Positions 1 through 64,000 of a stretch of DNA of 64,000 bases are shown one piece after another. The notes below the pieces were generated by a model that saw nothing but the letters and a program-made list of their open reading frames with translations, did no database searches and was not told where the DNA came from. Every line of letters begins with the position of its first letter. The first letter of the stretch is position 1. Origin of the DNA: Nitrospira sp. MA-1. Lineage in GTDB: Bacteria > Nitrospirota > Nitrospiria > Nitrospirales > UBA8639. Both the position numbers and the translations under genes were made by a program. The DNA is taken from NCBI GenBank assembly GCA_032139905.1, contig JAQJDB010000004.1, positions 1 through 64,000 on the forward strand. The letters are read 5' to 3'.

Positions 1-53
1 TTGGGTCCTTTTGCCGAAACAAAAGGACCTCGGCTGCCGGGCCGACACCCGGC
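1..53 (+). repeat. R1 hairpin repeat, copy A
   Basis: This element opens the window. It holds a perfect 10-bp inverted repeat, GGTCCTTTTG / CAAAAGGACC at 4-13 and 20-29 with a CCGAAA loop, followed by a CGGCTGCCGGG...CCCGGCA half that can form a second stem. Near-identical copies lie at about 1579 and 3397. The left end may continue beyond the window. Function unknown; the hairpin lacks a U-tract, so it is not a standard terminator. Confidence 0.85.
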
Positions 54-113
54 ATTCAATTCACAATTACCCAATTCGTACAATTCTTGTTAGGCTGTGC
101 GACAGAAGTCGTT

Positions 114-141
114 TTGCTCTTGTGCCCTCTTTAAGTATGAT
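114..141 (+). promoter_or_regulatory. Possible sigma-70 promoter of the split-barrel gene
   Basis: TTGCTC at 114-119 and TATGAT at 136-141 are 16 bases apart, about 50 bases before the start codon at 191. The TATGAT box and its surroundings are kept in the duplicated flank (about 1724-1729), while the -35-like box is not. Prediction from sequence only. Confidence 0.3.
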
Positions 142-190
142 CTGAAAAATGGGCTGAGTTGTGAGAAATTAAAGTGAATGGAGCATAATC

Positions 191-745
191 GTGGCTGATC
201 AATTCCCGGAACTGAGTAATGAGTTGCGCCAATTTATCGGCGCCCAAAAAGTGTTTTTTGTCGCGACGGCTGCCCCCGACGGGAGAATCAATCTCTCACC
301 GAAGGGCCAGGATTCCCTACGTGTGCTCAATCCTCACGAGATTCTCTGGATGAATTTAACCGGGAGCGGGAACGAAACGGCAGCCCATCTTTTGGAATCC
401 GATCGAATGACGATGATGTGGTGCGCTTTTGAAGGGCCGCCACGAATTCTTCGGGTCTATGGCACCGCACAAGTCTTTCATCCGAGGGATGCTCGTTGGG
501 CGGAGTGTTCGACTCAATTGCCTTCTACCACAGCGACGCGGCAGTACTTCCTGGTGTCTATCGATCGTGTGCAAACTTCCTGCGGTCATGCCGTGCCTTT
601 CATGAACTACGTGGAAGACCGCCATGTCCTTTCGACGTGGGCGGAGAAAAAGGGCGATAAGGGTATCTCAGAATACTGGCAAAAAAAGAACCGGCTCAGT
701 ATCGACGGGAAGCCGACAGGGATTCTTGGTTCTGAGAGTGATTGA
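191..745 (+). CDS. Pyridoxamine 5'-phosphate oxidase family (FMN-binding split barrel) protein
   Basis: A 184-residue cytoplasmic protein of the split-barrel flavin-binding superfamily. The N-terminal part (about residues 8-100) carries the family pattern: a short helix, then FFVATAAPDGRINLSPKG, which matches the FMN-site strand-turn of PNPOx-like proteins. True PdxH is longer and has an extra C-terminal dimerisation domain, so this is more likely one of the general FMN or F420 reductase-like members than a vitamin B6 enzyme; the substrate cannot be told. The start is GTG, preceded by AATGGAG about 8 bases upstream. The same flank and first codons are duplicated at 1579-1846, where only a stub of this gene remains. 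The next gene begins 33 bases downstream on the same strand. Confidence 0.75.
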   Translation: MADQFPELSNELRQFIGAQKVFFVATAAPDGRINLSPKGQDSLRVLNPHEILWMNLTGSGNETAAHLLESDRMTMMWCAFEGPPRILRVYGTAQVFHPRDARWAECSTQLPSTTATRQYFLVSIDRVQTSCGHAVPFMNYVEDRHVLSTWAEKKGDKGISEYWQKKNRLSIDGKPTGILGSESD

Positions 746-778
746 GAGGATGATGAATTCCGCAAGCAAGGATGAAGG

Positions 779-1312
779 ATGAGTGAGGGTTTGCTCTATT
801 ATTTTGCCTATGGTTCGAACCTCCACCCTGTGCGGTTGCGGGAACGCGTGCCTTCTGCCGAGTTGCTGGATGTGGTTGAGTTGAGACGCTATCGACTGGC
901 TTTTCAGAAAAGGGGTCAGGATGGATCGAGTAAGTGCAACCTGGTCCGCACGGGAGAAGCATCTGATGAAGTATATGGGGGCATCTATCACATAGATTCA
1001 GCCCATAAACCCATACTTGACCGTTTCGAAGGCAAGGGAAAAGGTTATCACGATAGTCAACTCCCGGTAGACCTTCATGGGAAAGAGTACGCCTGTCTTA
1101 CATATCTGGCTCAACCATCCTACATTGAGCATAACCTAAAGCCCTATCATTGGTATAAAACCCTCGTGGTGTTGGGTGCCAAACACTTACGGTTTCCGGA
1201 TGCCTATGTTCGTTCCATCGAATCGATTGAGTCGGTTGAAGATCCGGACGAAGAAAGTCGGATCCAACATCAAAGATTGATCGAGCGAATTCGTCAATAC
1301 TCCACCTCATAA
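779..1312 (+). CDS. Gamma-glutamylcyclotransferase-like (AIG2/GGCT fold) protein
   Basis: A 177-residue protein with the signature YFAYGSN near the N-terminus (residues 8-14), which forms the substrate-binding loop of GGCT-fold enzymes, and FEGKGKGYH around residue 85, where the family places its catalytic acid. Family members cleave gamma-glutamyl amides or related gamma-glutamylamines with release of 5-oxoproline; the exact substrate is not readable from sequence. The gene follows the split-barrel gene closely and could share its transcript. A decayed TfoX copy starts only 13 bases after its stop codon. Confidence 0.75.
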   Translation: MSEGLLYYFAYGSNLHPVRLRERVPSAELLDVVELRRYRLAFQKRGQDGSSKCNLVRTGEASDEVYGGIYHIDSAHKPILDRFEGKGKGYHDSQLPVDLHGKEYACLTYLAQPSYIEHNLKPYHWYKTLVVLGAKHLRFPDAYVRSIESIESVEDPDEESRIQHQRLIERIRQYSTS

Positions 1313-1325
1313 CTCAGAACATTCG

Positions 1326-1431
1326 GTGAGTGAGTACGTTGAATTTTTTGAAAGAAGTCTTCAGTGAATTTCAAAGGATTCAACCGCGTGGAATCTTTGG
1401 TGGTCATGACCTCGGCCTATTTCATTTTCCC
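1326..1431 (+). pseudogene. TfoX N-terminal domain remnant 1 (frameshifted)
   Basis: Starting at a GTG, the reading frame gives SEYVEFF, then a one-base shift restores LKEVFSEF and QPRGIFGGHDLGLFH, which aligns stepwise with the intact TfoX-N protein at 9785 (SEYVEFLKEVFEEFGPIHPR, then RMFGGYGLFH). The remainder of the gene is missing: R2 repeat sequence begins at 1446. A frameshifted, 3'-truncated copy, certainly not functional. Confidence 0.8.
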
Positions 1432-1445
1432 TCCGTTCCCCTCAT

Positions 1446-1528
1446 CGACGCCTGCCGCCCGTGCCCCTGATCGGACGCTCTTATTCTTGACGGGCTTGTT
1501 TGAGCCCCGCGAGTTAGCCCGTCTCCCC
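1446..1528 (+). repeat. R2 dispersed repeat, copy 1
   Basis: An 83-base element beginning CGACGCCTGCC and containing ATCGGACGCTCTT, CGGGCTTGT and GCGAGTTAGCCCG. Similar copies are at 3144-3226 and 5462-5546. It lies directly after a TfoX remnant and about 50 bases before R1 copy B. Function unknown. Confidence 0.8.
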
Positions 1529-1578
1529 TTTCTTCGCGTCCGGTCAATCTAATGAGGCCGGGCGGGGCGTCAATGGTT

Positions 1579-1846
1579 TTGGGTCCTTTTGCCGAAACAA
1601 AAGGACCTCGGCTGCCGGGACGAAACCCGGCATCTAATTCATACATTTTAAAATTATCCAATCCGTGCAATTCTTGTTAGGCTGTACCACAGAAATCGTT
1701 TAGCCCTGGTGACCTCTTTAGGTATGATCTGAAAACTGGGCGGCGTTATGAGAAACTAAAGCCAATGGAGCGTAATCATGGCTGATCCATTCCCGGAGCT
1801 GAGTGATAAGTTAAGCCTGTTTATTGGTGAAAGCCTCAATGAATAA
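1579..1846 (+). repeat. Duplicated R1 plus promoter flank of the split-barrel gene
   Basis: This segment is a diverged copy of 1-240. It comprises R1 (hairpin arms near 1582-1591 and 1598-1607), the shared flank (CAATTCTTGTTAGGCTGT, CCTCTTTA, GTATGATCTGAAAA, GAGAAA, CAATGGAG or GAATGGAG) and the first codons of the gene. Relative to the first copy there is a net 9-base insertion before the start codon. Confidence 0.85.
1778..1846 (+). pseudogene. 5' stub of a second split-barrel (PNPOx-like) gene
   Basis: ATG at 1778 opens MADPFPELSDKLSLFIGE, nearly the same as the MADQFPELSNELRQFIGA start of the intact gene at 191, then runs into SLNE and a stop after 22 codons. Only the extreme 5' end of the duplicated gene is left. 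Its flank is duplicated as well, so this is a tandem duplication with deletion, not a separate small gene. Confidence 0.85.
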
Positions 1847-1944
1847 CAGGAATAGAAGGGGTTCAACTCACTCTTCAGCAAAGTTTCGGTTCGTCAACTC
1901 GTCGCTTTTCCGCTATAATGCCACGAATCTTGTAGGAGGCTGAT

Positions 1945-2175
1945 ATGAAAAATTTGTCCAGAATTACTACAGATCCTCAAGTCATGGGTGGCAAACCTTG
2001 CATCCGAGGACTGCGAATTACAGTCGGAACAATTGTGGGACTTATCGCTAAGGGACATTCCAGGGATGAGATTCTCAAGCTCTATCCGTACTTAGAAGAA
2101 GCCGACATCCCGGAGGCATTAACCTACGCTGCCTGGCGTGCGGAAGAGGTTGAGGTTCCTCTGGGGCACCTGTGA
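1945..2175 (+). CDS. DUF433 antitoxin-like protein
   Basis: A 76-residue protein with the DUF433 pattern: ITTDPQVMGGKPCIRGLRI, then a helix-turn-helix-like stretch (GTIVGLIAKGHSRDEILKLY, PYLEEADIPEALTYAAWRA). DUF433 proteins are found as the first gene of VapBC-like pairs with a DUF5615 PIN-fold partner, and that arrangement is present: the stop overlaps the GTG start of the next frame by four bases (GTGA). The start has a strong AGGAGG Shine-Dalgarno (TAGGAGGCTGAT then ATG). The partner is interrupted, so this antitoxin may now be unpaired. Confidence 0.85.
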   Translation: MKNLSRITTDPQVMGGKPCIRGLRITVGTIVGLIAKGHSRDEILKLYPYLEEADIPEALTYAAWRAEEVEVPLGHL

Positions 2176-2540
2176 AGGTTTTGGTTGATATGAACCTTTC
2201 CCCCTCTTGGATTGCTATCCTTGAGCGTAATGGGATTTCGGCTGTTCACTGGTCCGCTGTAGGGAAAGGTAGCGAATCCGATTCAGTCGTCCTAGGGTTG
2301 GCCCGCGAACATGACTATTTGGTCTTTACCCATGACCTGGATTTCGGTGCTATCCTGGCATCGACAAAAGCCTCTGGACCTAGCGTTATTCAAGTGCGCA
2401 CTTAGGATGTCTCACCTAACCCTCTTGGCGAAATTCTCGTGAAGGCCTTACGCGAGTATCATGAGATTTTAGTGCAGGGCGCTCTCATTACCATTGACGA
2501 GTCTCGTCTGCGGGCTCGCATCCTTCCTCTCGTTCAATAG
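2172..2540 (+). pseudogene. DUF5615 PIN-like toxin with in-frame TAG
   Basis: The frame begins at GTG 2172 inside the antitoxin stop. It gives MKVLVDMNLSPSWIAILERN, with the acidic PIN-like residue in LVDMNLSP and TH-DLDFG further on, then IQVRT followed by TAG at 2403-2405. Reading past the TAG keeps the frame open with good family-like sequence (DVSPNPLGEILVKALREY through RARILPLVQ) to a natural stop at 2540, for 122 codons, the usual length of the family. A single CAG to TAG change would explain it. As it stands the product is a 77-residue truncated protein lacking the last third, probably inactive. Confidence 0.8.
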
Positions 2541-3143
2541 AACATTGATGCCGAAAAAGGGTTCGAGAGTCAATAAGCGTTATCTTCCCATTCTGATGAC
2601 TATGGACCTTAAGTGTGTGGAACTGGCGTCAGGCATGGGTATAGGTTTACATCAATAACGAAATTAATTTTTCGTATCCCAATCGTTTTCCTTCATCATA
2701 AGCAGTACAAGTTGTGTTGTCCCAAGATGTGTGTTCTCCTCGCTTTTCGGTCTCGCCCATGTATCGTTGATCGTTCCCCCTCTTATGCTGACTCCCAAGA
2801 ATTTGATTTCGGACATTCGATTCATTCGCCCTTGCCAAATCCATCCTGAACTTCTCGCGAATGGCTTCCTTGTGATATTGAAATAACTGGTGAAGAAGTT
2901 TAAGAAAAGGAAATGAAGATCTGAGATCCGCAGTGAGGGGGCCGTCCATGTGCTAGATTCTTTGCCTGCGGCTCAGAATGACAACAATGCTTAGGGTCAC
3001 CCATTGAAATAGCTGAGTGAAGCCGAAAACGCATTGCTGGATGGCAATGTCTGACTCCAGAAATGACGAATGATCCGAGGATACAGGATCTTCTACAGAT
3101 GGCTTCCATTCATTCCAATTAATTTTCACTTTCATACTTTCCC
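2541..3143. other. Non-coding stretch before the R2/R1 repeat block
   Basis: No convincing gene. Short frames on both strands lack family resemblance, Shine-Dalgarno sites or consistent codon use. The piece around 2950-2985 (CTTTGCCTGCGGCTCAGAATGAC) resembles a short intergenic sequence seen scattered in many bacterial genomes, but only one copy lies here. Confidence 0.5.
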
Positions 3144-3226
3144 TGCCCGACGCCTGCCATTCGGTCCCATTATCGGACGCTCTTCTTCTTGGCGGGCTTG
3201 TCTGAGCCTGGCGAGTTGGTCTTCTA
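3144..3226 (+). repeat. R2 dispersed repeat, copy 2
   Basis: Second R2 copy (CGACGCCTGCC, ATTATCGGACGCTCTTCTTC, TTGGCGGGCTTGTCTGAGCC, TGGCGAGTTGG). More diverged in its centre than the other two. It is followed by a strongly structured segment and then R1 copy C, giving the same R2-then-R1 order as at 1446-1632. Confidence 0.75.
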
Positions 3227-3268
3227 TTAAATCCCCCATTGTTTCTGCAGGCTTTCCTGGCCTTGTAG

Positions 3269-3379
3269 TGTGGCCGAGCAGTGCAGCCGACCCCGGGTAA
3301 AAGGCGCGCATTGTTTGAGCCAAGCGAGTTTGCGCGCCGCCGGGGTCGGCGAACCGCACAGGGAACCCGAAGGGCCACA
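3269..3379. repeat. Nested inverted-repeat element between R2 and R1
   Basis: Three nested complementary arm pairs are visible: TGTGGCC (3269-3275) with GGCCACA (3373-3379); CCGACCCCGG (3287-3296) with CCGGGGTCGG (3340-3349); GGCGCGCA (3303-3310) with TGCGCGCC (3331-3338). Either strand could fold into one long stem-loop. It contains no gene and is unusually GC-rich for this interval. It may be the full-length centre of the compound R2-R1 element, shortened in the copy near 1.55 kb. Confidence 0.7.
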
Positions 3380-3396
3380 GTATGGCCAACATGGTT

Positions 3397-3452
3397 TTGG
3401 GTCCTTTTGCCGAAACAAAAGGACCTCGGCTGCCGGGCCGACACCCGGCATC
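3397..3452 (+). repeat. R1 hairpin repeat, copy C
   Basis: Third R1 copy, almost identical to copy A through the hairpin and the CGGCTGCCGGGCCGACACCC stretch. Frames read on the minus strand through R1 give the same peptide in each copy, which reflects the DNA repeat and not a conserved protein. Confidence 0.85.
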
Positions 3453-3586
3453 TCCAGTAAGCTTAAATATGCGCCCGAACAGAGCGGAAATTATTTGAAC
3501 ACAATACAAGGTTTTTGCTGACAGCAACTCATACGCTGTATTCTAAAGCCAGCGAGACGTTGTCCATTGCGAAATCTTATATATAG

Positions 3587-4558
3587 ATGAAAGATGACTC
3601 CATGACCGACCAACAGAAACCAAACCCACGCGGACCCCAAACAATCATTGGCAAACTGTCCGGAAAATCGATCACCATCCCCGATGTCAATGCCCCGCCC
3701 ATGCCCGCACTGGCACCTCCCGGCGTCATTCACAATGGCATGAAAGCCGAAGGTTTCGAAGCGATCAACTCGTCCATCGGATATCCCGATGTGCGGAGCT
3801 TCAGAAGAAAGTTCGGGCTGATAATTCCTGCCACGAATACCAGTATGGAGCACGAACTATGGAGCATCATTTGTAAGAACCAGGGACCGGACGGGTTGCG
3901 AGGGGTGGGCCTTCACACGGCGACCGTCATGACCTCGAAGCCGAGATTGGAAACCGAAGAAGATCTGAGGGCGTATAAGAAACAGTTTCTGGGCGGACTA
4001 AGAGCCGCGGTGGATGTGGCGTTGTTGGCAGAGCCACATTACCTGATCATGGGCATGAGCCTGGAGCATATTCTTGGAGGCCTTGAAGCCATTCGAGCCC
4101 CGATGGAGGAGATTGAAGAGTACTCCGGTCTGTCCTGGGCCACCTGGCATGATGCCATTCACGCGGCGCTGAGGAAATATGGCGCGAAGCGGATCGGCCT
4201 CCTGACGCCGTTCGATAAGAAAGGCAACGAGTTTGCGACGCAGATGTTTGAAGAACTGGGATACGAGGTGGTGTCGAGCGTGGGGTTCTCCTGCGCGAAC
4301 GCGCTGCATATCGCGCATGTTCCGGACTCGGCCAAGGAAAAGGCCATTTTGGAATTGTTGGCGACTGAGGAACATGCATTGGATGCCGTCGTCCAGTGTG
4401 GCACGAACATGAGCTTGATTAATGTGACAGAAAAGTTGGAGCCGGGTCTTGGAATTCCGATCCTGGGGATCAATGCCGTGACCTTCTGGTATGCGCTACG
4501 GGAAAACGGATTTGAAGGACCGTTGGCGGGTGGGGGAAGGTTGTTGCAAGAATTCTAG
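3587..4558 (+). CDS. Arylmalonate decarboxylase / maleate isomerase family protein
   Basis: A 323-residue protein of the Asp/Glu racemase superfamily. After a 70-residue Pro-rich N-terminal extension comes KFGLIIPATNTSMEHEL (75-91), the family's first substrate-binding loop. The second loop is IMGMSLEHILGG (154-165), like the dioxyanion loop of arylmalonate decarboxylase, with no cysteine. The only catalytic-type cysteine is C271 in VVQCGTNMS. Racemases and maleate isomerases use two cysteines, whereas arylmalonate decarboxylase uses only the C-terminal one, so a cofactor-free decarboxylase or single-base isomerase of a small dicarboxylate is more likely than a racemase. Start is uncertain: ATG 3587 or ATG 3602, neither with a good Shine-Dalgarno. 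Confidence 0.65.
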   Translation: MKDDSMTDQQKPNPRGPQTIIGKLSGKSITIPDVNAPPMPALAPPGVIHNGMKAEGFEAINSSIGYPDVRSFRRKFGLIIPATNTSMEHELWSIICKNQGPDGLRGVGLHTATVMTSKPRLETEEDLRAYKKQFLGGLRAAVDVALLAEPHYLIMGMSLEHILGGLEAIRAPMEEIEEYSGLSWATWHDAIHAALRKYGAKRIGLLTPFDKKGNEFATQMFEELGYEVVSSVGFSCANALHIAHVPDSAKEKAILELLATEEHALDAVVQCGTNMSLINVTEKLEPGLGIPILGINAVTFWYALRENGFEGPLAGGGRLLQEF

Positions 4559-4920
4559 GCCGGACGGGAGCCCTATGACAATCCTAGCGCCGACGAGCGG
4601 TCTGATTTTTCGCGCCAGTCTCCGGATTCATGAGAAAGGAGATTAGGCTGTGAAAACCAATGGTGAAATTTTGTTCTAGGGAAAGGAGGTCAGCCGAACC
4701 CTGACGATCTTCGGCCAACCAGAACTCTCATGCTTCGGATCTGGAATTCAAACATCACCTGATACAACGATGGCCGGACGATGGGACGCATGGTGGCCAA
4801 TGTTTTGTCCACAGAACATCCACACTGATGGAAAGGTCGGGATCAATCTGCCTGGCAACGGGATAGAGATGTCCTGAGTCTAGCCTGCTTTTTTCACCTT
4901 GCAACGATGACGAGGACAGT
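4559..4920. other. Intergenic region without a recognised gene
   Basis: A well-spaced GAAAGGAG followed by GTG at 4650 opens only a nine-codon frame (VKTNGEILF) ending in TAG. The frame continues for about 65 further codons to TGA near 4875 without family resemblance. It could be a nonsense-broken small gene but cannot be recognised. No repeat or terminator was seen. Confidence 0.35.
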
Positions 4921-5292
4921 ATGAGTCAAGAGTCACTGTATGAACGTCTTGGCGGGTACGAGGGCATTCTCGCGTTTACAAATGATTTGCTTCCCCGGTT
5001 GCAATCCGACCCTCAATTGGGGCGATTCTGGCAGAATCGAGGTGATGACGGGATAGCCAGGGAGCGCCAACTCCTTATTGATTATTTGTGTGCCAATGCC
5101 GGAGGTCCGATGTACTACACCGGCCGCGATATGAAGCTCTCCCATAAAGGCATGAAAATCAGCGAACGTGATTGGGCGATTTTCCTTGAACATGCCGGGG
5201 CGACGATGAAGGCGTTGGACGTTCCGCGGCAGGAATGTGACGAGGTGGCGGTGTTTGTCTCCAGCTTGAAGCCGGATATCGTCGAAGTCTAA
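4921..5292 (+). CDS. Group I truncated haemoglobin (trHbN-like)
   Basis: A 123-residue globin of the two-over-two fold. The opening LYERLGGYEGI is the family A/B helix start. F36 in LGRFW is the CD1 phenylalanine, and the segment YTGRDMKLSHKGMKI places the haem-ligating proximal His (F8) at H75. The B10 position, a tyrosine that stabilises bound oxygen in most members, appears to be L24 in NDLLPRL, so oxygen affinity or NO dioxygenation may differ from the M. tuberculosis protein. Likely roles are NO or O2 handling in the cytoplasm. It stands alone; the upstream 360 bases have no gene. Confidence 0.85.
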   Translation: MSQESLYERLGGYEGILAFTNDLLPRLQSDPQLGRFWQNRGDDGIARERQLLIDYLCANAGGPMYYTGRDMKLSHKGMKISERDWAIFLEHAGATMKALDVPRQECDEVAVFVSSLKPDIVEV

Positions 5293-5949
5293 GGCGAGGG
5301 ATGACAAGATCTATCCAGTCCACCACTATAAGGTGCCGGGCTTTGGTCCGCGCCAAGCAATAGCTCAGCTGCCGGGGCGAACCCTGGCAACACAGAACAT
5401 CACGCCGACACCAACTCAGCGCGTATAAGGAAGTGTTGAGGTACGAGGTAGTTCTCCTGGTCCGACGCCTGCCGCCCGTCCCATGATCGGACGCTCTTTC
5501 TCTTGGCGGGCTTGTCCGAGCCCCGCGAGTTAGCCCGCCTCCTCCTACTTCACTCAATGGCGGTGACAAGCTGCTCAGCGATCTGTTTGGGGGGGAAGAT
5601 GCGTAGGCGGTTATTTTTGGTATAGAATACCGCCTCCGTGGGAACAGATGATGGCGACTCCTTCGAAATTTTCCGATTCTTTTCTGCCTTCCGGCACATC
5701 CACCTGCTTTCGAATTCTTTCCGTATTCTCCCGCTATGGTCTGATCACCAATACCGGACTTCGTGTGGCGATTCGATAGGTTTGTGGCCCTGTCGGGTGC
5801 CGGAAGAATGGCTCTCGGGGCTGCCGTTCGACTGTTTGGGCGGGCGTCGAGGCCGGCAGGAATTGGCCCAACAGGCCTCACGGTCTTTTCTGAAGGTGTT
5901 TCCATAAAAAACTAGGCAAAAACGTGAGACCTATGCAAAGGAGGCAGGT
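5293..5949. other. Intergenic region with R2 copy 3 and a degenerate R1-like piece
   Basis: From 5333 to 5392 a weak R1-like string (GCTGCCGGGGCGAACCCTGGCA) occurs. R2 copy 3 follows at 5462-5546. Between 5547 and 5940 an 89-codon frame exists (5638-5907, GTG start) but resembles no family, has no Shine-Dalgarno and looks incidental. No terminator was identified. Confidence 0.5.
5462..5546 (+). repeat. R2 dispersed repeat, copy 3
   Basis: Third R2 copy: CGACGCCTGCCGCCCGTCCC, ATGATCGGACGCTCTT, TTGGCGGGCTTGTCCGAGCC, CCGCGAGTTAGCCCGCC. Close to copy 1. Here it is not followed by R1. Confidence 0.8.
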
Positions 5950-7335
5950 ATGAAACCGTTAGAACACGCCATGATCGACAAATTCAAGACACACTTCGGG
6001 GGGGAGGCACTTCTTCCTGGCGACGCCGGCTATGACGAGGTGCGGCAGATCTGGAACGCCATGATCGACCGCCGTCCCGCGTTGATTGCCCGCTGTGTGT
6101 CAACTGAAGATGTCGTCCAGGCGGTCGGGTTCGCGCGCAAGCACAACCTGCTTGTCTCGATCCGAAGCGGCGGGCACAACATCGCGGGGAACGCCGTCTG
6201 CGACGACGGCCTCATGATTGACCTCTCGCTGATGAAGAATGTTCAAGTGGATCCGAAGGCTCGCCGGGCGACCGTCGAGCCCGGCTGCACCCTTGCCGAT
6301 TTCGACGCGGCCGCGCAGGCCCACGGCCTCGCCACCCCGCTGGGCATCAACTCGACCACGGGCGTGGCCGGCCTGACGCTCGGAGGCGGGTTCGGCTGGC
6401 TGAGCCGGAAGTACGGTATGACCATCGACAACCTGCTTTCCGCGCATGTCGTCACGGCGGAGGGGCGTCAAGTGCATGCCAGCGCAACGGAACACGAAGA
6501 CCTCTTCTGGGGGCTGCGTGGTGGTGGTGGGAACTTGGGTATTGTCACCAGCTTTGAGTTTCAACTCCATCCCGTCGGGCCGGACGTCTTAAGCGGGCTC
6601 ATTGTCTTCCCCTTCGACCAGGCGAAGTCGGTGCTGACGCAGTTCGCCCGTTTCACCGAGACGATGCCGGACGAGCTTGCCGTCTGGATGGTCACCCGGA
6701 AGGCGCCCCCTCTGCCCTTTCTACCGACGGAGGTCCACGGGAAAGAGATCGTCGCCCTTGCATTGTGCTACGCGGGTGACCCCACTCTGGGCAAGAAGCT
6801 GATCGAGCCGCTGCGCAGGTTCGGCACGGCTCACGGTGAGCACATCGGCGTGCAGCCCTACATGGCCTGGCAACAGGCCTTCGATCCGCTCCTGACGCGG
6901 GGTGCGCGCAACTACTGGAAGTCCCATAACTTTTCGGAACTGAGTCACGGCGCGATCGACGCCGTTATTCAATATGTCGGCACCTTTCCGTCGCCGCAAT
7001 GCGAGATTTTCGTCGCTGCGATCGGTGGCCAGACGGCCCGCGTCGCGCCCGAGGCGATGGCCTACTCAAGCCGGGACGCCAACTACGTGATGAACGTGCA
7101 TGCCCGTTGGGAGGGAGCTGCCGATGACGAGGCCTGCATCGCCTGGGCGCGCGAATTCTTTGCCGCGTCACAGCCGTTTGCCAGCGGTGGTGCGTACATC
7201 AACTTCCTCACCCAAGACGAGACCGACCGCATTGCGTTCGCCTACGGTGCGACGTACAACCGGTTGGTGGAGCTTAAGAAGAAGTACGACCCGACGAACC
7301 TCTTCCGGATGAACCAGAACGTCAGGCCGGTCTGA
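5950..7335 (+). CDS. FAD-linked oxidase, BBE-like (single covalent His)
   Basis: A 461-residue flavin oxidase of the PCMH/berberine-bridge family. The FAD PP-loop region holds IRSGGHNIAG with H76, the residue that binds the FAD 8-methyl group. At the position of the second link (Cys in bicovalent members) alignment with the paralogue at 7678 gives N134 in LGINSTTGVAG, so flavin attachment should be by His only. The C-terminal BBE segment ends YDPTNLFRMNQN. Members oxidise sugars, alkaloids or aromatic alcohols with O2; the substrate is not readable. AAAGGAGG lies 9 bases before ATG. Base use is GC-rich (for example 45 of 60 bases at 6301-6360), unlike its surroundings, suggesting recent acquisition. 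Confidence 0.85.
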   Translation: MKPLEHAMIDKFKTHFGGEALLPGDAGYDEVRQIWNAMIDRRPALIARCVSTEDVVQAVGFARKHNLLVSIRSGGHNIAGNAVCDDGLMIDLSLMKNVQVDPKARRATVEPGCTLADFDAAAQAHGLATPLGINSTTGVAGLTLGGGFGWLSRKYGMTIDNLLSAHVVTAEGRQVHASATEHEDLFWGLRGGGGNLGIVTSFEFQLHPVGPDVLSGLIVFPFDQAKSVLTQFARFTETMPDELAVWMVTRKAPPLPFLPTEVHGKEIVALALCYAGDPTLGKKLIEPLRRFGTAHGEHIGVQPYMAWQQAFDPLLTRGARNYWKSHNFSELSHGAIDAVIQYVGTFPSPQCEIFVAAIGGQTARVAPEAMAYSSRDANYVMNVHARWEGAADDEACIAWAREFFAASQPFASGGAYINFLTQDETDRIAFAYGATYNRLVELKKKYDPTNLFRMNQNVRPV

Positions 7336-7437
7336 GAGGAGGTGAGGGGCCTCATACTCGCATGCAGCAGAGGGCGCGTCGGATCCCTGCTGATGCGGGT
7401 CGTGATGCCTAGACAACAGGTCAGGAGCAATCCTAGG

Positions 7438-7566
7438 TCCGAATACATTGAATATCTCCAAGAGGTATGTGCGCCATTGGGCCGATTTGGACACGCCGGC
7501 TGTTCGGTGACGATGGTCACTTACGCAAGGGTGTGAGGTTGGGTCTGGTTGCGGATGATTGATAAA
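7438..7566 (+). pseudogene. TfoX N-terminal domain remnant 2
   Basis: Reading from 7438 gives SEYIEYLQEVCAPLGRFGH, then, after a shift, RRLFGDDGHLRKGVRLGLVADD and a stop. It tracks the intact TfoX-N protein (SEYVEFLKEVFEEFG; RRMFGGYGLFHDGLMFGLVADD). It lies about 100 bases after the oxidase stop and has no start codon. Longest of the three remnants in this window. Confidence 0.75.
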
Positions 7567-7677
7567 ACCAGAGGTCACCAAAACAACAAAAAAGGACCCA
7601 TCAGTTCCTCATTCTTACGATGAAACACATCATTCCTCCTGCTCCCTGTGGAGCTTCGCAGAGGGTAGAATATTAGG

Positions 7678-9069
7678 ATGGACGTGAAGGCTCTGCAGAG
7701 TCGGATTGCGGGCAAGGTGACGGTTGCGACCGACGCCGGGTACGAAGATCTCAGGCGCTCGCTCATTTGGAATCAGTTGACGCCGGGGCGTTATCCGCAG
7801 GTGGTTGTGCAGGTGGCGAATGAGCAGGATGTCATCGAGGCTGTCCGGTTTGCTCGCGCTCAGAATTTGAAAGTTGCCGTGCGAGGCGGGGGGCATAGTT
7901 GGGTCGGGTTTTCGTTGTGCGACGGGAGCCTGTTGATAGATCTCGGGCGTCTGAACCAGGTTTCGATTGACCCTATGAGTCGCACGGCAGTGGTTCAACC
8001 GGCGGTGACGGGGCGGGAGTTAAACCGGCAGTTGTCCGCGCATGGGTTGGCCTTTCCCGTGGGACATTGCCCTTCGGTCCCCATGAGCGGATTTTTACTG
8101 AATGGCGGTTTGGGCTGGAACTCTAATATATGGGGACCGGCCTGCTTTAGCGTCGAGGCGGCCCATGTTGTGACGGCCGATGGCACCTTAGTCGTGGTTA
8201 ATCAGGAGCAACATGCCGACTTACTCTGGGCAATTCGCGGGGCGGGGCCTGGCTTTTTCGGGGTGTTGACTCAATTCGTTCTCAAGCTGTATCCGGTGCC
8301 GCGGGCTATTACGACCAGCACTTACTTTTACCCGTTGTCACACATGGAAGAGGTTGGCGCATGGGCAGAGGGAATTGCCGGACAGTTGCCGCGAGAGGTG
8401 GAATTGGCGATGTTCTGCGCTCCGGCGCCACCGGCCTATATCGAACAGTGCCGGTCCGGCAACGGCTTTGTCTGTCTCCTGACTGCGACGGCCTTTCTCG
8501 ATTCCCAACGTGATGCCGCTGCCAGGCTCAACCTCCTGGAGGCTTGTCCCGTTTTATCCGAATGTCTGGGAAAGGAAGTGGTCCAGCCGACTTCGCTGGA
8601 CGCCTTGCTCGATAAGGGGGGGATGTTATGGCCGGACTACCATCGCGCCCTGGCGGAAACGTTTTGGTCGAACTCTTCACCTGTACGGCCGTTGGCGACG
8701 ATGCGCGAGTCCTTTTTGCACGCGCCGTCATCAAAGTCACTGGGGGCATGCATATTTGCCACCGGTTCGGAGAGTAGTGCTGCAATGCTCCCCGCCGCCG
8801 CATTTTCGATGACAGCCAGGACGTTACTTCTCTGCTATGCGATATGGGAACGGCCGGAGGATGATGATGCGAACAGGGCATGGCATTGTGAGACAATTGC
8901 GGCATTGAACCGGTTTGCGGTGGGTCATTACGTGGGCGAGTCCGACATTATCGAGGAACTGGTACGCGCCGAACGGTCGTTCGCGCCTGCGAACTGGCAA
9001 CGCCTCCAGTCGCTGCGCCATACCTACGACCCTGATAGACTTTTTCATACCCACTTCGGGACAGGGTGA
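7678..9069 (+). CDS. FAD-linked oxidase, BBE-like (bicovalent FAD motif)
   Basis: A 463-residue paralogue of the oxidase at 5950. RGGGHSWVG places the His link at H73, and GHCPSVPMSG supplies C131 at the second link, so the flavin is probably held by both residues, which in this family raises the redox potential. The C-terminus YDPDRLFHTHFG is the expected BBE end. Base composition is nearer that of the surroundings than its neighbour's. The start ATG follows a long untranslated stretch without a strong Shine-Dalgarno. The substrate cannot be assigned. Divergence in the flavinylation site from the upstream gene argues that the two are not a simple tandem duplication. Confidence 0.8.
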   Translation: MDVKALQSRIAGKVTVATDAGYEDLRRSLIWNQLTPGRYPQVVVQVANEQDVIEAVRFARAQNLKVAVRGGGHSWVGFSLCDGSLLIDLGRLNQVSIDPMSRTAVVQPAVTGRELNRQLSAHGLAFPVGHCPSVPMSGFLLNGGLGWNSNIWGPACFSVEAAHVVTADGTLVVVNQEQHADLLWAIRGAGPGFFGVLTQFVLKLYPVPRAITTSTYFYPLSHMEEVGAWAEGIAGQLPREVELAMFCAPAPPAYIEQCRSGNGFVCLLTATAFLDSQRDAAARLNLLEACPVLSECLGKEVVQPTSLDALLDKGGMLWPDYHRALAETFWSNSSPVRPLATMRESFLHAPSSKSLGACIFATGSESSAAMLPAAAFSMTARTLLLCYAIWERPEDDDANRAWHCETIAALNRFAVGHYVGESDIIEELVRAERSFAPANWQRLQSLRHTYDPDRLFHTHFGTG

Positions 9070-9135
9070 CTATCAGGGATCTGTCGTACTATCCTTCCCT
9101 GCCACTCAGTGGAGGCACAGTTCAGTCCCAATTCT

Positions 9136-9222
9136 ATGAGTGAGGGCGTTAAAATTTTCAAAGAGGAATTCGAACAATCCAGACCCATCCATCCCTGTCG
9201 GATGCAAATAATGCTTGAGTGA
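9136..9222 (+). pseudogene. TfoX N-terminal domain remnant 3
   Basis: ATG 9136 opens MSEGVKIFKEEFEQSRPIHP and continues CRMQIMLE to a stop after 28 codons. The first 23 codons align with the intact TfoX-N start (MSEYVEFLKEVFEEFGPIHP, RRM). It lies 66 bases after the second oxidase. The downstream two thirds are absent. Confidence 0.75.
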
Positions 9223-9383
9223 TCATATTTTGCTATAGATACAGCCATGTCTCATCTGTCGTGCCAGGGGACCGCCTTCGGTGGCCGTTGAACTCCAACG
9301 TGAGGCCCCACTGAGAAGTGAGGATGATTTCACTGTGCGATAGCATATCGGGACAACCCCCACATTATTGAGAGGGACTTGTT

Positions 9384-9704
9384 ATGAACTGGGCGATTCT
9401 TATTATTGCCGGATTATTCGAAGTCGCATGGGCAATTGGGCTCAAATACACGGAGGGCTTTACGCGTCTGTGGCCGACTGTCGGGACTGTGCTGGCCATG
9501 GTAATCAGCCTTGGCTTGCTTGGTATTGCAATGAAAACACTTCCCGTCGGGACGGCTTATGCGGTTTGGGTCGGTGTCGGTGCTGTCGGTACTGCCATAT
9601 TGGGAATCTTCTTGTTTGAGGAGCAGGCGAATCCCGCGCGACTGGTTAGTCTGGCATTGATCCTTGCAGGCATCGTTGGCCTCAAGCTCGCAACCCATGC
9701 CTAA
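9384..9704 (+). CDS. sugE: SMR-family exporter SugE/Gdx (guanidinium-type)
   Basis: A 106-residue inner-membrane protein with four predicted helices. It is close to E. coli SugE/Gdx throughout: [20 protein letters not shown] at 10-29 with the proton-coupling glutamate E13 in helix 1, and [20 protein letters not shown] in helix 3. This subtype exports guanidinium in exchange for protons as a dual-topology dimer. No guanidine riboswitch of the known classes was recognised in the 310-base leader, although a GGG-ACAA-CCC mini-hairpin lies at about 9350. The leader holds a TfoX remnant. The intact TfoX-N gene follows 80 bases downstream. Confidence 0.9.
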
Positions 9705-9784
9705 CTCTTTCTTCCAGTAGACGGGTTTCTGGGGCCGCTGAATTCCAACCTTTGTCGTAAAAAAGCACCCCGGACAATAAATTT

Positions 9785-10156
9785 ATGAGCGAATACGTGG
9801 AATTTCTCAAAGAGGTGTTCGAGGAATTCGGACCCATTCATCCACGCCGCATGTTTGGCGGGTATGGGCTCTTCCATGATGGATTGATGTTCGGGCTGGT
9901 GGCGGATGATGTGTTGTATTTGAAAGCTGACGAGGCATTGGCCCCATTTTTTGAGGAACGGGAATTAGAGCCCTTCCAGTATAAAAAACACGGCAAGACA
10001 TTCACCATGTCCTACTATATGGCCCCCGAGGAGATCTTTGAGGATACGGCGGAGGCGAAGGGCTGGGCGCTTCGGTCGTATGAGGCGGCCGTTCGTGCAA
10101 AAAAGCCGGTGAAGAAGGTCAAGCAAAAAAAAAGCCGGTCACGGTTTAATCTTTAG
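9785..10156 (+). CDS. TfoX N-terminal domain protein
   Basis: A 123-residue protein with only the N-terminal TfoX domain. Characteristic stretches are HPRRMFGGYGLFHDGLMFGL (residues 20-39) and a basic Lys-rich tail (KKPVKKVKQKKSRSR) that could contact nucleic acid. Stand-alone TfoX-N proteins are common and of unknown role; the full competence regulator TfoX/Sxy has an additional C-terminal domain that is absent here. It is the only intact copy among four TfoX-N sequences in the first 10 kb, and so may be the parent of the remnants. Confidence 0.85.
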   Translation: MSEYVEFLKEVFEEFGPIHPRRMFGGYGLFHDGLMFGLVADDVLYLKADEALAPFFEERELEPFQYKKHGKTFTMSYYMAPEEIFEDTAEAKGWALRSYEAAVRAKKPVKKVKQKKSRSRFNL

Positions 10157-10219
10157 TTCCAGGAAATTTTTTCCTAAAAGTGCATTCGCTGATAGCCCGC
10201 GCAGGAGGAAAAATTCAGG

Positions 10220-10813
10220 ATGACGCGGACATCAAACGATATTCCAGGAGACACATTGAGGGGCGAGATGATCGGGACGGTCTATATTGCCACCAGCGTT
10301 GATGGTTTTATCGCCCGCGAGAATGGCGGTATCGACTGGCTTCCCGGGGTGGGAGATGCCGGGACGGAGGATTACGGGTATCATGAATTCATTGATTCTG
10401 TTGATGCCATTGTTATGGGACGGGCCTCATATGAGATGGCATTATCCTTCGGGGCATGGCTCTATGGGGAAAAGCCCGTGGTGGTGCTCAGCAGTCGTCC
10501 GGTGGCTATTCGCAAGGACATCGCAAGAACAGTCGAGTCCATGAATGCACCACCGCATGAGGTGGTGCAACGCCTGGCGGGACGTGGATGGAGGCATCTC
10601 TATATTGACGGGGGCAAGACCATTCAAGGATTCCTTCGCGAAGACTTGATTCACCGACTGATCATTACGAAGGTTCCAATTCTTCTCGGCACGGGCGTTC
10701 CCTTGTTCGGGTCGCTTTCCCACGAGATCCACTTGGAGCATCTTGACACACGATCGTTTGAAAACGGTTTGGTGCAAAGCCACTATGAGGTGCGACGGAA
10801 TATCGCCGGGTAG
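10220..10813 (+). CDS. RibD C-terminal/DHFR-like reductase
   Basis: A 197-residue protein with the dihydrofolate-reductase fold as in YyaP/YwjB and the RibD C-terminal domain. Near the N-terminus is VYIATSVDGFIARENGGIDW, followed by VMGRASYEM and IDGGKTIQGFLREDLIHRL, the NADPH and substrate-site segments. The C-terminal strand has PILLGTGVPLFG. The lack of a deaminase domain means it is not complete RibD. The start at 10220 has AGGAGG 11 bases upstream; the conserved domain begins at residue 18, so an internal ATG at 10268 is also possible. Substrate unknown (pteridine or nitro-type reductase). Confidence 0.8.
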   Translation: MTRTSNDIPGDTLRGEMIGTVYIATSVDGFIARENGGIDWLPGVGDAGTEDYGYHEFIDSVDAIVMGRASYEMALSFGAWLYGEKPVVVLSSRPVAIRKDIARTVESMNAPPHEVVQRLAGRGWRHLYIDGGKTIQGFLREDLIHRLIITKVPILLGTGVPLFGSLSHEIHLEHLDTRSFENGLVQSHYEVRRNIAG

Positions 10814-10937
10814 AAAACCTCTTCCTGGCGTGATTGCACCCGGCCACTCAACCCATGGGCGGTGAATTTTTTTTTAGTGTGGCAAGGCGTGTCACGTGAC
10901 ATCCAATCCTCTGACTCAAGTATACTAAGGCCGTCTT

Positions 10938-11156
10938 ATGCCATACGTGAATATTCAAATGACGACGGGTGCCTCCAGAGAGCAGAAGGCGGAATTGGTG
11001 AAAGACGTCACTGATTCCCTGGTTCGCGTGTTGGGAAAAAATCCGGATCACATCCATGTCGTGATTCAAGAGATTAACGAGGAAGACTGGGGATTTTCCG
11101 GACTTCTGACTGATGAATGGAAAAAGCAACAGGACCGATCGTCCTCAAGCAAATGA
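10938..11156 (+). CDS. 4-oxalocrotonate tautomerase family protein
   Basis: A 72-residue tautomerase. Translation starts MPYVNIQM, so removal of Met leaves the catalytic Pro-1 of the family, and the sequence continues TGASREQKAELVKDVTDSLV and HIHVVIQEINEEDWG, matching the beta-alpha-beta monomer. It would form a hexamer catalysing keto-enol tautomerisation; the substrate is unknown and a link to the oxidases upstream is only a guess. The stop codon overlaps the ATG of the next gene by four bases, which suggests translational coupling. Confidence 0.85.
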   Translation: MPYVNIQMTTGASREQKAELVKDVTDSLVRVLGKNPDHIHVVIQEINEEDWGFSGLLTDEWKKQQDRSSSSK

Positions 11157-12043
11157 CGATTAACCATTTGGGGGCAGTGGGACCTATGAACCTCAGACTG
11201 CGCCATGGTGGCCCTTCCGATGCTGAACCGTGTGGCACGATCTGTTACGAAGCGTTTAAGTCCATAGCCGAACAACATAATTTTCCTCCTGATTTTCCTG
11301 CCCCGGATATTGCCGTTCAGTTATTTTCTCACCTGTTCTCGCGTCCTGACCTTCATTCAGTCGTAGCTGAAGTGGACGGGCGAGTCGTCGGGAGTAATTT
11401 CCTCTGGGAGAATGCCGTTATTGCCGGGGTCGGTCCGATCACCGTGGACCCGGCGGTCCAAAATGGGGCCGTGGGTAGACGCCTGATGGAACATGTGTTG
11501 GAGCGGGCGCAGGAGATCCGTTTCGCGAGCGTCCGGTTAGTGCAAGCGGCCTATCACAATCGTTCACTGTCTCTCTATACCAAATTAGGTTTCCAAGCCC
11601 GTGAACCGCTTTCGACGATTCAGGGTCCGGCCCTTGGTCTCTCGATATCCGGCCACGCTGTTCGTCAGGCGGTTGAAAAGGATTTGGCGGGTTGCAATCG
11701 GTTGTGTCTTCAGGTCCATGGGCACGAACGGGAATCCGAACTGCTGGACGCCATCAAACAACAGACGGCCACCGTGGTCGAACGCGATGGTCGCATTTCG
11801 GGGTATGCCACTCTGGTTGGTTTTTTTGGCCATGCGGTTGCCGAGAACAATGAAGACCTGAAGGCGATCATCGGTGCGGCTACCGGTTTTCCCGGTCCGG
11901 GATTTTTGCTCCCCACGCGCAATAGTGATCTGCTTCGCTGGTGTCTGGAAAAAGGGCTGCGGGTCGTTCAGCCCATGACGCTGATGAGTATGGGGTTGTA
12001 TCACGAACCCGACGGGGCCTTTCTGCCTTCTGTGGTGTATTAA
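11153..12043 (+). CDS. GNAT-family N-acetyltransferase (two-domain)
   Basis: About 296 residues if started at ATG 11153, which overlaps the tautomerase stop as ATGA; ATG 11186 (MNLRLRHGG) is an alternative just before the domain. The first GNAT domain shows VVGSNFLWENAVIAGVGPI and VDPAVQNGAVGRRLMEHVL, the acetyl-CoA pyrophosphate loop (Q-x-x-G-x-G type), then SLYTKLGF. The second half (ISGYATLVGFF) looks like a degenerate repeat of the fold. Acceptor unknown. Confidence 0.75.
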   Translation: MTINHLGAVGPMNLRLRHGGPSDAEPCGTICYEAFKSIAEQHNFPPDFPAPDIAVQLFSHLFSRPDLHSVVAEVDGRVVGSNFLWENAVIAGVGPITVDPAVQNGAVGRRLMEHVLERAQEIRFASVRLVQAAYHNRSLSLYTKLGFQAREPLSTIQGPALGLSISGHAVRQAVEKDLAGCNRLCLQVHGHERESELLDAIKQQTATVVERDGRISGYATLVGFFGHAVAENNEDLKAIIGAATGFPGPGFLLPTRNSDLLRWCLEKGLRVVQPMTLMSMGLYHEPDGAFLPSVVY

Positions 12044-12351
12044 ATGGGCTGTTGAAAAAAGCTGCCAGCGGCGTTCTCGCCATGTTTCCGTGCTCACGTA
12101 CTGGACGTACGCTCTGCGCGCAAAACAAACGTTGTGGCCTTCGGGACACGGCAGGCAATTTGCGGCCTTGCTGGACGAATCCTTCGAAAGGCTCAAGGCA
12201 TGCTTTTTTGACCGGCTTGAGGCCTCTGATAGGCCACGTGCCTGGGGGTCAATATGCCAGTGGAAATGAGTATAATTCAACACTTCCTTAAACCGCATAT
12301 TGCCCCTCTCTGAGGTCATCTGAACATTCATCCCATTGTGCAGGAGCCCAT
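12044..12351. other. Intergenic stretch, probably a dispersed element
   Basis: The interval begins GGCTGTTGAAAAAAGCTGCC and contains TACTGGACGTACGCTC, TTCGGGACACGGC and GAATCCTTCGAAAGGCTC. From memory this kind of string recurs between genes in many environmental genomes, but only one copy lies in this window, so repetition cannot be shown. No Shine-Dalgarno-led frame was found. Confidence 0.4.
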
Positions 12352-13317
12352 GTGAACGAAATCAGCATATTCGTATCTGAGTATGGCGGAATTGTGTTGT
12401 TTGCCATCGTCTTCGCCGAGCAAGTCGGCCTTCCGATTCCGGCAGTCCCGGTATTATTGGCGGCCGGTGCCCTGGCGGGTGCCGGGCAGATGGATCTCGG
12501 TGTCGCCATTGTTCTTTCTATCGTCGCCTGTCTGGCTGGCGATGTGGTGTGGTACGAGGTGGGCCGGCGTCGAGGCCGGCAAGCCCTCAGTCTTCTCTGC
12601 CGCATTTCATTGGAACCTGATTTTTGCGTGCGGCGGACCGAGAATTTTTTTACCCGTCATGGCATCCGCGCGCTGATTTTCGCAAAGTTTCTGCCGGGCT
12701 TAAGCACGCTCGCGCCGGCGATGGCCGGTCTCTTTGGAATCAGATTCACTCGTTTCCTGGGCTATGACGGACTGGGTGCGGGACTCTGGGCGCTGGCGTT
12801 TGTGTTGCCTGGGTATGTCTTCAGCAGTGAGATCGAAGCCATTGCCGCCCAACAATCCCGCGCCGGTCTGGTCTTTCTGATGGCGATGGGTATCGGCCTC
12901 GTGGCCTACATTGCTTATAAGTTTGCCCACCGGCAATGGGTGTTGCGCGAGTTGCGGATGGCCCGCATTTCGGTGGACGAGCTGAAAGGGATGATGGACA
13001 AGGGCCATGAGGTCTTCGTGTTGGATCTGCGCGGTGCGTTGGATCACGAAGCGGACCCCTACACCATTCCAGGAGCTCTCCGCATGACCGCGGATGAATT
13101 AGAACAGCGGCATGCCGACATTCCGCGACAGAGTGATGTTATTCTATTCTGTGCCTGCCCGAACGAAGCGACTGCTGCCATGATGGCGTTAATGTTGCGG
13201 AGGCGGGGAATTACGAAAGTACGGCCTCTTGCCGGAGGCATCGACGCCTGGCGCGAACGGAACTTTCCTCTTGAAGCCACATCGTCGGTTGCCTCCACTG
13301 GTCTTGTGGCCGGGTGA
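12352..13317 (+). CDS. DedA-like membrane protein fused to a rhodanese domain
   Basis: 321 residues, GTG start. Residues 1-190 form a DedA/VTT membrane domain with about five hydrophobic segments and the family loop AKFLPGLSTLAPAMAGLFGI (111-130). DedA proteins are thought to act in lipid or undecaprenyl-phosphate transport. From about 205 a rhodanese domain begins (ISVDELKGM; VFVLDLRG; GALRMTADEL), with the active-site loop FCACPNEATAAM holding C267 and C269; C267 is in the sulfur-carrying position. The C-terminal GGIDAWRERNFPLE is the usual rhodanese end. Such fusions are known; the combination suggests sulfur or redox relay at the inner membrane, but this is inference. Confidence 0.85.
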   Translation: MNEISIFVSEYGGIVLFAIVFAEQVGLPIPAVPVLLAAGALAGAGQMDLGVAIVLSIVACLAGDVVWYEVGRRRGRQALSLLCRISLEPDFCVRRTENFFTRHGIRALIFAKFLPGLSTLAPAMAGLFGIRFTRFLGYDGLGAGLWALAFVLPGYVFSSEIEAIAAQQSRAGLVFLMAMGIGLVAYIAYKFAHRQWVLRELRMARISVDELKGMMDKGHEVFVLDLRGALDHEADPYTIPGALRMTADELEQRHADIPRQSDVILFCACPNEATAAMMALMLRRRGITKVRPLAGGIDAWRERNFPLEATSSVASTGLVAG

Positions 13318-13421
13318 GCCTGGTTGGCCTGAAGATGGGACGCCACAGACGGTCCAGGGTGGGTCATGGTTCCCTCTCACAATTAAACCGCCATAAAATA
13401 TTTGGATAAAAGGAGAAGAGT

Positions 13422-15071
13422 ATGGCCGTATCAGACCTTCAATCTATCGCCTTCCCAATTCTCGACGAATTCCAAATCGGCGAGCTCAGTCGTTGTGCGG
13501 CCGCCACGCCAAAGTTGTATCCGGACGGAGCGACGCTGTTTGCCATCGGGGACCGTAACTTCAAATTCCATGTTATCAAATCAGGTGAAGTCGAAATCTT
13601 TGACTATTCCGGAGATGAGCCAAAGACCCTGACGGTTCATCATCAAGGGGGGTTCACCGGCGATATCTCTCACCTCACCGGCAATCCTTCGGTGGTGAGT
13701 GCTGTGGCCAAGGGCGATTGTGAAGTGTACGAGATCTCAGGGGATGCGCTCATGCAGGTCCTGAATCAGTGTCCGGTCCTGAGTGACATCATCCTCCAGG
13801 CATTCATCGCCCGGCGGCAACTCCTGCACAAGTCGGCTGATTTTACCGGTCTGCGGGTTATCGGCTCCCGTTATTCGGCCGACACCTTCCGGGTCCGGGA
13901 TTTCCTGGCTAAGAACCATGTGCTCTTTACCTGGGTGGATGTGGAGACGGACCCGCAGGTGGACCGGCTTCTTAAGCATTTTGGCGTGACTGAAGCCGAC
14001 ACGCCCGTGGTGGCCTGCAGCAAGATGCTGCTTCTCCGCAACCCATCGAACCGCGACCTGGCTGACGGCATCGGTATCCGCCATCCCTTGGCGGCGGCGG
14101 TGTACGATTTAGTTGTGGTGGGAGCCGGTCCCGCAGGTTTAGCCGCGGCGGTCTATGGTGCCTCGGAAGGGTTACGGACGGCCGTGCTCGAGCGCACGGC
14201 TCCCGGCGGGCAAGCCGGCACCAGTATGAGGATAGAAAACTATCTTGGTTTTCCCACCGGCGTGACGGGTAGCGAACTCACCGACCGTGCCATTATCCAA
14301 GCCAATAAATTCGGTGTCCGCCTATCTGTCCCGTCGCCGGTCACACATCTGACATTCGACAAAACTTATTCCATTATACATCTCGACGGAGAGGAATCGA
14401 TCACGACGAAATGCCTGTTGATCGCCACCGGTGTCGATTATCGCCGACTCGGTGCCGAGGATGAGGAGAAATTTGAGGGAAGGGGTGTGTACTTCGCCGC
14501 AACTCCCGTTGAAGCCCAAATGTGTCGGGGAGGCCAGGTGGCAGTCGTGGGTGGAGGCAATTCTGCAGGCCAGGCTGCGGTGTTTCTTGCGGGGCAGGCC
14601 AGGAAGGTCTTTCTCGTGATTCGCGGTGATGACCTGTACAAGAATATGTCGAGTTATCTGGCCAGACGGATTGAACAGACCGCCAACATTGAGATTCTTC
14701 GTCACACGACGGTCCGCCGGATGCACGGGAATGGATACCTCGGTTCCATCGACATTGCCAATAGCCAAACGGGTGAGGAGCGAACAGTAGAGATGGCTGC
14801 CGTATTCACTTTCATTGGAGCCGTGCCACGAACCGACTGGTTGCCGACGGAGATCGAGCGGGACGCGAAAGGGTTTGTCCGGACCGGCACCATACTGGCA
14901 CAGACCTCACAGTGGACTTCTCTCCGGCCACCGTTCCTGCTGGAGACCAGCCGTCCTGGCGTTTTCGCGGCCGGGGACGTGCGCGCCGATTCGATTAAAC
15001 GCGTCGCCTCGGCCGTCGGTGAAGGCGCGATGGCTGTACAGTTCGTGCATGAATACCTCAAGGAATTGTAA
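13422..15071 (+). CDS. cNMP-binding / thioredoxin-fold / TrxR-like fusion flavoprotein
   Basis: 549 residues, AAAGGAG before ATG. Residues 14-130 resemble a cyclic-nucleotide-binding beta-barrel. Residues 140-220 look like a thioredoxin-fold domain without cysteines (IGSRYSADTFRVRDFL where CxxC would stand). Residues 227-549 form a thioredoxin-reductase-type flavoprotein: VVVGAGPAGLAAAVYGAS (FAD), PGGQAGTSMRIENYLGFP, AVVGGGNSAGQAAVFLAG (NADPH), and a C-terminal GDVR motif. The redox CxxC normally after the FAD half is replaced (GRGVYFAATPVEAQM, about 354-367). So it cannot reduce thioredoxin in the classical way and probably moves electrons to another acceptor. A zinc-finger gene follows 14 bases downstream. 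Confidence 0.85.
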   Translation: MAVSDLQSIAFPILDEFQIGELSRCAAATPKLYPDGATLFAIGDRNFKFHVIKSGEVEIFDYSGDEPKTLTVHHQGGFTGDISHLTGNPSVVSAVAKGDCEVYEISGDALMQVLNQCPVLSDIILQAFIARRQLLHKSADFTGLRVIGSRYSADTFRVRDFLAKNHVLFTWVDVETDPQVDRLLKHFGVTEADTPVVACSKMLLLRNPSNRDLADGIGIRHPLAAAVYDLVVVGAGPAGLAAAVYGASEGLRTAVLERTAPGGQAGTSMRIENYLGFPTGVTGSELTDRAIIQANKFGVRLSVPSPVTHLTFDKTYSIIHLDGEESITTKCLLIATGVDYRRLGAEDEEKFEGRGVYFAATPVEAQMCRGGQVAVVGGGNSAGQAAVFLAGQARKVFLVIRGDDLYKNMSSYLARRIEQTANIEILRHTTVRRMHGNGYLGSIDIANSQTGEERTVEMAAVFTFIGAVPRTDWLPTEIERDAKGFVRTGTILAQTSQWTSLRPPFLLETSRPGVFAAGDVRADSIKRVASAVGEGAMAVQFVHEYLKEL

Positions 15072-15085
15072 GAAAGGCCAACACC

Positions 15086-15349
15086 ATGTCCCAATCATCC
15101 TGCAGCCATCTCGATCAGATTCGCAACGTGAAACCGGGCGCCGCTGTCTGCGAAGAATGTGTCACTCTGAATGACCGGTGGGTCCATTTGCGAATGTGCC
15201 TCATCTGTGGTCAGGTCGGATGTTGCGATTCTTCAAAGAACAAGCATGCGACGAAGCATTTTCAGGCGACCAGTCATCCCATCATCCGCTCTATCGAACC
15301 AGGGGAACAATGGCGGTGGTGTTACCTGGATGAGCTGTTCATGGAATAG
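15086..15349 (+). CDS. UBP-type zinc-finger protein
   Basis: An 87-residue protein made of one ZnF-UBP module: CSH at 6-8, CEEC at 22-25, MCLICGQVGCCD with C38, C41 and C46/C47, and histidines in NKHATKHFQATSHP. In eukaryotes this finger binds the free C-terminus of ubiquitin; bacterial stand-alone versions have no known ligand. It lies 14 bases after the TrxR-like fusion, with AAAGG before the start, so the two are probably co-transcribed and may work together. Cytoplasmic. Confidence 0.85.
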   Translation: MSQSSCSHLDQIRNVKPGAAVCEECVTLNDRWVHLRMCLICGQVGCCDSSKNKHATKHFQATSHPIIRSIEPGEQWRWCYLDELFME

Positions 15350-15424
15350 CCGGGAGCTTGAGAAAGAAATTGTTGTTCTATTGAGGACTGATCAGGCTCA
15401 GAAACAGACAACTCCATGCTCCCC

Positions 15425-15550
15425 ATGAAGAACCTACATCTGGCCATGGCGACGAATGATATTGAGGGGACCATCGACGACTCCAGCGCTGGATGGCTTG
15501 AAACGGGGGATGTCCCCAAAAAAGGATATATAGCGAAATGTGTCTATTGA
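15425..15550 (+). pseudogene. Possible VOC/glyoxalase-fold gene remnant
   Basis: A 41-codon frame opens MKNLHLAMATNDIEGTIDD, which resembles the first beta-strand and turn of vicinal-oxygen-chelate proteins (typically xHLALATNDIEAxxxDY). The resemblance stops after about 20 residues and no metal-binding strands follow. No Shine-Dalgarno. Likely a leftover 5' end. Confidence 0.35.
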
Positions 15551-15640
15551 TTCCGTTCTACAGAATTTTCTCTTCGAATCGCCAGGGTTTGTCTACCCTG
15601 TTCGGTCGAGGACTCTAACCGGCTGAAAAATTCCATTGTT

Positions 15641-16138
15641 ATGGTTCATCGAATTGTCTCCGGCGGCCAAACGGGTGCTGACCGTGCAGCCCTTGATTTC
15701 GCGCTTCATTTAGGAATTGAGTGTGGCGGGTGGGTTCCGAATGGGCGGATGGCAGAAGACGGCGTCATTCCCGCACGTTACCAGAACCTCGTCGAGACAG
15801 AATTCGACGATCCGAGCATCCGGACCGAGTATAATGTGCGGGACTCAGATGCTACGTTGCTCATCACCCGTGGGGCACCGGCCGGAGGGTCGGCATTCAC
15901 GGTTGAAGCCGCCATGCGTCTGGGCAAGCCTGTTCTTCATGTCGATCTCCTTCGAGAATCGGTGGAACAGATCGCGCCTCGGGTATGCCAGTGGTTGCAA
16001 GATTGGCATCCGGTCATCCTTAATGTGGCCGGGTCTAGAGCCAGCGAAGATCGTGAAATTTATAATTTCACTACAGTTGTGTTGAAATGTGTCTTTTCTG
16101 CGCTGAAAAGCAGGATGAACATTGGGCCCGAATTATAA
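15641..16138 (+). CDS. SLOG-superfamily protein ('putative molybdenum carrier')
   Basis: 165 residues. It begins VHRIVSGGQTGADRAALDFA, the Rossmann-like GGxTG-A signature of the SLOG family, then GGWVPNGRMAEDG, NVRDSDATLLIT and GAPAGGSAFTVEAA, which line the ligand pocket in the group annotated as putative molybdenum carrier. SLOG domains bind nucleotides or nucleotide-derived ligands; a role as molybdopterin or nucleotide handler is possible but unproven. It is convergent with fumarase downstream, with 48 bases between. Confidence 0.8.
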   Translation: MVHRIVSGGQTGADRAALDFALHLGIECGGWVPNGRMAEDGVIPARYQNLVETEFDDPSIRTEYNVRDSDATLLITRGAPAGGSAFTVEAAMRLGKPVLHVDLLRESVEQIAPRVCQWLQDWHPVILNVAGSRASEDREIYNFTTVVLKCVFSALKSRMNIGPEL

Positions 16139-16186
16139 TCCTGGAGTTATAGCTCTGGAGATAAAATCTCACCTGCGCGCATCATT

Positions 16187-17848
16187 TTACCCTTCAGCTG
16201 AATTACCAACCTGGATGAGACCGGAGGATCGCTGGCCGGTGAGGTCGGCGTAAAAATCCTTGCCTTCGTGATTGATGACGATGAAGGCCGGGAAATCTTC
16301 CACTTCGATTTTCCACACGGCTTCCATACCGAGATCTTCGAATTCCAGGACTTCCACTTTTTTGATACTATGTTCGGCCAACCGCGCGGCCGGGCCTCCG
16401 ATGGATCCCAAGTAAAACCCGCCATGCTTTCCACAGGCCTCCCGCACTTGTTTGGAGCGATTGCCTTTTGCCAGCATCACCATGCTGCCGCCTGCTTCTT
16501 GAAACTGGTCGACGTAGGAATCCATCCGTCCGGCGGTGGTGGGGCCGAACGATCCCGATGCATGGCCTTGGGGCTTTTTAGCAGGTCCGGCGTAATAGAC
16601 CACATGATCTTTCAGGTATTGTGGCAAGCCTTTTCCGTTATCCAGCTGTTCTTTAATTCGGGCATGCGCAATATCCCGCGCCACAACGATGGGGCCGGTG
16701 AGGGAGAGACGTGTCGCAACGGGATGCTTGCGAAGTTCTGTCAGAATGTCTGCCATCGGCTGGTTTAAGTTGATTTTTATGACATGGCCATTCAAATCTT
16801 CGTCTGTCACATCGGGTAAATATTTCGCAGGATTGGTTTCGAGCTGTTCCAGGAAGATGCCTTCCTTGGTGATTTTTCCAAGGATTTGTCGATCGGCTGA
16901 ACAGGAGACGCCCAAGCCGACGGGGCAGGAGGCTCCGTGGCGTGGCAAGCGGATGACTCGCACGTCGTGAGCGAAGTACTTTCCCCCGAATTGCGCACCG
17001 ATGCCGGTCTCGGCGCAGAGTTGAAGAATTTGTCTTTCCAGATCCAGATCTCGAAAGGCACGGCCCTGGTTGTTGCCTGAGGTGGGCAGATCATCCAGGT
17101 AATGGCAACTGGCCAGTTTTACCGTTTTCAATGTGAATTCCGCAGAGAGGCCGCCCACGACAAAGGCCAGATGATACGGCGGACAGGCCGAGGTGCCGAG
17201 CGTTCGAATTTTTTCCGCCACGAACGCGAGCAGAGATTTGGGATTTAAGAGGGCTTTGGTTTCTTGATAGAGAAAGGTTTTATTCGCGGAACCTCCCCCT
17301 TTGGCAATGAATAAAAAATGATACTCCGATCCCGGCTTGGCGTAGAGGTCGATTTGTGCTGGAAGATTCGTGCCGGTATTTTTTTCCGTGTACATATCGA
17401 GTGGGGCCATTTGGGAATACCGCAGGTTGCGCGTATCGTAGGCTTCGAAAATCCCGCGGGAGAGGGCTTCGGCATCATCGCCGGTGGTGAAGACCTGTTG
17501 CCCTTTATAGCCCATGGCGATGGCCGTTCCGGTGTCCTGGCAGCCGGGTAGCACGCGGGCAGAGGCGATGTTGGCATTTTTGAGGAGTTCTATCGCGACA
17601 AACCGGTCATTTTCCGAGGCCTCGGGGTCTTCCAATATTTTGGCCAATTGTGCCAGATGGCTTGGTCGCAACAAATGGGCGATGTCATCCATGGCCTCGC
17701 GAGCCAGGAGGGTGAGGGCCTCGGGTTGGACCTTGACGAGTTCCTGACCTTCACAGTTCGTGGTGGACACATAGTCCGACGTGAGCTTTCGATAGCTGGT
17801 CGTATCCGCTTGATGTTCAAATATCTCCTGGTACTGAAATTCTCCCAT
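16187..17848 (-). CDS. fum: Class I fumarate hydratase (4Fe-4S)
   Basis: About 553 residues, single-chain class I fumarase, converting fumarate and malate in the TCA or reverse TCA cycle. The three cluster-binding cysteines are in [17 protein letters not shown] and GASCPVGLG, matching C105/C224/C318 of E. coli FumA. The C-terminal beta-domain shows [24 protein letters not shown] and [10 protein letters not shown]. The enzyme is oxygen sensitive. Start: GAAGGGA directly abuts an upstream ATG at 17857, but is 9 bases from the ATG at 17848, so the latter is preferred. The 5' leader of 350 bases contains a hairpin. Convergent with the SLOG gene. Confidence 0.95.
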
Positions 17849-17857
17849 GTCTGTCAT

Positions 17858-18208
17858 TCCCTTCTTCGTCTATAACTTTAAATATCCTTTGTGTGCCCCA
17901 CGGTAATTGCAGGTCCGTGGGCTTGGCAATATGGTTCTCGCCGGATCGTCAATTGTGCGTCTTCTTTTATTGAAACTTCAAGGGAGTCTCGAGTTTTTTT
18001 CGGCCGTAGATTAGAATGCACCCACGCCATTTTGAATGGGACATGTCAGTGTGGAAGTCGTTAGTCCGCCTGTCGTGCGTTGTTTGGACCTGGTCTCTCG
18101 ATTATTCTCCCGGCCTTTTTTCGGAGAGGAAGGTGACTTCCTATGGATTTTCTTTTAATGTAGCAGGCTGCTGGAAGTCTTCATGATCATAATGGAGTGT
18201 GATTGCCC
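17858..18208. other. Divergent intergenic region with hairpin
   Basis: This region separates the divergent fum and glycosyltransferase genes and should hold both promoters. A stem CCCACGG (17897-17903) / CCGTGGG (17915-17921), extendable by GC with one bulge, lies about 50 bases before the fum start. No clear -35/-10 pair could be singled out. Confidence 0.5.
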
Positions 18209-19417
18209 ATGAAAGCCCTGATGTTCACCAATGAATTTCCCCCTTACACCTATGGTGGCGCCGGGGCTCACGTGGAGTATTTGAGTCGTGAATTATCACA
18301 TCTTCTGTCCGTCGAAGTCCGCTGTTTTGGCGACCAGAACCTGGAACAGGGCAATCTGACTGTGCATGGCATCCCTCTGGGAGAGACTCCGTTTGCGGCT
18401 CCCAAGCCTCTGCATTCGGTCATTGGCGCGGTGCAGCGCTGTTGGCAAATGAATGCCGATGGGATGGGCGCTGACCTGGTGCATTGCCATACCTGGTATA
18501 CCCATTTTGGCGGGATTATGGCCAAGCTCAATTACGGCATTCCGCTCGTTATCACCACGCATTCATTGGAGCCTCTCCGGCCATGGAAACGGGAGCAATT
18601 AGCCGGCGGGTATGATTTTTCTCTGTGGGTTGAGAAAACGGCCCTGGAGATGGCTGATGCCATTATTGCCGTCTCCGAGGGAACAAAGAAGGACATTCTC
18701 AGATTGTTTCAAGTTCCCGAAGAGCGGATACATATTATTCATAACGGGATCGATCTGCAAGAATTTCGGAAGGTCCAAAGTGAGGAGGTGTTAATCCGAT
18801 ATGGGATCCCCACCGGACAACCCTATGTCTTATTTGTGGGAAGGATGACACGGCAGAAGGGGATCACCTATTTGATTCAAGCTCTTTCCTATTTAGATGA
18901 GGAGTTTCCGGTGGTGCTATGCGCCAGCTCTCCTGATACACCGGCCATGGCGGCGGAAATGAAGGAGGCCCTCGATCAGATTTCGGCCCATCGAAAGCAT
19001 ATTTATTGGATTCCGGATATTCTCGATAAACCGAGTCTCATCGAGTTGTATTCTCATGCCGGGGTTTTTTGTTGTCCTTCTATTTATGAACCATTCGGGA
19101 TCATCAATTTAGAGGCGATGGCCTGCGAAGTGCCGGTAGTGGCTTCTGCCGTGGGGGGCATTCCTGAAGTCGTTGTGGAGGATAAGACCGGATTTTTAGT
19201 GCCGGTTGATCAATTTGAAGAAGCTCCCTTTAGCCCGAAAGATCCTGACCGGTTTGCACAGGATTTGGCCGACCGGTTGAATCAACTGATGCGAGATCCT
19301 GAATTACGGGTGCCCATGGGGCAAGCGGGAAGACGACGGGCGGAAGAACTCTTTGGCTGGGACAAAATTGCTAAACGCACAAAGGCGCTCTACGAAACCG
19401 TTCTTGAGGGCAGCTAG
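18209..19417 (+). CDS. GT4 glycogen-synthase-type glycosyltransferase (GlgM-like)
   Basis: About 402 residues, GT-B fold, family GT4. The N-terminus KALMFTNEFPPYTYGGAGAH and VEYLSREL holds the glycine-rich acceptor and nucleotide loop of this group and resembles mycobacterial GlgM and archaeal-type glycogen synthases. YVLFVGRMTRQKGITYLIQA starts the donor half, and EPFGIINLEAMACEVPVVAS gives the E-x7-E retaining motif. It probably transfers glucose from ADP- or UDP-glucose to an alpha-glucan or to glucose 1-phosphate; donor specificity is not settled. A TTG six bases upstream could also start; ATG 18209 is preferred because GlgM-like proteins start here. GGAG lies 11 bases upstream. Confidence 0.85.
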   Translation: MKALMFTNEFPPYTYGGAGAHVEYLSRELSHLLSVEVRCFGDQNLEQGNLTVHGIPLGETPFAAPKPLHSVIGAVQRCWQMNADGMGADLVHCHTWYTHFGGIMAKLNYGIPLVITTHSLEPLRPWKREQLAGGYDFSLWVEKTALEMADAIIAVSEGTKKDILRLFQVPEERIHIIHNGIDLQEFRKVQSEEVLIRYGIPTGQPYVLFVGRMTRQKGITYLIQALSYLDEEFPVVLCASSPDTPAMAAEMKEALDQISAHRKHIYWIPDILDKPSLIELYSHAGVFCCPSIYEPFGIINLEAMACEVPVVASAVGGIPEVVVEDKTGFLVPVDQFEEAPFSPKDPDRFAQDLADRLNQLMRDPELRVPMGQAGRRRAEELFGWDKIAKRTKALYETVLEGS

Positions 19418-19544
19418 GGCATGGGGCTGTGAGGTACCAATGTGGAAGGGAATATGAAGAGGGGCTTATCGTGTTGAAAGCTAAGGAACCCCTGGACTCC
19501 GGGCATTCCTGGTGAAGGTTGGAGGGGGTGCGCGTCCCGGTCTC

Positions 19545-19778
19545 TTACCCGGGATCGCGGCCGGTTTGAAACATGGCCTCAAGGCGCTGGACTTCTTCTT
19601 TGCGGCGGTGACGTTCTTCCACCAGCATGGAGATCATGGAATTCCAAAACGAGACTTCAGCCTCTGACCCGTCGGTTAACCGTTGGTCTCTCCATTCCGT
19701 CGCAAAACGGGTATACACTCGAATTTCGCAATCGTTAAAACTTCTGAGCGATTCAAGCAGTTCGTCTTCAGCATGCAT
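19545..19778 (-). CDS. Small orphan protein, paralogue of the 20185-20451 product
   Basis: 77 residues, no family recognised. It shares a clear pattern with the protein at 20185-20451: F-(N/D)-D-x3-YT-F-(A/S)-(T/S)-E-x-RDQR, then AE-(V/A)-x-FWN and (V/I)-(E/D)-ER-x-RR, finishing with RRLE-like and TG-(R/V)-DP. Rich in charge, mainly alpha-helical in appearance, no signal or membrane segment. AGGAAGG lies about 11 bases before ATG, so it is likely expressed. A short plus-strand frame (19813-19881, 22 codons) in the gap is not supported. Confidence 0.65.
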   Translation of the reverse strand: MHAEDELLESLRSFNDCEIRVYTRFATEWRDQRLTDGSEAEVSFWNSMISMLVEERHRRKEEVQRLEAMFQTGRDPG

Positions 19779-19909
19779 AAGTCAACTGGCCTTCCTGAAG
19801 TTGGAGATGTAAATGATGAATGTTGGTCACAGCGAGCATGAGGATGTGTATCGGCGGTTTATTGCGGGTTCCTTAGTGTGAGCCATCATCTATGGAGGAG
19901 AAATTCTCG

Positions 19910-20170
19910 ATGATAAACAAGTTATCCAGCGTTCAAGTCTGTTATCGGTGGATCGGGCTTGGTGTCTTCTGTTTCGTGATTTGGGGTTGCGGCGAAGATC
20001 CTCGCCAATTATTTGAAACGGCTCAGTTTGAGGAGCAACAACATAATCGATCCCATGCTCAGGAATTGTACGAACAGATTATTCATCAACATCCTGAGAG
20101 TGAATTTGCTGAAAAAGCCCGGCAGCGAATAGAGGCCTGGAAGACAGAGAATCCGGAAGAGGGAAAGTGA
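19910..20170 (+). CDS. Small TPR-type lipoprotein (predicted)
   Basis: 86 residues. GGAGGAG at 19894-19900 is placed 9 bases before ATG 19910, so the ATG at 19892 (inside that Shine-Dalgarno) is not the start. A hydrophobic N-terminal segment ends VIWGCGED with C27 as a possible lipid-modified cysteine, although Trp at the -2 position makes this an imperfect lipobox. The mature part (LFETAQFEEQQHNRSHAQEL, YEQIIHQHPESEFAEKARQR) is one TPR-like repeat in the style of BamD/YbgF proteins, where periplasmic helices carry protein contacts. It is encoded between the two orphan paralogues, on the opposite strand. Confidence 0.65.
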   Translation: MINKLSSVQVCYRWIGLGVFCFVIWGCGEDPRQLFETAQFEEQQHNRSHAQELYEQIIHQHPESEFAEKARQRIEAWKTENPEEGK

Positions 20171-20184
20171 CGTGCTTGAACTGG

Positions 20185-20451
20185 TCAGGAGTGATGTTCA
20201 GGATCTACGCCGGTTCGATACATGTATTCTAATCGTCTGATATCCTGGTCCCGCCGCATCCGCTCATCAATGCACAGGTTCACGATGGTATTCCAAAATC
20301 CAGCCTCCGCCATTGAGCCCGCTTCCATCCGTTGATCGCGGAATTCGCTGGAGAAACAGGTGTAGCGCTGCAAATCGCTGTCATCGAATTCACGAAGGAA
20401 GTTTGGTAAATCTTCCGTATGAGGCATGGGTTCGTGGTGATGGCTCATCAT
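20185..20451 (-). CDS. Small orphan protein, paralogue of the 19545-19778 product
   Basis: 88 residues with a His-rich start (MMSHHHEPMPH). The shared core is FDDSDLQRYTCFSSEFRDQR, AEAGFWNTIVNL and DERMRRDQDIRRLE, YRTGVDP. No known family recognised. Both copies are on the minus strand, 400 bases apart, separated by the lipoprotein gene. Shine-Dalgarno weak (AGAGA). Function unknown. Confidence 0.65.
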   Translation of the reverse strand: MMSHHHEPMPHTEDLPNFLREFDDSDLQRYTCFSSEFRDQRMEAGSMAEAGFWNTIVNLCIDERMRRDQDIRRLEYMYRTGVDPEHHS

Positions 20452-20628
20452 GCAATCTCTTATGGAAAATATATCGGTGGAGGCTACCTGAATTCTTGAG
20501 GTTTTTAGGAGAATTTCTTCAGGAACCCGACCAGGCTACTGTCAGAGAAGTATGCCGTTCAGTAGAGAATATGTTTATTGTGGGCAATTCTTGAGCGTTA
20601 GTTTCTGCTCGTAGAAGACTCTTCGTGC

Positions 20629-20990
20629 TTACCCTAAAGTTCTAGCGATCCAACAGAATGAGACAAGCGGGCGGGGTTCAGCGGATATCACGGAAAAAAG
20701 CAGGAGAAAAGTGGGTAGCCCAAATTCTACATACAGGATAATCATGAGGACGCGAATAAAACTTCGCCATACTCCCATTTTGACAAATTTTCGGGAATCG
20801 GTGATGACCGTCAAAGGCAAAAGTCGGGGAGTCGTCTGTGTCAGGAGGGTCTGTCCAAACCTGACATCCTCCAGAACGGTTTGCGTGGGAAATCCTCCCA
20901 ATCGGGTGAACAGGCCTTGTCTCACGAATAAGGCCTGATCTCCAGACGATATGTGAATGTGTGCATCGGAGATACTTGAAGCGATCACTT
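20629..20990 (-). pseudogene. C-terminal remnant of a TIGR04283-type GT2 glycosyltransferase
   Basis: On the minus strand the frame reads SSGDQALFVRQGLFTRLGGF, then LEDVRFGQTLL, LLPLTVITDSRKFVKMGVWR and RVLMIILYVEFGLP. This is the usual end of GT2 proteins of the rSAM/selenodomain-associated type (GDQ-x-FVRR, GGFP-x4-EDV, S-R+, GVWRT). The N-terminal half with the DxD donor site is missing. Upstream the frame runs antisense into CorA-like sequence, so the join is near 20990-21020. Confidence 0.65.
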
Positions 20991-21024
20991 TTTGTATGCT
21001 GGATGTCCCATCCGGAAAAAAGTG

Positions 21025-21135
21025 ATGCTGGAATTGGAATGGGGGTGGGGGTATCTGCTCGTGATGGGCATCACACTCATTATGGCCGTCGTCATGTTGT
21101 GGGTCTTTCGATGGAGGCATTGGATTGAAGATTAA
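21025..21135 (+). pseudogene. C-terminal remnant of CorA-type magnesium transporter
   Basis: 36 codons from ATG 21025: LELEWGWGYLLVMGITLIMA, VVMLWVFRWRHWIED and stop. This is the TM2 region of CorA/MgtC-type channels: (P)EL-x-W-x-x-GY followed by a hydrophobic helix and FR-x-+-x-W(I/L). The GMN motif, TM1 and the whole cytoplasmic domain are absent, so only a tail remains, facing the GT2 remnant on the other strand. Confidence 0.6.
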
Positions 21136-21154
21136 AGAAAGAGATGGGCTAAGG

Positions 21155-21484
21155 TTACAGCCGGACGGTTTGTGAAAACACATGAATGACGATTACTCCG
21201 GCGATGATCAATCCCATTCCAATGATTGCTGGCGTATCAGGAATTTCTCGAAAGGCGATTGCACCTACGATCGCCAGAAGAATGATGCCGACTCCTGACC
21301 AGATGGCATAGGCGATGCCGACCGTCATGGTTCGCAACACAAGACTTAAGAGAAAAAATGCCGCGACATATCCAATGACGACAAACAGGCTTGGGCCTAA
21401 TTTGGTAAAGCCCTCGGCTGCTTTGAGTGAACTGGTTGCAATCACTTCCGCCACAATTGCCAGGAACAAATACACGTAGGTCAT
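21155..21484 (-). CDS. SMR-family multidrug exporter (EmrE-like)
   Basis: 109 residues, four predicted membrane helices. The start MTYVYLFLAIVAEVIATSSL with KAAEGFTKLGPS carries the essential Glu (E13 in helix 1), and the third helix MTVGIAYAIWSGVGI is the family signature. It matches the Qac/EmrE subtype rather than the Gdx subtype represented at 9384: helix 1 is AEVIATSSLKA and not LEVxWAxGLKYT. It exports cationic drugs with proton antiport as an antiparallel dimer. AAAGGA lies 8 bases before ATG. It sits amid gene fragments but looks intact. Confidence 0.85.
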   Translation of the reverse strand: MTYVYLFLAIVAEVIATSSLKAAEGFTKLGPSLFVVIGYVAAFFLLSLVLRTMTVGIAYAIWSGVGIILLAIVGAIAFREIPDTPAIIGMGLIIAGVIVIHVFSQTVRL

Positions 21485-21586
21485 CGAGACAATCCTTTCT
21501 GGACTCCCCCTCTCGCGAGGTGCCGGTCTTTTACGCCATCAGATTTTTTGAAGGTGCATATTTCAAGGGATTAGTTGCCTAGCGGC

Positions 21587-21859
21587 CTATTCTGCTTTGA
21601 GCATCAGGACCTCCCGCTGTGGGAAGGGAATTTGAATACCTGCAGTTCGGAACTCTTCCACAATGGTCTGATACAGCCCAGCTTGGGCCGGCACATAATC
21701 CGGGATGGTTACCCATGGTTTGACGGATATGTTAATTGACGAATCTCCCAAAAGGGCAATGCCAATAACCGGTTCCGGATCTTGTAATATGCGTGGGTTG
21801 GCCGCGACTTGTAATCCGTACTGAATGACAAAATCCATGCTGATGTCCGTTCTAAACAT
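21587..21859 (-). pseudogene. C-terminal remnant of MscS-type mechanosensitive channel
   Basis: 90 codons ending in the MscS cytoplasmic alpha/beta domain: NPRILQDPEPVIGIALLGDS, SINISVKPWV and AGIQIPFPQREV, the typical tail (P-x-V-x-V-x-LGDSS-V/I, then GIEIPFPQR). Full MscS has three N-terminal transmembrane helices plus a beta domain, all absent here, and no Shine-Dalgarno precedes the ATG. Either a 5'-truncated gene or a degraded copy. Confidence 0.75.
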
Positions 21860-22082
21860 GTCTGGTTCTCCAGGGGAAAGTGTTGGCCGGGTCTCTACGG
21901 GAGATAGCCTACCGGAAAAGTGACGGGATGACTATATGAGGAGCAATCAGGATGGTATTTTGAGAGACGTATGAATGGCCAAAGAATGTTCAGGAAACTG
22001 GGTTGCACCAAAAAGGAGATTGCGTTAAGAAAGGCGATGGTGAGAAATGTGGGTCTAGAATGGTGAAAAGAGGAGGAAGGCA

Positions 22083-23723
22083 ATGAACACGCATATTCGG
22101 GTTATGGTGGCAATGATTCTGGGGATTGCGGCCTTATATGGTCCGGCCCTGGCAGAGCCGGTTCTGCTTCAGGAGGGCTTAGGGAAGCATCATTTTCCGA
22201 TCTCCTCCAATGGAGCGATGGCGCAGCGATATTTCGATCAAGGACTCATCCTGTCATTTGGCTTTAATCATGCCGAAGCAGCCCGGTCCTTCAGGGAATC
22301 ACAGAGGCGAGATCCGAACTGCGCCATGTGCTATTGGGGTGAGGCATTGGTGCTCGGTCCGAATATCAATGCCCCGATGGATCCTTCGGTTGTTCCTCAG
22401 GCCTTTGCGGCGGTGGAGAAGGCCTTAACGCTGAAAGACCAGGCCACCGAAAAAGAAGGCGCGCTCATTCAGGCATTGGCTATGCGCTACTCCAAAGAGG
22501 TGATGGCCGATAGATCGCCCCTTGACCTGGCCTATGCCGAGGCCATGCGGGTGGTTGCTCAGCAGTTTCACGATGACCCGGCCATTGGCGCTTTGTTAGC
22601 TGAAGCACTGATGGATCTGCATCCCTGGGATTTTTGGACCAGGGGAGGAGAACCTCAACCCTGGACACCGGAAATTGTGTCGAGGTTGGAGACCGTATTA
22701 GACCAATCGGCTAGTCATCCTTTGGCCAATCATCTCTACATTCATATCATGGAAGCCTCGCCGCATCCCGAAAAGGCTTTACCCAGTGCCGAACGATTAC
22801 CCGCCCTTGTCCCCGGCTCAGGACATCTGGTGCATATGCCCGCGCACATCTATATTCGTGTCGGGCGGTATCGGGATGCCGTGTTGGCCAATCAACATGC
22901 GGTTAAAGTTGATGAGTACTATTTGAACCATGCTCATGAGGAAAGTCTATATACGGCGGCCTATGTTCCCCACAATTCACATTTCCTCTGGGCGGCGGCG
23001 ATAAAGCTCGGGCAACAGAAGTTGGCGATGCAGGCGGCGTTGGATACCGCGGCGTCCGTCAAGTCTGAGATGATGCGCGCTCCCGGCATCGCGGGCACCA
23101 TGCAACATTTTTGGACGATTCCTCTCTATACCCAAATCGCATTCGGGCAATGGACAAACATTCTCGCGGAGCCCAAGCCTCCGGTGGATTTACGGTATCC
23201 CACGGCTATCTGGCATTATGCCCGTGGATTAGCATTTGTGCGTCAAGGAAAATTGGAAGCTGCCCAACAGGAATCTATGAAGCTCGCGGAGATTGCCCGT
23301 GACCCTGCGGTGGCCAAGCTGACCATTCTTGATCTGAATAATATCGTCGATATTCTGGCCATTGCGGAGGCTGTTCTGGCAGGAGAAATGGCGGCCGGTC
23401 ATGGAGAATATGAGACCGCAGTTCGTCAGTTGCAGCGCGCGGTTACACTTGAAGATGGATTGAATTATACGGAACCGAAGGATTGGTATCTTTCGTCACG
23501 CCAGGTGTTGGGTGCGGTGCTTCTGGAGGCTGGAAACCCGGTCGAAGCAGAGCGCACTTTTCGAGAAGATCTCCAGGATCATCCTCAAAACGGATGGGTG
23601 CTTTTCGGGTTGGAACAGAGTTTACGCGCCCAGGGAAAAACCGATGGGGCTGAAAGTGCCCTTCAGTCGTTTCGCCAGATATGGAGCGATGCGGATGTGA
23701 CCTTGACGGCTGCCAGGTTTTAA
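22083..23723 (+). CDS. Secreted TPR-repeat protein
   Basis: 546 residues. A signal peptide (about 1-25, ending PALAEP) precedes the mature protein, so it acts in the periplasm or outside. Features are FDQGLILSFGFNHAEAARSF, CAMCYWGEALVLGPNIN with a C-x2-C, HPLANHLYIHIMEASPHPEK and HMPAHIYIRVGRYRDA, then TPR-like helices toward the C-terminus (EAGNPVEAERTFREDLQ). The pattern matches a family of TPR proteins of unknown role in environmental bacteria; the two close cysteines and many histidines would allow a metal or haem site. AGGAGGAAGGC precedes ATG. It is monocistronic by spacing. Confidence 0.8.
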   Translation: MNTHIRVMVAMILGIAALYGPALAEPVLLQEGLGKHHFPISSNGAMAQRYFDQGLILSFGFNHAEAARSFRESQRRDPNCAMCYWGEALVLGPNINAPMDPSVVPQAFAAVEKALTLKDQATEKEGALIQALAMRYSKEVMADRSPLDLAYAEAMRVVAQQFHDDPAIGALLAEALMDLHPWDFWTRGGEPQPWTPEIVSRLETVLDQSASHPLANHLYIHIMEASPHPEKALPSAERLPALVPGSGHLVHMPAHIYIRVGRYRDAVLANQHAVKVDEYYLNHAHEESLYTAAYVPHNSHFLWAAAIKLGQQKLAMQAALDTAASVKSEMMRAPGIAGTMQHFWTIPLYTQIAFGQWTNILAEPKPPVDLRYPTAIWHYARGLAFVRQGKLEAAQQESMKLAEIARDPAVAKLTILDLNNIVDILAIAEAVLAGEMAAGHGEYETAVRQLQRAVTLEDGLNYTEPKDWYLSSRQVLGAVLLEAGNPVEAERTFREDLQDHPQNGWVLFGLEQSLRAQGKTDGAESALQSFRQIWSDADVTLTAARF

Positions 23724-24186
23724 GCTCCCTCGTTTTTGGAGCAATGCTGGAATTGATTGGACCGTGTGTCATTTTCCGGGCATCAGTCATTGGTGTTTTC
23801 AGTCTGTGTCCCATCTCCTGATTTTGGTTTTGCAGAATCGGATAGGTCCAGTACGCTTGGCGTGTTCACCGGCGCGTGTTTTTCTAAACCGTATACCGGC
23901 TCGAAAAACAATACTCTTCTGGGAGACTCGTTTTGTCCTGCTTGCTGTCCGGGGCCGAAGCAAGAATGGCTTCAGTCTCCCATCGCCACACTCCTCTTCA
24001 GCATCCTGGAGATTTTCTTCATCGTCCTCCTCTGTTTATTTAAGTTTCTCCTGCCACAATCCGACAACAGTTCAATAAGATCATAGGTAGCGGTAGGGGT
24101 GCATTTGCACCGTGAGTTGTTGCCCCTTTCCAGATGGCTGTGAGGAGATTGTTCATCGCTGCATAACCTGATCCACGGAGTACACC
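23724..24186. other. 463-base intergenic region
   Basis: No gene recognised. GCTCC...GGAGC just after the TPR gene stop is a very short stem without a T-run. Frames between 23757 and 24086 are incidental: no start signal, no family resemblance. Confidence 0.4.
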
Positions 24187-24828
24187 TTGAGTCGACGATC
24201 TATCGGAATTCCTTGCACGACTGTTCCAAAGTCCACCGACGGAGGTGGTCTGTCCCGGCTCCAGGAGATTGCCGACAGACGAGCAATTCCCGGAGTGTTG
24301 CTCTTCTCAGGATCCGGAGACGTGTTGTTTATGAACCCCGAGGCAGAGGCGTTAAATCGCCAGATCATGGGAGACGCGTATGATGCCGAGGCGCGAGGTG
24401 TGTGGCCCCCCGAGGTCCTGGAGTTATGTGGGTCCCTTCGGACATTATTAGACAGTCCCGAGAACCAGATGGCCGAAGGCCAGCACGAGTTACGACGAGT
24501 GACGGGTGATGGGAAATCGCCTGTATTGCTGCGTGGTTTTCCATTAGCAGCCCATACAGAAAAAGATGAAGCCTGTATGCTCATCATCATGGAGAAAATC
24601 GGACGTGAACGTCGAGTGGTGCCTAATCAGGCCAAAGAGCAGTATCGTTTGACGAGTCGGGAAGTAGAAATTGTGAAATATATCAGTGAGGGGTGGACCA
24701 ATAAAGAGATTGCTCGACATCTGGAGATAAGCGAACATACCGTGAAAGAACACGTTCGCCATCTTCTGAAAAAAACGAAAACAACCACTCGCACCGGCAT
24801 TCTTGCCCAAATCTTCCAGGATACCTAA
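24187..24828 (+). CDS. PAS-like / LuxR-type HTH regulator
   Basis: 213 residues, TTG start. The N-terminal half (about 22-130) resembles a PAS sensor domain: IPGVLLFSGSGDVLFMNPEA, EALNRQIMGD and CMLIIMEKIGRERR. The C-terminal 65 residues form a LuxR/FixJ HTH: YRLTSREVEIVKYISEGWTN, KEIARHLEISEHTVKEHVRH, LLKKTKTTTRTGILAQ. It is therefore a DNA-binding transcription factor that probably senses a small ligand or redox state. It lacks a receiver domain and no paired kinase is adjacent. The next gene is an ECF sigma factor about 240 bases downstream. Confidence 0.8.
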   Translation: MSRRSIGIPCTTVPKSTDGGGLSRLQEIADRRAIPGVLLFSGSGDVLFMNPEAEALNRQIMGDAYDAEARGVWPPEVLELCGSLRTLLDSPENQMAEGQHELRRVTGDGKSPVLLRGFPLAAHTEKDEACMLIIMEKIGRERRVVPNQAKEQYRLTSREVEIVKYISEGWTNKEIARHLEISEHTVKEHVRHLLKKTKTTTRTGILAQIFQDT

Positions 24829-25071
24829 CGCCTCCAGGCGCCCGCCCGACTGCCCCTTCTCCCTTTTTTCCCTTCGATCCTACAATGTTCCATGGCCCCG
24901 TTTGACTGTCAATCTGCAGTGCCTGGCTATGTTTTCCTACTAGTTTCTTGTGCCTGTTTAGAATGACCGGTTTCCTATCCGAGGGTTCTTCTCAGGAAAC
25001 CCTTGATTGTCACTCTCAAGCTGAGGATAATCTCATGGTTCGTGTTTGATGTCTCTTGATCCTCTCAGAGG

Positions 25072-25749
25072 TTGCCAATTTCTCCCTCTCCCCACACTCT
25101 GCACGATACGTTGAAGCTTGATGAGCCAGGCCTCGTTCGGGCTCTTCAAGCTGGAGATGAACAGGTATTCGCGGCCGTGATGGATTGGTATTCCGGTTCG
25201 TTGTTGCGGTTGGCCTTGTCCTTTGTGCCGAGTCGGGCCGTGGCCGAAGAGGTCGTTCAGGAAACCTGGATGGGGGTGTTTGAAGGCATCCATCGGTTTG
25301 AAGGTCGATCGTCTTTTAAGACCTGGCTCTTCCGGATTTTGACGAACCGGGCGAAAACGCGAGGGATACGGGAAAGTCGCTATGAGCCGTTCGGATTAAG
25401 TGCGTCTTCGGGAGAGATAGACGAAGGTCTTTCCTTAGAGGATTCCTTGTTTATCACGGAGGGTTCCCGAACGGGTCACTGGAAAGATCCCCCTAACGCG
25501 TGGGAACCGGATACCCCAGAACGGGCGTTGCTCTCGAAGGAATGTCGAGCAGCCATTGAAACCGCGATTGAAAGTTTGCCGGCTACGCAGCGGCAGGTGA
25601 TGACCCTGCGCGATATCGAAGGTGTCAGTTCGGAAGAAATCTGTAACATCCTTGGGATCAGTGAGACCAATCAACGGGTGCTGTTACACCGGGCGCGCAC
25701 TAAAGTGCGCCGAGAGCTCCATCCCTATGTTCAGGGGGATAACACGTAA
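25072..25749 (+). CDS. ECF-type RNA polymerase sigma factor
   Basis: 225 residues, TTG start (25072). Sigma2: RALQAGDEQVFAAVMDWYSG, LVQETWM-type promoter-binding helix (VVQETWMGVFEGIHRFEGRS, then SFKTWLFRILTNRAKT). A 55-residue acidic linker follows. Sigma4: AIESLPATQRQVMTLRDIEG with VSSEEICNILGISETNQRVL and LHRARTKVRREL. Six bases separate it from an anti-sigma gene. The linker is longer than in most ECFs. Regulon unknown; redox or envelope stress is a guess from the partner gene. Confidence 0.9.
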   Translation: MPISPSPHTLHDTLKLDEPGLVRALQAGDEQVFAAVMDWYSGSLLRLALSFVPSRAVAEEVVQETWMGVFEGIHRFEGRSSFKTWLFRILTNRAKTRGIRESRYEPFGLSASSGEIDEGLSLEDSLFITEGSRTGHWKDPPNAWEPDTPERALLSKECRAAIETAIESLPATQRQVMTLRDIEGVSSEEICNILGISETNQRVLLHRARTKVRRELHPYVQGDNT

Positions 25750-25754
25750 CGACA

Positions 25755-26066
25755 ATGGATACGAATTTGAAACAGAAACTTATGCGATATATGGCGGGAA
25801 ATTTTTCCTGCCAGGAAATCGCGCAACTTATCACGGATTACCTGGATGGGTCCCTGAATCTTGGCGAGCGAGTGCGATTTCAAATCCATTTGGGCTTGTG
25901 TTTTGCCTGCCGTAATTATTTACGTCAGATGAAACATACCATTGCGACCTTACGACAATTGCCTCCTGAGCCCGTCCCCCAACATGTAAAAGAGGAACTG
26001 CTTGAACGGTTTCGGAATTGGAAACAGCATCAACTCCAATCTTCCGTGAAATTTGAAAACGAATAA
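25755..26066 (+). CDS. Zinc-finger anti-sigma factor (ZAS type)
   Basis: 103 residues, no transmembrane segment. The ZAS motif HLGLCFAC gives H45-x3-C49-x2-C52, with C19 in SCQEI as the upstream ligand. Soluble ZAS proteins such as RsrA hold their cognate ECF sigma inactive and release it when zinc is lost by thiol oxidation. It starts six bases after the sigma stop and is almost certainly its partner. The C-terminal tail is basic and helical. Confidence 0.9.
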   Translation: MDTNLKQKLMRYMAGNFSCQEIAQLITDYLDGSLNLGERVRFQIHLGLCFACRNYLRQMKHTIATLRQLPPEPVPQHVKEELLERFRNWKQHQLQSSVKFENE

Positions 26067-26190
26067 TCTGCCGAATGCTGGTCTGTGCGATTTCTCCTTC
26101 TCCCTTTCGATCCAATGTGGTGGATAAGGCTTATGGAGTGTCACAACCCTTCGTGTGTTAATCGTCCTGTTTTCATTAAAGGAGACAATT

Positions 26191-26766
26191 ATGGCCTTGA
26201 AAGATTCAACGATGCTCCCGCTGGGGACGCCCTTGCCTCACTTTGAACTGCCGGATGTCCGGACCGGTCATCTGGTGTCCCCTGAAAATTTTGCCGGGAA
26301 ACGCGCAATTCTAGTGATGTGTATTTGTCGTCATTGTCCCTATGTGGTTCATGTGCAGGAGGAATTGGCCCAACTCGGTCGGGATTTTCAAAAGAAAAAT
26401 GTTGGCATCGTGGCGATCAGTAGTAATGACGTGAAAAATTATCCCCAGGATTCCCCCGCAAACCTGAAGAAGATGGCGGAGGAATTGGATTTTCGCTTTC
26501 CCTATTGTTATGACGAATCTCAGGAGGTGGCGAAGGCGTTGACGGCCGCTTGCACTCCCGATTTCTTTGTATTTAATGAAGAACGAAAATTGGTGTATCG
26601 GGGGCAATTGGATGATAGTCGACCGGGAAATGGAAAGCCTGTGACCGGGCGGGATCTGCGAACAGCTTTAGAGGCGGTTCTGGATAAGAAACCGGTTTCC
26701 GGAGTACAAAAACCTAGCGCGGGTTGCAACATAAAATGGAAGGCCGGGAATGAGCCGGATTATTGA
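26191..26766 (+). CDS. Thioredoxin-like redoxin (AhpC/TSA-like)
   Basis: 191 residues from ATG 26191 (AAAGGAG seven bases upstream; the earlier in-frame ATG lacks one). Domain of the peroxiredoxin-like redoxins: LPHFELPDVRTGHLV, then ILVMCICRHCPYVVHVQEEL with C46-R-H-C49 as the redox pair, and a second CTPDFFVF loop with the cis-Pro (TP) of thioredoxin folds. The C-terminal SAGCNIKWK is usual for this group. Probably a thiol-disulfide oxidoreductase or peroxidase. It follows the sigma/anti-sigma pair by 124 bases and may be a target of it. Confidence 0.85.
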   Translation: MALKDSTMLPLGTPLPHFELPDVRTGHLVSPENFAGKRAILVMCICRHCPYVVHVQEELAQLGRDFQKKNVGIVAISSNDVKNYPQDSPANLKKMAEELDFRFPYCYDESQEVAKALTAACTPDFFVFNEERKLVYRGQLDDSRPGNGKPVTGRDLRTALEAVLDKKPVSGVQKPSAGCNIKWKAGNEPDY

Positions 26767-26881
26767 CAAACAATGGCTGGGTAGAGAACGTCGATGCGTG
26801 AGAAGCACCGTGCAAGGATTTCCTGATTTGGGTTGATTCAAGAATTTTCTCTCCTGACCTATCATTTTTCATATTTTTCTC

Positions 26882-27655
26882 TTATTCCTTCACGGATTTT
26901 TTAAACACAATATCTCCAAAATAGGCGATGGCGGATTCCCTGGTATTGTCGGTGTCGGTCATGATGGCGACTCCTGAGATATTTGGCGGATCTTCTCCGA
27001 ATGCTTTCTTGTAATCTTCATAGATATTGCGTTCCTGAGTTACCCATTGATTTAAGTTGGCACTTCCACTTTCCGTGACGAACATATACACCCGATCTGT
27101 ATAGGGATTGGGAACCATTGTGCCGATTGGACTTTTGCTTTCCCAAATATAATTGATGGCTCCAATCGGGGGATATTGGCCATAAAGCAATTTGATGGTT
27201 TCAAATTTCGCCTTTTCAAAAAACCCGACCTGACTGCTGTCATATTGGAAGGTGATGTAGAGCCGTGCCGGATAGTCATCTCCTGATTTTTGGGCAACAT
27301 CACCATTCTGAAGAATATTCTCGACTTTCCATCGCCACTCAATCACCGGATATTCCTTTGGATTGATCGAGATTTCCCGTGTCAGGCCGGAGGAGGATTG
27401 GCGACTGATGGCCTTGACCACCACCTGCTGCTCATCTTTGACCAGGTCATATTGGGTATGTTCGGGGATGTTGTCAAAGGTCAGCGGTTTCCACCCTTGA
27501 GGCAATGGTCCTCCTGGAGTGGCGAGCGAGAAGTTGCCGACGACCAGTTGGTTCAGGCCTTCTGCGATGACCGAGGTCGAGTGGATCAGACTTATAAGGC
27601 CTAAGGCCAGCGTGAGAAGGTAGAAGAAGCCGCGTCGGAATGTGGTGAGTGTCAT
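26882..27655 (-). CDS. Secreted DUF3047 domain protein
   Basis: About 257 residues from the ATG at 27655, chosen because it begins a typical signal sequence (MTLTTFRRGFFYLLTLALGL, ending VIAEG). The mature protein is the DUF3047 domain: LPQGWKPLTFDNIPEHTQYD, IEWRWKVENIL, DYPARLYITFQYD, GAINYIWESKSPIGTMVPNP and VAIMTDTDNTRESAIAYFGD. Function of the domain is unknown; it has a jelly-roll look and is exported. It ends a minus-strand series, 119 bases after the flavoprotein gene. A longer frame to 27787 exists but is partly made of a short repeat-like string. Confidence 0.8.
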   Translation of the reverse strand: MTLTTFRRGFFYLLTLALGLISLIHSTSVIAEGLNQLVVGNFSLATPGGPLPQGWKPLTFDNIPEHTQYDLVKDEQQVVVKAISRQSSSGLTREISINPKEYPVIEWRWKVENILQNGDVAQKSGDDYPARLYITFQYDSSQVGFFEKAKFETIKLLYGQYPPIGAINYIWESKSPIGTMVPNPYTDRVYMFVTESGSANLNQWVTQERNIYEDYKKAFGEDPPNISGVAIMTDTDNTRESAIAYFGDIVFKKSVKE

Positions 27656-27774
27656 GCCTAGTCTCGGAATGAGCCTGAGAGGTGTTCTAAAAATTCGTTG
27701 ACTGACTCGGTTCGCCATGAGCCTGTCAAAAGGCCGCCATGAGCGGAGTGAGGGATTCCTGATGGAATTCGATC

Positions 27775-29325
27775 TTACCTGGACCATGCAAAGAGTTTGC
27801 GGAGTAACTGTTTTTTTCCTTCCGTCAGCGTGGTTTTTCGCCAGGCATTCGCGGACTTTTTTACGACTTCTGCTTGAGTCGGGTAGGGGTGAATGGTGCT
27901 GGCGATGGTGTTAAGTCCCAGGCCTCCCTTCATGGCCAGGGTGTATTCACTAATCATATCACCCGCATGGGAGGCTACGATGGTGGCTCCGACTATTTTA
28001 TCCGTTCCTTTTTTGACGTGAACTCTGGCGAAGCCTTCCTCTTCCCCATCTAGAATAGCCCGATCGACTTCATTGAGAGGAAAGGTGAAGGTGTCGATCG
28101 AAATGTTTTTGTCCTTCGCATCCTTTTCATATAGGCCAACATGGGCAATTTCCGGCTGGGTATAGGTCGCCCAGGGAATTACCAGTTGGTCCGTGCTCCC
28201 GTAACCAAGGCCGAACGGATGGGGAAATAGCGCGTTCTGAATGACGATCTGCGCTTGGGCATCAGCCGTATGCGTGAATTTAAACGGAGAGCAGATATCT
28301 CCTGCCGCAAATATTTTGGGATTGCTGGTTTGAAGCCGAGGGTTGACCTTGACTCCAGTTTTGTCGAATTCGACCCCAACGGCCTCTAGTTCCAATCCCT
28401 CAATGTTCGGACTGCGGCCGACGCCCACCAGAATCTCATCAACCGGGATATCGTAATGGGTGCCATGCGAGTCAACCACGAGGTGCTTGGCGCCTTTGGC
28501 TGACTGAATATTCAAGTCCTTCCCGCAACAAAGCAGTTGCACGCCGTCCCGCACAATCGATTGTTCCACAATCTCGGCAGCGTCGCGGTCTTCATTTGGA
28601 AGAATGCCGTGCATCGCTTCCACCAAAAACACCTGACTGCCGAATCGGGCAAATGATTGGGCCAGTTCGCAGCCAATGGGACCCGCACCGATGACCCCGA
28701 GTCTCGGAGGAAGTTCCGTCAGAGAAAAAATGGTTTCGTTGGTGAGATAGGCTGTGTTGGCCAAGCCTGGAATCGGTGGAGCTGTGGCCCGGGCTCCCGT
28801 GCAGATGACTGCTTTGGTAAATTGTAGTGTTGTCCCATCCACATCGATCGTGCTTGAACTGGTGAATCGGCCGTTGCCGATAAATACATCCACGCCAAGT
28901 TTCGTAAAGCGATGAGCTGAGTCGACATGACTGATCCGTGCCCGCAGTTTTCGCATGCGGGCCATGGCTGCACCGAAATCCCGTTTGACCTCCCCGGAAA
29001 TATGTACACCAAATTGCTCCGCCTCTCTGACAGCGGTCCAGGCCTTGGCAGCGCGGATGACGCCCTTGGACGGCACACACCCTACATTCAGGCAGTCTCC
29101 GCCCATCAGGTGTCGTTCAATCAACGCTACTTTGGCTCCGAGAGCTGACGCAATCGCGGCGGTGACCAAGCCGGCGGTTCCGGCCCCGATGATGACGAGG
29201 TTATATCGTCCGGATGGTGTGGGATTGCGCCATTGAGGGGGATGCACATTGTTGACTAATTCCTGGTTATATTGATCCGCGGGAAGGACTAAACTGGTAT
29301 GGGCTGGTGATTGTGTGGTGTTCAT
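27775..29325 (-). CDS. Mercuric-reductase-like pyridine nucleotide-disulfide oxidoreductase 1
   Basis: 516 residues. It carries an N-terminal extension of about 40 residues, then IIGAGTAGLVTAAIASALGA (FAD), the redox-active GGDCLNVGCVPSK with C78 and C83, the NAD(P)H fold VIGAGPIGCELAQSFARFG, FAAGDICSPFKFTH and a dimerisation domain with HPYPTQAE, the His-Glu pair of LPD enzymes. It lacks the MerA HMA domain and the C-terminal CC pair, so mercury reduction is unproven; homologues are annotated as mercuric-reductase or dihydrolipoamide dehydrogenase. Downstream of a TVP38 membrane gene by 34 bases. Confidence 0.85.
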   Translation of the reverse strand: MNTTQSPAHTSLVLPADQYNQELVNNVHPPQWRNPTPSGRYNLVIIGAGTAGLVTAAIASALGAKVALIERHLMGGDCLNVGCVPSKGVIRAAKAWTAVREAEQFGVHISGEVKRDFGAAMARMRKLRARISHVDSAHRFTKLGVDVFIGNGRFTSSSTIDVDGTTLQFTKAVICTGARATAPPIPGLANTAYLTNETIFSLTELPPRLGVIGAGPIGCELAQSFARFGSQVFLVEAMHGILPNEDRDAAEIVEQSIVRDGVQLLCCGKDLNIQSAKGAKHLVVDSHGTHYDIPVDEILVGVGRSPNIEGLELEAVGVEFDKTGVKVNPRLQTSNPKIFAAGDICSPFKFTHTADAQAQIVIQNALFPHPFGLGYGSTDQLVIPWATYTQPEIAHVGLYEKDAKDKNISIDTFTFPLNEVDRAILDGEEEGFARVHVKKGTDKIVGATIVASHAGDMISEYTLAMKGGLGLNTIASTIHPYPTQAEVVKKSANAWRKTTLTEGKKQLLRKLFAWSR

Positions 29326-29359
29326 CTGTGGCCTCTAGTTTAGTAAAGGGTCAAAGTAT

Positions 29360-30124
29360 TTACGATTTAGTATTGATGGCTCCGCTTTGAGGCTTTTTCC
29401 ATTTCTGATAGGCCACCGGCATAAGGGCCAACAGGCCTAGGAGCGTAAAGGCGAGTAAGACCGGTGGACTGGCAATTTCGCTCAAAGAATTAATGGTGCC
29501 CAATTGGCGACCGGCAAAAGCAAAGACAAAGCTGCCGGGAATGATGCCGATGGACGTCGCCAGAACATAGGTGCCGAGGTTGACACGGGTGAGGCCGGAG
29601 ACCAGATTCACGAGAAAAAATGGGAAGGCTGGAATGAGTCGAAGCGTCATAAGATAACTAAACGCATTATTGGCAAATCCTTCCTGGATGGTCCCGAGTC
29701 GGTCGCCAAACTTTCGCTCCACCCAATCGTGGAGCAGATAACGGGCCGCCAAAAAGGCGAGCGTCGCTCCAGCAGTGGCTCCGATGTTGACGAATAGGGT
29801 TCCGATCAGACTTCCAAAGAGGAATCCCCCCGTCAACGTTAAGATCGCTCCACCGGGAAGCGAGAAGGCGGTCTGGAGAATATAGACAAGAATAAAGACG
29901 GCAACGGCTGTTTCATAATGGGAGGCCGTGTACGCTAATAAGGTGTCCCGGTTCGCTTTTAAGGCCTCGAGAGAGAGATATTGGCCAAGATCAAAATATA
30001 AAAAGGCACCGATCCCTGCCAGCAGAATGCACCCGATGAGAATCCTTCCCATCAAGGAATTGGGTGCGTCGGTTGGCGTGGTAGATGGATGGGACATGTG
30101 AGGCTCCATTATGTGGGTTTTCAT
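29360..30124 (-). CDS. TVP38/TMEM64 family inner-membrane protein
   Basis: About 254 residues from ATG 30124 (GGAGA seven bases upstream). About six hydrophobic helices, with the DedA/VTT signature: FSLPGGAILTLTGGFLFGSL, then GATAGATLAFLAARYLLHDW and RLIPAFPFFLVNLVSGLTRV. This domain is thought to scramble or move lipids. It lies between two LPD-like genes and is probably co-transcribed with the one at 27775, an arrangement known in other genomes where TVP38 proteins neighbour mercuric-reductase-like enzymes. The link is not explained. Confidence 0.85.
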   Translation of the reverse strand: MKTHIMEPHMSHPSTTPTDAPNSLMGRILIGCILLAGIGAFLYFDLGQYLSLEALKANRDTLLAYTASHYETAVAVFILVYILQTAFSLPGGAILTLTGGFLFGSLIGTLFVNIGATAGATLAFLAARYLLHDWVERKFGDRLGTIQEGFANNAFSYLMTLRLIPAFPFFLVNLVSGLTRVNLGTYVLATSIGIIPGSFVFAFAGRQLGTINSLSEIASPPVLLAFTLLGLLALMPVAYQKWKKPQSGAINTKS

Positions 30125-30389
30125 GGGAATTCTCCAGTCATGTTTTTTTTGAAATCCGGTAAATGGCAAACCGGGCATCGCTAAAATTCCTAGTGTGTCA
30201 AGGCTATAGAGATGGTTAACTCTATTCCTGTTTGCCATGAGGTGTCTTTGACGATATAGAGTTGTAGTCACGATGTTGCGCCATTTGTTACGGGGAAAAT
30301 TTCAGAGGAAGAGTTGCCCGTTCCATTCTGGATTGACGCTTGTACGAGCTGTTTGAACAGGAAGGATATCTTGCAAATGCTTGCTAAAG

Positions 30390-31775
30390 TTACGCGAAAG
30401 GTAATTTTCCGACAAGTTCCTCAGCCGGATAGGTGAGAATTTCAGCAAGCGTGGGATGGTAATGAGGTATGCGGAGAAGGTCGTGAACCGTCCCATGAAA
30501 ATGCATGATGGCAATCAGTTCATGGATGAGTTCGGATGCTTCCGGCCCGACGATATGGCCACCGAGAATCTCACCAGACTGAGGATGACAGAGCACTTTC
30601 ACGTGTCCATACGTTTCACCCAGGCAGAGAGACTTTCCATGGTCGTTAAAGGGGTAGGAAGCGACAAGATAGGGGAGTTGACGGTCAAGGCATTCCCGTT
30701 CAGACAATCCTACGCTGGCCACCTGGGGATCAGTAAAGACAACCTGGGTTTTAAGACGGTCAGAAAAATGTTTGGGAGGTAGATTCGCATGAACGGCGTT
30801 CCATCCTGCGATTTCGCCCTCTTCGATGGCGATATGGACGATTTCATAGCCGCCGTTGACATCTCCAACGGCAAAAATATGCGGCTGGGATGTCCTCATT
30901 TCCTTGTTCACTAAAATGGCGTTGGGTTGATGGGCAATCTGAGCCGCGTCCAAATTGAGACCGTCAATATTGGGGCGGCGGCCTAGAGCATGGAGGATTG
31001 ACGTGGCGGTGACGTGGCGGGGTTGACCTTGATGGAGAAAGTGAACCGTTTTCATTTCCCCAGATGCCTTGACCTGTTGGAGGCAGGTATTGGTATAGAC
31101 GGTCATGCCTTCAGCCCGAAGATGAGCTTCAACTGGTTGAACGAGGTCTTCGTCTGTGTCGGAGAGAATATGGTTGCTTCGTTGAATCAGGGTTACTGCG
31201 ACTCCGATGCGGGAAAAAAACTGGGCGAGTTCCAACGCGACCGGTCCGCCGCCCAGAACAATCATGGACTCAGGCTGTGAATGAAGCTCGAGTGCCTCAT
31301 CACTCGTGAGATAGCCGGCTTCTTCTAATCCCGGAATGTCGGGGTGCGATACCACGGATCCAGTGGCGATGATATAGGCTTTTGCCGATAGCTGCTGTTG
31401 ACCGACTTGAATGATCGTTGGCGAAACAAAGTGGGCATATTCTTGATAGAGCGTAAATCGCGGATGGTGGAGTGCTTGGATGCGATCTTCAGCAAATTCC
31501 TTAATTAACTTATCTTTTCGATCAATAATCTCTGGCAGATTCACCTGGAGCCTGGACGAGGTAAGACCGAATTCCGGCGCACGACGGATGAGCGCCGCGA
31601 GGTCGGAGGAGCGGAGAATGGCTTTGGTCGGCATGCATCCCCGTAAAATGCAGAGACCGCCTAACGGACCCTGATCGACGATGCCGACGTCTGCCCCTTC
31701 CGCTTGGGCAGTGCGCGCTGCTGCATAGCCCGCCGACCCTCCTCCAATTATGATGATGTCATGGGAATGGATCAT
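30390..31775 (-). CDS. Mercuric-reductase-like pyridine nucleotide-disulfide oxidoreductase 2
   Basis: 461 residues. IIIIGGGSAGYAAARTAQAE (FAD), LGGLCILRGCMPTKA with redox cysteines C42 and C47, VLGGGPVALELAQFFSRIGV (NAD(P)H), FAVGDVNGGYEIVHI, and the C-terminal HYHPTLAEIL with the catalytic His and Glu. It resembles the paralogue at 27775 but is clearly distinct (LCILRGC versus DCLNVGC) and lacks the N-terminal extension. Substrate unknown. First gene of the minus-strand group that continues through TVP38 and the second enzyme. Confidence 0.85.
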   Translation of the reverse strand: MIHSHDIIIIGGGSAGYAAARTAQAEGADVGIVDQGPLGGLCILRGCMPTKAILRSSDLAALIRRAPEFGLTSSRLQVNLPEIIDRKDKLIKEFAEDRIQALHHPRFTLYQEYAHFVSPTIIQVGQQQLSAKAYIIATGSVVSHPDIPGLEEAGYLTSDEALELHSQPESMIVLGGGPVALELAQFFSRIGVAVTLIQRSNHILSDTDEDLVQPVEAHLRAEGMTVYTNTCLQQVKASGEMKTVHFLHQGQPRHVTATSILHALGRRPNIDGLNLDAAQIAHQPNAILVNKEMRTSQPHIFAVGDVNGGYEIVHIAIEEGEIAGWNAVHANLPPKHFSDRLKTQVVFTDPQVASVGLSERECLDRQLPYLVASYPFNDHGKSLCLGETYGHVKVLCHPQSGEILGGHIVGPEASELIHELIAIMHFHGTVHDLLRIPHYHPTLAEILTYPAEELVGKLPFA

Positions 31776-32050
31776 GTGGAGTGCCTGTTATTCCGGATGA
31801 ATAGAGAGAAAACATGGTCGAATTACGAATGCAAGTATGTAGCATGAATTCATCTCACGAAGAAAGGCAGTCGTGCTGGCGGCCAGTGCAGGATGGTTGA
31901 AGTTGGGTGGCTGTGTACCCGGGTCTATTCCTCCGGCTTCCCTATTCATGGCTACCGACTTGAATCTGACCGCATTGATTGGGAACAGGCTGGCCAATGG
32001 ATGAAAGTCTTTGCATCGTTTGACGCAGCTTGTAGATTATTCCTCAATTT

Positions 32051-32242
32051 GTGGAGGCCCACTTTAATGCGGGACTGGCGTTGCACCAGAGGGGTCGACA
32101 TAAGGAGGCGACCCGGCACTTTCGACGAGCAGGGGCGTTGGAGTTTCGGAATGCGGCGGTTATTCACTCCACGTTGTATCGGAATCATCTGGGACTGTCA
32201 TCGACCCTCGAGCGCTACCTGAACGGAGGCTATCGTTATTAG
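32051..32242 (+). pseudogene. C-terminal TPR-protein remnant
   Basis: 63 codons from GTG give VEAHFNAGLALHQRGRHKEA, TRHFRRAGALEFRNAAVIHS and HLGLSSTLERYL. One canonical TPR followed by the usual end of a repeat protein. No Shine-Dalgarno and no upstream repeats; the frame runs into the 3' end of the sensor kinase gene on the other strand. Likely a leftover tail. Confidence 0.45.
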
Positions 32243-32276
32243 CAGTATTGCCTGGTGGAAGATGGGAGGTATGTTT

Positions 32277-34298
32277 CTATCGGCCAGGGTTGTTGGAAGA
32301 TGTCGTCTGTTTTTGCCTGATTTCTTCGACTTTGGCGATGAGTGTTTCCACTTGATAGGGTTTTTGAATAAATGCAGCCATGTTCGGGTTGTGAAATCTT
32401 TTCATCGCTTCTTCCTCGGAATATCCACTTGATAAAATGACCGGAATCGTTGCGTTAAGTCCTTGAATGTGTTCGAGGAATTGTTGACCGTCCATATTGG
32501 GCATGGTGAGATCTAAGAGAACGACCATAATTTCCTGCTGATGTTGTTGGAAGACTTGAATGCCAATTTGTCCATCCGAGGCGACTAAAGTTTGTAATCC
32601 CATTTCTTCAAAGATCATAGAACAGGCTACGCGAACGTCCTCTTCGTCATCCACCACCAACACCATGGGTTTTTTGGTCGGTGAGGCATGTTGAGTTGGA
32701 ATTGAGAAGACCGGCCCCTTCTTTGTTGAAGGACTGGGTGTGGTGGCGGGAAACAGTAACGTAAATTCTGTCCCGATATCTGGTTGACTTCGGACGGCAA
32801 TGGAGGCGGCATGGGCCTGGGCGAGTCCGAGAAGCGCTGCGAGTCCTAGCCCTCGTCCAGGAAGTTTGGTCGAAAAGAATGGGTCAAAAATTTTTGGAAT
32901 TGTGTCGGACGCCATTCCGCACCCGGTGTCCTGAATGGTTAGGGCAACACCCCGGCTGTGCGGGAGCTCACCGATAACATACCAACTCTGAAAATTCTCT
33001 GTTGTCGGCTCCCATTCGAATGTACGGATGGTGATGACCCCATCCCCTTCTCCAAAAGATTCTGATGCGTTTACCACGATATTCATTATAATTTGGCGCA
33101 ATTGGGCCTGGTCGGCTCGAATCGGTGGAAGGGAGGGGGCCAGATCGTATTCGAACGTGAGTCGTTTTGAAAGGGTGGACCGGAGAAAAGGGGCCATGTC
33201 CTCGAGAAGATTTGGAAGATTGATAACTTGAAAATCCAACCGGGTCTGTCCGGCAAATGCTAACATTTGATTGGCCAATTCCCCGCCGCGAAGGCCGGCT
33301 TTTTCAATGAAGTCCAAGTGCTCTCGAGCCGGAGCATCAGGAGGAAGGGAGCGAAGTGCGAGGCCTGAGCGGGCCACAATAGTCATCAGGAGGTTATTGA
33401 AATCATGCGCGATCCCTCCGGCGAGTACACCCAGGCTTTCCAGCTTTTGTGAATATTGCCGTTCGATTTCATGACGGCGTCGTTCGTCTTCGGCCCTTCG
33501 CTGTTCGGTCACATCCCTGAGAGAGGCCAAAAAGGCGGGTTCTCCATCCCACTCAATAGGGACCACTCGCATTTCTACAGGAGTTGGTCGACCGGGTTCG
33601 CTCGTGATTTCTATTTCCATGGTCTGGTTTGCAGAGACCGGGAAACCAAATGGGGATCCGGTGAGTTGTTCGGATGTCTTTTGAAAGAGCTGTTCTGCTG
33701 CAGGATTGGAAAAACGGATCAGGCCGTCATGTCCGACGACAAGGATTCCGTCGCTGGATGATTGCAAGATGATGCTGGACTGACGTTCAAGAGAGCGTAT
33801 GCGAGGTATGGTGACACACTGCTCAATCGCCTGCTCCATATGATGCCAGAGGAATTTTTCCGATAGAGTGTTTTTGTTGAAATACTCTTGTGCGCCAAGT
33901 TTGATTGCGTGAGCCGCAATTTTTTCGTCACCGTACCCGGTGAGAAAAATGATGGGATTCTTTGACGGCGACTGTGAACCCCGTACTTTCGCCAGGAATT
34001 CTAATCCGGTCATATCCGGTAATTGGTCATCCATAAGCAGACAGTGAGGGAGGGAGATCTTGCAGGCTTCCCAGGCCTGGACTCCTGTTTCCATTTCTTG
34101 AATATCGAGGCGAAACGGGGCTGTGCGCCGAATCCAACGAGTATAGGTTGATCGGTCCCTCGGGCTATCGTCGACGATAAAAATTCGGAGAGTGGTGAGG
34201 TGAGGTTTTTCAATACGGATTGGCATGTTTGACGGAGATCCCATTAATGGAAGTGGAAAGACCGGGAATGAGCTGGGATGAAAAAATGTATTCGTCAA
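32277..34298 (-). CDS. Hybrid histidine kinase: receiver-PAS-HisKA-HATPase-receiver
   Basis: 673 residues from TTG (34298); ATG at 34244 or 34226 may be the real start, since the first domain begins near residue 38. Receiver 1: RIFIVDDSPRDRS with D90 as likely phosphosite (LLMDDQLPD). PAS domain about 172-265 (SSDGILVVGHDGLIRFSNPA). HisKA: GGIAHDFNNLL with H298, then ATPase motifs NIVVNASESF, IQDTGCGM and FDPFFSTKLPGRGLGL. C-terminal receiver: VLVVDDEEDV with D596 in LLDLTMPNMDG. No transmembrane segments, so cytoplasmic. A phosphorelay with input receiver and output receiver on one chain; no obvious dedicated partner next to it. Confidence 0.9.
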   Translation of the reverse strand: MTNTFFHPSSFPVFPLPLMGSPSNMPIRIEKPHLTTLRIFIVDDSPRDRSTYTRWIRRTAPFRLDIQEMETGVQAWEACKISLPHCLLMDDQLPDMTGLEFLAKVRGSQSPSKNPIIFLTGYGDEKIAAHAIKLGAQEYFNKNTLSEKFLWHHMEQAIEQCVTIPRIRSLERQSSIILQSSSDGILVVGHDGLIRFSNPAAEQLFQKTSEQLTGSPFGFPVSANQTMEIEITSEPGRPTPVEMRVVPIEWDGEPAFLASLRDVTEQRRAEDERRRHEIERQYSQKLESLGVLAGGIAHDFNNLLMTIVARSGLALRSLPPDAPAREHLDFIEKAGLRGGELANQMLAFAGQTRLDFQVINLPNLLEDMAPFLRSTLSKRLTFEYDLAPSLPPIRADQAQLRQIIMNIVVNASESFGEGDGVITIRTFEWEPTTENFQSWYVIGELPHSRGVALTIQDTGCGMASDTIPKIFDPFFSTKLPGRGLGLAALLGLAQAHAASIAVRSQPDIGTEFTLLFPATTPSPSTKKGPVFSIPTQHASPTKKPMVLVVDDEEDVRVACSMIFEEMGLQTLVASDGQIGIQVFQQHQQEIMVVLLDLTMPNMDGQQFLEHIQGLNATIPVILSSGYSEEEAMKRFHNPNMAAFIQKPYQVETLIAKVEEIRQKQTTSSNNPGR

Positions 34299-35244
34299 GC
34301 ATTAGGAAGGCCCTGCATCACCTCGAAATTTTCCAGTTTGTGTCTTTTGTCCAGTCTTAGGTGGAGAACTAATGTAAACCGGTATAATTATAGTTTTATC
34401 ATGGCTTGTAGTGGCAATCGGTTTCAACCGGTTTCACAATATAACTGTTGATCTCTACCTGATTCCAGGCTTACCTATCGCATTTGTCTGGTAAGAGGTT
34501 TCCACGATGGTTTGAATCATTTTGAGTTTCAAATCAGACTGTGCTTTTGGACCCGTTTCCCGTTTGTCGGTACCTGGGGATATTCAGATCGAGAAGAATC
34601 GTACCTGGTGGAGGATCTTCGGTATTAATCTGCCTGATTATTTGGACAAATAGGGCCAGAACTTATTCCCATTTTCGCCATGTATGACGGAGTCCTGGTT
34701 CTTGAAAGCTGCGAATGGTGTCTTCTGCATGGTCCTGGCTGGCTTTTACCCGAAGTATGGATTGGCTCTGAGCAGAAAGGTTAGTCATTCGTGGTCCGAT
34801 TAGCCAGACCTCTTGAACTCTTACGACGGCACAGGATGGCATCAAAATCTACATGGATGAAGGCTAAATCCGTATGGCCAACTCCTAAATCTTACCTTAG
34901 CGATTCGGTCAGTCTTCTCATCCGTGGGATCTAATATATTGTCGTATGGGACTGCCCCTTGCTTTCTTCGTGGCGCCGGGCTCAACGGTGGGCGATCCGG
35001 ATCTTCTTTGCCGATCCGCATAGCTCAGGGCCACGCGGGACCAATGAAAATACCCATGGCCCGCGGCGGCAGTATTGATCCAGCACGAATTTGTTCAACT
35101 GTACGCAGTGCGAACTCAATCCCATTGCGTAGCGTTTGAACACCAGTTTCAGAAAATGTCTGAATTGGGCAATGCTCCAGGAACTGTTCACAACTGCGGT
35201 ATCAGTCACCCGTGGCACTTGTAGGAGCTTAAAGCAGCCCCTAA
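34299..35244. other. Long intergenic region with decayed coding traces
   Basis: Nearly 950 bases without an intact gene. A receiver-domain-like trace lies at 34470-34640 (minus). A minus-strand frame at 34663-34845 (RVQEVWLIGPRMTNLSAQSQ, SILRVKASQDHAEDTIRS) and frames at 34.92-35.22 kb have no recognised relatives. TATAAT occurs at 34383-34388 but without a matching -35 box. Confidence 0.45.
34470..34640 (-). pseudogene. Possible response-regulator receiver remnant
   Basis: On the minus strand one frame gives IRQINTEDPPPGTILLDLNI with PR following, closely like the phospho-Asp strand of CheY-type receivers (typically RPDLILLDLNLPRKDG). A shifted frame further on gives LKLKMIQTIVETSYQTNAI, which may be the following helix and strand. 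No intact frame links the pieces. Probably a decayed single-domain regulator. Confidence 0.35.
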
Positions 35245-36924
35245 TTACATATGCACCATGTGCTGGGCGCTTTCATTGGCGGGGAGTGGCGGGGCGATCC
35301 AAAATCCTTGCATTGCATCGCATCCATGTTCTTCCAGGAAATCCGCTTGTTCTTGCCTTTCTACTCCTTCGGCGATGACTTGTAGTCCTAGGGCTTTGGC
35401 CAAGGAAATGACCGCCATAACGATCGCGGCATCGTTGGTACTGTACGGGAGATTTTGGATAAGACTTTGATCGAGTTTGATGCCATCAACGGGAAATGAC
35501 TTCAGATATCGAAGAGAAGCATAGCCCGCTCCAAAATCATCAATGTACAGATGGACGCCCATCGCTCTGATTTCGCGAAGGGTCTGGATGGTTTCTTCCG
35601 TTTCATGAATCAGAAACGTCTCGGTCAGTTCCAGTTTGAGATTTTCCGGATCCAGATGCGAATGCTTGAGGATGTCTTGTATGAGTTCAGGGAGATGCCC
35701 CTGATGGATTTGCCTGGCTGAGAGGTTTACGGCGACATGAGGAGCAGGAAATCCCTGCTTTTCCCAATATTTGGCTTGTTTGCTGGCTGAACGTAAAACC
35801 CATTCCCCTATAGGAATGATCATGCCATTTTCTTCGGCTTGGGGAATGAAGTGATTCGGACCAATGAGTCCTTGGTAGGGGTGATGCCAACGCAGCAAAG
35901 CTTCCATGCCAATGACTTGCTTGGTGCAAATATTCATTTGTGGTTGGTAATGGAGGAGAAATTCTTCTTTTGCCAACGCCCGACTGAGCTCCATCTCCAG
36001 TGTGGAGCCATCAAGACCAGCTGTTTTCATGCCGGCGGTGTAAAACTGATAGGTATTGCCGCCTTGCGCTTTGGCTCGATACATCGCGGCATCGGCATGA
36101 GATAAAAGTTCCTGGGGGTTGGCGCTATCCCAGGGATAGATGGTGATCCCGAGGCTTCCGGTCACACGCAGTTGGTGCTGCTTGATAATCACGGGCTGGG
36201 CCAGGAGGTGAAGAATGCGATGTGCAACAGCGGCCACGTCCTCAATCGACACGATTTGTTCCAAAAGGACTGCAAATTCATCTCCTCCCAATCGGACACC
36301 CGTATCAATTTCTCTAATACATTTTTTGATTCGTGCGGCCACAGTTTTGAGTAACGAATCCCCGTATTCATGGCCGAGGGTATCGTTAATATCTTTGAAA
36401 TGATCCAGGTCCAAAAACATTAGAGCGATTGCCGTGTCGTTCCGATGGCAGCGGGCCACGGCACAATTTAATCGTTCATAAAAAAGGCCTCTGTTTGCAA
36501 GCCCTGTCAGGTGGTCGTAATGAGCCAATTGGGTAATGCGTTGTGTGGCCTTCTGGCGTTCCATGGCGTACCGAATGGCCCGGCACAGAGTCGAGCTGCT
36601 GGTCTGGCCTTTGATTAAATAGTCCTGGGCTCCACTTTTTACGGCTTGAATCGCCTGGGCTTCTTCCTCAACTCCGCTCAAAATCAGAATCGGGATATCG
36701 GGGCAAAACTGCATGAATTGCAGAATGGATTCAAATGATTTCCCGTCTGGGAGATGCGAGTCCAGAATAATGGCTTGGAATTTGTTTTGTTGAATGAGGT
36801 CGAGAGCATCACTGAGAGAAAGGCTATTCTCCAAAGTAAATTGGTTTTGGAGGCCTTCTTTCAGCATGTTTCTAATAACCAACGCTTCTTTAAGGTCATC
36901 TTCAACCAACAAAAGTGAAATCAT
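35245..36924 (-). CDS. Receiver-GGDEF-EAL cyclic-di-GMP protein
   Basis: 559 residues. Residues 1-120 form a receiver with D55 in AIILDSHLPDG. The GGDEF domain (about 132-300) keeps RLGGDEFAVLL, the diguanylate cyclase active site, and has FLDLDHFKDINDTLGHEYGD. The EAL domain (about 310-555) keeps GMEALLRWHHP, LELTETFLI, YIDDFGAGYASL and VIAEGVERQEQ, which would allow phosphodiesterase activity. Both active sites look intact, so which dominates is unknown. Cytoplasmic; the phosphodonor may be the hybrid kinase encoded just downstream on the same strand. Confidence 0.92.
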   Translation of the reverse strand: MISLLLVEDDLKEALVIRNMLKEGLQNQFTLENSLSLSDALDLIQQNKFQAIILDSHLPDGKSFESILQFMQFCPDIPILILSGVEEEAQAIQAVKSGAQDYLIKGQTSSSTLCRAIRYAMERQKATQRITQLAHYDHLTGLANRGLFYERLNCAVARCHRNDTAIALMFLDLDHFKDINDTLGHEYGDSLLKTVAARIKKCIREIDTGVRLGGDEFAVLLEQIVSIEDVAAVAHRILHLLAQPVIIKQHQLRVTGSLGITIYPWDSANPQELLSHADAAMYRAKAQGGNTYQFYTAGMKTAGLDGSTLEMELSRALAKEEFLLHYQPQMNICTKQVIGMEALLRWHHPYQGLIGPNHFIPQAEENGMIIPIGEWVLRSASKQAKYWEKQGFPAPHVAVNLSARQIHQGHLPELIQDILKHSHLDPENLKLELTETFLIHETEETIQTLREIRAMGVHLYIDDFGAGYASLRYLKSFPVDGIKLDQSLIQNLPYSTNDAAIVMAVISLAKALGLQVIAEGVERQEQADFLEEHGCDAMQGFWIAPPLPANESAQHMVHM

Positions 36925-37528
36925 GGTTGCTGCTTTCTTCCTGTTTAAGCTCGTTCCTAAGTCCAGGAACTATTTAGGTTCGAGAAGGCGGTCATAGGTT
37001 ATCTTGTCGGATGTAGCAGTGTTTTCTTGATAGTTTTTGTAGATTTTGTCTTTTTGAGGAGAAGATCACAAAATAAATTTCAGGATCTTAATGCTAAAAT
37101 TTTAAATAAAAACAAGCGGGTAATTGGTTTAATAGGTCAAATGAAGGCGACGGATTTTCAGAGAAATGATACGTGCTTTGTTGTAGGTGACTTTGGTTGA
37201 TTCTTAGGAAATTTATCTTTACTTTTCAGACAAAATTTTTATATAGTGTTATCAAATTGCGCCTTGTATTTTTACCTTCGCTTTTTGTAAACAATAGGTC
37301 TTTTTCCTGGTTTCGCCCAAAACTCGGTATGACGTACTTAATACAGATTGGAGGGCGATTTATCTTTAAATCTGTATGAGAGATTGCTCACTTCTCTGGA
37401 AGTAAGATTCTTTTTTGGAAGAACGGTGAGGAAGGACTGATTGGTTTCTTGTGCTGCGAGGGCCCGTTGGCTCAATACGAAAAGTGGTATGATTGGGTTG
37501 AGCTATTAATTTTTAAGGAGCTATGTTA
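36925..37528. other. AT-rich divergent promoter region of rpoD
   Basis: 600 bases between the divergent c-di-GMP gene and rpoD, visibly AT-rich. TTGGCT (37467-37472) and TATGAT (37488-37493), 15 bases apart, could be an rpoD promoter, but the spacer is short. No ORF of note and no repeat were seen. Confidence 0.35.
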
Positions 37529-39352
37529 ATGGGGAAGACAGCGTCATTGCCGGAGGTGATTCAGCGTTTAATTGAGATTGGTAAGCCCAAAGGGCATGTG
37601 ACCATAAAAGACTTGACGAGTATTCTTCCTGCCGACCAGATCACTTCTGATCAATTACATACCATTTTAAGCGAGTTGCACGAAGTCAATCTCCAGGTAA
37701 TCGATCCTTCAAAGCGGACGGCCTTGCAGTTGGCGGCGTTAAAAAAGAATGCGGGGCAAGAGGAATCAGATGATTCAGAGGAGGAAACGGATTCTTCCCT
37801 GGATATTGATTTGACGCCAGGTGAACCTACCCGCATCGATGATCCGGTCCGGTTGTATCTAAAAGAAATGGGACGGGTGCCTTTGCTCACCCGTGAAGGC
37901 GAAATTGAGCTGGCAAAACACATTGAGGAAGGCAAACGTGAGTTAGCATGTGCTGTCTATGGCATGCCGTTGAATATCAATTACCTAGAATCTCTCCACG
38001 ACCAACTGAAGCTGGAGGAGATTCGTGTTCGAGATATCGTGCTCCTGCAGGAAACCTTAGAGGAAGAGGAAGTTGAAGAGGAGGCCATTGCCAGCGAACA
38101 GGAGGATGAAGAGCTCCGATTACGAACGTTAGAGAGTCTGGCAACGGTTCGAAAGCTTGGGCGTGGGTTGCTTTCACTTTACATTCAAAATCGAGATGGG
38201 CAAACGACTAAAAATTCGAAGGCGCAACTTGAGAAGCGCCGGATTGGTCTGGCTGACCAATTTGTGGATCAAATCGAGGCACTTAATCTGCATCAGCGTG
38301 TTAAAGACCAAATGTTAAGGCGTGTCAAAGATGTTGGGCAGGAAATTCGATCGGTTGAAATGATGACTGCCCGTCATACGAAAAGGCTTGGGCTTGCAGG
38401 GCAGGATGGTATGCAGGTGATTGGGAAAAAACCCCGCGCGACCACAAAAGGGAGTTCGCATAGGCGAAAACAGCAATTAACTCCGGAAGAAATCGAAAAG
38501 TTAAAACAAGAAGTGGAAGCAGGGAAAGGCACCCTCTTGCGGATCCAAGACGAGGTGCTGGGTATGCCGATGGAAGAATTTACGGCTGCCCTGACTATTC
38601 TGGAGACCGCCGAGGAAAAGGTGAAACGAGGGAAGGCCCAATTGATCGAGGCCAATTTGCGATTGGTCGTCAGTATTGCACGAAAATATACAAATCGGGG
38701 ATTGCAGTTTATCGATTTGATCCAAGAAGGCAATATTGGATTAATGCGTGCTGTTGATAAGTTTGAGTATCAGCGTGGCTATAAATTTAGCACCTATGCA
38801 ACGTGGTGGATTCGACAGGGTGTGACGCGTGCCATAGCCGATCAGGCCCGTACCATTCGTATTCCGGTGCATATGATTGAGGCCAATACAAAACTAGCCC
38901 GGACGGCAAGGCAGTTGGTGCAACAATTAGGGCGTGAGCCTACCCCAGAGGAAATTGCCGAACGGATGGGGCTAACTCCTGAAAAGGTCCGCATGATGTT
39001 GGATATTTCTAAGGGGACTATTTCCCTTGAAACGCCAATCGGCGAAAAAGAGGATAGCCAATTAGGGGACCTAATTGAAGATAAAAATGCAGTTTCTCCT
39101 ATGGATGCTGCAAACCGTTATGATCTGCAACGTCAGATTGCTAATGCCTTGGGGGTGTTGACTCCTCGCGAAGAAACTGTGATTCGTAAGCGGTTTGGGA
39201 TCGGTGATAGTACCGATCATACCCTGGAGGAAATTGGTCAGGATTTTGACGTGACTCGTGAGCGCATCCGTCAGATTGAGGCCAAAGCCCTAAAGAAACT
39301 TCGTCACCCAAGTTGCAGCCATAAACTTCGGAGTTTGGTGGACCATCTCTAA
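37529..39352 (+). CDS. rpoD: Primary sigma factor RpoD (sigma-70)
   Basis: About 607 residues. AAGGAG is eight bases before ATG 37529, while the ATG at 37523 is only two bases from it. Region 1.1 at the N-terminus ([20 protein letters not shown]), region 1.2 ([20 protein letters not shown]), an acidic non-conserved segment (about 170-340), region 2 ([40 protein letters not shown]), region 3 ([19 protein letters not shown]) and region 4 ([36 protein letters not shown]). This is the housekeeping sigma of the cell. Followed by a perfect intrinsic terminator. Confidence 0.97.
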
Positions 39353-39378
39353 TCTGAGTCTATAAATGAATCGATAAG

Positions 39379-39411
39379 GCCCCGTCATGTACATGACGGG
39401 GCTTTTTTTTT
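39379..39411 (+). terminator. Intrinsic terminator of rpoD
   Basis: GCCCCGTCATGT followed directly by ACATGACGGGGC is a 24-base perfect palindrome with a run of nine T. Preceded by A-rich sequence. Strong rho-independent terminator 26 bases after the rpoD stop. Confidence 0.95.
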
Positions 39412-39535
39412 GCCATATCCCTAGGGAATTATGTTATGGATACTTGTGATTCTCTCTTTTCATGAATTTCTATTATTCATTCCTTTGACGTTCCCCTTCT
39501 CCGTTCCGGTATGTAGATGGTAAGATTTTTTTAAG

Positions 39536-40210
39536 ATGCGGATTTTAGTGGTGGAAGATGAACCTAAGGTGGCTTCCTTTATCCGGCGAGCGCTGGAGGA
39601 AGAAAGTTATGCCGTCGATGTATGCGCGGATGGGCCGGGAGGGTTGGATTGGGCTCAAGCCGTAAATTATGACTTGATTGTCTTGGATTTAATGTTGCCA
39701 GGATTGCCAGGTCTCGAAGTGCTTAAGCGTGCTCGTGCCGCAGGTGTCAAAGCTCCCGTACTTATTTTAACGGCACGTTCAGAAGTGGACCAACGGGTCA
39801 AGGGGCTGGATGCTGGGGCTGACGATTATTTAACGAAACCCTTTGCGATTGAAGAATTGCTCGCCAGAGCTCGAGCGCTCCTTCGTCGAGCAGGAGGGGC
39901 TCCAACCGGAATTCTTCAAGTAGATGATGTGATACTAAATCCTGTGACTCGAGAGGTGACTCGTGCTGGCCAACGTCTTGAGTTCACGACTAAAGAATAT
40001 GCGCTCTTAGAGTATTTAATGCGAAATGCGGGACGGGTGTTAACGCGGTCCATGATTACGGAACATGTGTGGGATTTGGATTTTGATACGTTTACAAATG
40101 TTATTGATGTGTATATTAGCTACTTGCGAAACAAAATTGATAAAGGACGGGAACGAAGTTTGATTCAAACGGTCAGGGGAAGCGGATATATGATGAGGTC
40201 GGACGGGTGA
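39536..40210 (+). CDS. OmpR-family response regulator
   Basis: 224 residues. Receiver domain 1-118 with acidic D8/D51 (VVEDEPKV; LIVLDLMLPG), T79 (LILTARSEV) and K101 (YLTKPF). C-terminal winged helix 128-222 (LEFTTKEYALLEYLMRNAGR, HVWDLDFDTFTNVIDVYISY, TVRGSGYMM). Resembles CusR/CopR- and QseB-like heavy-metal or envelope-stress regulators, but specificity is not clear. Its stop overlaps the GTG start of the kinase gene by four bases. Confidence 0.92.
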   Translation: MRILVVEDEPKVASFIRRALEEESYAVDVCADGPGGLDWAQAVNYDLIVLDLMLPGLPGLEVLKRARAAGVKAPVLILTARSEVDQRVKGLDAGADDYLTKPFAIEELLARARALLRRAGGAPTGILQVDDVILNPVTREVTRAGQRLEFTTKEYALLEYLMRNAGRVLTRSMITEHVWDLDFDTFTNVIDVYISYLRNKIDKGRERSLIQTVRGSGYMMRSDG

Positions 40211-41625
40211 AAACGACCTCGATTCGAGTTCGATTAACTTTATGGTATGGATCCGCGTTGGCTCTCATTCTGGTTCTTTTTGCCGTGGCATTATATTTGG
40301 TCATGTCCCGCGCACTTCGGGAACAGGTGGATGCCTCGTTGGATGAGGCCGCAGCTGTGGCGATTCGAACCCTCGGAGAACACCGGTTTGGTCCATTCTT
40401 GATTTTTGAAGATTTATCTCAGGACTTTCCTGAAATCGCACTTTTGGATAAGTTTTTTCAAATTTTTGGGCCGGCGGGGCAAGTGACGATTCAGTCCGCT
40501 AATATTCAAAGCCGAGAGATTCCATTGAGTCAGACATCGTTTCGTGCCTCTCTCGATGGAAAATCCACGTTTGAATCCGTTCAATTTGAAAAAGGCGTTC
40601 CACTGCGATTGCTGTCGGTTCCTATTCGTCAAGATGATCAATTAGTGAATATTTTACGCGTTGGGACATCACTTTACCCAACAGAGCGAATGCTGCATCG
40701 GCTCTTAGCCGGGCTCTACATCGCGTCTCCTTTAGCCTTGCTCGTCTCCTTGGTCGGAGGGTGGTTTTTGGCAGGCCGAGCGTTGCGTCCGGTTCATGCC
40801 ATTACGCAAGCGGCCCAACGTATAGCAGCCGGGGATTGGACTCAGCGGATTCAAACTCCTCATTCCAACGATGAAATTGGACAATTAGCCTCGACCTTTA
40901 ATGACATGATTGGACGATTAGAAGTGTCATTCCGGCAAATCCGGCAGTTTAGTGCGGATGCGTCTCACGAACTTCGAACACCCTTAACCATTACAAAAGG
41001 GGAAACTGAGCTGGCGTTACGGCGACCACGGCAAGCAGAAGATTATCAGGCTGTGCTGGAGAGCAATTTGGAGGAAATCGACCGCATGAGCCGGATCGTG
41101 GATGAGCTTTTGTTTTTATCACGAGCGGATCTTGGGGAAATTAAGCTCAAGATGTATCCAGTTCAATTGGATGATTTAGTGCGAGAAATCCAGCAACAGG
41201 CCTTGGTGTTGGGCCAAGAACGCAATATTCACACAGTACTCAAAGCCATTGAGCCCGTCGTTGTCCAGGGAGACGATCTACGTTTGAGGGAATTACTTTT
41301 AAATCTGGTCGATAATGCCGTGAAATATTCTCATCAAGGACAAACCGTGGAACTCTCTTTGCTTGTTGCCGGAAACAAGGGAAAGCTAGTGGTTCGAGAC
41401 CACGGTATTGGTCTTGCCTCTGAGGATCACGGCAGAATTTTTGATCGATTTTACCGGACCGATGAAGCGCGTTCTCATTCGGCAAAAGGAACTGGATTGG
41501 GTTTAGCGATTTGTAAGTGGATTGTGGAAGTTCACCATGGGACTATTGAGGTCCAAAGTGTCGTTCATGGTGGTTCATGCTTTACGGTTTTCCTCCCTTT
41601 GGCTCCGTCTGCTGCGATAGTGTAA
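40207..41625 (+). CDS. Two-component sensor histidine kinase
   Basis: 472 residues, GTG start coupled to the regulator by a four-base overlap. TM1 about 11-32, a periplasmic loop of about 130 residues, TM2 about 168-190, HAMP (192-243, RALRPVHAITQAAQRIAAGD), HisKA with H254 in FSADASHELRTPLT, then N-box LLLNLVDNAVKYS, G1 VRDHGIGLASED, FYRTDE and TGLGLAICKWIVEVHHG. Group typical of CusS-like sensors. Both genes lie between the two sigma-70 genes. Confidence 0.92.
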   Translation: MKTTSIRVRLTLWYGSALALILVLFAVALYLVMSRALREQVDASLDEAAAVAIRTLGEHRFGPFLIFEDLSQDFPEIALLDKFFQIFGPAGQVTIQSANIQSREIPLSQTSFRASLDGKSTFESVQFEKGVPLRLLSVPIRQDDQLVNILRVGTSLYPTERMLHRLLAGLYIASPLALLVSLVGGWFLAGRALRPVHAITQAAQRIAAGDWTQRIQTPHSNDEIGQLASTFNDMIGRLEVSFRQIRQFSADASHELRTPLTITKGETELALRRPRQAEDYQAVLESNLEEIDRMSRIVDELLFLSRADLGEIKLKMYPVQLDDLVREIQQQALVLGQERNIHTVLKAIEPVVVQGDDLRLRELLLNLVDNAVKYSHQGQTVELSLLVAGNKGKLVVRDHGIGLASEDHGRIFDRFYRTDEARSHSAKGTGLGLAICKWIVEVHHGTIEVQSVVHGGSCFTVFLPLAPSAAIV

Positions 41626-41812
41626 GACACAGACTTCCCGCACTATTAAAATTTTTTAATTTTCCCCTAATTTATCTTTCATCTCCTGGTGGTACACATA
41701 TACCTGTACTGACCAAATATAAAAGGAGCCTCTACAGGCCAGGTCTACAGAGGTAAATTTGTATTGGTCAAGGTTTGTTGCCTTAACCCTGAAATGTCCA
41801 GAGGGGGAACTC

Positions 41813-43057
41813 ATGATTACAATTCAAAGGGGTTCACAATTCAGCGAAACGCAGGAAAGTCACGCACTGTCCTTGGTTAGGAGCCGATCTAAGAAACGGG
41901 CTCAATCAAGTTATCGAAATTCGCAGGCGGATTTGGATATGGATAAAGAGGAGAGCTCCAAATCCATTGCTGAGCCTGGATCCGTAAATTTAGAGTCCAT
42001 GTACTTTCGTGGGTTTCGCTCACGCCCACTTTTGAATGCCAGGGAGGAGTTAGCGCTGGCTACCAGACTATATCAGGGTACGGCCCACCTTCGTTCATTG
42101 TTACAGGAGGCCTTTGAGCTTACCAAGGGACTGAATCAAGGTTCGGAGGTAAAGTTGTTTCAGGATGAATTGACAAAATTCTCAGAGCTAAATGGATATT
42201 CAGCTCCGGTAGTGGAAGCCATCGTAGAGTGTTTAGGCAACATTGAGACATTCTCGGCGATGAATGGCAAGGCAGGCCAAAAGCTTAGTCTGCGGTTTTC
42301 GGAAATTAGTCTTTCGATTGGTGAAGTTCGGGTGGATATTGAAGAACCAAAAGATGCCTTGGTGCAGCGCAATCTTCGTCTGGTAGTGGATGTCGCTAAG
42401 CGTTATTTAGGGCGAGGGATGAACTTTCTTGACCTTGTGCAAGAAGGGAATATTGGGCTGATGAAAGCGGCAGAACGATTTGATTACACCCGTGGGTTTA
42501 AATTCAGTACCTATGCGACGTGGTGGATTCGCCAGGGCATTTCGCGAGCGGTTGCCGATCAAAGCCGGACGATTCGTGTGCCGGTGCATACGAATGAGGC
42601 ATCCACCAAAATTGCCAAGACTGCTCAGCGTCTTGCGCAGCAATTTGATAGAGAGCCCACATTTGAAGAAATTGGCCAACGCCTGGAGATGACCGGCGAT
42701 CGGGTGAAAGAAACGATTGAAGCGTTTCAGGAGCCGATATCCCTAGATGCTCCTTCTGTGGATGGAGAGACGGAATTAGGAGAATTAATTCCTGACCTGG
42801 CCTGCCAGTCTCCTGACGAAGAAGTGTCCCGTAAATCAAATGCACAGTGGCTGAATCAAATTTTTCAGGTTTTGACTGACCGGGAGCAACAAGTCATTCG
42901 TTTACGCTTTGGTATTGGAGTGGATGAAGCTTGGACTCTGGAGCAGGTCGGGCGGTCCATGTCCGTAACTCGTGAGCGGATTCGTCAAATCGAGGTTGTG
43001 GCATTGAAAAAGCTCAAGGAGTCCCATGTCAAGGCCATGTTGGCTGAAATTCAGTGA
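41813..43057 (+). CDS. Second sigma-70-family factor (group 2, RpoD/RpoS-like)
   Basis: About 414 residues from ATG 41813; GGGGGAA six bases upstream favours it over the upstream TTG 41759. No region 1.1. Region 1.2 is degenerate (MYFRGFRSRPLLNAREELAL in place of the usual DxVxxYLxExGxxPLL), then region 2 ([40 protein letters not shown]), region 3 (RTIRVPVHTNEASTKIAKTA) and region 4 ([37 protein letters not shown]). An alternative sigma for a general-stress or stationary-type programme is likely. Core promoter recognition residues in 2.4 and 4.2 look housekeeping-like. Confidence 0.92.
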   Translation: MITIQRGSQFSETQESHALSLVRSRSKKRAQSSYRNSQADLDMDKEESSKSIAEPGSVNLESMYFRGFRSRPLLNAREELALATRLYQGTAHLRSLLQEAFELTKGLNQGSEVKLFQDELTKFSELNGYSAPVVEAIVECLGNIETFSAMNGKAGQKLSLRFSEISLSIGEVRVDIEEPKDALVQRNLRLVVDVAKRYLGRGMNFLDLVQEGNIGLMKAAERFDYTRGFKFSTYATWWIRQGISRAVADQSRTIRVPVHTNEASTKIAKTAQRLAQQFDREPTFEEIGQRLEMTGDRVKETIEAFQEPISLDAPSVDGETELGELIPDLACQSPDEEVSRKSNAQWLNQIFQVLTDREQQVIRLRFGIGVDEAWTLEQVGRSMSVTRERIRQIEVVALKKLKESHVKAMLAEIQ

Positions 43058-43147
43058 CCTGTTTCGGTCGCGAAACTTTAATTGTACAGGATAAAATCCA
43101 TGACATCAGATTGACATAGGTACCAAAAAAGTGGTGAATTCAGAAGG

Positions 43148-43179
43148 GCAGGAATCTTATGGTTCCTGCTTTTCTTTTT
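43148..43179 (+). terminator. Intrinsic terminator after the second sigma gene
   Basis: Stem GCAGGAA (43148-43154) / TTCCTGC (43163-43169), loop of eight bases, then TTTTCTTTTT. About 90 bases after the sigma stop codon. Confidence 0.8.
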
Positions 43180-43369
43180 GTGAGTGCGGTCATTCTCCTT
43201 ATTAATCCGCCAGGATGGTTAAAGGATGGCATCATTCCGTGGGGAATTAATCAGGGCAAGGAAGATGGAAGCCGTCTAGTTTAGCGTGAGGTCTCAGGTT
43301 GGTGAGTGGGAAATGATTTCTAACGTGAGCACAAAAAAAGACCAGACCCGATTTTGAACGGATAACAGT

Positions 43370-43801
43370 ATGCCAATTGAGATCACTCCCCATCTTTCTA
43401 TTCCTGATTCTGACGTGCGATTTTCAGCTGCTCGAAGCGCAGGTCCTGGTGGACAACATGTTAATAAGGTGAATAGTCGCGTCATTTTAGAGTTTGACGT
43501 CAACCATACGTCCGTTCTTAGTGGCTATCAAAAACGACGAATTGCCGAAATGGTTGGGCAACGCATGAACCAAGAAGGGGTTCTGAGGCTGCAGGCTCAA
43601 CGACATCGCACCCAATCGGCTAATCGCGCTGATTTATTGGAGAAGTTTGTGAAATTACTGCAGGATGCCCTGCGCCCTGTAAAGGCCCGGGTTCCAACCC
43701 GAGTGCCGCATCGAGTGCGTGAGAAGCGTTTGGAAGAGAAGAAACTGCGAACTCGCGCGAAGCGGGTGCGACAAAACCCAAAAAATATAGATGAAACGTA
43801 A
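43370..43801 (+). CDS. arfB: Alternative ribosome-rescue factor ArfB (ICT1/YaeJ family)
   Basis: 143 residues. GPGGQHVNKVNSRV carries the GGQ motif at 27-29 that hydrolyses peptidyl-tRNA, within a release-factor domain 3 fold (FSAARSAGPGGQ; LRLQAQRHRTQSANR). The C-terminus is long and very basic (VREKRLEEKKLRTRAKRVRQ), the tail that enters the empty mRNA channel of stalled ribosomes. It lacks domains 2 and 4 of normal release factors, as expected. Stands 33 bases upstream of the peptidase gene on the same strand. Confidence 0.9.
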   Translation: MPIEITPHLSIPDSDVRFSAARSAGPGGQHVNKVNSRVILEFDVNHTSVLSGYQKRRIAEMVGQRMNQEGVLRLQAQRHRTQSANRADLLEKFVKLLQDALRPVKARVPTRVPHRVREKRLEEKKLRTRAKRVRQNPKNIDET

Positions 43802-43833
43802 CGATCTGCAATGTTTGACGACAAGGGAATTTC

Positions 43834-45915
43834 ATGACGACCCGTTCCTCCCATTCTAGTTCTTTCATGCCAACTCCACCCCGTGCTAAACGCGTCCCGT
43901 ACCGGTTAGAACATCATGGGCACGTTCGAACAGACGAGTATTATTGGCTCAGAGATCGTGAGAACCCTGAAGTCCTGGCCTATTTGCAGGCTGAGAATGA
44001 GTATGCCGCCACGTTGAGGAGCCACACCAGAGAATTGGAGCAGACCCTGTTTGAAGAGATCAGGGACCGCATTCAGCCAACGGATTTATCTGTTCCGTTT
44101 CGGCTGGGAGACTTTTGGTATTACACTCGCTATGAAGAGGGAAAGGAATATGCCCTATACTGCCGTAAAGAGAAATCCTTAGCGAATCCGGAACTCATCA
44201 TGGTCGATGGCAATGAATTGGCTCGGGGACATGATTATTTCTCATTGGGGAATTGGACGGTAAGTTTTGCCCAAGATATTCTCGCCTATGCCATTGATAC
44301 GCAAGGTCGGCGGATATATACCATTGGCTTTAAAAATCTGACAACGGGCGAGACGATTGATGAATGGATTCCTTCGGTGACAGGAAATATGGAGTGGGGC
44401 AATGACAACCGTACTCTCTTTTATTCCAGACAGGATTCTGTAACCTTGCGATCCAATCAGATTTTTTGTCATCGGTTGGGGACGAACCCCCAACTGGATA
44501 CGTTGGTGTATGAGGAAACGGATGAAACCTTTTCTGTTTCTATCGAAAAAACAAAATCCAAACAGTATTTGTTGATTGGATCCCATCAATCCATAACGAA
44601 TGAGTACCGGTATCTGAATGCGGATAACCCTGAAAGCGATTTTCAGATATTTCAGGCCAGGAAACGAGGGCATGAATACGATGTGGATCATCTGGGGGAT
44701 CATTTCTGGATTCGAACGAATGATGATGCCAAAAACTTTCGTTTGATGCGGACTGAAACAAAAGCCACGAGCGCCACACACTGGGAAGAAGTGATTCCTC
44801 ACCGGCTAGAGGTGTATTTGGAAGGATTTGAGCTATTCAAGAATTTCCTGGTGTTAGAAGAACGGAGGCAGGGTCTCATCCATCTTCGTATGCTTCGGAC
44901 CGAAGATGCCTCTGAACATGAACTGAATTTTGGAGAGCCGGCCTACCTTGCAGCGTTGGGGGATAATTTAGAAGCCGATACTCCTTATCTACGATTTGGG
45001 TATACATCCATGACCACCCCCATGACCATCTATGATTATCACATGGAAACACGAGAAAAAATTCTTCTCAAACAAGAACCGGTCCTTGGGAATTTTCACA
45101 TCAGCCACTACCAGACGGAACGCCTTTTTGCTCCAGCACCAGATGGTACCTCTATTCCTATATCCGTGGTCTACCGAAAAGGTTTTGTTCCGGATGGCAC
45201 GCATCCCCTGTTGTTGTATGGCTATGGTTCCTATGGTGCGAGCATGGATGCAAGTTTTAGCTCCCCCCGACTCAGCTTGTTGGATCGTGGGTTTGTCTAT
45301 GCGTTAGCCCACATTCGAGGTGGAGAGGAACTGGGCCGACAGTGGTATGAAAACGGCAAGTTATTATCCAAGAAAAATACCTTCACGGATTTTATTGCCT
45401 GTGCCGAATTTTTAATTCGGCAAGGGTACGCTGCCCCTCAGAAATTATTCGCTCTTGGTGGAAGCGCTGGTGGTTTGTTGATGGGGGCGATTATGAATAT
45501 GCGGCCTGATTTGTTTCATGGTGTAGTGGCACAGGTTCCTTTTGTGGATGTGGTGACCACGATGTTAGATCCCAATATCCCTCTGACGACGGGAGAATAT
45601 GATGAATGGGGTGATCCCAATCAACAACAGTTTTACGAGTATATGCTTTCCTATTCACCTTACGATAACCTTCAACCCCAGCCGTATCCTCACCTTTTAG
45701 TGACTTCAGGGTTGCATGACTCACAAGTGCAATTTTGGGAGCCGACCAAATGGGTTGCAAAACTGCGTGCGCTGAAGACCGATAATCAACGCCTTTTGCT
45801 CAGAACCAATATGGATGCAGGCCATAGTGGAGCCTCAGGCCGTTTTAAACGGTATGAGGAAACCGCGATGATCTATGCATTCTTATTGGATCTCGCCGGT
45901 TCCGCTGACCGGTAA
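43834..45915 (+). CDS. Oligopeptidase B / prolyl oligopeptidase family serine peptidase (S9)
   Basis: 693 residues, no signal peptide. N-terminal beta-propeller (about 60-400; DEYYWLRDRENPEVLAYLQA near the start is typical of PtrB). Catalytic alpha/beta-hydrolase domain from about 410 with S544 in GGSAGG, D629 in LHDSQV and H664 in DAGHSG. GLHDSQVQFWEPTKWVAKLR is characteristic of oligopeptidase B, which cuts small peptides after Arg or Lys. Cytoplasmic. Immediately follows arfB; the relationship is likely accidental. Confidence 0.9.
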   Translation: MTTRSSHSSSFMPTPPRAKRVPYRLEHHGHVRTDEYYWLRDRENPEVLAYLQAENEYAATLRSHTRELEQTLFEEIRDRIQPTDLSVPFRLGDFWYYTRYEEGKEYALYCRKEKSLANPELIMVDGNELARGHDYFSLGNWTVSFAQDILAYAIDTQGRRIYTIGFKNLTTGETIDEWIPSVTGNMEWGNDNRTLFYSRQDSVTLRSNQIFCHRLGTNPQLDTLVYEETDETFSVSIEKTKSKQYLLIGSHQSITNEYRYLNADNPESDFQIFQARKRGHEYDVDHLGDHFWIRTNDDAKNFRLMRTETKATSATHWEEVIPHRLEVYLEGFELFKNFLVLEERRQGLIHLRMLRTEDASEHELNFGEPAYLAALGDNLEADTPYLRFGYTSMTTPMTIYDYHMETREKILLKQEPVLGNFHISHYQTERLFAPAPDGTSIPISVVYRKGFVPDGTHPLLLYGYGSYGASMDASFSSPRLSLLDRGFVYALAHIRGGEELGRQWYENGKLLSKKNTFTDFIACAEFLIRQGYAAPQKLFALGGSAGGLLMGAIMNMRPDLFHGVVAQVPFVDVVTTMLDPNIPLTTGEYDEWGDPNQQQFYEYMLSYSPYDNLQPQPYPHLLVTSGLHDSQVQFWEPTKWVAKLRALKTDNQRLLLRTNMDAGHSGASGRFKRYEETAMIYAFLLDLAGSADR

Positions 45916-46161
45916 GGTATTCCCTTTTTTTTCAGGAATCTCATTGACTCGCACATTCGTCTTCAGCTCCAGATCACATTTCCCCTAGTGAGTCAAGGCG
46001 AGCGTGAGGAGGCTCCCAGTGTTGGTTCCCCTGTCCTGATGGGTAGCTGTCCTCAGAGCCTGGCTCTATCCGCGTAGGGTCTCTTCAGCCCTTGGTGGAA
46101 ATGGAAAAACCTCGATCCTAGGCTCTTGCCAGATGAACCAAGATTCTCTACATTCTTAGGC

Positions 46162-46878
46162 ATGACCCCCAGACGATTCCGGGCCAAGGTTCTCTCTGTT
46201 CGGCATTTGACTCAAGATGTTCGAGAATTAATCTTGGAGTTGGTGGATACCCAGAGCTTAGAATTTCTCCCAGGCCAAGCAATTGCCGTAAACATCCCTG
46301 ATGGGGCTTCGGGCCGTTCATTCCTGAGATACTATTCGCTGGCTTCACTTCCCAGTTCCTCTCATCAGCTCGTACTACTCTTTAATACCGGAGACAAAGG
46401 AAAAGGCGCAACGTTTTCGTTGGAGCATTCGATCGGTGAGGAACTTGAATGTTCCGGTCCTTTCGGTTCATTTCACCTTCATGAGGACCCTGAACGAGAT
46501 CTGTTATTTATTGGGACGGGAACCGGCATCGCGCCTTTATGGTCTATGCTGTCCAGTCTCTTTGAGCAATCGTGTTCTCAGCCCATGACCTTGCTGTGGG
46601 GACTTCGGAGTGAGTCGGATATCTACTATTTGGACCAGTTGCAAAAGTGGGCCGATTGCTATAAAAATTTTTCCTTTAATCTGACCCTGTCTCAACCTGT
46701 TCATCATTGGAGGGGAAGGACGGGACGGGTGACACATCTGCTTCAGGAGTTCCCGGATGTGGATCATCTAGCGGTATATGTGTGTGGTAATCGAAAAATG
46801 GTTGCGGATGTCACCAGTCTCCTTCAGCGTAAGGGAATATGTCCTGTCTATCGCGAACGGCACCATGAAGAGAAATAA
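46162..46878 (+). CDS. Ferredoxin-NADP reductase-like flavoprotein
   Basis: About 238 residues from ATG 46162. FAD-binding beta-barrel (FLPGQAIAVNIP; RSFLRYYSLAS with the R-x-Y-S FAD motif), then NAD(P)H fold (FIGTGTGIAPLWSML; VYVCGNRKMVADV; LLQRKGI). No Fe-S centre, so it resembles the reductase part of phenol hydroxylase-type or ring-oxygenase electron transfer chains, or a stand-alone flavodoxin/ferredoxin reductase. Electron acceptor unknown. The last 21 bases lie in the left arm of an 18-bp inverted repeat. A TTG at 46126 is an alternative start. Confidence 0.85.
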   Translation: MTPRRFRAKVLSVRHLTQDVRELILELVDTQSLEFLPGQAIAVNIPDGASGRSFLRYYSLASLPSSSHQLVLLFNTGDKGKGATFSLEHSIGEELECSGPFGSFHLHEDPERDLLFIGTGTGIAPLWSMLSSLFEQSCSQPMTLLWGLRSESDIYYLDQLQKWADCYKNFSFNLTLSQPVHHWRGRTGRVTHLLQEFPDVDHLAVYVCGNRKMVADVTSLLQRKGICPVYRERHHEEK

Positions 46879-46923
46879 TACGTTGGTCTTCGATTGGCAG
46901 ATTTGTCTCTTCATGGTGCCGTT
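46856..46923. repeat. 18-bp perfect inverted repeat across the gene end
   Basis: The arm AACGGCACCATGAAGAGA (46856-46873) is followed after 32 bases by its exact reverse complement (46906-46923). The left arm is inside the last codons of the reductase gene and the stop codon (TAA, 46876-46878) lies just after it. No T-run follows, so it does not look like a simple terminator. Confidence 0.85.
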
Positions 46924-47007
46924 TAGTTCCTTGCTTCGCACGTCCATGCAGGTTCACTCTCTTCTCGCCAAAGGCTTTCTGGAGGAATAGGTTGAAAGGT
47001 CGTTGTG

Positions 47008-48201
47008 ATGCAGGATGAGATGAATGTTAGGACACAGTTAAGTGAGCGCTCAGGGGAACACGATGATCTCCCTGCTGATCTTGGGATTTATCTCCATGTT
47101 CCTTTTTGTATAAAACGATGTCATTTTTGTGCATTTTATCTCGTCCTGCATGAAGAACTACGGGTGAAACAGTTTCTTCAGGCCATTGAACAAGAAATCG
47201 CGCTGTATGCTAACCAACCGGGAATGAGAGAGCGAACGGTTGCAACCGTCTATGTCGGGGGTGGGACTCCCACGGTCTTACGTCCTGAACAGTTGGCTCT
47301 TATTTTTTTTAGCATTAGGTCCAAGTTTTCCCTCTCGGAACAGTGTGAAATCACCGTCGAAGCAACACCGGAATCTCTTACGGACAGGTATGTTGATTTT
47401 CTTCAGCAAGCAGGCGTGACACGTTTAAGTATAGGGATCCAATCTTTTGATCAACAGGAACGGACGATGTTGGGACTTTCAGGGACCAGTGCGGAGGCTA
47501 AAGCCAAGGTTCAAAACGCAAAACAGGCTGGTTTCTCCAATATTAATCTTGACCTCATCTACGGGACTCCCAACCAAACTGTCCAGTCATGGGAAAGGAC
47601 TCTGACTTATGCACTGGAGCTGGATCCCTCTCATTTGTCCTGTTATGCACTTTCTATTGAAAAAGGGACTCGATTCTATAATGAATTTCGGCGCGGGCTA
47701 TTTGAGGTGATGGACCCAGATCATGAGGCGTCTTTTCAGGAGCAGGCTGAAGTCCAATTGGAGTCGTTGCAATGGTCTCGCTATGAACTTTCCAATTGGG
47801 CGAAGGCAGGATTTGCCTGTCAGCATAATCTTCGATATTGGCGAGGGTTGGAGTATTTGGGATTGGGTCCAAGTGCCCAATCCTTTATTTCCGAATGCCG
47901 GTTTGGAAACGTGTCCAGTCTTGAGCATTATTCGAAATATTTGATGGCCGGACAACTGCCGATTGCCTCAAAAGAGGTGCTGTCTCGTTTTCAGCAAGAA
48001 AAGGAACGTATTGTGTTTGGATTGCGTCTGCTTGAGGGGGTGCCAATTGATTGGATCTATCGGGCATCTCAGGACGAATGCTGGATGACATCGTATGAGG
48101 GACTGGTGAAAGAAGATTATCTTCTTCCGACAGAAAGATGTGTGCAGTTAACGCGGAAGGGTCGCCAGTTCGCCGATACGGTTGGTATGCGATTACTGTA
48201 A
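47008..48201 (+). CDS. hemW: Radical SAM haem chaperone HemW
   Basis: About 397 residues; GAAAGG eight bases before ATG 47008. The SAM cluster motif CIKRCHFC (C34, C38, C41) sits in YLHVPFCIKRCHFCAF, and YVGGGTPTVLRPEQ, SIGIQSFDQ and NLDLIYGTPNQTVQSW are family signatures; the C-terminal winged-helix part is present. HemW binds and delivers haem; older names call it oxygen-independent coproporphyrinogen oxidase, which this group usually is not. Monocistronic by spacing. Confidence 0.9.
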   Translation: MQDEMNVRTQLSERSGEHDDLPADLGIYLHVPFCIKRCHFCAFYLVLHEELRVKQFLQAIEQEIALYANQPGMRERTVATVYVGGGTPTVLRPEQLALIFFSIRSKFSLSEQCEITVEATPESLTDRYVDFLQQAGVTRLSIGIQSFDQQERTMLGLSGTSAEAKAKVQNAKQAGFSNINLDLIYGTPNQTVQSWERTLTYALELDPSHLSCYALSIEKGTRFYNEFRRGLFEVMDPDHEASFQEQAEVQLESLQWSRYELSNWAKAGFACQHNLRYWRGLEYLGLGPSAQSFISECRFGNVSSLEHYSKYLMAGQLPIASKEVLSRFQQEKERIVFGLRLLEGVPIDWIYRASQDECWMTSYEGLVKEDYLLPTERCVQLTRKGRQFADTVGMRLL

Positions 48202-48720
48202 AAATTATGTGACTTGAATTGAATTCTTGAAGAGATGTCAATGGCATTTAAGGAAAGTGCCTGTTATTGAGGCGTTTTGCTGAGAGAGGCGTACAATGAG
48301 GATTTGATTGCGTTATATACAGGGTTATTCAGAAATCTTCCCCAGTTTTTGTGGATAAAACATCTTCTGGTCTTTTTTGAATAGTAAGGAGTTGAATGTA
48401 TTTTGTAGGTAAGATTATACGGAATCTGTGTTGAAAAAAATGGTAAAGTTTTTAACAAACAATTAGTTAAGCGGTGGTAGGATGTTTCGTAAGTCATTGG
48501 CAATTTTAGAGGAATCGTTTCTGACAGCTGGATTGTTGGTGTTTTTCCACAGGCCATGGGGATAAATGGAATCCACCTGAATTATTCCTGAGAAATGTAC
48601 TGAGGATGATGAAATTGCAGGTATGTTGCATGGGAGAAAAAAATTGAGCAGTATGCTTCTATCTGAAATGCAGCAATCATGTATGGGTCCTGATGCTTAA
48701 GAATGACTTTTTGAAATTGG
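48202..48720. other. AT-rich intergenic region with two DnaA-box-like sites
   Basis: About 520 bases, notably AT-rich. TGTGGATAA at 48350-48358 is a perfect DnaA box on the minus strand, and TTTTCCACA at 48543-48551 fits the relaxed consensus. The antisense frame at 48264-48557 has no features of a gene. Could be a DnaA-binding regulatory region. Confidence 0.4.
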
Positions 48721-50289
48721 GTGTTCCTCTTCATTCCCGGGAGCTCTCATAAGCCCATGAACCCAATTTCTCCTTTGCCCCTTGTTACAGGATTAGAAAA
48801 ACAAACCCAACCTGTTTCCACGCATCGTTTATCAAAAAGCCGCTTCCTGGCGGGTTTGCAATGTGCCAAGCGGTTGTATTTGGAAATCCATTCGCCAGAA
48901 TTAGCCACCCCGCCTACGCCGGATCGCCGGGCCATCATGGATATGGGCACAGATGTTGGCGTCGTTGCGCGTCAATGTTTTCCCCACGGTGTTCTGATTG
49001 AACAAACACACCGTCAAATTCCTGCAGCTCTTCTTCGCACCAATGAGATTGTGAAGGATGCAGACATCCAGTCCCTGTTTGAAGGGGCGTTTGTCTGGCA
49101 AGGTATTTTGGTTCGTGTTGACATCTTGGAGCGGATTGATGCTAGGCGTTGGCGATTGATTGAAGTGAAGGCGACTTCGAAAGTGAAAGCTACGCATTTG
49201 GACGATCTGGCAATTCAAGCTGCAGTCCTGGAGGGAGCGGGCATCGAAGTCAGCGGGTGTTTTTTAATGCATCTGAATACCCAGTATTCTTATCTTGGCG
49301 GAGATCTAAATTTAGAAGAAATGTTTGTTTTGGAAAATAAGACCGAAGAAGTGGAGGCGCGTCGGCCATTGATTCAGGCACAGCTTGAGGATATGTGGAA
49401 GACGTTGGAGCAGGCGACACCACCCTCCATTGTCCCTGATAATCATTGCTATCAGCCGTATGAATGCCCTTTCTGGAACCATTGCACGAAAGAGAAGCCT
49501 CAGCGGTGGGTGTTTCATCTCCCTGGTAGCTCGAAATTGCAACCGCTCCTCCTGGAGGAGGGGATTGAAACCATTGATGAGATTCCAGACCATATTCAGT
49601 TGTCCGCAACTCAGCAACGAGTGAAGGATAATGTGGAATGGATCTCACCTCTCCTTCGGCCTCGTCTGCAATCCGTCAGGTTTCCGGTTCATCATTTAGA
49701 TTTTGAAACTTTTATGCCGGCGATCCCGGCGTTTGCTCATACTCGTCCCTATCGGCCGATTCCCTTCCAGTGGTCAAACCATATTGAATACCCTGATGGC
49801 ACAGTCGTTCACCATCATTATCTGTGCACCGACGGCCGGGACCCTCGAGAAGAAGTGGCTTTGAGTCTGTTGGAGAGCGTAGGGGAAGCCGGGACTATCT
49901 GTGTCTATTCGGAATATGAGCGTTTTCTGCTTTTTGGGCTGGGAGATGTGCTGCCTCAGTTGAAGCCCACCCTATCGAAGGTGGTTCGCCGGTTATGGGA
50001 TCTTCTTTCGGTCATTCAGCAACATTATTATCATCCGAACTTTCACGGTTCCTACTCCATTAAAACCGTCTTGCCAGCTTTGGTTCCTTCCTTGGCTTAC
50101 GATGATTTAACCATCCAAAATGGGGCCGTGGCTGCCGTCATGTACCAGAAAATGGTTTTTCATGAAACAGACCTCATGGAGCGTGCTCACATCGCCCAGG
50201 CATTACATGAATATTGTGGCCGGGACACATGGGCAATGGTTGAGCTGAGACGGGTACTCCTGGATCGTGCCGGAGGATGCTCATCTTGA
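48721..50289 (+). CDS. Fe-S RecB-like nuclease fused to an exonuclease-like domain (TM0106/DUF2779 family)
   Basis: 522 residues, GTG start; ATG 48757 is an alternative. The first half is a Cas4/AddB-like PD-(D/E)xK nuclease: cysteine C48 (GLQCAKRLY) with C243, C249 and C255 (HCYQPYECPFWNHC) as likely 4Fe-4S ligands, and catalytic D134 with E148-V-K150 (RLIEVKATSKVK). The second half (from about 320) opens VHHLDFETF with D327-x-E329, the first acidic pair of DnaQ/RNase-H-type exonucleases. Related proteins are called TM0106 family RecB-like nucleases. Role in DNA repair or defence is unknown; no helicase is adjacent. Confidence 0.8.
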   Translation: MFLFIPGSSHKPMNPISPLPLVTGLEKQTQPVSTHRLSKSRFLAGLQCAKRLYLEIHSPELATPPTPDRRAIMDMGTDVGVVARQCFPHGVLIEQTHRQIPAALLRTNEIVKDADIQSLFEGAFVWQGILVRVDILERIDARRWRLIEVKATSKVKATHLDDLAIQAAVLEGAGIEVSGCFLMHLNTQYSYLGGDLNLEEMFVLENKTEEVEARRPLIQAQLEDMWKTLEQATPPSIVPDNHCYQPYECPFWNHCTKEKPQRWVFHLPGSSKLQPLLLEEGIETIDEIPDHIQLSATQQRVKDNVEWISPLLRPRLQSVRFPVHHLDFETFMPAIPAFAHTRPYRPIPFQWSNHIEYPDGTVVHHHYLCTDGRDPREEVALSLLESVGEAGTICVYSEYERFLLFGLGDVLPQLKPTLSKVVRRLWDLLSVIQQHYYHPNFHGSYSIKTVLPALVPSLAYDDLTIQNGAVAAVMYQKMVFHETDLMERAHIAQALHEYCGRDTWAMVELRRVLLDRAGGCSS

Positions 50290-50437
50290 GAAGTGCGCTA
50301 AATTCCGTTGACCCATTCGTCTGTCGCTGCTAAAATTTCACGGGATCTGTCTTTCCCAGACTTCACCAGTCCAATGATGCCTGTGTCCTAGATATTCTGC
50401 CTCCTCGCCAACGCAATTTATTGAGGGAAAAAACCTA

Positions 50438-50890
50438 GTGAATATACTGGTATTACATGGGCCTAATCTGAATTTACTTGGAACTCGTGAGCCGACCATC
50501 TATGGCACCATCACCTTGGACGAGGTGAATGTTTCACTGGAAAATTTAGGAAAGGAGTTAGGTGTTTCGGTCGAGAGCCGGCAATCCAATGTGGAAGGGG
50601 AATTGATTACCTGGATCCAGGAGGCCAAGGCACGATTTGAAGGGGTGGTGTTTAATCCTGCTGCCTATACCCACACCAGTATAGCCCTCCGGGATGCGAT
50701 TGTGAGCGTGGGAATTCCTATGGTCGAAGTCCATTTATCGAATATCCATCGCCGGGAAAGTTTTCGTCGGCGCTCTTACCTTGCCCCGGTGTCGCTTGGC
50801 CAAATTTCTGGGTTTGGACCCCAAAGTTACCTGCTTGGACTGAGAGCGCTGGTTGATGCGCTTCAGCGGACAATCCCATTACACCACTAA
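50438..50890 (+). CDS. aroQ: Type II 3-dehydroquinate dehydratase
   Basis: 150 residues, GTG start. [20 protein letters not shown] with catalytic Y22, then [16 protein letters not shown] and [17 protein letters not shown] with H99 as the general acid. Catalyses the third step of the shikimate pathway (3-dehydroquinate to 3-dehydroshikimate) as a dodecamer. Directly upstream of efp, accB and accC, a conserved order in many bacteria. Confidence 0.95.
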
Positions 50891-50929
50891 AATTTCTGTT
50901 CACGTTTATTGTATGAGGAGTTTGATGCT

Positions 50930-51490
50930 GTGATAACGACTGCAGAATTTCGAAATGGGTCGCGCTTGGAGCTGGATGGGCAACCCTATTATATTGTGGA
51001 ATTTCAACATGTAAAACCCGGAAAAGGCGGTGCCTTTGTTCGAACAAAACTGAAGGGCTATAAAACGGGGAATGTCATTGATCGTACATTTCGTTCTGGA
51101 GAAAAATTCGACGAGCCCAACCTTGAGGAATGCGACATGCAATTTCTCTATAACGCTGGCGAAGAATATGCCTTCATGGATATTAGTAGTTTTGAGCAGT
51201 TTACCTATCTTAAAAACCAATTGGGCGAAAACGTCGATTTGCTCAAGGAAAACACCGTCGTCAAAATTTTGTTGTATCATGATGAGCCGATCGCGGTAGA
51301 GTTGCCTGTCTTTATGGAGTTGAAAGTCGTGGAAACCGATCCCGGCATCCGAGGGGATACGGCATCCGGGGGGACCAAGTTGGCCGTTGTCGAGACCGGC
51401 GCCTCCGTGAAGGTGCCTCTCTATCTGGTAACCGGAGAAGTGATTAAAATTGATACGAGGACGCGCAGCTATGTAGAACGGGTTCGGTAA
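50930..51490 (+). CDS. efp: Translation elongation factor P
   Basis: 186 residues from GTG 50930 (GAGGAG nine bases upstream; a longer frame to 50909 is not preferred). Domain 1 carries HVKPGKGGAFVRTKL, with the loop-tip lysine K32 that is beta-lysylated or otherwise modified in many bacteria. Domains II and III follow (DMQFLYNAGEEYAFMD; PGIRGDTASGGTKLAVVETG). Needed to relieve ribosome stalling at Pro-rich stretches. No EpmA/EpmB modification genes are nearby. Confidence 0.95.
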   Translation: MITTAEFRNGSRLELDGQPYYIVEFQHVKPGKGGAFVRTKLKGYKTGNVIDRTFRSGEKFDEPNLEECDMQFLYNAGEEYAFMDISSFEQFTYLKNQLGENVDLLKENTVVKILLYHDEPIAVELPVFMELKVVETDPGIRGDTASGGTKLAVVETGASVKVPLYLVTGEVIKIDTRTRSYVERVR

Positions 51491-51532
51491 TTCGGGGTCC
51501 CTGTCCTCCAGACATACACGAAATAGGAGATT

Positions 51533-52000
51533 ATGGCTGATTCATCCAGAAGAGAAATCGAAGACCTTGTCGAAGTGTTAAACCGGCACCACCTGACCGA
51601 GTTGGAATTCGAAAAAAAAGGTGTGCGAATTCGCATTAGACGGGATCATGTGCCGGCTGTTACTTCCCACCAGATAGACGGATCAAAGCCAGTGGACACT
51701 GGCTCCTCATTGGAGAAGCCGGTTCCGATCCTCTCTACCGAGCCCGCACATTTCTTGACTGTGACCTCGCCCATTGTGGGGACCTTTTATCGTTCCCCTT
51801 CTCCTGATACTGATCCCTATGTCGAAGAAGGTGATATTGTCAAAAAAGGGCAGGTGCTTTGCATTGTCGAAGCCATGAAACTGATGAATGAAATTGAGGC
51901 GGAAACCGATGGCAAAGTCGTCAAAATTCTGGTGGAAAGTACGACTCCGGTTGAGTTTGGCCAGCCGCTCTATTTAATTGATCCTTTGTCGGGATCTTGA
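51533..52000 (+). CDS. accB: Biotin carboxyl carrier protein of acetyl-CoA carboxylase
   Basis: 155 residues. N-terminal helical domain (REIEDLVEVLNRHHLTELEF), a Pro/Ser-rich linker (45-75) and the lipoyl/biotinyl domain with VEAMKLMNEIEA, where K116 carries biotin. AccB shuttles the carboxyl group from the AccC active site to acetyl-CoA. AGGAG precedes the ATG. Same operon as efp (42 bases) and accC (93 bases). Confidence 0.96.
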   Translation: MADSSRREIEDLVEVLNRHHLTELEFEKKGVRIRIRRDHVPAVTSHQIDGSKPVDTGSSLEKPVPILSTEPAHFLTVTSPIVGTFYRSPSPDTDPYVEEGDIVKKGQVLCIVEAMKLMNEIEAETDGKVVKILVESTTPVEFGQPLYLIDPLSGS

Positions 52001-52093
52001 GAGCTGGGTTGTCCTGATAGTGATTTGGAGAGTCACGGTTGCTCATAATGATTAGAATGGCTTTCTGAAGTCTTTTTATCTTAAGGATACGAC

Positions 52094-53443
52094 GTGTTTA
52101 AAAAAATTCTTATTGCCAATCGTGGAGAAATTGCTCTGCGGGTGAATCGAGCGTGCCGGGAGTTGGGTATTCGCACCGTCGCGATTCATTCAGATGTTGA
52201 TGCTCAATCACTCCATGTCCGTTACGCAGACGAACATGTCTGTGTCGGACCTGCCGAAGGGGGTCTGAGTTATAGAAATATTCCGAATGTCTTGAGTGCT
52301 GCCGAAATTACCGGAGTGGATGCGATTCACCCCGGGTACGGGTTTTTAGCTGAAAATGCGCATTTTGCGGAGGTATGCGAGTCGATTGGGATTACCTTTA
52401 TTGGACCAACTTCCGAGCATATTGCTCTACTCAGCGATAAATCAAAAGCCAGGGCCCACATGAAGAAACGTGGAATCCCTGTGTTGCCAGGGAGCGATGG
52501 TGAATTAAACGATCCCAATACCTGTGTCGCTATTGCCAAAAAGCTTGGGTTTCCCGTTATTGTGAAAGCCTCGGCCGGTGGCGGGGGGCGAGGGATGCGG
52601 GTGGTCTGGCATGAAGAAGAGTTGGCCCAGGCGATCGAATCCGCTCAATTAGAAGCCCAAACAGCCTTTGGGCATGGCGGTGTGTATCTTGAGCGATTTT
52701 TTGAAGATCCACGGCACATTGAATTTCAGATTATGGCGGATAACCATGGGCATGTTGTGCATTTTCATGAACGAGATTGTTCCATACAGCGTCGCTATCA
52801 AAAGGTGTTGGAGGAATCCCCTTCTCCGGCGTTGGACGATTCGTTACGACGCAAAATGGGGCAGGTGGCAGTTGAGGCCATCAAGTCCGTGAAGTATCGA
52901 AATGCCGGCACCGTGGAGTTCCTCATGGATCAAAGTGGAAAATTTTATTTCATGGAAGTCAACACGCGTATTCAAGTTGAGCATCCGGTCACCGAAATGG
53001 TGACGGGAGTCGACCTGATTAAGGAGCAAATTCGTATTGCTGCTGGGGAAGAGCTGTCCTATCGACAAAAAGATATTCAATTGACCGGGCATGCCATCGA
53101 ATGCCGAATCAATGCCGAATGTCCGGATCGATTTACCCCTAGCCCCGGTACCATCACAAAATTTTGTCCACCTGGCGGACCAGGGATACGCGTGGATACC
53201 GCCATGGATAACACCGGTATTGTCCATCCGTATTATGACTCGATGATTGCGAAGCTTATTGCCTTTGGGCGAGATCGAGAGGAAGCCATGGCTCGTACTA
53301 GACGGGCGTTGGATGAATTTGTAATTGAAGGAATTAAAACCAGTATTCCTCTCCATCGGCGGATTCTTGATCATCCTGATTTCCAAAAGGGTCCCGTGTC
53401 CACTCGATTTTTGGACCGGCTTGTTGCTTTACAGTCCCCATGA
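52094..53443 (+). CDS. accC: Biotin carboxylase subunit of acetyl-CoA carboxylase
   Basis: 449 residues, GTG start with AAGGATAC upstream. Carboxylase N-domain ([20 protein letters not shown]), ATP-grasp ([14 protein letters not shown] glycine-rich loop; [39 protein letters not shown]) and the C-terminal domain ([23 protein letters not shown]). Carboxylates AccB-biotin with ATP and bicarbonate. The last four bases overlap thiE. The carboxyltransferase subunits AccA/AccD are elsewhere. Confidence 0.97.
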
Positions 53444-54090
53444 GCGCAGTCCCTATTTCTCGGATTTCCCTCCCCACTGCTTTTTCTCGGTTTTATCTCA
53501 TTGTCGATGACAGCTGGGCCTCGCGATGTTCACTGGCGGAGGTCGTGCAGCAGGCTGGCGAAGCAGGGGTTAAGCTGGTGCAATATCGGAATAAAACCGG
53601 ATCGATGAAACAGGCATATGAGGCTGGCCGGGTTCTGCGAAATGTGGCGGCAAAGAGGGACATGACGTTTATTGTGAATGATCGATGTGATTTGGCGTTG
53701 GCTCTCGAGGCCGATGGTGTTCATCTTGGTCAGGCCGACCTTCCCCTACTTCTTGCACGGAAAGTTGTCGGACAGAAAATGTTGATTGGCGTTTCGACCC
53801 ACAATCCTGAACAGGTGCGATTAGCCACGGAAGAAGGTGCGGATTATTTAGGGTTTGGCCCTATCTTTTCGACAAGAACCAAAGCGAATCATGAGCCGGT
53901 TGTTGGTATTGAAGGACTGGCTGGTATTCGAGACCTGACCCCCCTTCCTATCATTGCCATTGGTGGGATTGTTCCAGATTCTGTTCCGGCACTCCAAGCG
54001 GCAGGTGCCAATGGAGTAGCGGTCGCTTCGGCCATACTCAATGCGAGTGATCGCCCCAAAGCGTTGGCGCGGTTTATGTCTCTTTTTTAA
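53440..54090 (+). CDS. thiE: Thiamine-phosphate synthase
   Basis: 216 residues, ATG overlapping the accC stop. TIM-barrel with [39 protein letters not shown] and GQADLP, then [20 protein letters not shown] and [16 protein letters not shown]. Joins HMP-PP and THZ-P to thiamine phosphate. Presence at the end of the acc operon looks like a casual linkage. The 3' end overlaps the end of the convergent bioD by 17 bases. Confidence 0.92.
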
Positions 54091-54820
54091 TGAGGTGGTT
54101 GGCCAATCGTTGAATTTCAGGATGGTTGGCTAAGTTTTCCATTCCCTTTCGCCAGTCCGTCTGCACGGTTTTTTGATATTCCAAGGGGCCAAATACCGGT
54201 ACGGTCGACCATTCATGAATCAGACCAATCGTGGAGGTTCGCTGCCGAATGAAACACTCGTTTTGGGTTGAGGGCAGGGGATCATTCAGGACGATTCCGC
54301 ACGGCTTAATGCCTGCACCGTGCAGTGCTTCCAAAGTCAGGAGCAAATGATTCACGCTGCCAAGGCTCGTTCTGCTGACCACGATAGCCGGAAGATTCAG
54401 CGACACGATCAGGTCTCGTATGGTGTGTGTTGGTGAGAGTGGAGTCAAGACCCCTCCTGCACCTTCCACGAAACACACGGAATGCTGTTGCCTGACGACA
54501 TGAAAGGCGGTGGCAATTCCCGCCACATCAATGGCTATTCCCTGTGCGCGAGCGCAAGCTAACGGCGCAATGGGCTGAGGAAAGGCATAGAGACAGATTG
54601 ACGCAAAGGGAGGAGGAGGGGAGAGTAGACTCTGAAGACGGCCTGTGTCGGAAGTCTCTGGCTGTTGAGGATCGAGACCGGTTTCCACCGGCTTCATGAC
54701 GCCCACTCGATGCCCTTTTTTTTGCAACGCCAGAACCAGAGCCGCCGTGATGGTTGTTTTTCCGACACCGGTGTCGGTTGCGGTCATGAATATGGCGAGA
54801 TGGTCAGATTGAGCACTCAT
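54074..54820 (-). CDS. bioD: Dethiobiotin synthetase
   Basis: About 248 residues from ATG 54820; the longer frame from 54877 would lie inside the upstream SDR end. P-loop TATDTGVGKTTITAALVLAL, KPVETGL, then VEGAGGVLTPLSPTHTIRDL with the Glu/Asp that bind magnesium. Forms the ureido ring of dethiobiotin from DAPA, carbon dioxide and ATP. Biotin made here would serve the adjacent AccB. The rest of the bio pathway is not in the window. Confidence 0.9.
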   Translation of the reverse strand: MSAQSDHLAIFMTATDTGVGKTTITAALVLALQKKGHRVGVMKPVETGLDPQQPETSDTGRLQSLLSPPPPFASICLYAFPQPIAPLACARAQGIAIDVAGIATAFHVVRQQHSVCFVEGAGGVLTPLSPTHTIRDLIVSLNLPAIVVSRTSLGSVNHLLLTLEALHGAGIKPCGIVLNDPLPSTQNECFIRQRTSTIGLIHEWSTVPVFGPLEYQKTVQTDWRKGMENLANHPEIQRLANHLIKKET

Positions 54821-54849
54821 GGTCAGAGATATGCTGGAAAATGTGCGGG

Positions 54850-55575
54850 TCACCAAATCCGGCTGTCCAGATTCCATATTTGTCCGGATGTGTTAGGCGA
54901 CAAGGCCAGGTGATAGACAGTTGTAGCCACATATTGTAATGAAGAAGGTCTCGGGAGAGTATGGTTGCCTGGTTCCATTGCCGACTGCCATCCTGGTTCT
55001 GATAATGGTGAGGTGTGCCATCCTGGAAACACCATATTTATTCGAATATTGAAGGCTCCCCATTCCTTTGCCACTGTCTGCATCAATCCAGTCAGTCCTG
55101 CTTTGGAAGCCGCATAGGCGGCTTGGCCTGCCACTCCTTGTTCAGCGGAAAGAGAGCCTACAAAAATCACGGCCCCATCATGTTGTTGTTCGAAAATGGG
55201 GGCGATAGCTTTGAGCACAGTATAGGCACCGGTCAAGTTCGTGTGAAGGGTACGGGTCCAGTCCTCAGGGGAGGTTTTGAGTAAGAGTTTTGAAGGGGCT
55301 ACCCCGACGGCCCACACCAGTACGTTCAGAGAATGGTGGGACTGGATGAACTCCTGCAGAATGGCCTGAATTTTTAAGTTGTTGGCGACATCGGCTTGAT
55401 ACAGATGACTTTCTCCCCCGGCCTTCCTGATCGCCGCCGCAGTTGCATTCGCTGCGGTTTGATGTTGATGGTAATGAAGGCCTACTCTCCAGCCCTGGTG
55501 TCCGAAAACCTTCGCAATGGCTCCACCGATGACTCCGGATCCTCCAAATACCATGATGTTCGAACGGGTGTTCAT
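54850..55575 (-). CDS. Short-chain dehydrogenase/reductase (FabG-like)
   Basis: About 241 residues from ATG 55575; the frame is open 23 codons further. Rossmann motif MVFGGSGVIGGAIAKVFGHQ, LHTNLTGAYTVLKAIAP, and the active site S-x12-Y-x3-K (GSLSAEQGVAGQAAYAASKA). The overlap with bioD suggests coupled expression; a role in making the pimeloyl chain of biotin is plausible because SDRs of FabG type reduce pimeloyl precursors, but other ketoreductions are equally possible. Confidence 0.8.
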   Translation of the reverse strand: MNTRSNIMVFGGSGVIGGAIAKVFGHQGWRVGLHYHQHQTAANATAAAIRKAGGESHLYQADVANNLKIQAILQEFIQSHHSLNVLVWAVGVAPSKLLLKTSPEDWTRTLHTNLTGAYTVLKAIAPIFEQQHDGAVIFVGSLSAEQGVAGQAAYAASKAGLTGLMQTVAKEWGAFNIRINMVFPGWHTSPLSEPGWQSAMEPGNHTLPRPSSLQYVATTVYHLALSPNTSGQIWNLDSRIW

Positions 55576-55895
55576 CTTACCGACTATTGATTGGCGATGG
55601 GGGTCATTCGTAAATGGGGAGTACAGCGTGTCACTCTCATGCATCGTTGAAAAAGTGAAAATAATGAGATTAGGGGTTGGTATAGGACTGGACTGGCTTG
55701 GTGCCGTTTTGTATTGATTACCATTTGGTTTCCTTGTTTCTTAGTCTGCATAGGACAAAGAGATTGTCAATGCTTGAATGGTCTGCAAACAAAAAATGCG
55801 GAATTTTTAGGGTGAATGGGACCTGGATCGTTGGTCCTTGCTTGGATCTTGCCCGTTTTAATGATCCTATGGTAGGTTCACATCACTTTCTGTCT

Positions 55896-56810
55896 ATGAA
55901 TATTTCCTTTACATTGCTTGGAACTTCCTGCAGGACTGGAGCATTGGTTTGCCTTGGTCTTTCCTTGTTGTGCCTACCCGGCATGGTCTATTCTTCCGAT
56001 TCCACGAAGTTTGTGGTTGACAAAAGTCATGAATATTTTCCTGATCAGGTGGGAAATGAATGGGTGTATAAGGGAACGATGATCGAAGGAGGCATGGTCC
56101 AGATTAAGAATGAGGATACACAGTTTACGAATATCTCAAAAGTGACCGGGACAGAAATCCTGGAGGGAGTGGAGGTTACGGTTTTCAACGATACCAATCC
56201 TGGGAATCAGGGCCCGTCGGATAGTTATTATCGCCGTGATATTGCAGGGATCCGATATTATGGGTCGAAACCCGGGACGACGTTGGAGCGCCAATTGGTG
56301 CCCTATCAAATCGTGCGGTTTCCCCTAGAGATCCCTAGCTCTTTCGAGCAATTTAACCGGACCGGGGTGGATTTTGGAACAGATGTGGATCATGATGGAG
56401 AAAAAGAAACGGTGGATATTGAGGCAACTGTCTCCGTTCAAGGACAAGAGACCGTGATCGTACCGGCTGGCGTATATCCGGAAGCCATTCGGCTTGAAGC
56501 CAAAATGATCATGAAGGTGCATTTGTCGGAGAGTGGAGAGACAATCCAAGGAACAGATACGATGACGGCCTGGTTTGCTCGTGGGGTGGGATTGCTCAAA
56601 TACATTGAACGGCAAACCATTCCTTCCGTTCGCAGTCAAAATGAACGGATGGTCGAAGTGATTGAGGAATTGGAAAAGGTGACAGTGGCATCTGAAGTGG
56701 CATTATTGCGTCGGAGCGAAGCCACGGCGAAGCGTGTTTTCCGTAATCACTTTTTCCACCATGAATTGCTCAAGATACCCGCTTCCGCCGGCTTTCCGGC
56801 CGATTCCTGA
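55896..56810 (+). CDS. Secreted protein of unknown function
   Basis: About 304 residues from ATG 55896 (no strong Shine-Dalgarno; ATG 55869 possible, and the frame is open to 55698). A hydrophobic N-terminal signal (ALVCLGLSLLCLPGMVYSS) is followed by a domain with FPDQVGNEWVYKGTMIEGG, GVEVTVFNDTNPG, IVPAGVYPEAIRLEAKMIMK and WFARGVGLLKYIER, reminiscent of periplasmic beta-rich DUF3108-type proteins, but the family is not certain. The last 36 codons are antisense to the end of putA, which suggests that the original stop was lost or that the two genes share their ends. Confidence 0.6.
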   Translation: MNISFTLLGTSCRTGALVCLGLSLLCLPGMVYSSDSTKFVVDKSHEYFPDQVGNEWVYKGTMIEGGMVQIKNEDTQFTNISKVTGTEILEGVEVTVFNDTNPGNQGPSDSYYRRDIAGIRYYGSKPGTTLERQLVPYQIVRFPLEIPSSFEQFNRTGVDFGTDVDHDGEKETVDIEATVSVQGQETVIVPAGVYPEAIRLEAKMIMKVHLSESGETIQGTDTMTAWFARGVGLLKYIERQTIPSVRSQNERMVEVIEELEKVTVASEVALLRRSEATAKRVFRNHFFHHELLKIPASAGFPADS

Positions 56811-59693
56811 TAATCGATGCCCTCCAAAAGGCTGCCGGTTCACCAATGATCCGGTAATCGGTCGATTGATATATAAATTCCCCACATCAAATGTGTCACG
56901 AGCCAGTTGGATATTGGCAGGACTGCGTGAATAGATTCCTCCGGTAAGGGCATAGGGGGAATTATTGGCTAATTCCAGAGCTTCAGAAATTGTAGAGACC
57001 TTCAACACAACCATGACCGGGCCAAATATTTCATCCTGAACGACAGGATGCGAAGGGGGTAGATTTGTGAGTATCACCGGCCCTTGAAAATACCCAGGTC
57101 CCTCAATCTGACAATCGAGAAGGCACGTACCATCTGTTTTCCCAAGTTGCACAAAGTGCCGGACTCGTTCCAGTGCCCGTTGATCAATGAGTGGTCCCAT
57201 CCGGTTTCCAGGGTGTTCGGGTGGACCAATCGGAATGCTTGAAGCCGCCTGTTTGAGTCGTTCAATAAATAAGGGGTACACATCGTTTAGGACAAGGATT
57301 CTGGAGCAGGCGGAGCATTTTTGTCCTTGGTAGCCGGTTGCGCTGGCTAATGCCCCCATTACCGCTTCATCCAAATCGGCCGTTTCATCAACAATGATCG
57401 CATTTTTTCCCCCCATTTCTGCAATGACATGTTTAATATGTCGCTGTCCAGCCGACACCTGACCGGCCTCCCGGATAATATTCAATCCAACGGTTTGTGA
57501 TCCTGTAAAGGCAATGAGATGGACCTTGGGGTGTTTGACAAGGGCTTGTCCCACGTCCGGCCCACCAGGAAGAAATTGCAAGACGCCTTCAGGTAACCCA
57601 GCTTCCATGAGCAGCGTGAAGAGGTGATACCCCATCATCGGTGAGCGCTCGGATGGTTTAAACAGCACAACATTCCCGCTGACTAAGGCTGCCGAAACAA
57701 GACCGGTGGGGATGGCTAACGAAAAATTCCACGGCGCAATCACCACGGCCAATCCTCGTGGTTGGAAAATCCGTTGGTTATATTCCCCTGGCTCTATTCC
57801 CAGGCGCTCCGGAGTGCCTAACCGAATCATTTCCCTTCCATAAAATTCCAGAAAATCGATGGCTTCAGCGACATCGGCATCGGCTTCCCGCCAGGGCTTA
57901 CCGGTTTCCAGTATTTCCCACGCGGCTAATTCCGATTTGCGTTGTCGCATCAGCCCGGCTGCATGAAATAAAATCCGCGCACGAGCTTTCGGAGGGACCT
58001 TTGCCCACGTACCGATATGGTCGTGCGCGATGTGAACAATCGGATCAATCTGGTCAGGAGATGGAGTTGGAAATTTGGCAATAATTTGCCCAGGAAAACT
58101 AGGGTTAGTCGAGATCAGTTCTGCCCCAAACCATTGCATGGGGGTTGGAACCGGATATGAATGGATTTGTCCCAGGAGGGGACCGATGTGATTGAGAGCT
58201 AGAGAAAGATCTCGTTGAACGTCCTTTTGAGAAAAATCCGAATGTGGTTCGTTGGAAAATCTCTCGGGACTGTCTTCAGCGAGTACAGTGGCTTCCGGCT
58301 GAATTTCCCGAGACATCGTCTCCTCTCCATTCTTGTGAGCGTTTGAGGGTGCCAATAGCAGATGCTCCAGGGATTCGGCCGTTTCATATTGGCGTCGAAT
58401 AAAACTTTCATTCGAGGTATTTTCCAATAACCGACGCACGAGATAGGCCATGCCGGGAAGAAGTTCCCCAATCGGCGCATAGACTCTAAGCCGAAATCCC
58501 TGTTGAACCACGGCATCACGTAGAGGTTCGGCCATGCCATATAACATCTGATATTCAAACGTTCCCGGCGGGAGATTAAGTGAGTCGCCCATCGCCTGGA
58601 CTACGGCTAAGGTTCGAATATTGTGCGAGCCAAAGGCCGGGCGAATGAAGGCTCGATGTTCCAGAATTCGCTGGGCGAGGTGTTCGTAGTTCGCATCCGT
58701 GTCGGTTTTTTTTAAGAAGACCGGGATGGGCCAACCTTGTTGTTGATAGCGAATCACTTCAGAGTCCCAGTAGGCGCCTTTGACGAGGCGAATACCGAAG
58801 GGAGTGTTGCGCTGTTTTCCCCATGCTAGAAGAGTATCCAGTGTGTGGTTGGTGTGCTTGAGGTAGGCTTGTATGGCGATGCTGGCATGCGGAAAATGTT
58901 GGTAGGCAGGTTCAGAAAATAAGCGCATAAATACCAAAAGAATGAGCGGCTCCAATTCGGCCTGTTCCATATCAAATGTGAGGGAGGCAGGGAGGGCCTG
59001 CGCAAGCTCCAGGATCGATCGTAGTCGAGGGGCAACCCCAGCGTAACTGCTCTCAGGATCAATCGGGTCTAATTGCGAATATAAGGCAGAGAGTTTGATG
59101 GACAGATTGATCCTGGGAAGAGACCCAAGATGATCGGTTTCTAATAGATGTTGATGATTCCATTGTGGGATAATCTCATGTAATTGGGTCAATGTCTGAA
59201 GGCATCGCGTGTGATATTGGTCGGCCTCCTCTTCACTGACCGTGGATTCTCCGAGCAAATCCAGCGAACACGCACTTCCTGCTTCCCAAAGTTGAGTGAG
59301 CGTCGGGACAGCGTGACCGACGGTTTCCCCTGCCATAAATGTGTAGGCCATTTTCAAAAATTGGCGTCGCAATATCCGTGTCCCAACTTGGGCCGTAAGG
59401 GAATTTTTTGAAAACCGGTGCAGGAGCCACTGCAGGGGACCAGGGAGAGTCGGCAGATCTTGGAAGTATTCCTTCAGGATACGCACAAATTGTGCGTCTG
59501 TCTGAAGGGAGGGAAGGACGTCAATAAAGCGAAACAATTGCACTTTGAACTGTTCATCACGAGTTCCCCAATCTAGAAGCAGTGAGGTCCACCACCGGTG
59601 ATCCCAAAATCCCGGTGTATGGTGATGAGCGTATTTGGCTAATGTTTGTCCAATGCGCCGAATGTCAGGTTCCAACGAATCATGCGCAATCAT
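56703..59693 (-). CDS. putA: Proline dehydrogenase / P5C dehydrogenase fusion (short PutA)
   Basis: 996 residues, with AGGAGG placed before ATG. The PRODH barrel (about 170-440) has IRLVKGAYWDSEVIRYQQQG, KTDTDANYEHLAQ and FEYQMLYGMAEPLRDAV, then R-rich FAD region. The aldehyde dehydrogenase part (about 520-990) has E759 (VIAEMGGKN) and nucleophile C793 (YQGQKCSACS), plus FKPSERSPMMGYHL and FEIFGPV-type segments. It oxidises proline to glutamate in two channelled steps. No N-terminal ribbon-helix-helix domain, so it is not an autorepressor. No proline permease nearby. Confidence 0.95.
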   Translation of the reverse strand: MIAHDSLEPDIRRIGQTLAKYAHHHTPGFWDHRWWTSLLLDWGTRDEQFKVQLFRFIDVLPSLQTDAQFVRILKEYFQDLPTLPGPLQWLLHRFSKNSLTAQVGTRILRRQFLKMAYTFMAGETVGHAVPTLTQLWEAGSACSLDLLGESTVSEEEADQYHTRCLQTLTQLHEIIPQWNHQHLLETDHLGSLPRINLSIKLSALYSQLDPIDPESSYAGVAPRLRSILELAQALPASLTFDMEQAELEPLILLVFMRLFSEPAYQHFPHASIAIQAYLKHTNHTLDTLLAWGKQRNTPFGIRLVKGAYWDSEVIRYQQQGWPIPVFLKKTDTDANYEHLAQRILEHRAFIRPAFGSHNIRTLAVVQAMGDSLNLPPGTFEYQMLYGMAEPLRDAVVQQGFRLRVYAPIGELLPGMAYLVRRLLENTSNESFIRRQYETAESLEHLLLAPSNAHKNGEETMSREIQPEATVLAEDSPERFSNEPHSDFSQKDVQRDLSLALNHIGPLLGQIHSYPVPTPMQWFGAELISTNPSFPGQIIAKFPTPSPDQIDPIVHIAHDHIGTWAKVPPKARARILFHAAGLMRQRKSELAAWEILETGKPWREADADVAEAIDFLEFYGREMIRLGTPERLGIEPGEYNQRIFQPRGLAVVIAPWNFSLAIPTGLVSAALVSGNVVLFKPSERSPMMGYHLFTLLMEAGLPEGVLQFLPGGPDVGQALVKHPKVHLIAFTGSQTVGLNIIREAGQVSAGQRHIKHVIAEMGGKNAIIVDETADLDEAVMGALASATGYQGQKCSACSRILVLNDVYPLFIERLKQAASSIPIGPPEHPGNRMGPLIDQRALERVRHFVQLGKTDGTCLLDCQIEGPGYFQGPVILTNLPPSHPVVQDEIFGPVMVVLKVSTISEALELANNSPYALTGGIYSRSPANIQLARDTFDVGNLYINRPITGSLVNRQPFGGHRLSGIGRKAGGSGYLEQFMVEKVITENTLRRGFAPTQ

Positions 59694-59776
59694 CGGCTTT
59701 TTCCTCCTAAAGGTATTTTACACCTTTTCGGAGAATGGGGAAGAGAGGTGAAGGGGGGGCAAACCGGGAAAAGGGA

Positions 59777-60940
59777 TTAGGGCTGGCAAGCCGAGAGACG
59801 TTTACCGGAAATACTGCCATGAGGACCAAGGGAGTTTTTAAAAGTGCCTTCCAAATGAGTGTCGTTGTTGCTGAGCAGCAAACTATCTTCCTGAACTCCT
59901 TGGAGAAATGTCCATTGGAGATAGACCGTATCCCCGTGAATCTCAATAGTGGTCGGTGCGATTTGAGACGGCGAGGATTGGTCAGGGGGTGAAAAGGTGA
60001 CAGTCATTTTACGATCGCCATGGTTTTGGTGGTTATGTACTATCCATCGCCAGGTACCGCACAGCCGGGTGGTGTCAACATTGGCTTGTTCCAGTTTTTG
60101 CCACTGCTGAATCTTTTGCCAGGCTTCCCATGCTGTCCTATGGGCGGTGGCCTCCAACTGGCTGATTTTTGTGAGAAGAATCATTCTAAACATAGGGAAA
60201 AGCCGGGTTTCAATATAATGCTGAGTATAGGCATCATGAATTGATTGGGCGGATTGGTGCTGATTGGCTATGTTATCGGGAGTTTGCCAATACTCGAGTA
60301 ACCTCTCCTCGATTCCTTTTTGGCCGTGCTGCGTGAAAGTACTCGTCCAGGATTGGGGACTATTATCCCAATCCGGATACGTTTGATCGTAATATGAGGC
60401 AAATTTGGCAAATTCTTCGCTAGGGGGAGGTGGGTGAGAGGTCATCGTGTGAGACCAAGCCGATACTTGTTTGTAGCCATTAATGACAGATTCCAAAGCT
60501 TGAGGGGGCGAGTGTTTCGTGATCCATTTCAGGTGTGCATCGTCGGGGATGATGTCGGAAAGTGGTGGGATACCTATTGTTGGTTTAATAAGAATCTTCC
60601 GAAATGTTTGCGTATGAATGGTAGTAGCCAGTGAGTTCAAGTAGATGATGATCGCTTCCTTGATCTCTGCTGGGAGATTCAACTGCGTAGGTAACAGTTG
60701 TGATTTCATGTGAGAGCGTGAACCTCTTTCACCTGGAATGGTTGTGGCTTTGAATAGGGCTAAAGCCTCGTCATCAGAGGAAAGCTGAAGAATTTGTGTA
60801 CGATGTTTTTCAAGGAGGGACCAGGGGAGCCTAGTTGATTCCTGATCGGCAAAGGCAGTCGAAAGGAAAGAGAAAATCAAGACTTTGGCGCAAACAAACC
60901 AGAGAATCAACCAAACATTTCGATTGCCACGCCATTCCAT
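59777..60940 (-). CDS. Secreted protein of unknown function
   Basis: 387 residues, no family recognised. A signal peptide (MEWRGNRNVWLILWFVCAKV and LIFSFLSTAFA, cut near residue 31) precedes a long helical middle (about 85-290), with a beta-strand C-terminal part (MTVTFSPPDQSS; IEIHGDTVYLQWTFLQGVQE; LEGTFKNSLGPHGSISGKRL) that resembles the 'stuck' domain of lipocalin-like or DUF-type secreted proteins. Four cysteines, no obvious catalytic motif. Expression probably independent, as putA starts 83 bases downstream with its own Shine-Dalgarno. Confidence 0.6.
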   Translation of the reverse strand: MEWRGNRNVWLILWFVCAKVLIFSFLSTAFADQESTRLPWSLLEKHRTQILQLSSDDEALALFKATTIPGERGSRSHMKSQLLPTQLNLPAEIKEAIIIYLNSLATTIHTQTFRKILIKPTIGIPPLSDIIPDDAHLKWITKHSPPQALESVINGYKQVSAWSHTMTSHPPPPSEEFAKFASYYDQTYPDWDNSPQSWTSTFTQHGQKGIEERLLEYWQTPDNIANQHQSAQSIHDAYTQHYIETRLFPMFRMILLTKISQLEATAHRTAWEAWQKIQQWQKLEQANVDTTRLCGTWRWIVHNHQNHGDRKMTVTFSPPDQSSPSQIAPTTIEIHGDTVYLQWTFLQGVQEDSLLLSNNDTHLEGTFKNSLGPHGSISGKRLSACQP

Positions 60941-61020
60941 TTTTCAAAAAAAGAGTTGGCGGTGTATCGGGATAAATGGATGAAAGGAGTCAGGCATGGA
61001 TTTCAAAAATCAAACGATGC

Positions 61021-61842
61021 TTATGGGGTTTTGTGAATGATCGCGTTAATGAAGTCTATTGAGGTTTGTAGCACGTCTTCTAGATCTGATGCCCGGTAGC
61101 TAGGAGTGCTACTTTGCCAGAATTCATCGGAGGCGTCGGGATAAGATCGCACTTCGATCTTTTTCCCGGCCTGGTTGGCCATTTTGCAGAACTGGTCACG
61201 TTCTTCTGCTGAATTGAGTAGGCTTTTTCCCGGTGTCTGGAGCAGAAGGGGGCAGTATAAACGTTGAGCCAATTCAGGGTCGGTTGGCAGAGTCCCAGAG
61301 ATTGCCACTGCGGCCTGAAGGCGACGTCGATGCGCAGCAGTTTTGATTGCCAGGGATCCGCCCATTCCAAACCCGATCACGGCATGCGCATTGCGGGTGG
61401 TTCTTTCTAAATTTATATCCTCGGTCAGGTTAGCGTTGAGAAATTCAAAGCTGGCATTGATGTCTTGTAAGGCTTGTTGCTCATTGACTCGTTCCATTAA
61501 GGCATCGGCAACTTCAGCATTGGCCGTCACCATCCCGCCCTGTCTCACATACAAATTGGGAACTAAGACCACGTACCCTTGGCAGGAGAGGCCTTTTGCT
61601 AATTCCTGAATATGGGACGTGAGTCCATAGCGATCATGCAGGAGGACCATAGCCGGTAGTATTTTGTTGGCCTCTTGGGGGGCGAATTGAAGACCCTCCA
61701 CCTGCGGGCCTTTAGCATGTCGTGTTTCCGCGTAGGGATCCACCATGTGGTCTTTGTGTGTTTCAAAAATTCCTGAACTATTAAATCGCACAACGGTATA
61801 TCCAATTTGTTCAATGTCATAGGGAGTAGTGTGTTGGGTCAT
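61021..61842 (-). CDS. Dienelactone-hydrolase-fold protein lacking the catalytic triad
   Basis: 273 residues of the DLH alpha/beta-hydrolase family: MVLLHDRYGLTSHIQELAKG, LSCQGYVVLVPNLY, then VIGFGMGGSLAIKTAAH. In active members the strand-turn is G-x-C-x-G-G; here the nucleophile is G159. The acid (usually D in GxxD) appears as S207 and the histidine (YPGAxHxF) as D239 (SYPDASDEF). All three positions are changed, so classic hydrolase activity is not expected. It may be a binding or scaffold protein. AAAGG lies about nine bases before ATG. Strand is opposite to the following lysine-rich gene. Confidence 0.8.
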   Translation of the reverse strand: MTQHTTPYDIEQIGYTVVRFNSSGIFETHKDHMVDPYAETRHAKGPQVEGLQFAPQEANKILPAMVLLHDRYGLTSHIQELAKGLSCQGYVVLVPNLYVRQGGMVTANAEVADALMERVNEQQALQDINASFEFLNANLTEDINLERTTRNAHAVIGFGMGGSLAIKTAAHRRRLQAAVAISGTLPTDPELAQRLYCPLLLQTPGKSLLNSAEERDQFCKMANQAGKKIEVRSYPDASDEFWQSSTPSYRASDLEDVLQTSIDFINAIIHKTP

Positions 61843-62390
61843 CAGAATAGCCTTTGGATAAGAATGAGCCGAGCTAGCGGAAAAGGAAAAATCATTGAAA
61901 ATTCAATGGCAAAAGTCAAAACACTATATCGGTGGATTCTTTGGCCTGTCAATCGAGCATCTGTTCTTCAGAGCGGGAAGCGTTAAACGAAGATTTTTTA
62001 TTGGTTTCGTCTTTCAGAGGAATGATTCCATTGGAATGCATTCTCTGGTGATAAGAGTTCGGTCATGCCATATTTCCTCACATGGGAAGCCATCTCAGAA
62101 TAATTGGCATCTCTTTTTCGAGGAAAACCACACCACATTCACGCAGGAAAAAATCAACTCAAATGCTATTGTGCGTTTCGTTAATTTTGTAATCAGATAT
62201 TTCTTGCTAATTCCTAAAACGATCAGTTTGACCACCTTCCAAGTCCATTTTTTCTTGATACAAACTGTACTTCCTGAATCCTAGAAAAGTTCATTAGGGA
62301 ATATTGCCAATGTGGTGGCTTTTAGTGTAAGATGGCGCCTGCAGTGGAATGTCAGAAGGTTGGATATCGGGATAAGGAAAGGAGTTGAGC
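61843..62390. other. AT-rich divergent intergenic region
   Basis: 548 bases between the divergent pseudo-hydrolase and the lysine-rich gene; should contain both promoters. The frame at 61895-62284 (+) has no start signal and no resemblance and is rejected. No repeat, terminator or RNA gene was recognised. Confidence 0.45.
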
Positions 62391-62876
62391 ATGGAACGGC
62401 GAGTCACTTCCCATACGGAAGAAGAAGAAATGAATCAACGCCGTCGCCTTCTCACGCTTGCACGGAAAGGGGATCAAAAGGCGGTTGAATCGTTATTCGA
62501 ATTATATCAAGTTCGGGTTTTTTCAGGGGACGCTCTGAAAAAAAAGAAGTTGCCAACGTTTCCCTTGCCCACGCCAACAGGATCTTCGGGGAAAGGCTCG
62601 GGGAAGGGGATAAAGAAATTAGGTAAAATATCCAAATCTTCTCCATCAGAGAGGAATTCTCTTCCATTAACCGCCAAGGTACCGCAAGAGTCAAAAATGA
62701 TGTCGGGATTGCCCACCAAGAAAATTGGAAAAATTAAAGTGGCAAAGCCATCTGCAGGAAAATCCGTACAAACTGCTCCCAAGCTTGGAAAAAGTAAAAA
62801 AGGTGTTCCTGTTGCCAAAGCCAAGACTCAGAAATCCACCTTGTCTGTGAGACCGGCCAGGGCAAAGAAAAAGTAA
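62391..62876 (+). CDS. Lysine-rich basic protein
   Basis: 161 residues from ATG 62391 with AAAGGAG eight bases upstream. N-terminus (about 1-45) is acidic then helical: RRRLLTLARKGDQKAVESLF, ELYQVRVFS, similar in style to the first helix of sigma2 domains but too short to call. Residues 46-161 are low-complexity, Lys/Pro/Ser-rich (SSGKGSGKGIKKLGKISKSS; KLGKSKKGVPVAKAKTQKST) like histone H1-type tails. Probably nucleic-acid or nucleoid binding. Function unknown. Confidence 0.7.
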   Translation: MERRVTSHTEEEEMNQRRRLLTLARKGDQKAVESLFELYQVRVFSGDALKKKKLPTFPLPTPTGSSGKGSGKGIKKLGKISKSSPSERNSLPLTAKVPQESKMMSGLPTKKIGKIKVAKPSAGKSVQTAPKLGKSKKGVPVAKAKTQKSTLSVRPARAKKK

Positions 62877-62913
62877 TAATAGATAGGGCAACTCTGTCGT
62901 GTGGTGTCAGAAT

Positions 62914-63219
62914 TCAATAGCGGACTTCAACTCTCAAACCACCTGCTGCCAACTGCTTCCCAATTATATCAGCGTCTTTAATGTCTCCTTGATAGACGAT
63001 TGCACTTCCGTGGTGATCAATCTGCCAGGCTAATTCAAAGGCTTTTTTCGGGGTCATCCTGGGAATCACCTGACAAAAAAGACTGACGACTTGTTGGTAG
63101 GTATGACAATCGCAATTGTAGACGACGACTTCAGCCTCAAAATCTTTTCCGGTTCCTGTGTCAATGGTTTCTAGGGTTTCCGGGTCTTTTACGATTCCAT
63201 AGGTAATAGGGTAGAGCAT
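62914..63219 (-). CDS. clpS: Divergent ClpS-like N-degron adaptor
   Basis: About 101 residues from ATG 63219; an in-frame TTG lies 15 bases upstream. The ClpS core is clear: VVVYNCDCHTYQQVVSLFCQ, VIPRMTPKKAFELAWQID, then GSAIVYQGDIKDADIIGKQL and GLRVEVRY. ClpS delivers N-degron proteins to ClpAP. The usual pocket NDD (N34-D35-D36 in E. coli) is NCD here, and the H66 position reads Asp (ID in AWQIDHHG), so the substrate pocket differs from the classical one. No clpA is adjacent. Confidence 0.75.
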   Translation of the reverse strand: MLYPITYGIVKDPETLETIDTGTGKDFEAEVVVYNCDCHTYQQVVSLFCQVIPRMTPKKAFELAWQIDHHGSAIVYQGDIKDADIIGKQLAAGGLRVEVRY

Positions 63220-63472
63220 TCTGCATTGTAGCAATGGAGCTGAGGTCCCTCAAGTGAATGCCTAGGGACCCGTTATTTTGAAGAAGCCCCGATTACAGAA
63301 CAATCAGGAAATTGATCGTCAGAGATACTTGACCTATGATTGTCCTTCCTGAATCAAGCATGGCAGAATTGTTGCCGAAGAAAACTAATGCAGGGGTGTG
63401 CCAAATTCGACAGCTAGCGTGAAAAAATGATGTGCCAAATAGGAACCCTCTAAGTAACATAAAGGAGTGTTT

Positions 63473-64000
63473 GTGGGTAAAACGATACTGGTAACTGGAG
63501 CTGCGGGGTTTATTGGAAGCCATGCGGTGGAAGCATTGATCAGGCGTGGAGATCAAGTGATTGGAATCGATAATCTCAATGATTACTATGATCCTGCGCG
63601 TAAAGAGAAAAATCTTCGAGAAGTGACCGAACATGCCAAAACGGAGAAATGGCCCGGCACATTTCAGTTTCTCAAAGGAGATATTCGCGATCGAGAGTTG
63701 GTTGCAAATCTTTTTTCTGATCATCGTTTTGACGCTGTTATCCATTTAGCAGCGATGGCGGGAGTTCGGGTATCCATTGATGACCCTGGACTATATTACG
63801 ATGTCAATGTGATGGGGACGATGGCCTTATTGGATGCGTGTGTGGGGCGGATTGGTTCACAGGGTAAACGTTCACCTTCTCCGATATTTGTGTTTGCATC
63901 AACTTCCTCTGTGTATGGCAATACCAAGACGATTCCCTTTGTTCCGGAGGATTCGTGTGATAAGCCGCTTGCCCCGTATGCGGCAAGTAAGCGAGCAAGT
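63473..64000 (+). CDS. NAD-dependent nucleotide-sugar epimerase, partial
   Basis: Cut by the window edge; 176 codons are present, GTG start with AAAGGAG five bases upstream. GKTILVTGAAGFIGSHAVEA (NAD Rossmann motif), VIGIDNLNDYYDPARKEKNL, LKGDIRDRELVANLF, HLAAMAGVRVSIDDPGLYYD and the catalytic YAASK at the very end. The DNLNDYYD pattern fits UDP-glucuronate 4-epimerase-type extended SDRs that supply sugars for surface polysaccharide. Confidence 0.9.
   Translation, partial: MGKTILVTGAAGFIGSHAVEALIRRGDQVIGIDNLNDYYDPARKEKNLREVTEHAKTEKWPGTFQFLKGDIRDRELVANLFSDHRFDAVIHLAAMAGVRVSIDDPGLYYDVNVMGTMALLDACVGRIGSQGKRSPSPIFVFASTSSVYGNTKTIPFVPEDSCDKPLAPYAASKRAS

Follow-up and report, generated by a model that had tools for sequence, protein, structure and literature searches.

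The window (the whole stretch of 64,000 nucleotides that was analysed) harbors on its forward strand two genes that are separated by 14 nt, each of them preceded by a purine-rich stretch that reads like a ribosome-binding site (Table 1). A sequence-only reading of this DNA had placed a flavoprotein fusion and a UBP-type zinc finger here, and both open reading frames are indeed present with the extent and content that it gave. The first gene encodes a protein in which, according to Pfam matches and an AF2 model, a cyclic nucleotide-binding (CNB)-like domain, a linking helix, a thioredoxin-fold segment and a part resembling thioredoxin reductase (TrxR) follow one another. The model, which was built from 81 related sequences, has a mean pLDDT of 93.3 and a pTM of 0.90, and in Pfam residues 228-535 match Pyr_redox_2 (PF07992) with 118.6 bits. 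The second protein matches zf-UBP over residues 22-83 with 50.9 bits, the cut-off being 22.7.

A gene for a DedA/VTT-rhodanese fusion (12352-13317 of the window, same strand) lies 104 nt upstream of the flavoprotein gene. It was considered as a part of the core operon and rejected, because it is kept in the nearest relative only: it is found in G020, the closest one, and is absent in G037 and G053. An origin from a phage or a defence system was likewise discarded, with no matches (0) in PADLOC and a match to PHROG 6397 that spans the TrxR domain only. Viral contigs yielded eight matches in all, mostly partial ones.

Table 1. Genes and features of the flavoprotein-finger locus, with positions in the window.
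Feature	Position	Strand	Remarks
Flavoprotein gene	13422..15071	+	549 aa; CNB-like / thioredoxin-fold / TrxR-like
zf-UBP gene	15086..15349	+	87 aa; PDB 2IDA homologue
AAGGAGA, likely ribosome-binding site of flavoprotein gene	13410..13416	+	sequence read
AAAGG, possible ribosome-binding site of zf-UBP gene, within the 14-nt gap	15073..15077	+	sequence read
CNB-like domain	13515..13769	+	residues 32-116; Pfam PF00027 cNMP_binding 58.7 bits, cut-off 27.5
Phosphate-binding-cassette segment	13659..13700	+	residues 80-93 GDISHLTGNPSVVS; Ser90 at PKA R209 position
Thioredoxin/glutaredoxin-fold domain without CxxC	13851..14072	+	residues ~144-217; AF2 secondary structure, residue census
TrxR-like FAD/NAD(P)H domains	14103..15059	+	residues 228-546
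Former CATCD site, now AATPVE	14496..14513	+	residues 359-364
Cys368 codon	14523..14525	+	residue census, 92 relatives

Lost and retained redox sites of the flavoprotein

The sequence-only reading had claimed that both CxxC sites to be expected in a protein of this kind are absent, and this proved correct. Compared with the canonical TrxRs of the same genomes, the CATCDG motif has turned into AATPVEA with an insertion of one residue, and a CxxC at the TrxR site is found in none of 92 relatives (0/92). In the thioredoxin-fold part, SADT stands in place of the redoxin CxxC; the residue census of the 92 relatives gives a cysteine at position 152 in six of them and a conserved CxxC in none. The cis-proline Pro195 is kept in 92/92, and the strand and helix order of a thioredoxin fold is present in the AF2 model, the sequence matches being weak (PF13848, E 0.012; Grx, E 0.04). 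Near the lost CATC-D site lie both C368, which alone among the cysteines of the family is near-invariant (Cys in 89/92), and E364 (Glu in 87/92).

It had further been claimed that the FAD and NADPH motifs are intact. This holds for FAD, in that the FAD and dinucleotide-binding glycines are almost invariant across the relatives, but only in part for NADPH, since the HRRxxxR motif for the 2'-phosphate is only partly kept and reads IRGDDLY, with one arginine remaining (R401, conserved in 91/92). The FAD and NAD(P)H domains of the TrxR fold are themselves present, as judged from the PF07992 match and from structural comparison. In Foldseek, the flavoprotein part of the model superimposes on the flavin-reducing (FR) pose of a TrxR (5mh4) with a TMt of 0.90 and an rmsd of 2.5, and more poorly on the flavin-oxidising (FO) pose of the same enzyme (5mjk; TMt 0.69, rmsd 5.9). 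Because the model fits the flavin-reducing pose far better, it suggests that NAD(P)H may still reach the FAD and that the dithiol step is gone.

With the low-Mr TrxRs (TIGR01292) the protein shares the fold, the FAD motifs and about 30-36% identity, but it has no CxxC, a changed HRR motif and extra N-terminal domains, and its score of 229.5 bits is below the curated cut-off of 343.45. The genome of the window encodes an ordinary CxxC-type TrxR elsewhere (L002), and the flavoprotein is therefore not the sole thioredoxin-reductase-like protein of the cell. In the bacillithiol disulfide reductase Bdr/YpdA (TIGR04018), the active-site cysteine sits in the flavin motif GGGPCG, whereas the window protein reads GAGPAG (49.4 vs. 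339.9 bits). AhpF resembles it in that a thioredoxin-fold part precedes a TrxR-like part, but AhpF keeps the redox cysteines in both of these parts, while the window protein has no redox cysteines and carries a CNB-like domain in addition. The proteins that NCBI names "cyclic nucleotide-binding domain-containing thioredoxin-disulfide reductase" or FAD-dependent oxidoreductase are of the same family, with the same architecture and zf-UBP neighbor. However, the former name implies disulfide reduction by a CxxC as well as binding of a cyclic nucleotide, and both motifs are missing in all relatives examined. Relatives of the flavoprotein are encoded at no fewer than 586 genome loci, in many cases under the name "thioredoxin-disulfide reductase", which is contradicted by their sequence.

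An exchangeable sensor and a zinc finger

The proposal of the sequence-only reading that cAMP or cGMP gates the electron transfer had been tied to the phosphate-binding cassette of the N-terminal domain. Of this cassette, the segment is present, its glycine is kept and 72 of 73 CNB-type members have an acidic residue (Glu/Asp) there, but the key arginine (the position of R209 in PKA) is missing in 73/73, with a serine, Ser90, in the window. It is this arginine that contacts the phosphate of cAMP, and CNB domains with other motifs sense other ligands (PMC2246266). Gating by cAMP or cGMP thus is not supported. CNB domains that are joined to a pyridine nucleotide oxidoreductase are known as the Bact_Pyrredox class (Kannan 2007, PMC2246266). 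Those, however, are arranged in tandem, follow the oxidoreductase and have kept the arginine motif (GEMGLISGRRRGATVRA), whereas the CNB-like domain of the window is single, N-terminal and devoid of the arginine.

In a second branch of the family, a response-regulator receiver (REC) replaces the CNB-like domain (one member was scanned). This branch forms one clade with an SH-aLRT support of 100, and the REC-type flavoprotein gene has a CNB-HATPase histidine-kinase-type gene as its neighbor in about 17 of 20 loci. The core is therefore controlled in two modes, in one by a CNB-like sensor in the same chain and in the other by a two-component equivalent of that sensor, which makes the sensor exchangeable. 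Fusions of REC with thioredoxin reductase ("Mycobacterium-like") have already been noted (PMC5847659). They have the thioredoxin-fold and TrxR-like core in common with the window protein, at about 44-49% identity, and often the zf-UBP neighbor, but carry an N-terminal REC instead of the CNB-like domain and have the CNB-histidine kinase gene adjoining.

As for the finger, its model matches 2IDA and HDAC6 in Foldseek. The nearest solved relative is RPA1320 of Rhodopseudomonas palustris (PDB 2IDA; 54% identity, TMq 0.88, rmsd 1.4), a structural-genomics entry whose title gives no partner or function. Across 29 finger sequences, C22, C25, C38, C41, C46, C47, H54, H58, H64 and C79 are invariant, and the consensus of the bacterial fingers is CxxC...W.HLRxCxxCG...CCDxS...H...H.....H....S.E..E.W.WC. 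In the zf-UBP domains of USP5 and HDAC6, an arginine in the CGR loop holds the carboxylate of the ubiquitin GG end. None of the aligned bacterial fingers has this arginine, the loop reading CCDSS instead, and a non-exhaustive look at the recurrent neighbors revealed no ubiquitin-like, E1 or JAB families. The idea that the finger binds a protein C-terminus, as part of a carrier or degradation system, therefore found no support. A ligand other than ubiquitin would not be unusual for the zf-UBP fold, since the fingers of USP20 and USP33, to which the ubiquitin C-terminus does not measurably bind, recognise other motifs (PMC13376213).

Bacterial zf-UBP fingers also occur in other protein contexts. 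They are found C-terminally in Na/H exchanger-TrkA proteins (L034:3225-5258, L161, L162 and L163, from Deinococcus and genomes of the second phylum considered below), N-terminal to a DAC (DisA-type) cyclase domain (L166:4015-5019) and behind an LtrA membrane domain (L165:3185-4606). Such fusions to an antiporter, to LtrA and to a DAC cyclase are how regulatory or binding domains behave. Further zf-UBP genes adjoin DUF5996 (PF19459; L154:1123-3010 and L177:6418-7365), and the first of these loci also holds a HAD hydrolase and a Na/H exchanger.

Co-occurrence and gene neighborhoods

That the two genes occur together across genomes, which the sequence-only reading had proposed as a check, is strongly supported, and the pairing extends over many phyla. 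Among 80 relatives from named genomes, a zf-UBP gene adjoins the flavoprotein gene in 31, before or after it, always on the same strand and within about 0.2 kb, with no further copy in the flanks of the 80 loci. In the phylum of the window (296 genomes), the finger is present in seven genomes and a close flavoprotein in six, all of which are among those seven (hypergeometric p 8e-12, computed without regard to shared ancestry); the genes are adjacent in five of the six and 20 kb apart in one. In a second phylum (198 genomes), 32 of the 40 flavoprotein genomes have the finger vs. 13 of the 158 others (p 4e-19, with ancestry likewise ignored). Many genomes without an adjoining finger carry one elsewhere, and because the gene tree needs 18 changes to account for the adjacency, it must have been gained or lost many times.

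In a plasmid-derived locus of Gemmatirosa (L037), an open frame at 3922-6030 holds the finger C-terminal to the flavoprotein. The tblastn match of the latter (4001-5617) is on the same strand as this frame, and the lengths are consistent with one frame, though Pfam, applied to the submitted stretch as read from the first base of the frame, listed the finger only. Read from sequence, this locus is consistent with a single flavoprotein-finger chain and is a candidate fusion. The flavoprotein is also found in Nitrososphaerota archaea (L050, L057 and L071), with two copies in one Nitrosocosmicus genome; the archaeal copies branch within a bacterial clade, a placement suggestive of transfer. In the open literature that we searched, a pair of zf-UBP and TrxR is not described; subscription papers, including prokaryotic treble-clef comparative genomics, may mention it.

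The recurrent neighbors of the flavoprotein include EgtB (TIGR03440), EgtD (TIGR03438) and an ABC transporter of the glycine-betaine/choline type. A distance of no more than about 8 kb separates egtD from the flavoprotein gene in 9/80 loci (Acidobacteriota, Myxococcota and Bacteroidota) vs. 0.34 loci expected (p 8e-11; the expectation is a rough one, with one copy per 4 Mb), and this linkage requires at least eight changes on the gene tree; 71/80 loci have no egtD within the flank. The linkage is seen in L042, the nearest outside relative and clade mate of the window (66% identical), and in the related clade of L148 and L150, these two and L153 being the three relatives from the phylum of the window in which EgtD is linked. 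In this phylum, EgtD is present in 7/7 UBP genomes vs. 45/296 overall (p 1e-6), and in three of the seven it lies within 1.4-4 kb. The genome of the window itself has two egtD-like genes, one of them beside a betaine-type transporter, all on other contigs.

In the second phylum, flavoprotein, UBP and EgtD lie within about 1.5 kb in seven genomes, and in one of them (L176) UBP, flavoprotein, EgtB and EgtD are consecutive on one strand. EgtD is found in 37/40 flavoprotein genomes vs. 39/158 others (p 2e-15) and in 43/45 UBP genomes vs. 33/153 others (p 3e-20), so that the association with EgtD is no weaker for UBP than for the flavoprotein. The same is seen among genomes lacking the flavoprotein, where EgtD occurs in 11 of 13 with the finger vs. 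28 of 145 without it (p 3e-6). These genome-level correlations may in part stem from shared lifestyle, genome size and ancestry. The gene tables are simple ORF calls; some EgtD matches narrowly miss the curated cut-off, and for some EgtB-type proteins the OvoA N-terminal model gives the higher score.

An ergothioneine-specific transporter belongs to the same broad superfamily as the neighboring betaine-type transporters (PMC9732360). As a precedent, mammalian TrxR is reported to accept oxidised ergothioneine as a substrate (Jenny et al. 2022, PMC8868364; cited in PMC9732360 and PMC10950700). In a recent review, the ergothioneine thiol transferase is listed as unknown (PMC10950700), and the literature that we searched describes no bacterial ergothioneine reductase.

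Actinobacterial loci have chaperone genes in place of egtD. In Rhodococcus and Streptomyces, the UBP and flavoprotein genes form the end of a dnaK-grpE-dnaJ-cbpM-clpB-trxA operon, and DnaK and ClpB are each present in 17/80 loci. A DUF1931 gene (L033:7971-8411) follows the flavoprotein gene in a stress operon on a Rhodococcus plasmid.

A possible role in thiol homeostasis

Because the pair recurs beside genes for the synthesis and putative import of the antioxidant ergothioneine, our tentative proposal is that it constitutes a sensor-controlled NAD(P)H flavoprotein with a zinc-finger partner that acts in the homeostasis of a low-molecular-weight thiol, most likely ergothioneine, or in that of oxidative stress. 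The N-terminal sensor, here of a CNB fold that is non-canonical for cAMP, would set the activity, and it is this part that is exchanged for REC and a CNB-histidine kinase in the other branch. NAD(P)H would then reduce the FAD, with the pyridine domain predicted to take a pose like the flavin-reducing one of TrxR. The electrons would bypass the CxxC dithiol, and the E364/C368 site, or direct contact with the flavin, may serve a different acceptor. The redox-inactive thioredoxin-fold domain may dock this acceptor or the finger, and the finger, whose association with the flavoprotein is evident from the genomes, would serve binding or regulation, with a ligand that differs from the ubiquitin C-terminus. 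The actinobacterial Trx/Hsp70/ClpB operons also speak for such a role, whereas the placement of egtD on other contigs in the genome of the window and the lack of egtD in the flanks of most loci speak against it.

Other explanations have to be weighed against this. It is conceivable, if rather unlikely, that the TrxR-like part is a pseudo-enzyme that reads the redox state of NAD(P)H/FAD and signals through the finger, with no electron transfer to a substrate. The lack of both redox-cysteine sites in all relatives would fit this, as would the predicted flavin-reducing pose, as if the domain swing were unneeded, and the occurrence of the finger in fusions with regulatory or transport outputs. However, the near-complete conservation of the FAD site, the NAD(P) glycine motif and the single Cys and Glu fits a working flavoenzyme. 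An unlikely role as well is that of a proteostasis module, in which flavoprotein and finger couple NAD(P)H or the redox state to the work of Hsp70 and ClpB on oxidised proteins, the ergothioneine genes being merely co-selected. The actinobacterial operons and the frequency of DnaK and ClpB argue for it, but the chaperone context stays within a single actinobacterial portion of the tree (4 changes) and is absent around the window and in most other phyla.

A more specific form of the thiol proposal, which we consider improbable as a whole, would be a dedicated ergothioneine redox system. In it, the flavoprotein would regenerate ergothioneine with NAD(P)H, the CNB sensor would respond to something other than cAMP or cGMP, and the finger, with its conserved Trp/Tyr/Glu surface and no ubiquitin arginine, would be a carrier or sensor of ergothioneine or betaine. 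More improbable still is a one-electron donor under sensor control, akin to the ferredoxin/flavodoxin-NADP reductases (FNRs) of the TrxR type. These have likewise lost the CxxC, and the sequence matches them weakly (E about 1e-13 to 1e-7); yet by score the protein stands much nearer to TrxR than to FNR, and ferredoxin or flavodoxin families were not noticed among the recurrent neighbors. The original combination of cAMP/cGMP-gated electron transfer with a finger that, in a carrier or degradation system, binds the C-terminus of a protein is highly improbable, since the Pfam CNB match, the acidic cassette residue and the zf-UBP fold in its favor are outweighed by the loss of both the cassette and the carboxylate arginines, and no ubiquitin-like partner was noticed among the recurrent neighbors.

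NCBI already has names for both families, and the literature contains the REC version (PMC5847659); the apparent novelty lies in the corrected chemistry, the swap of the sensor and the link to ergothioneine. With respect to the thiol role that we prefer, the linkage supplies named, co-occurring candidate genes for the transfer or reduction of the ergothioneine thiol. In bacteria, zf-UBP fingers thus track ergothioneine synthesis, and they are found fused to an antiporter, to LtrA, to a DAC cyclase and, apparently, to the flavoprotein.
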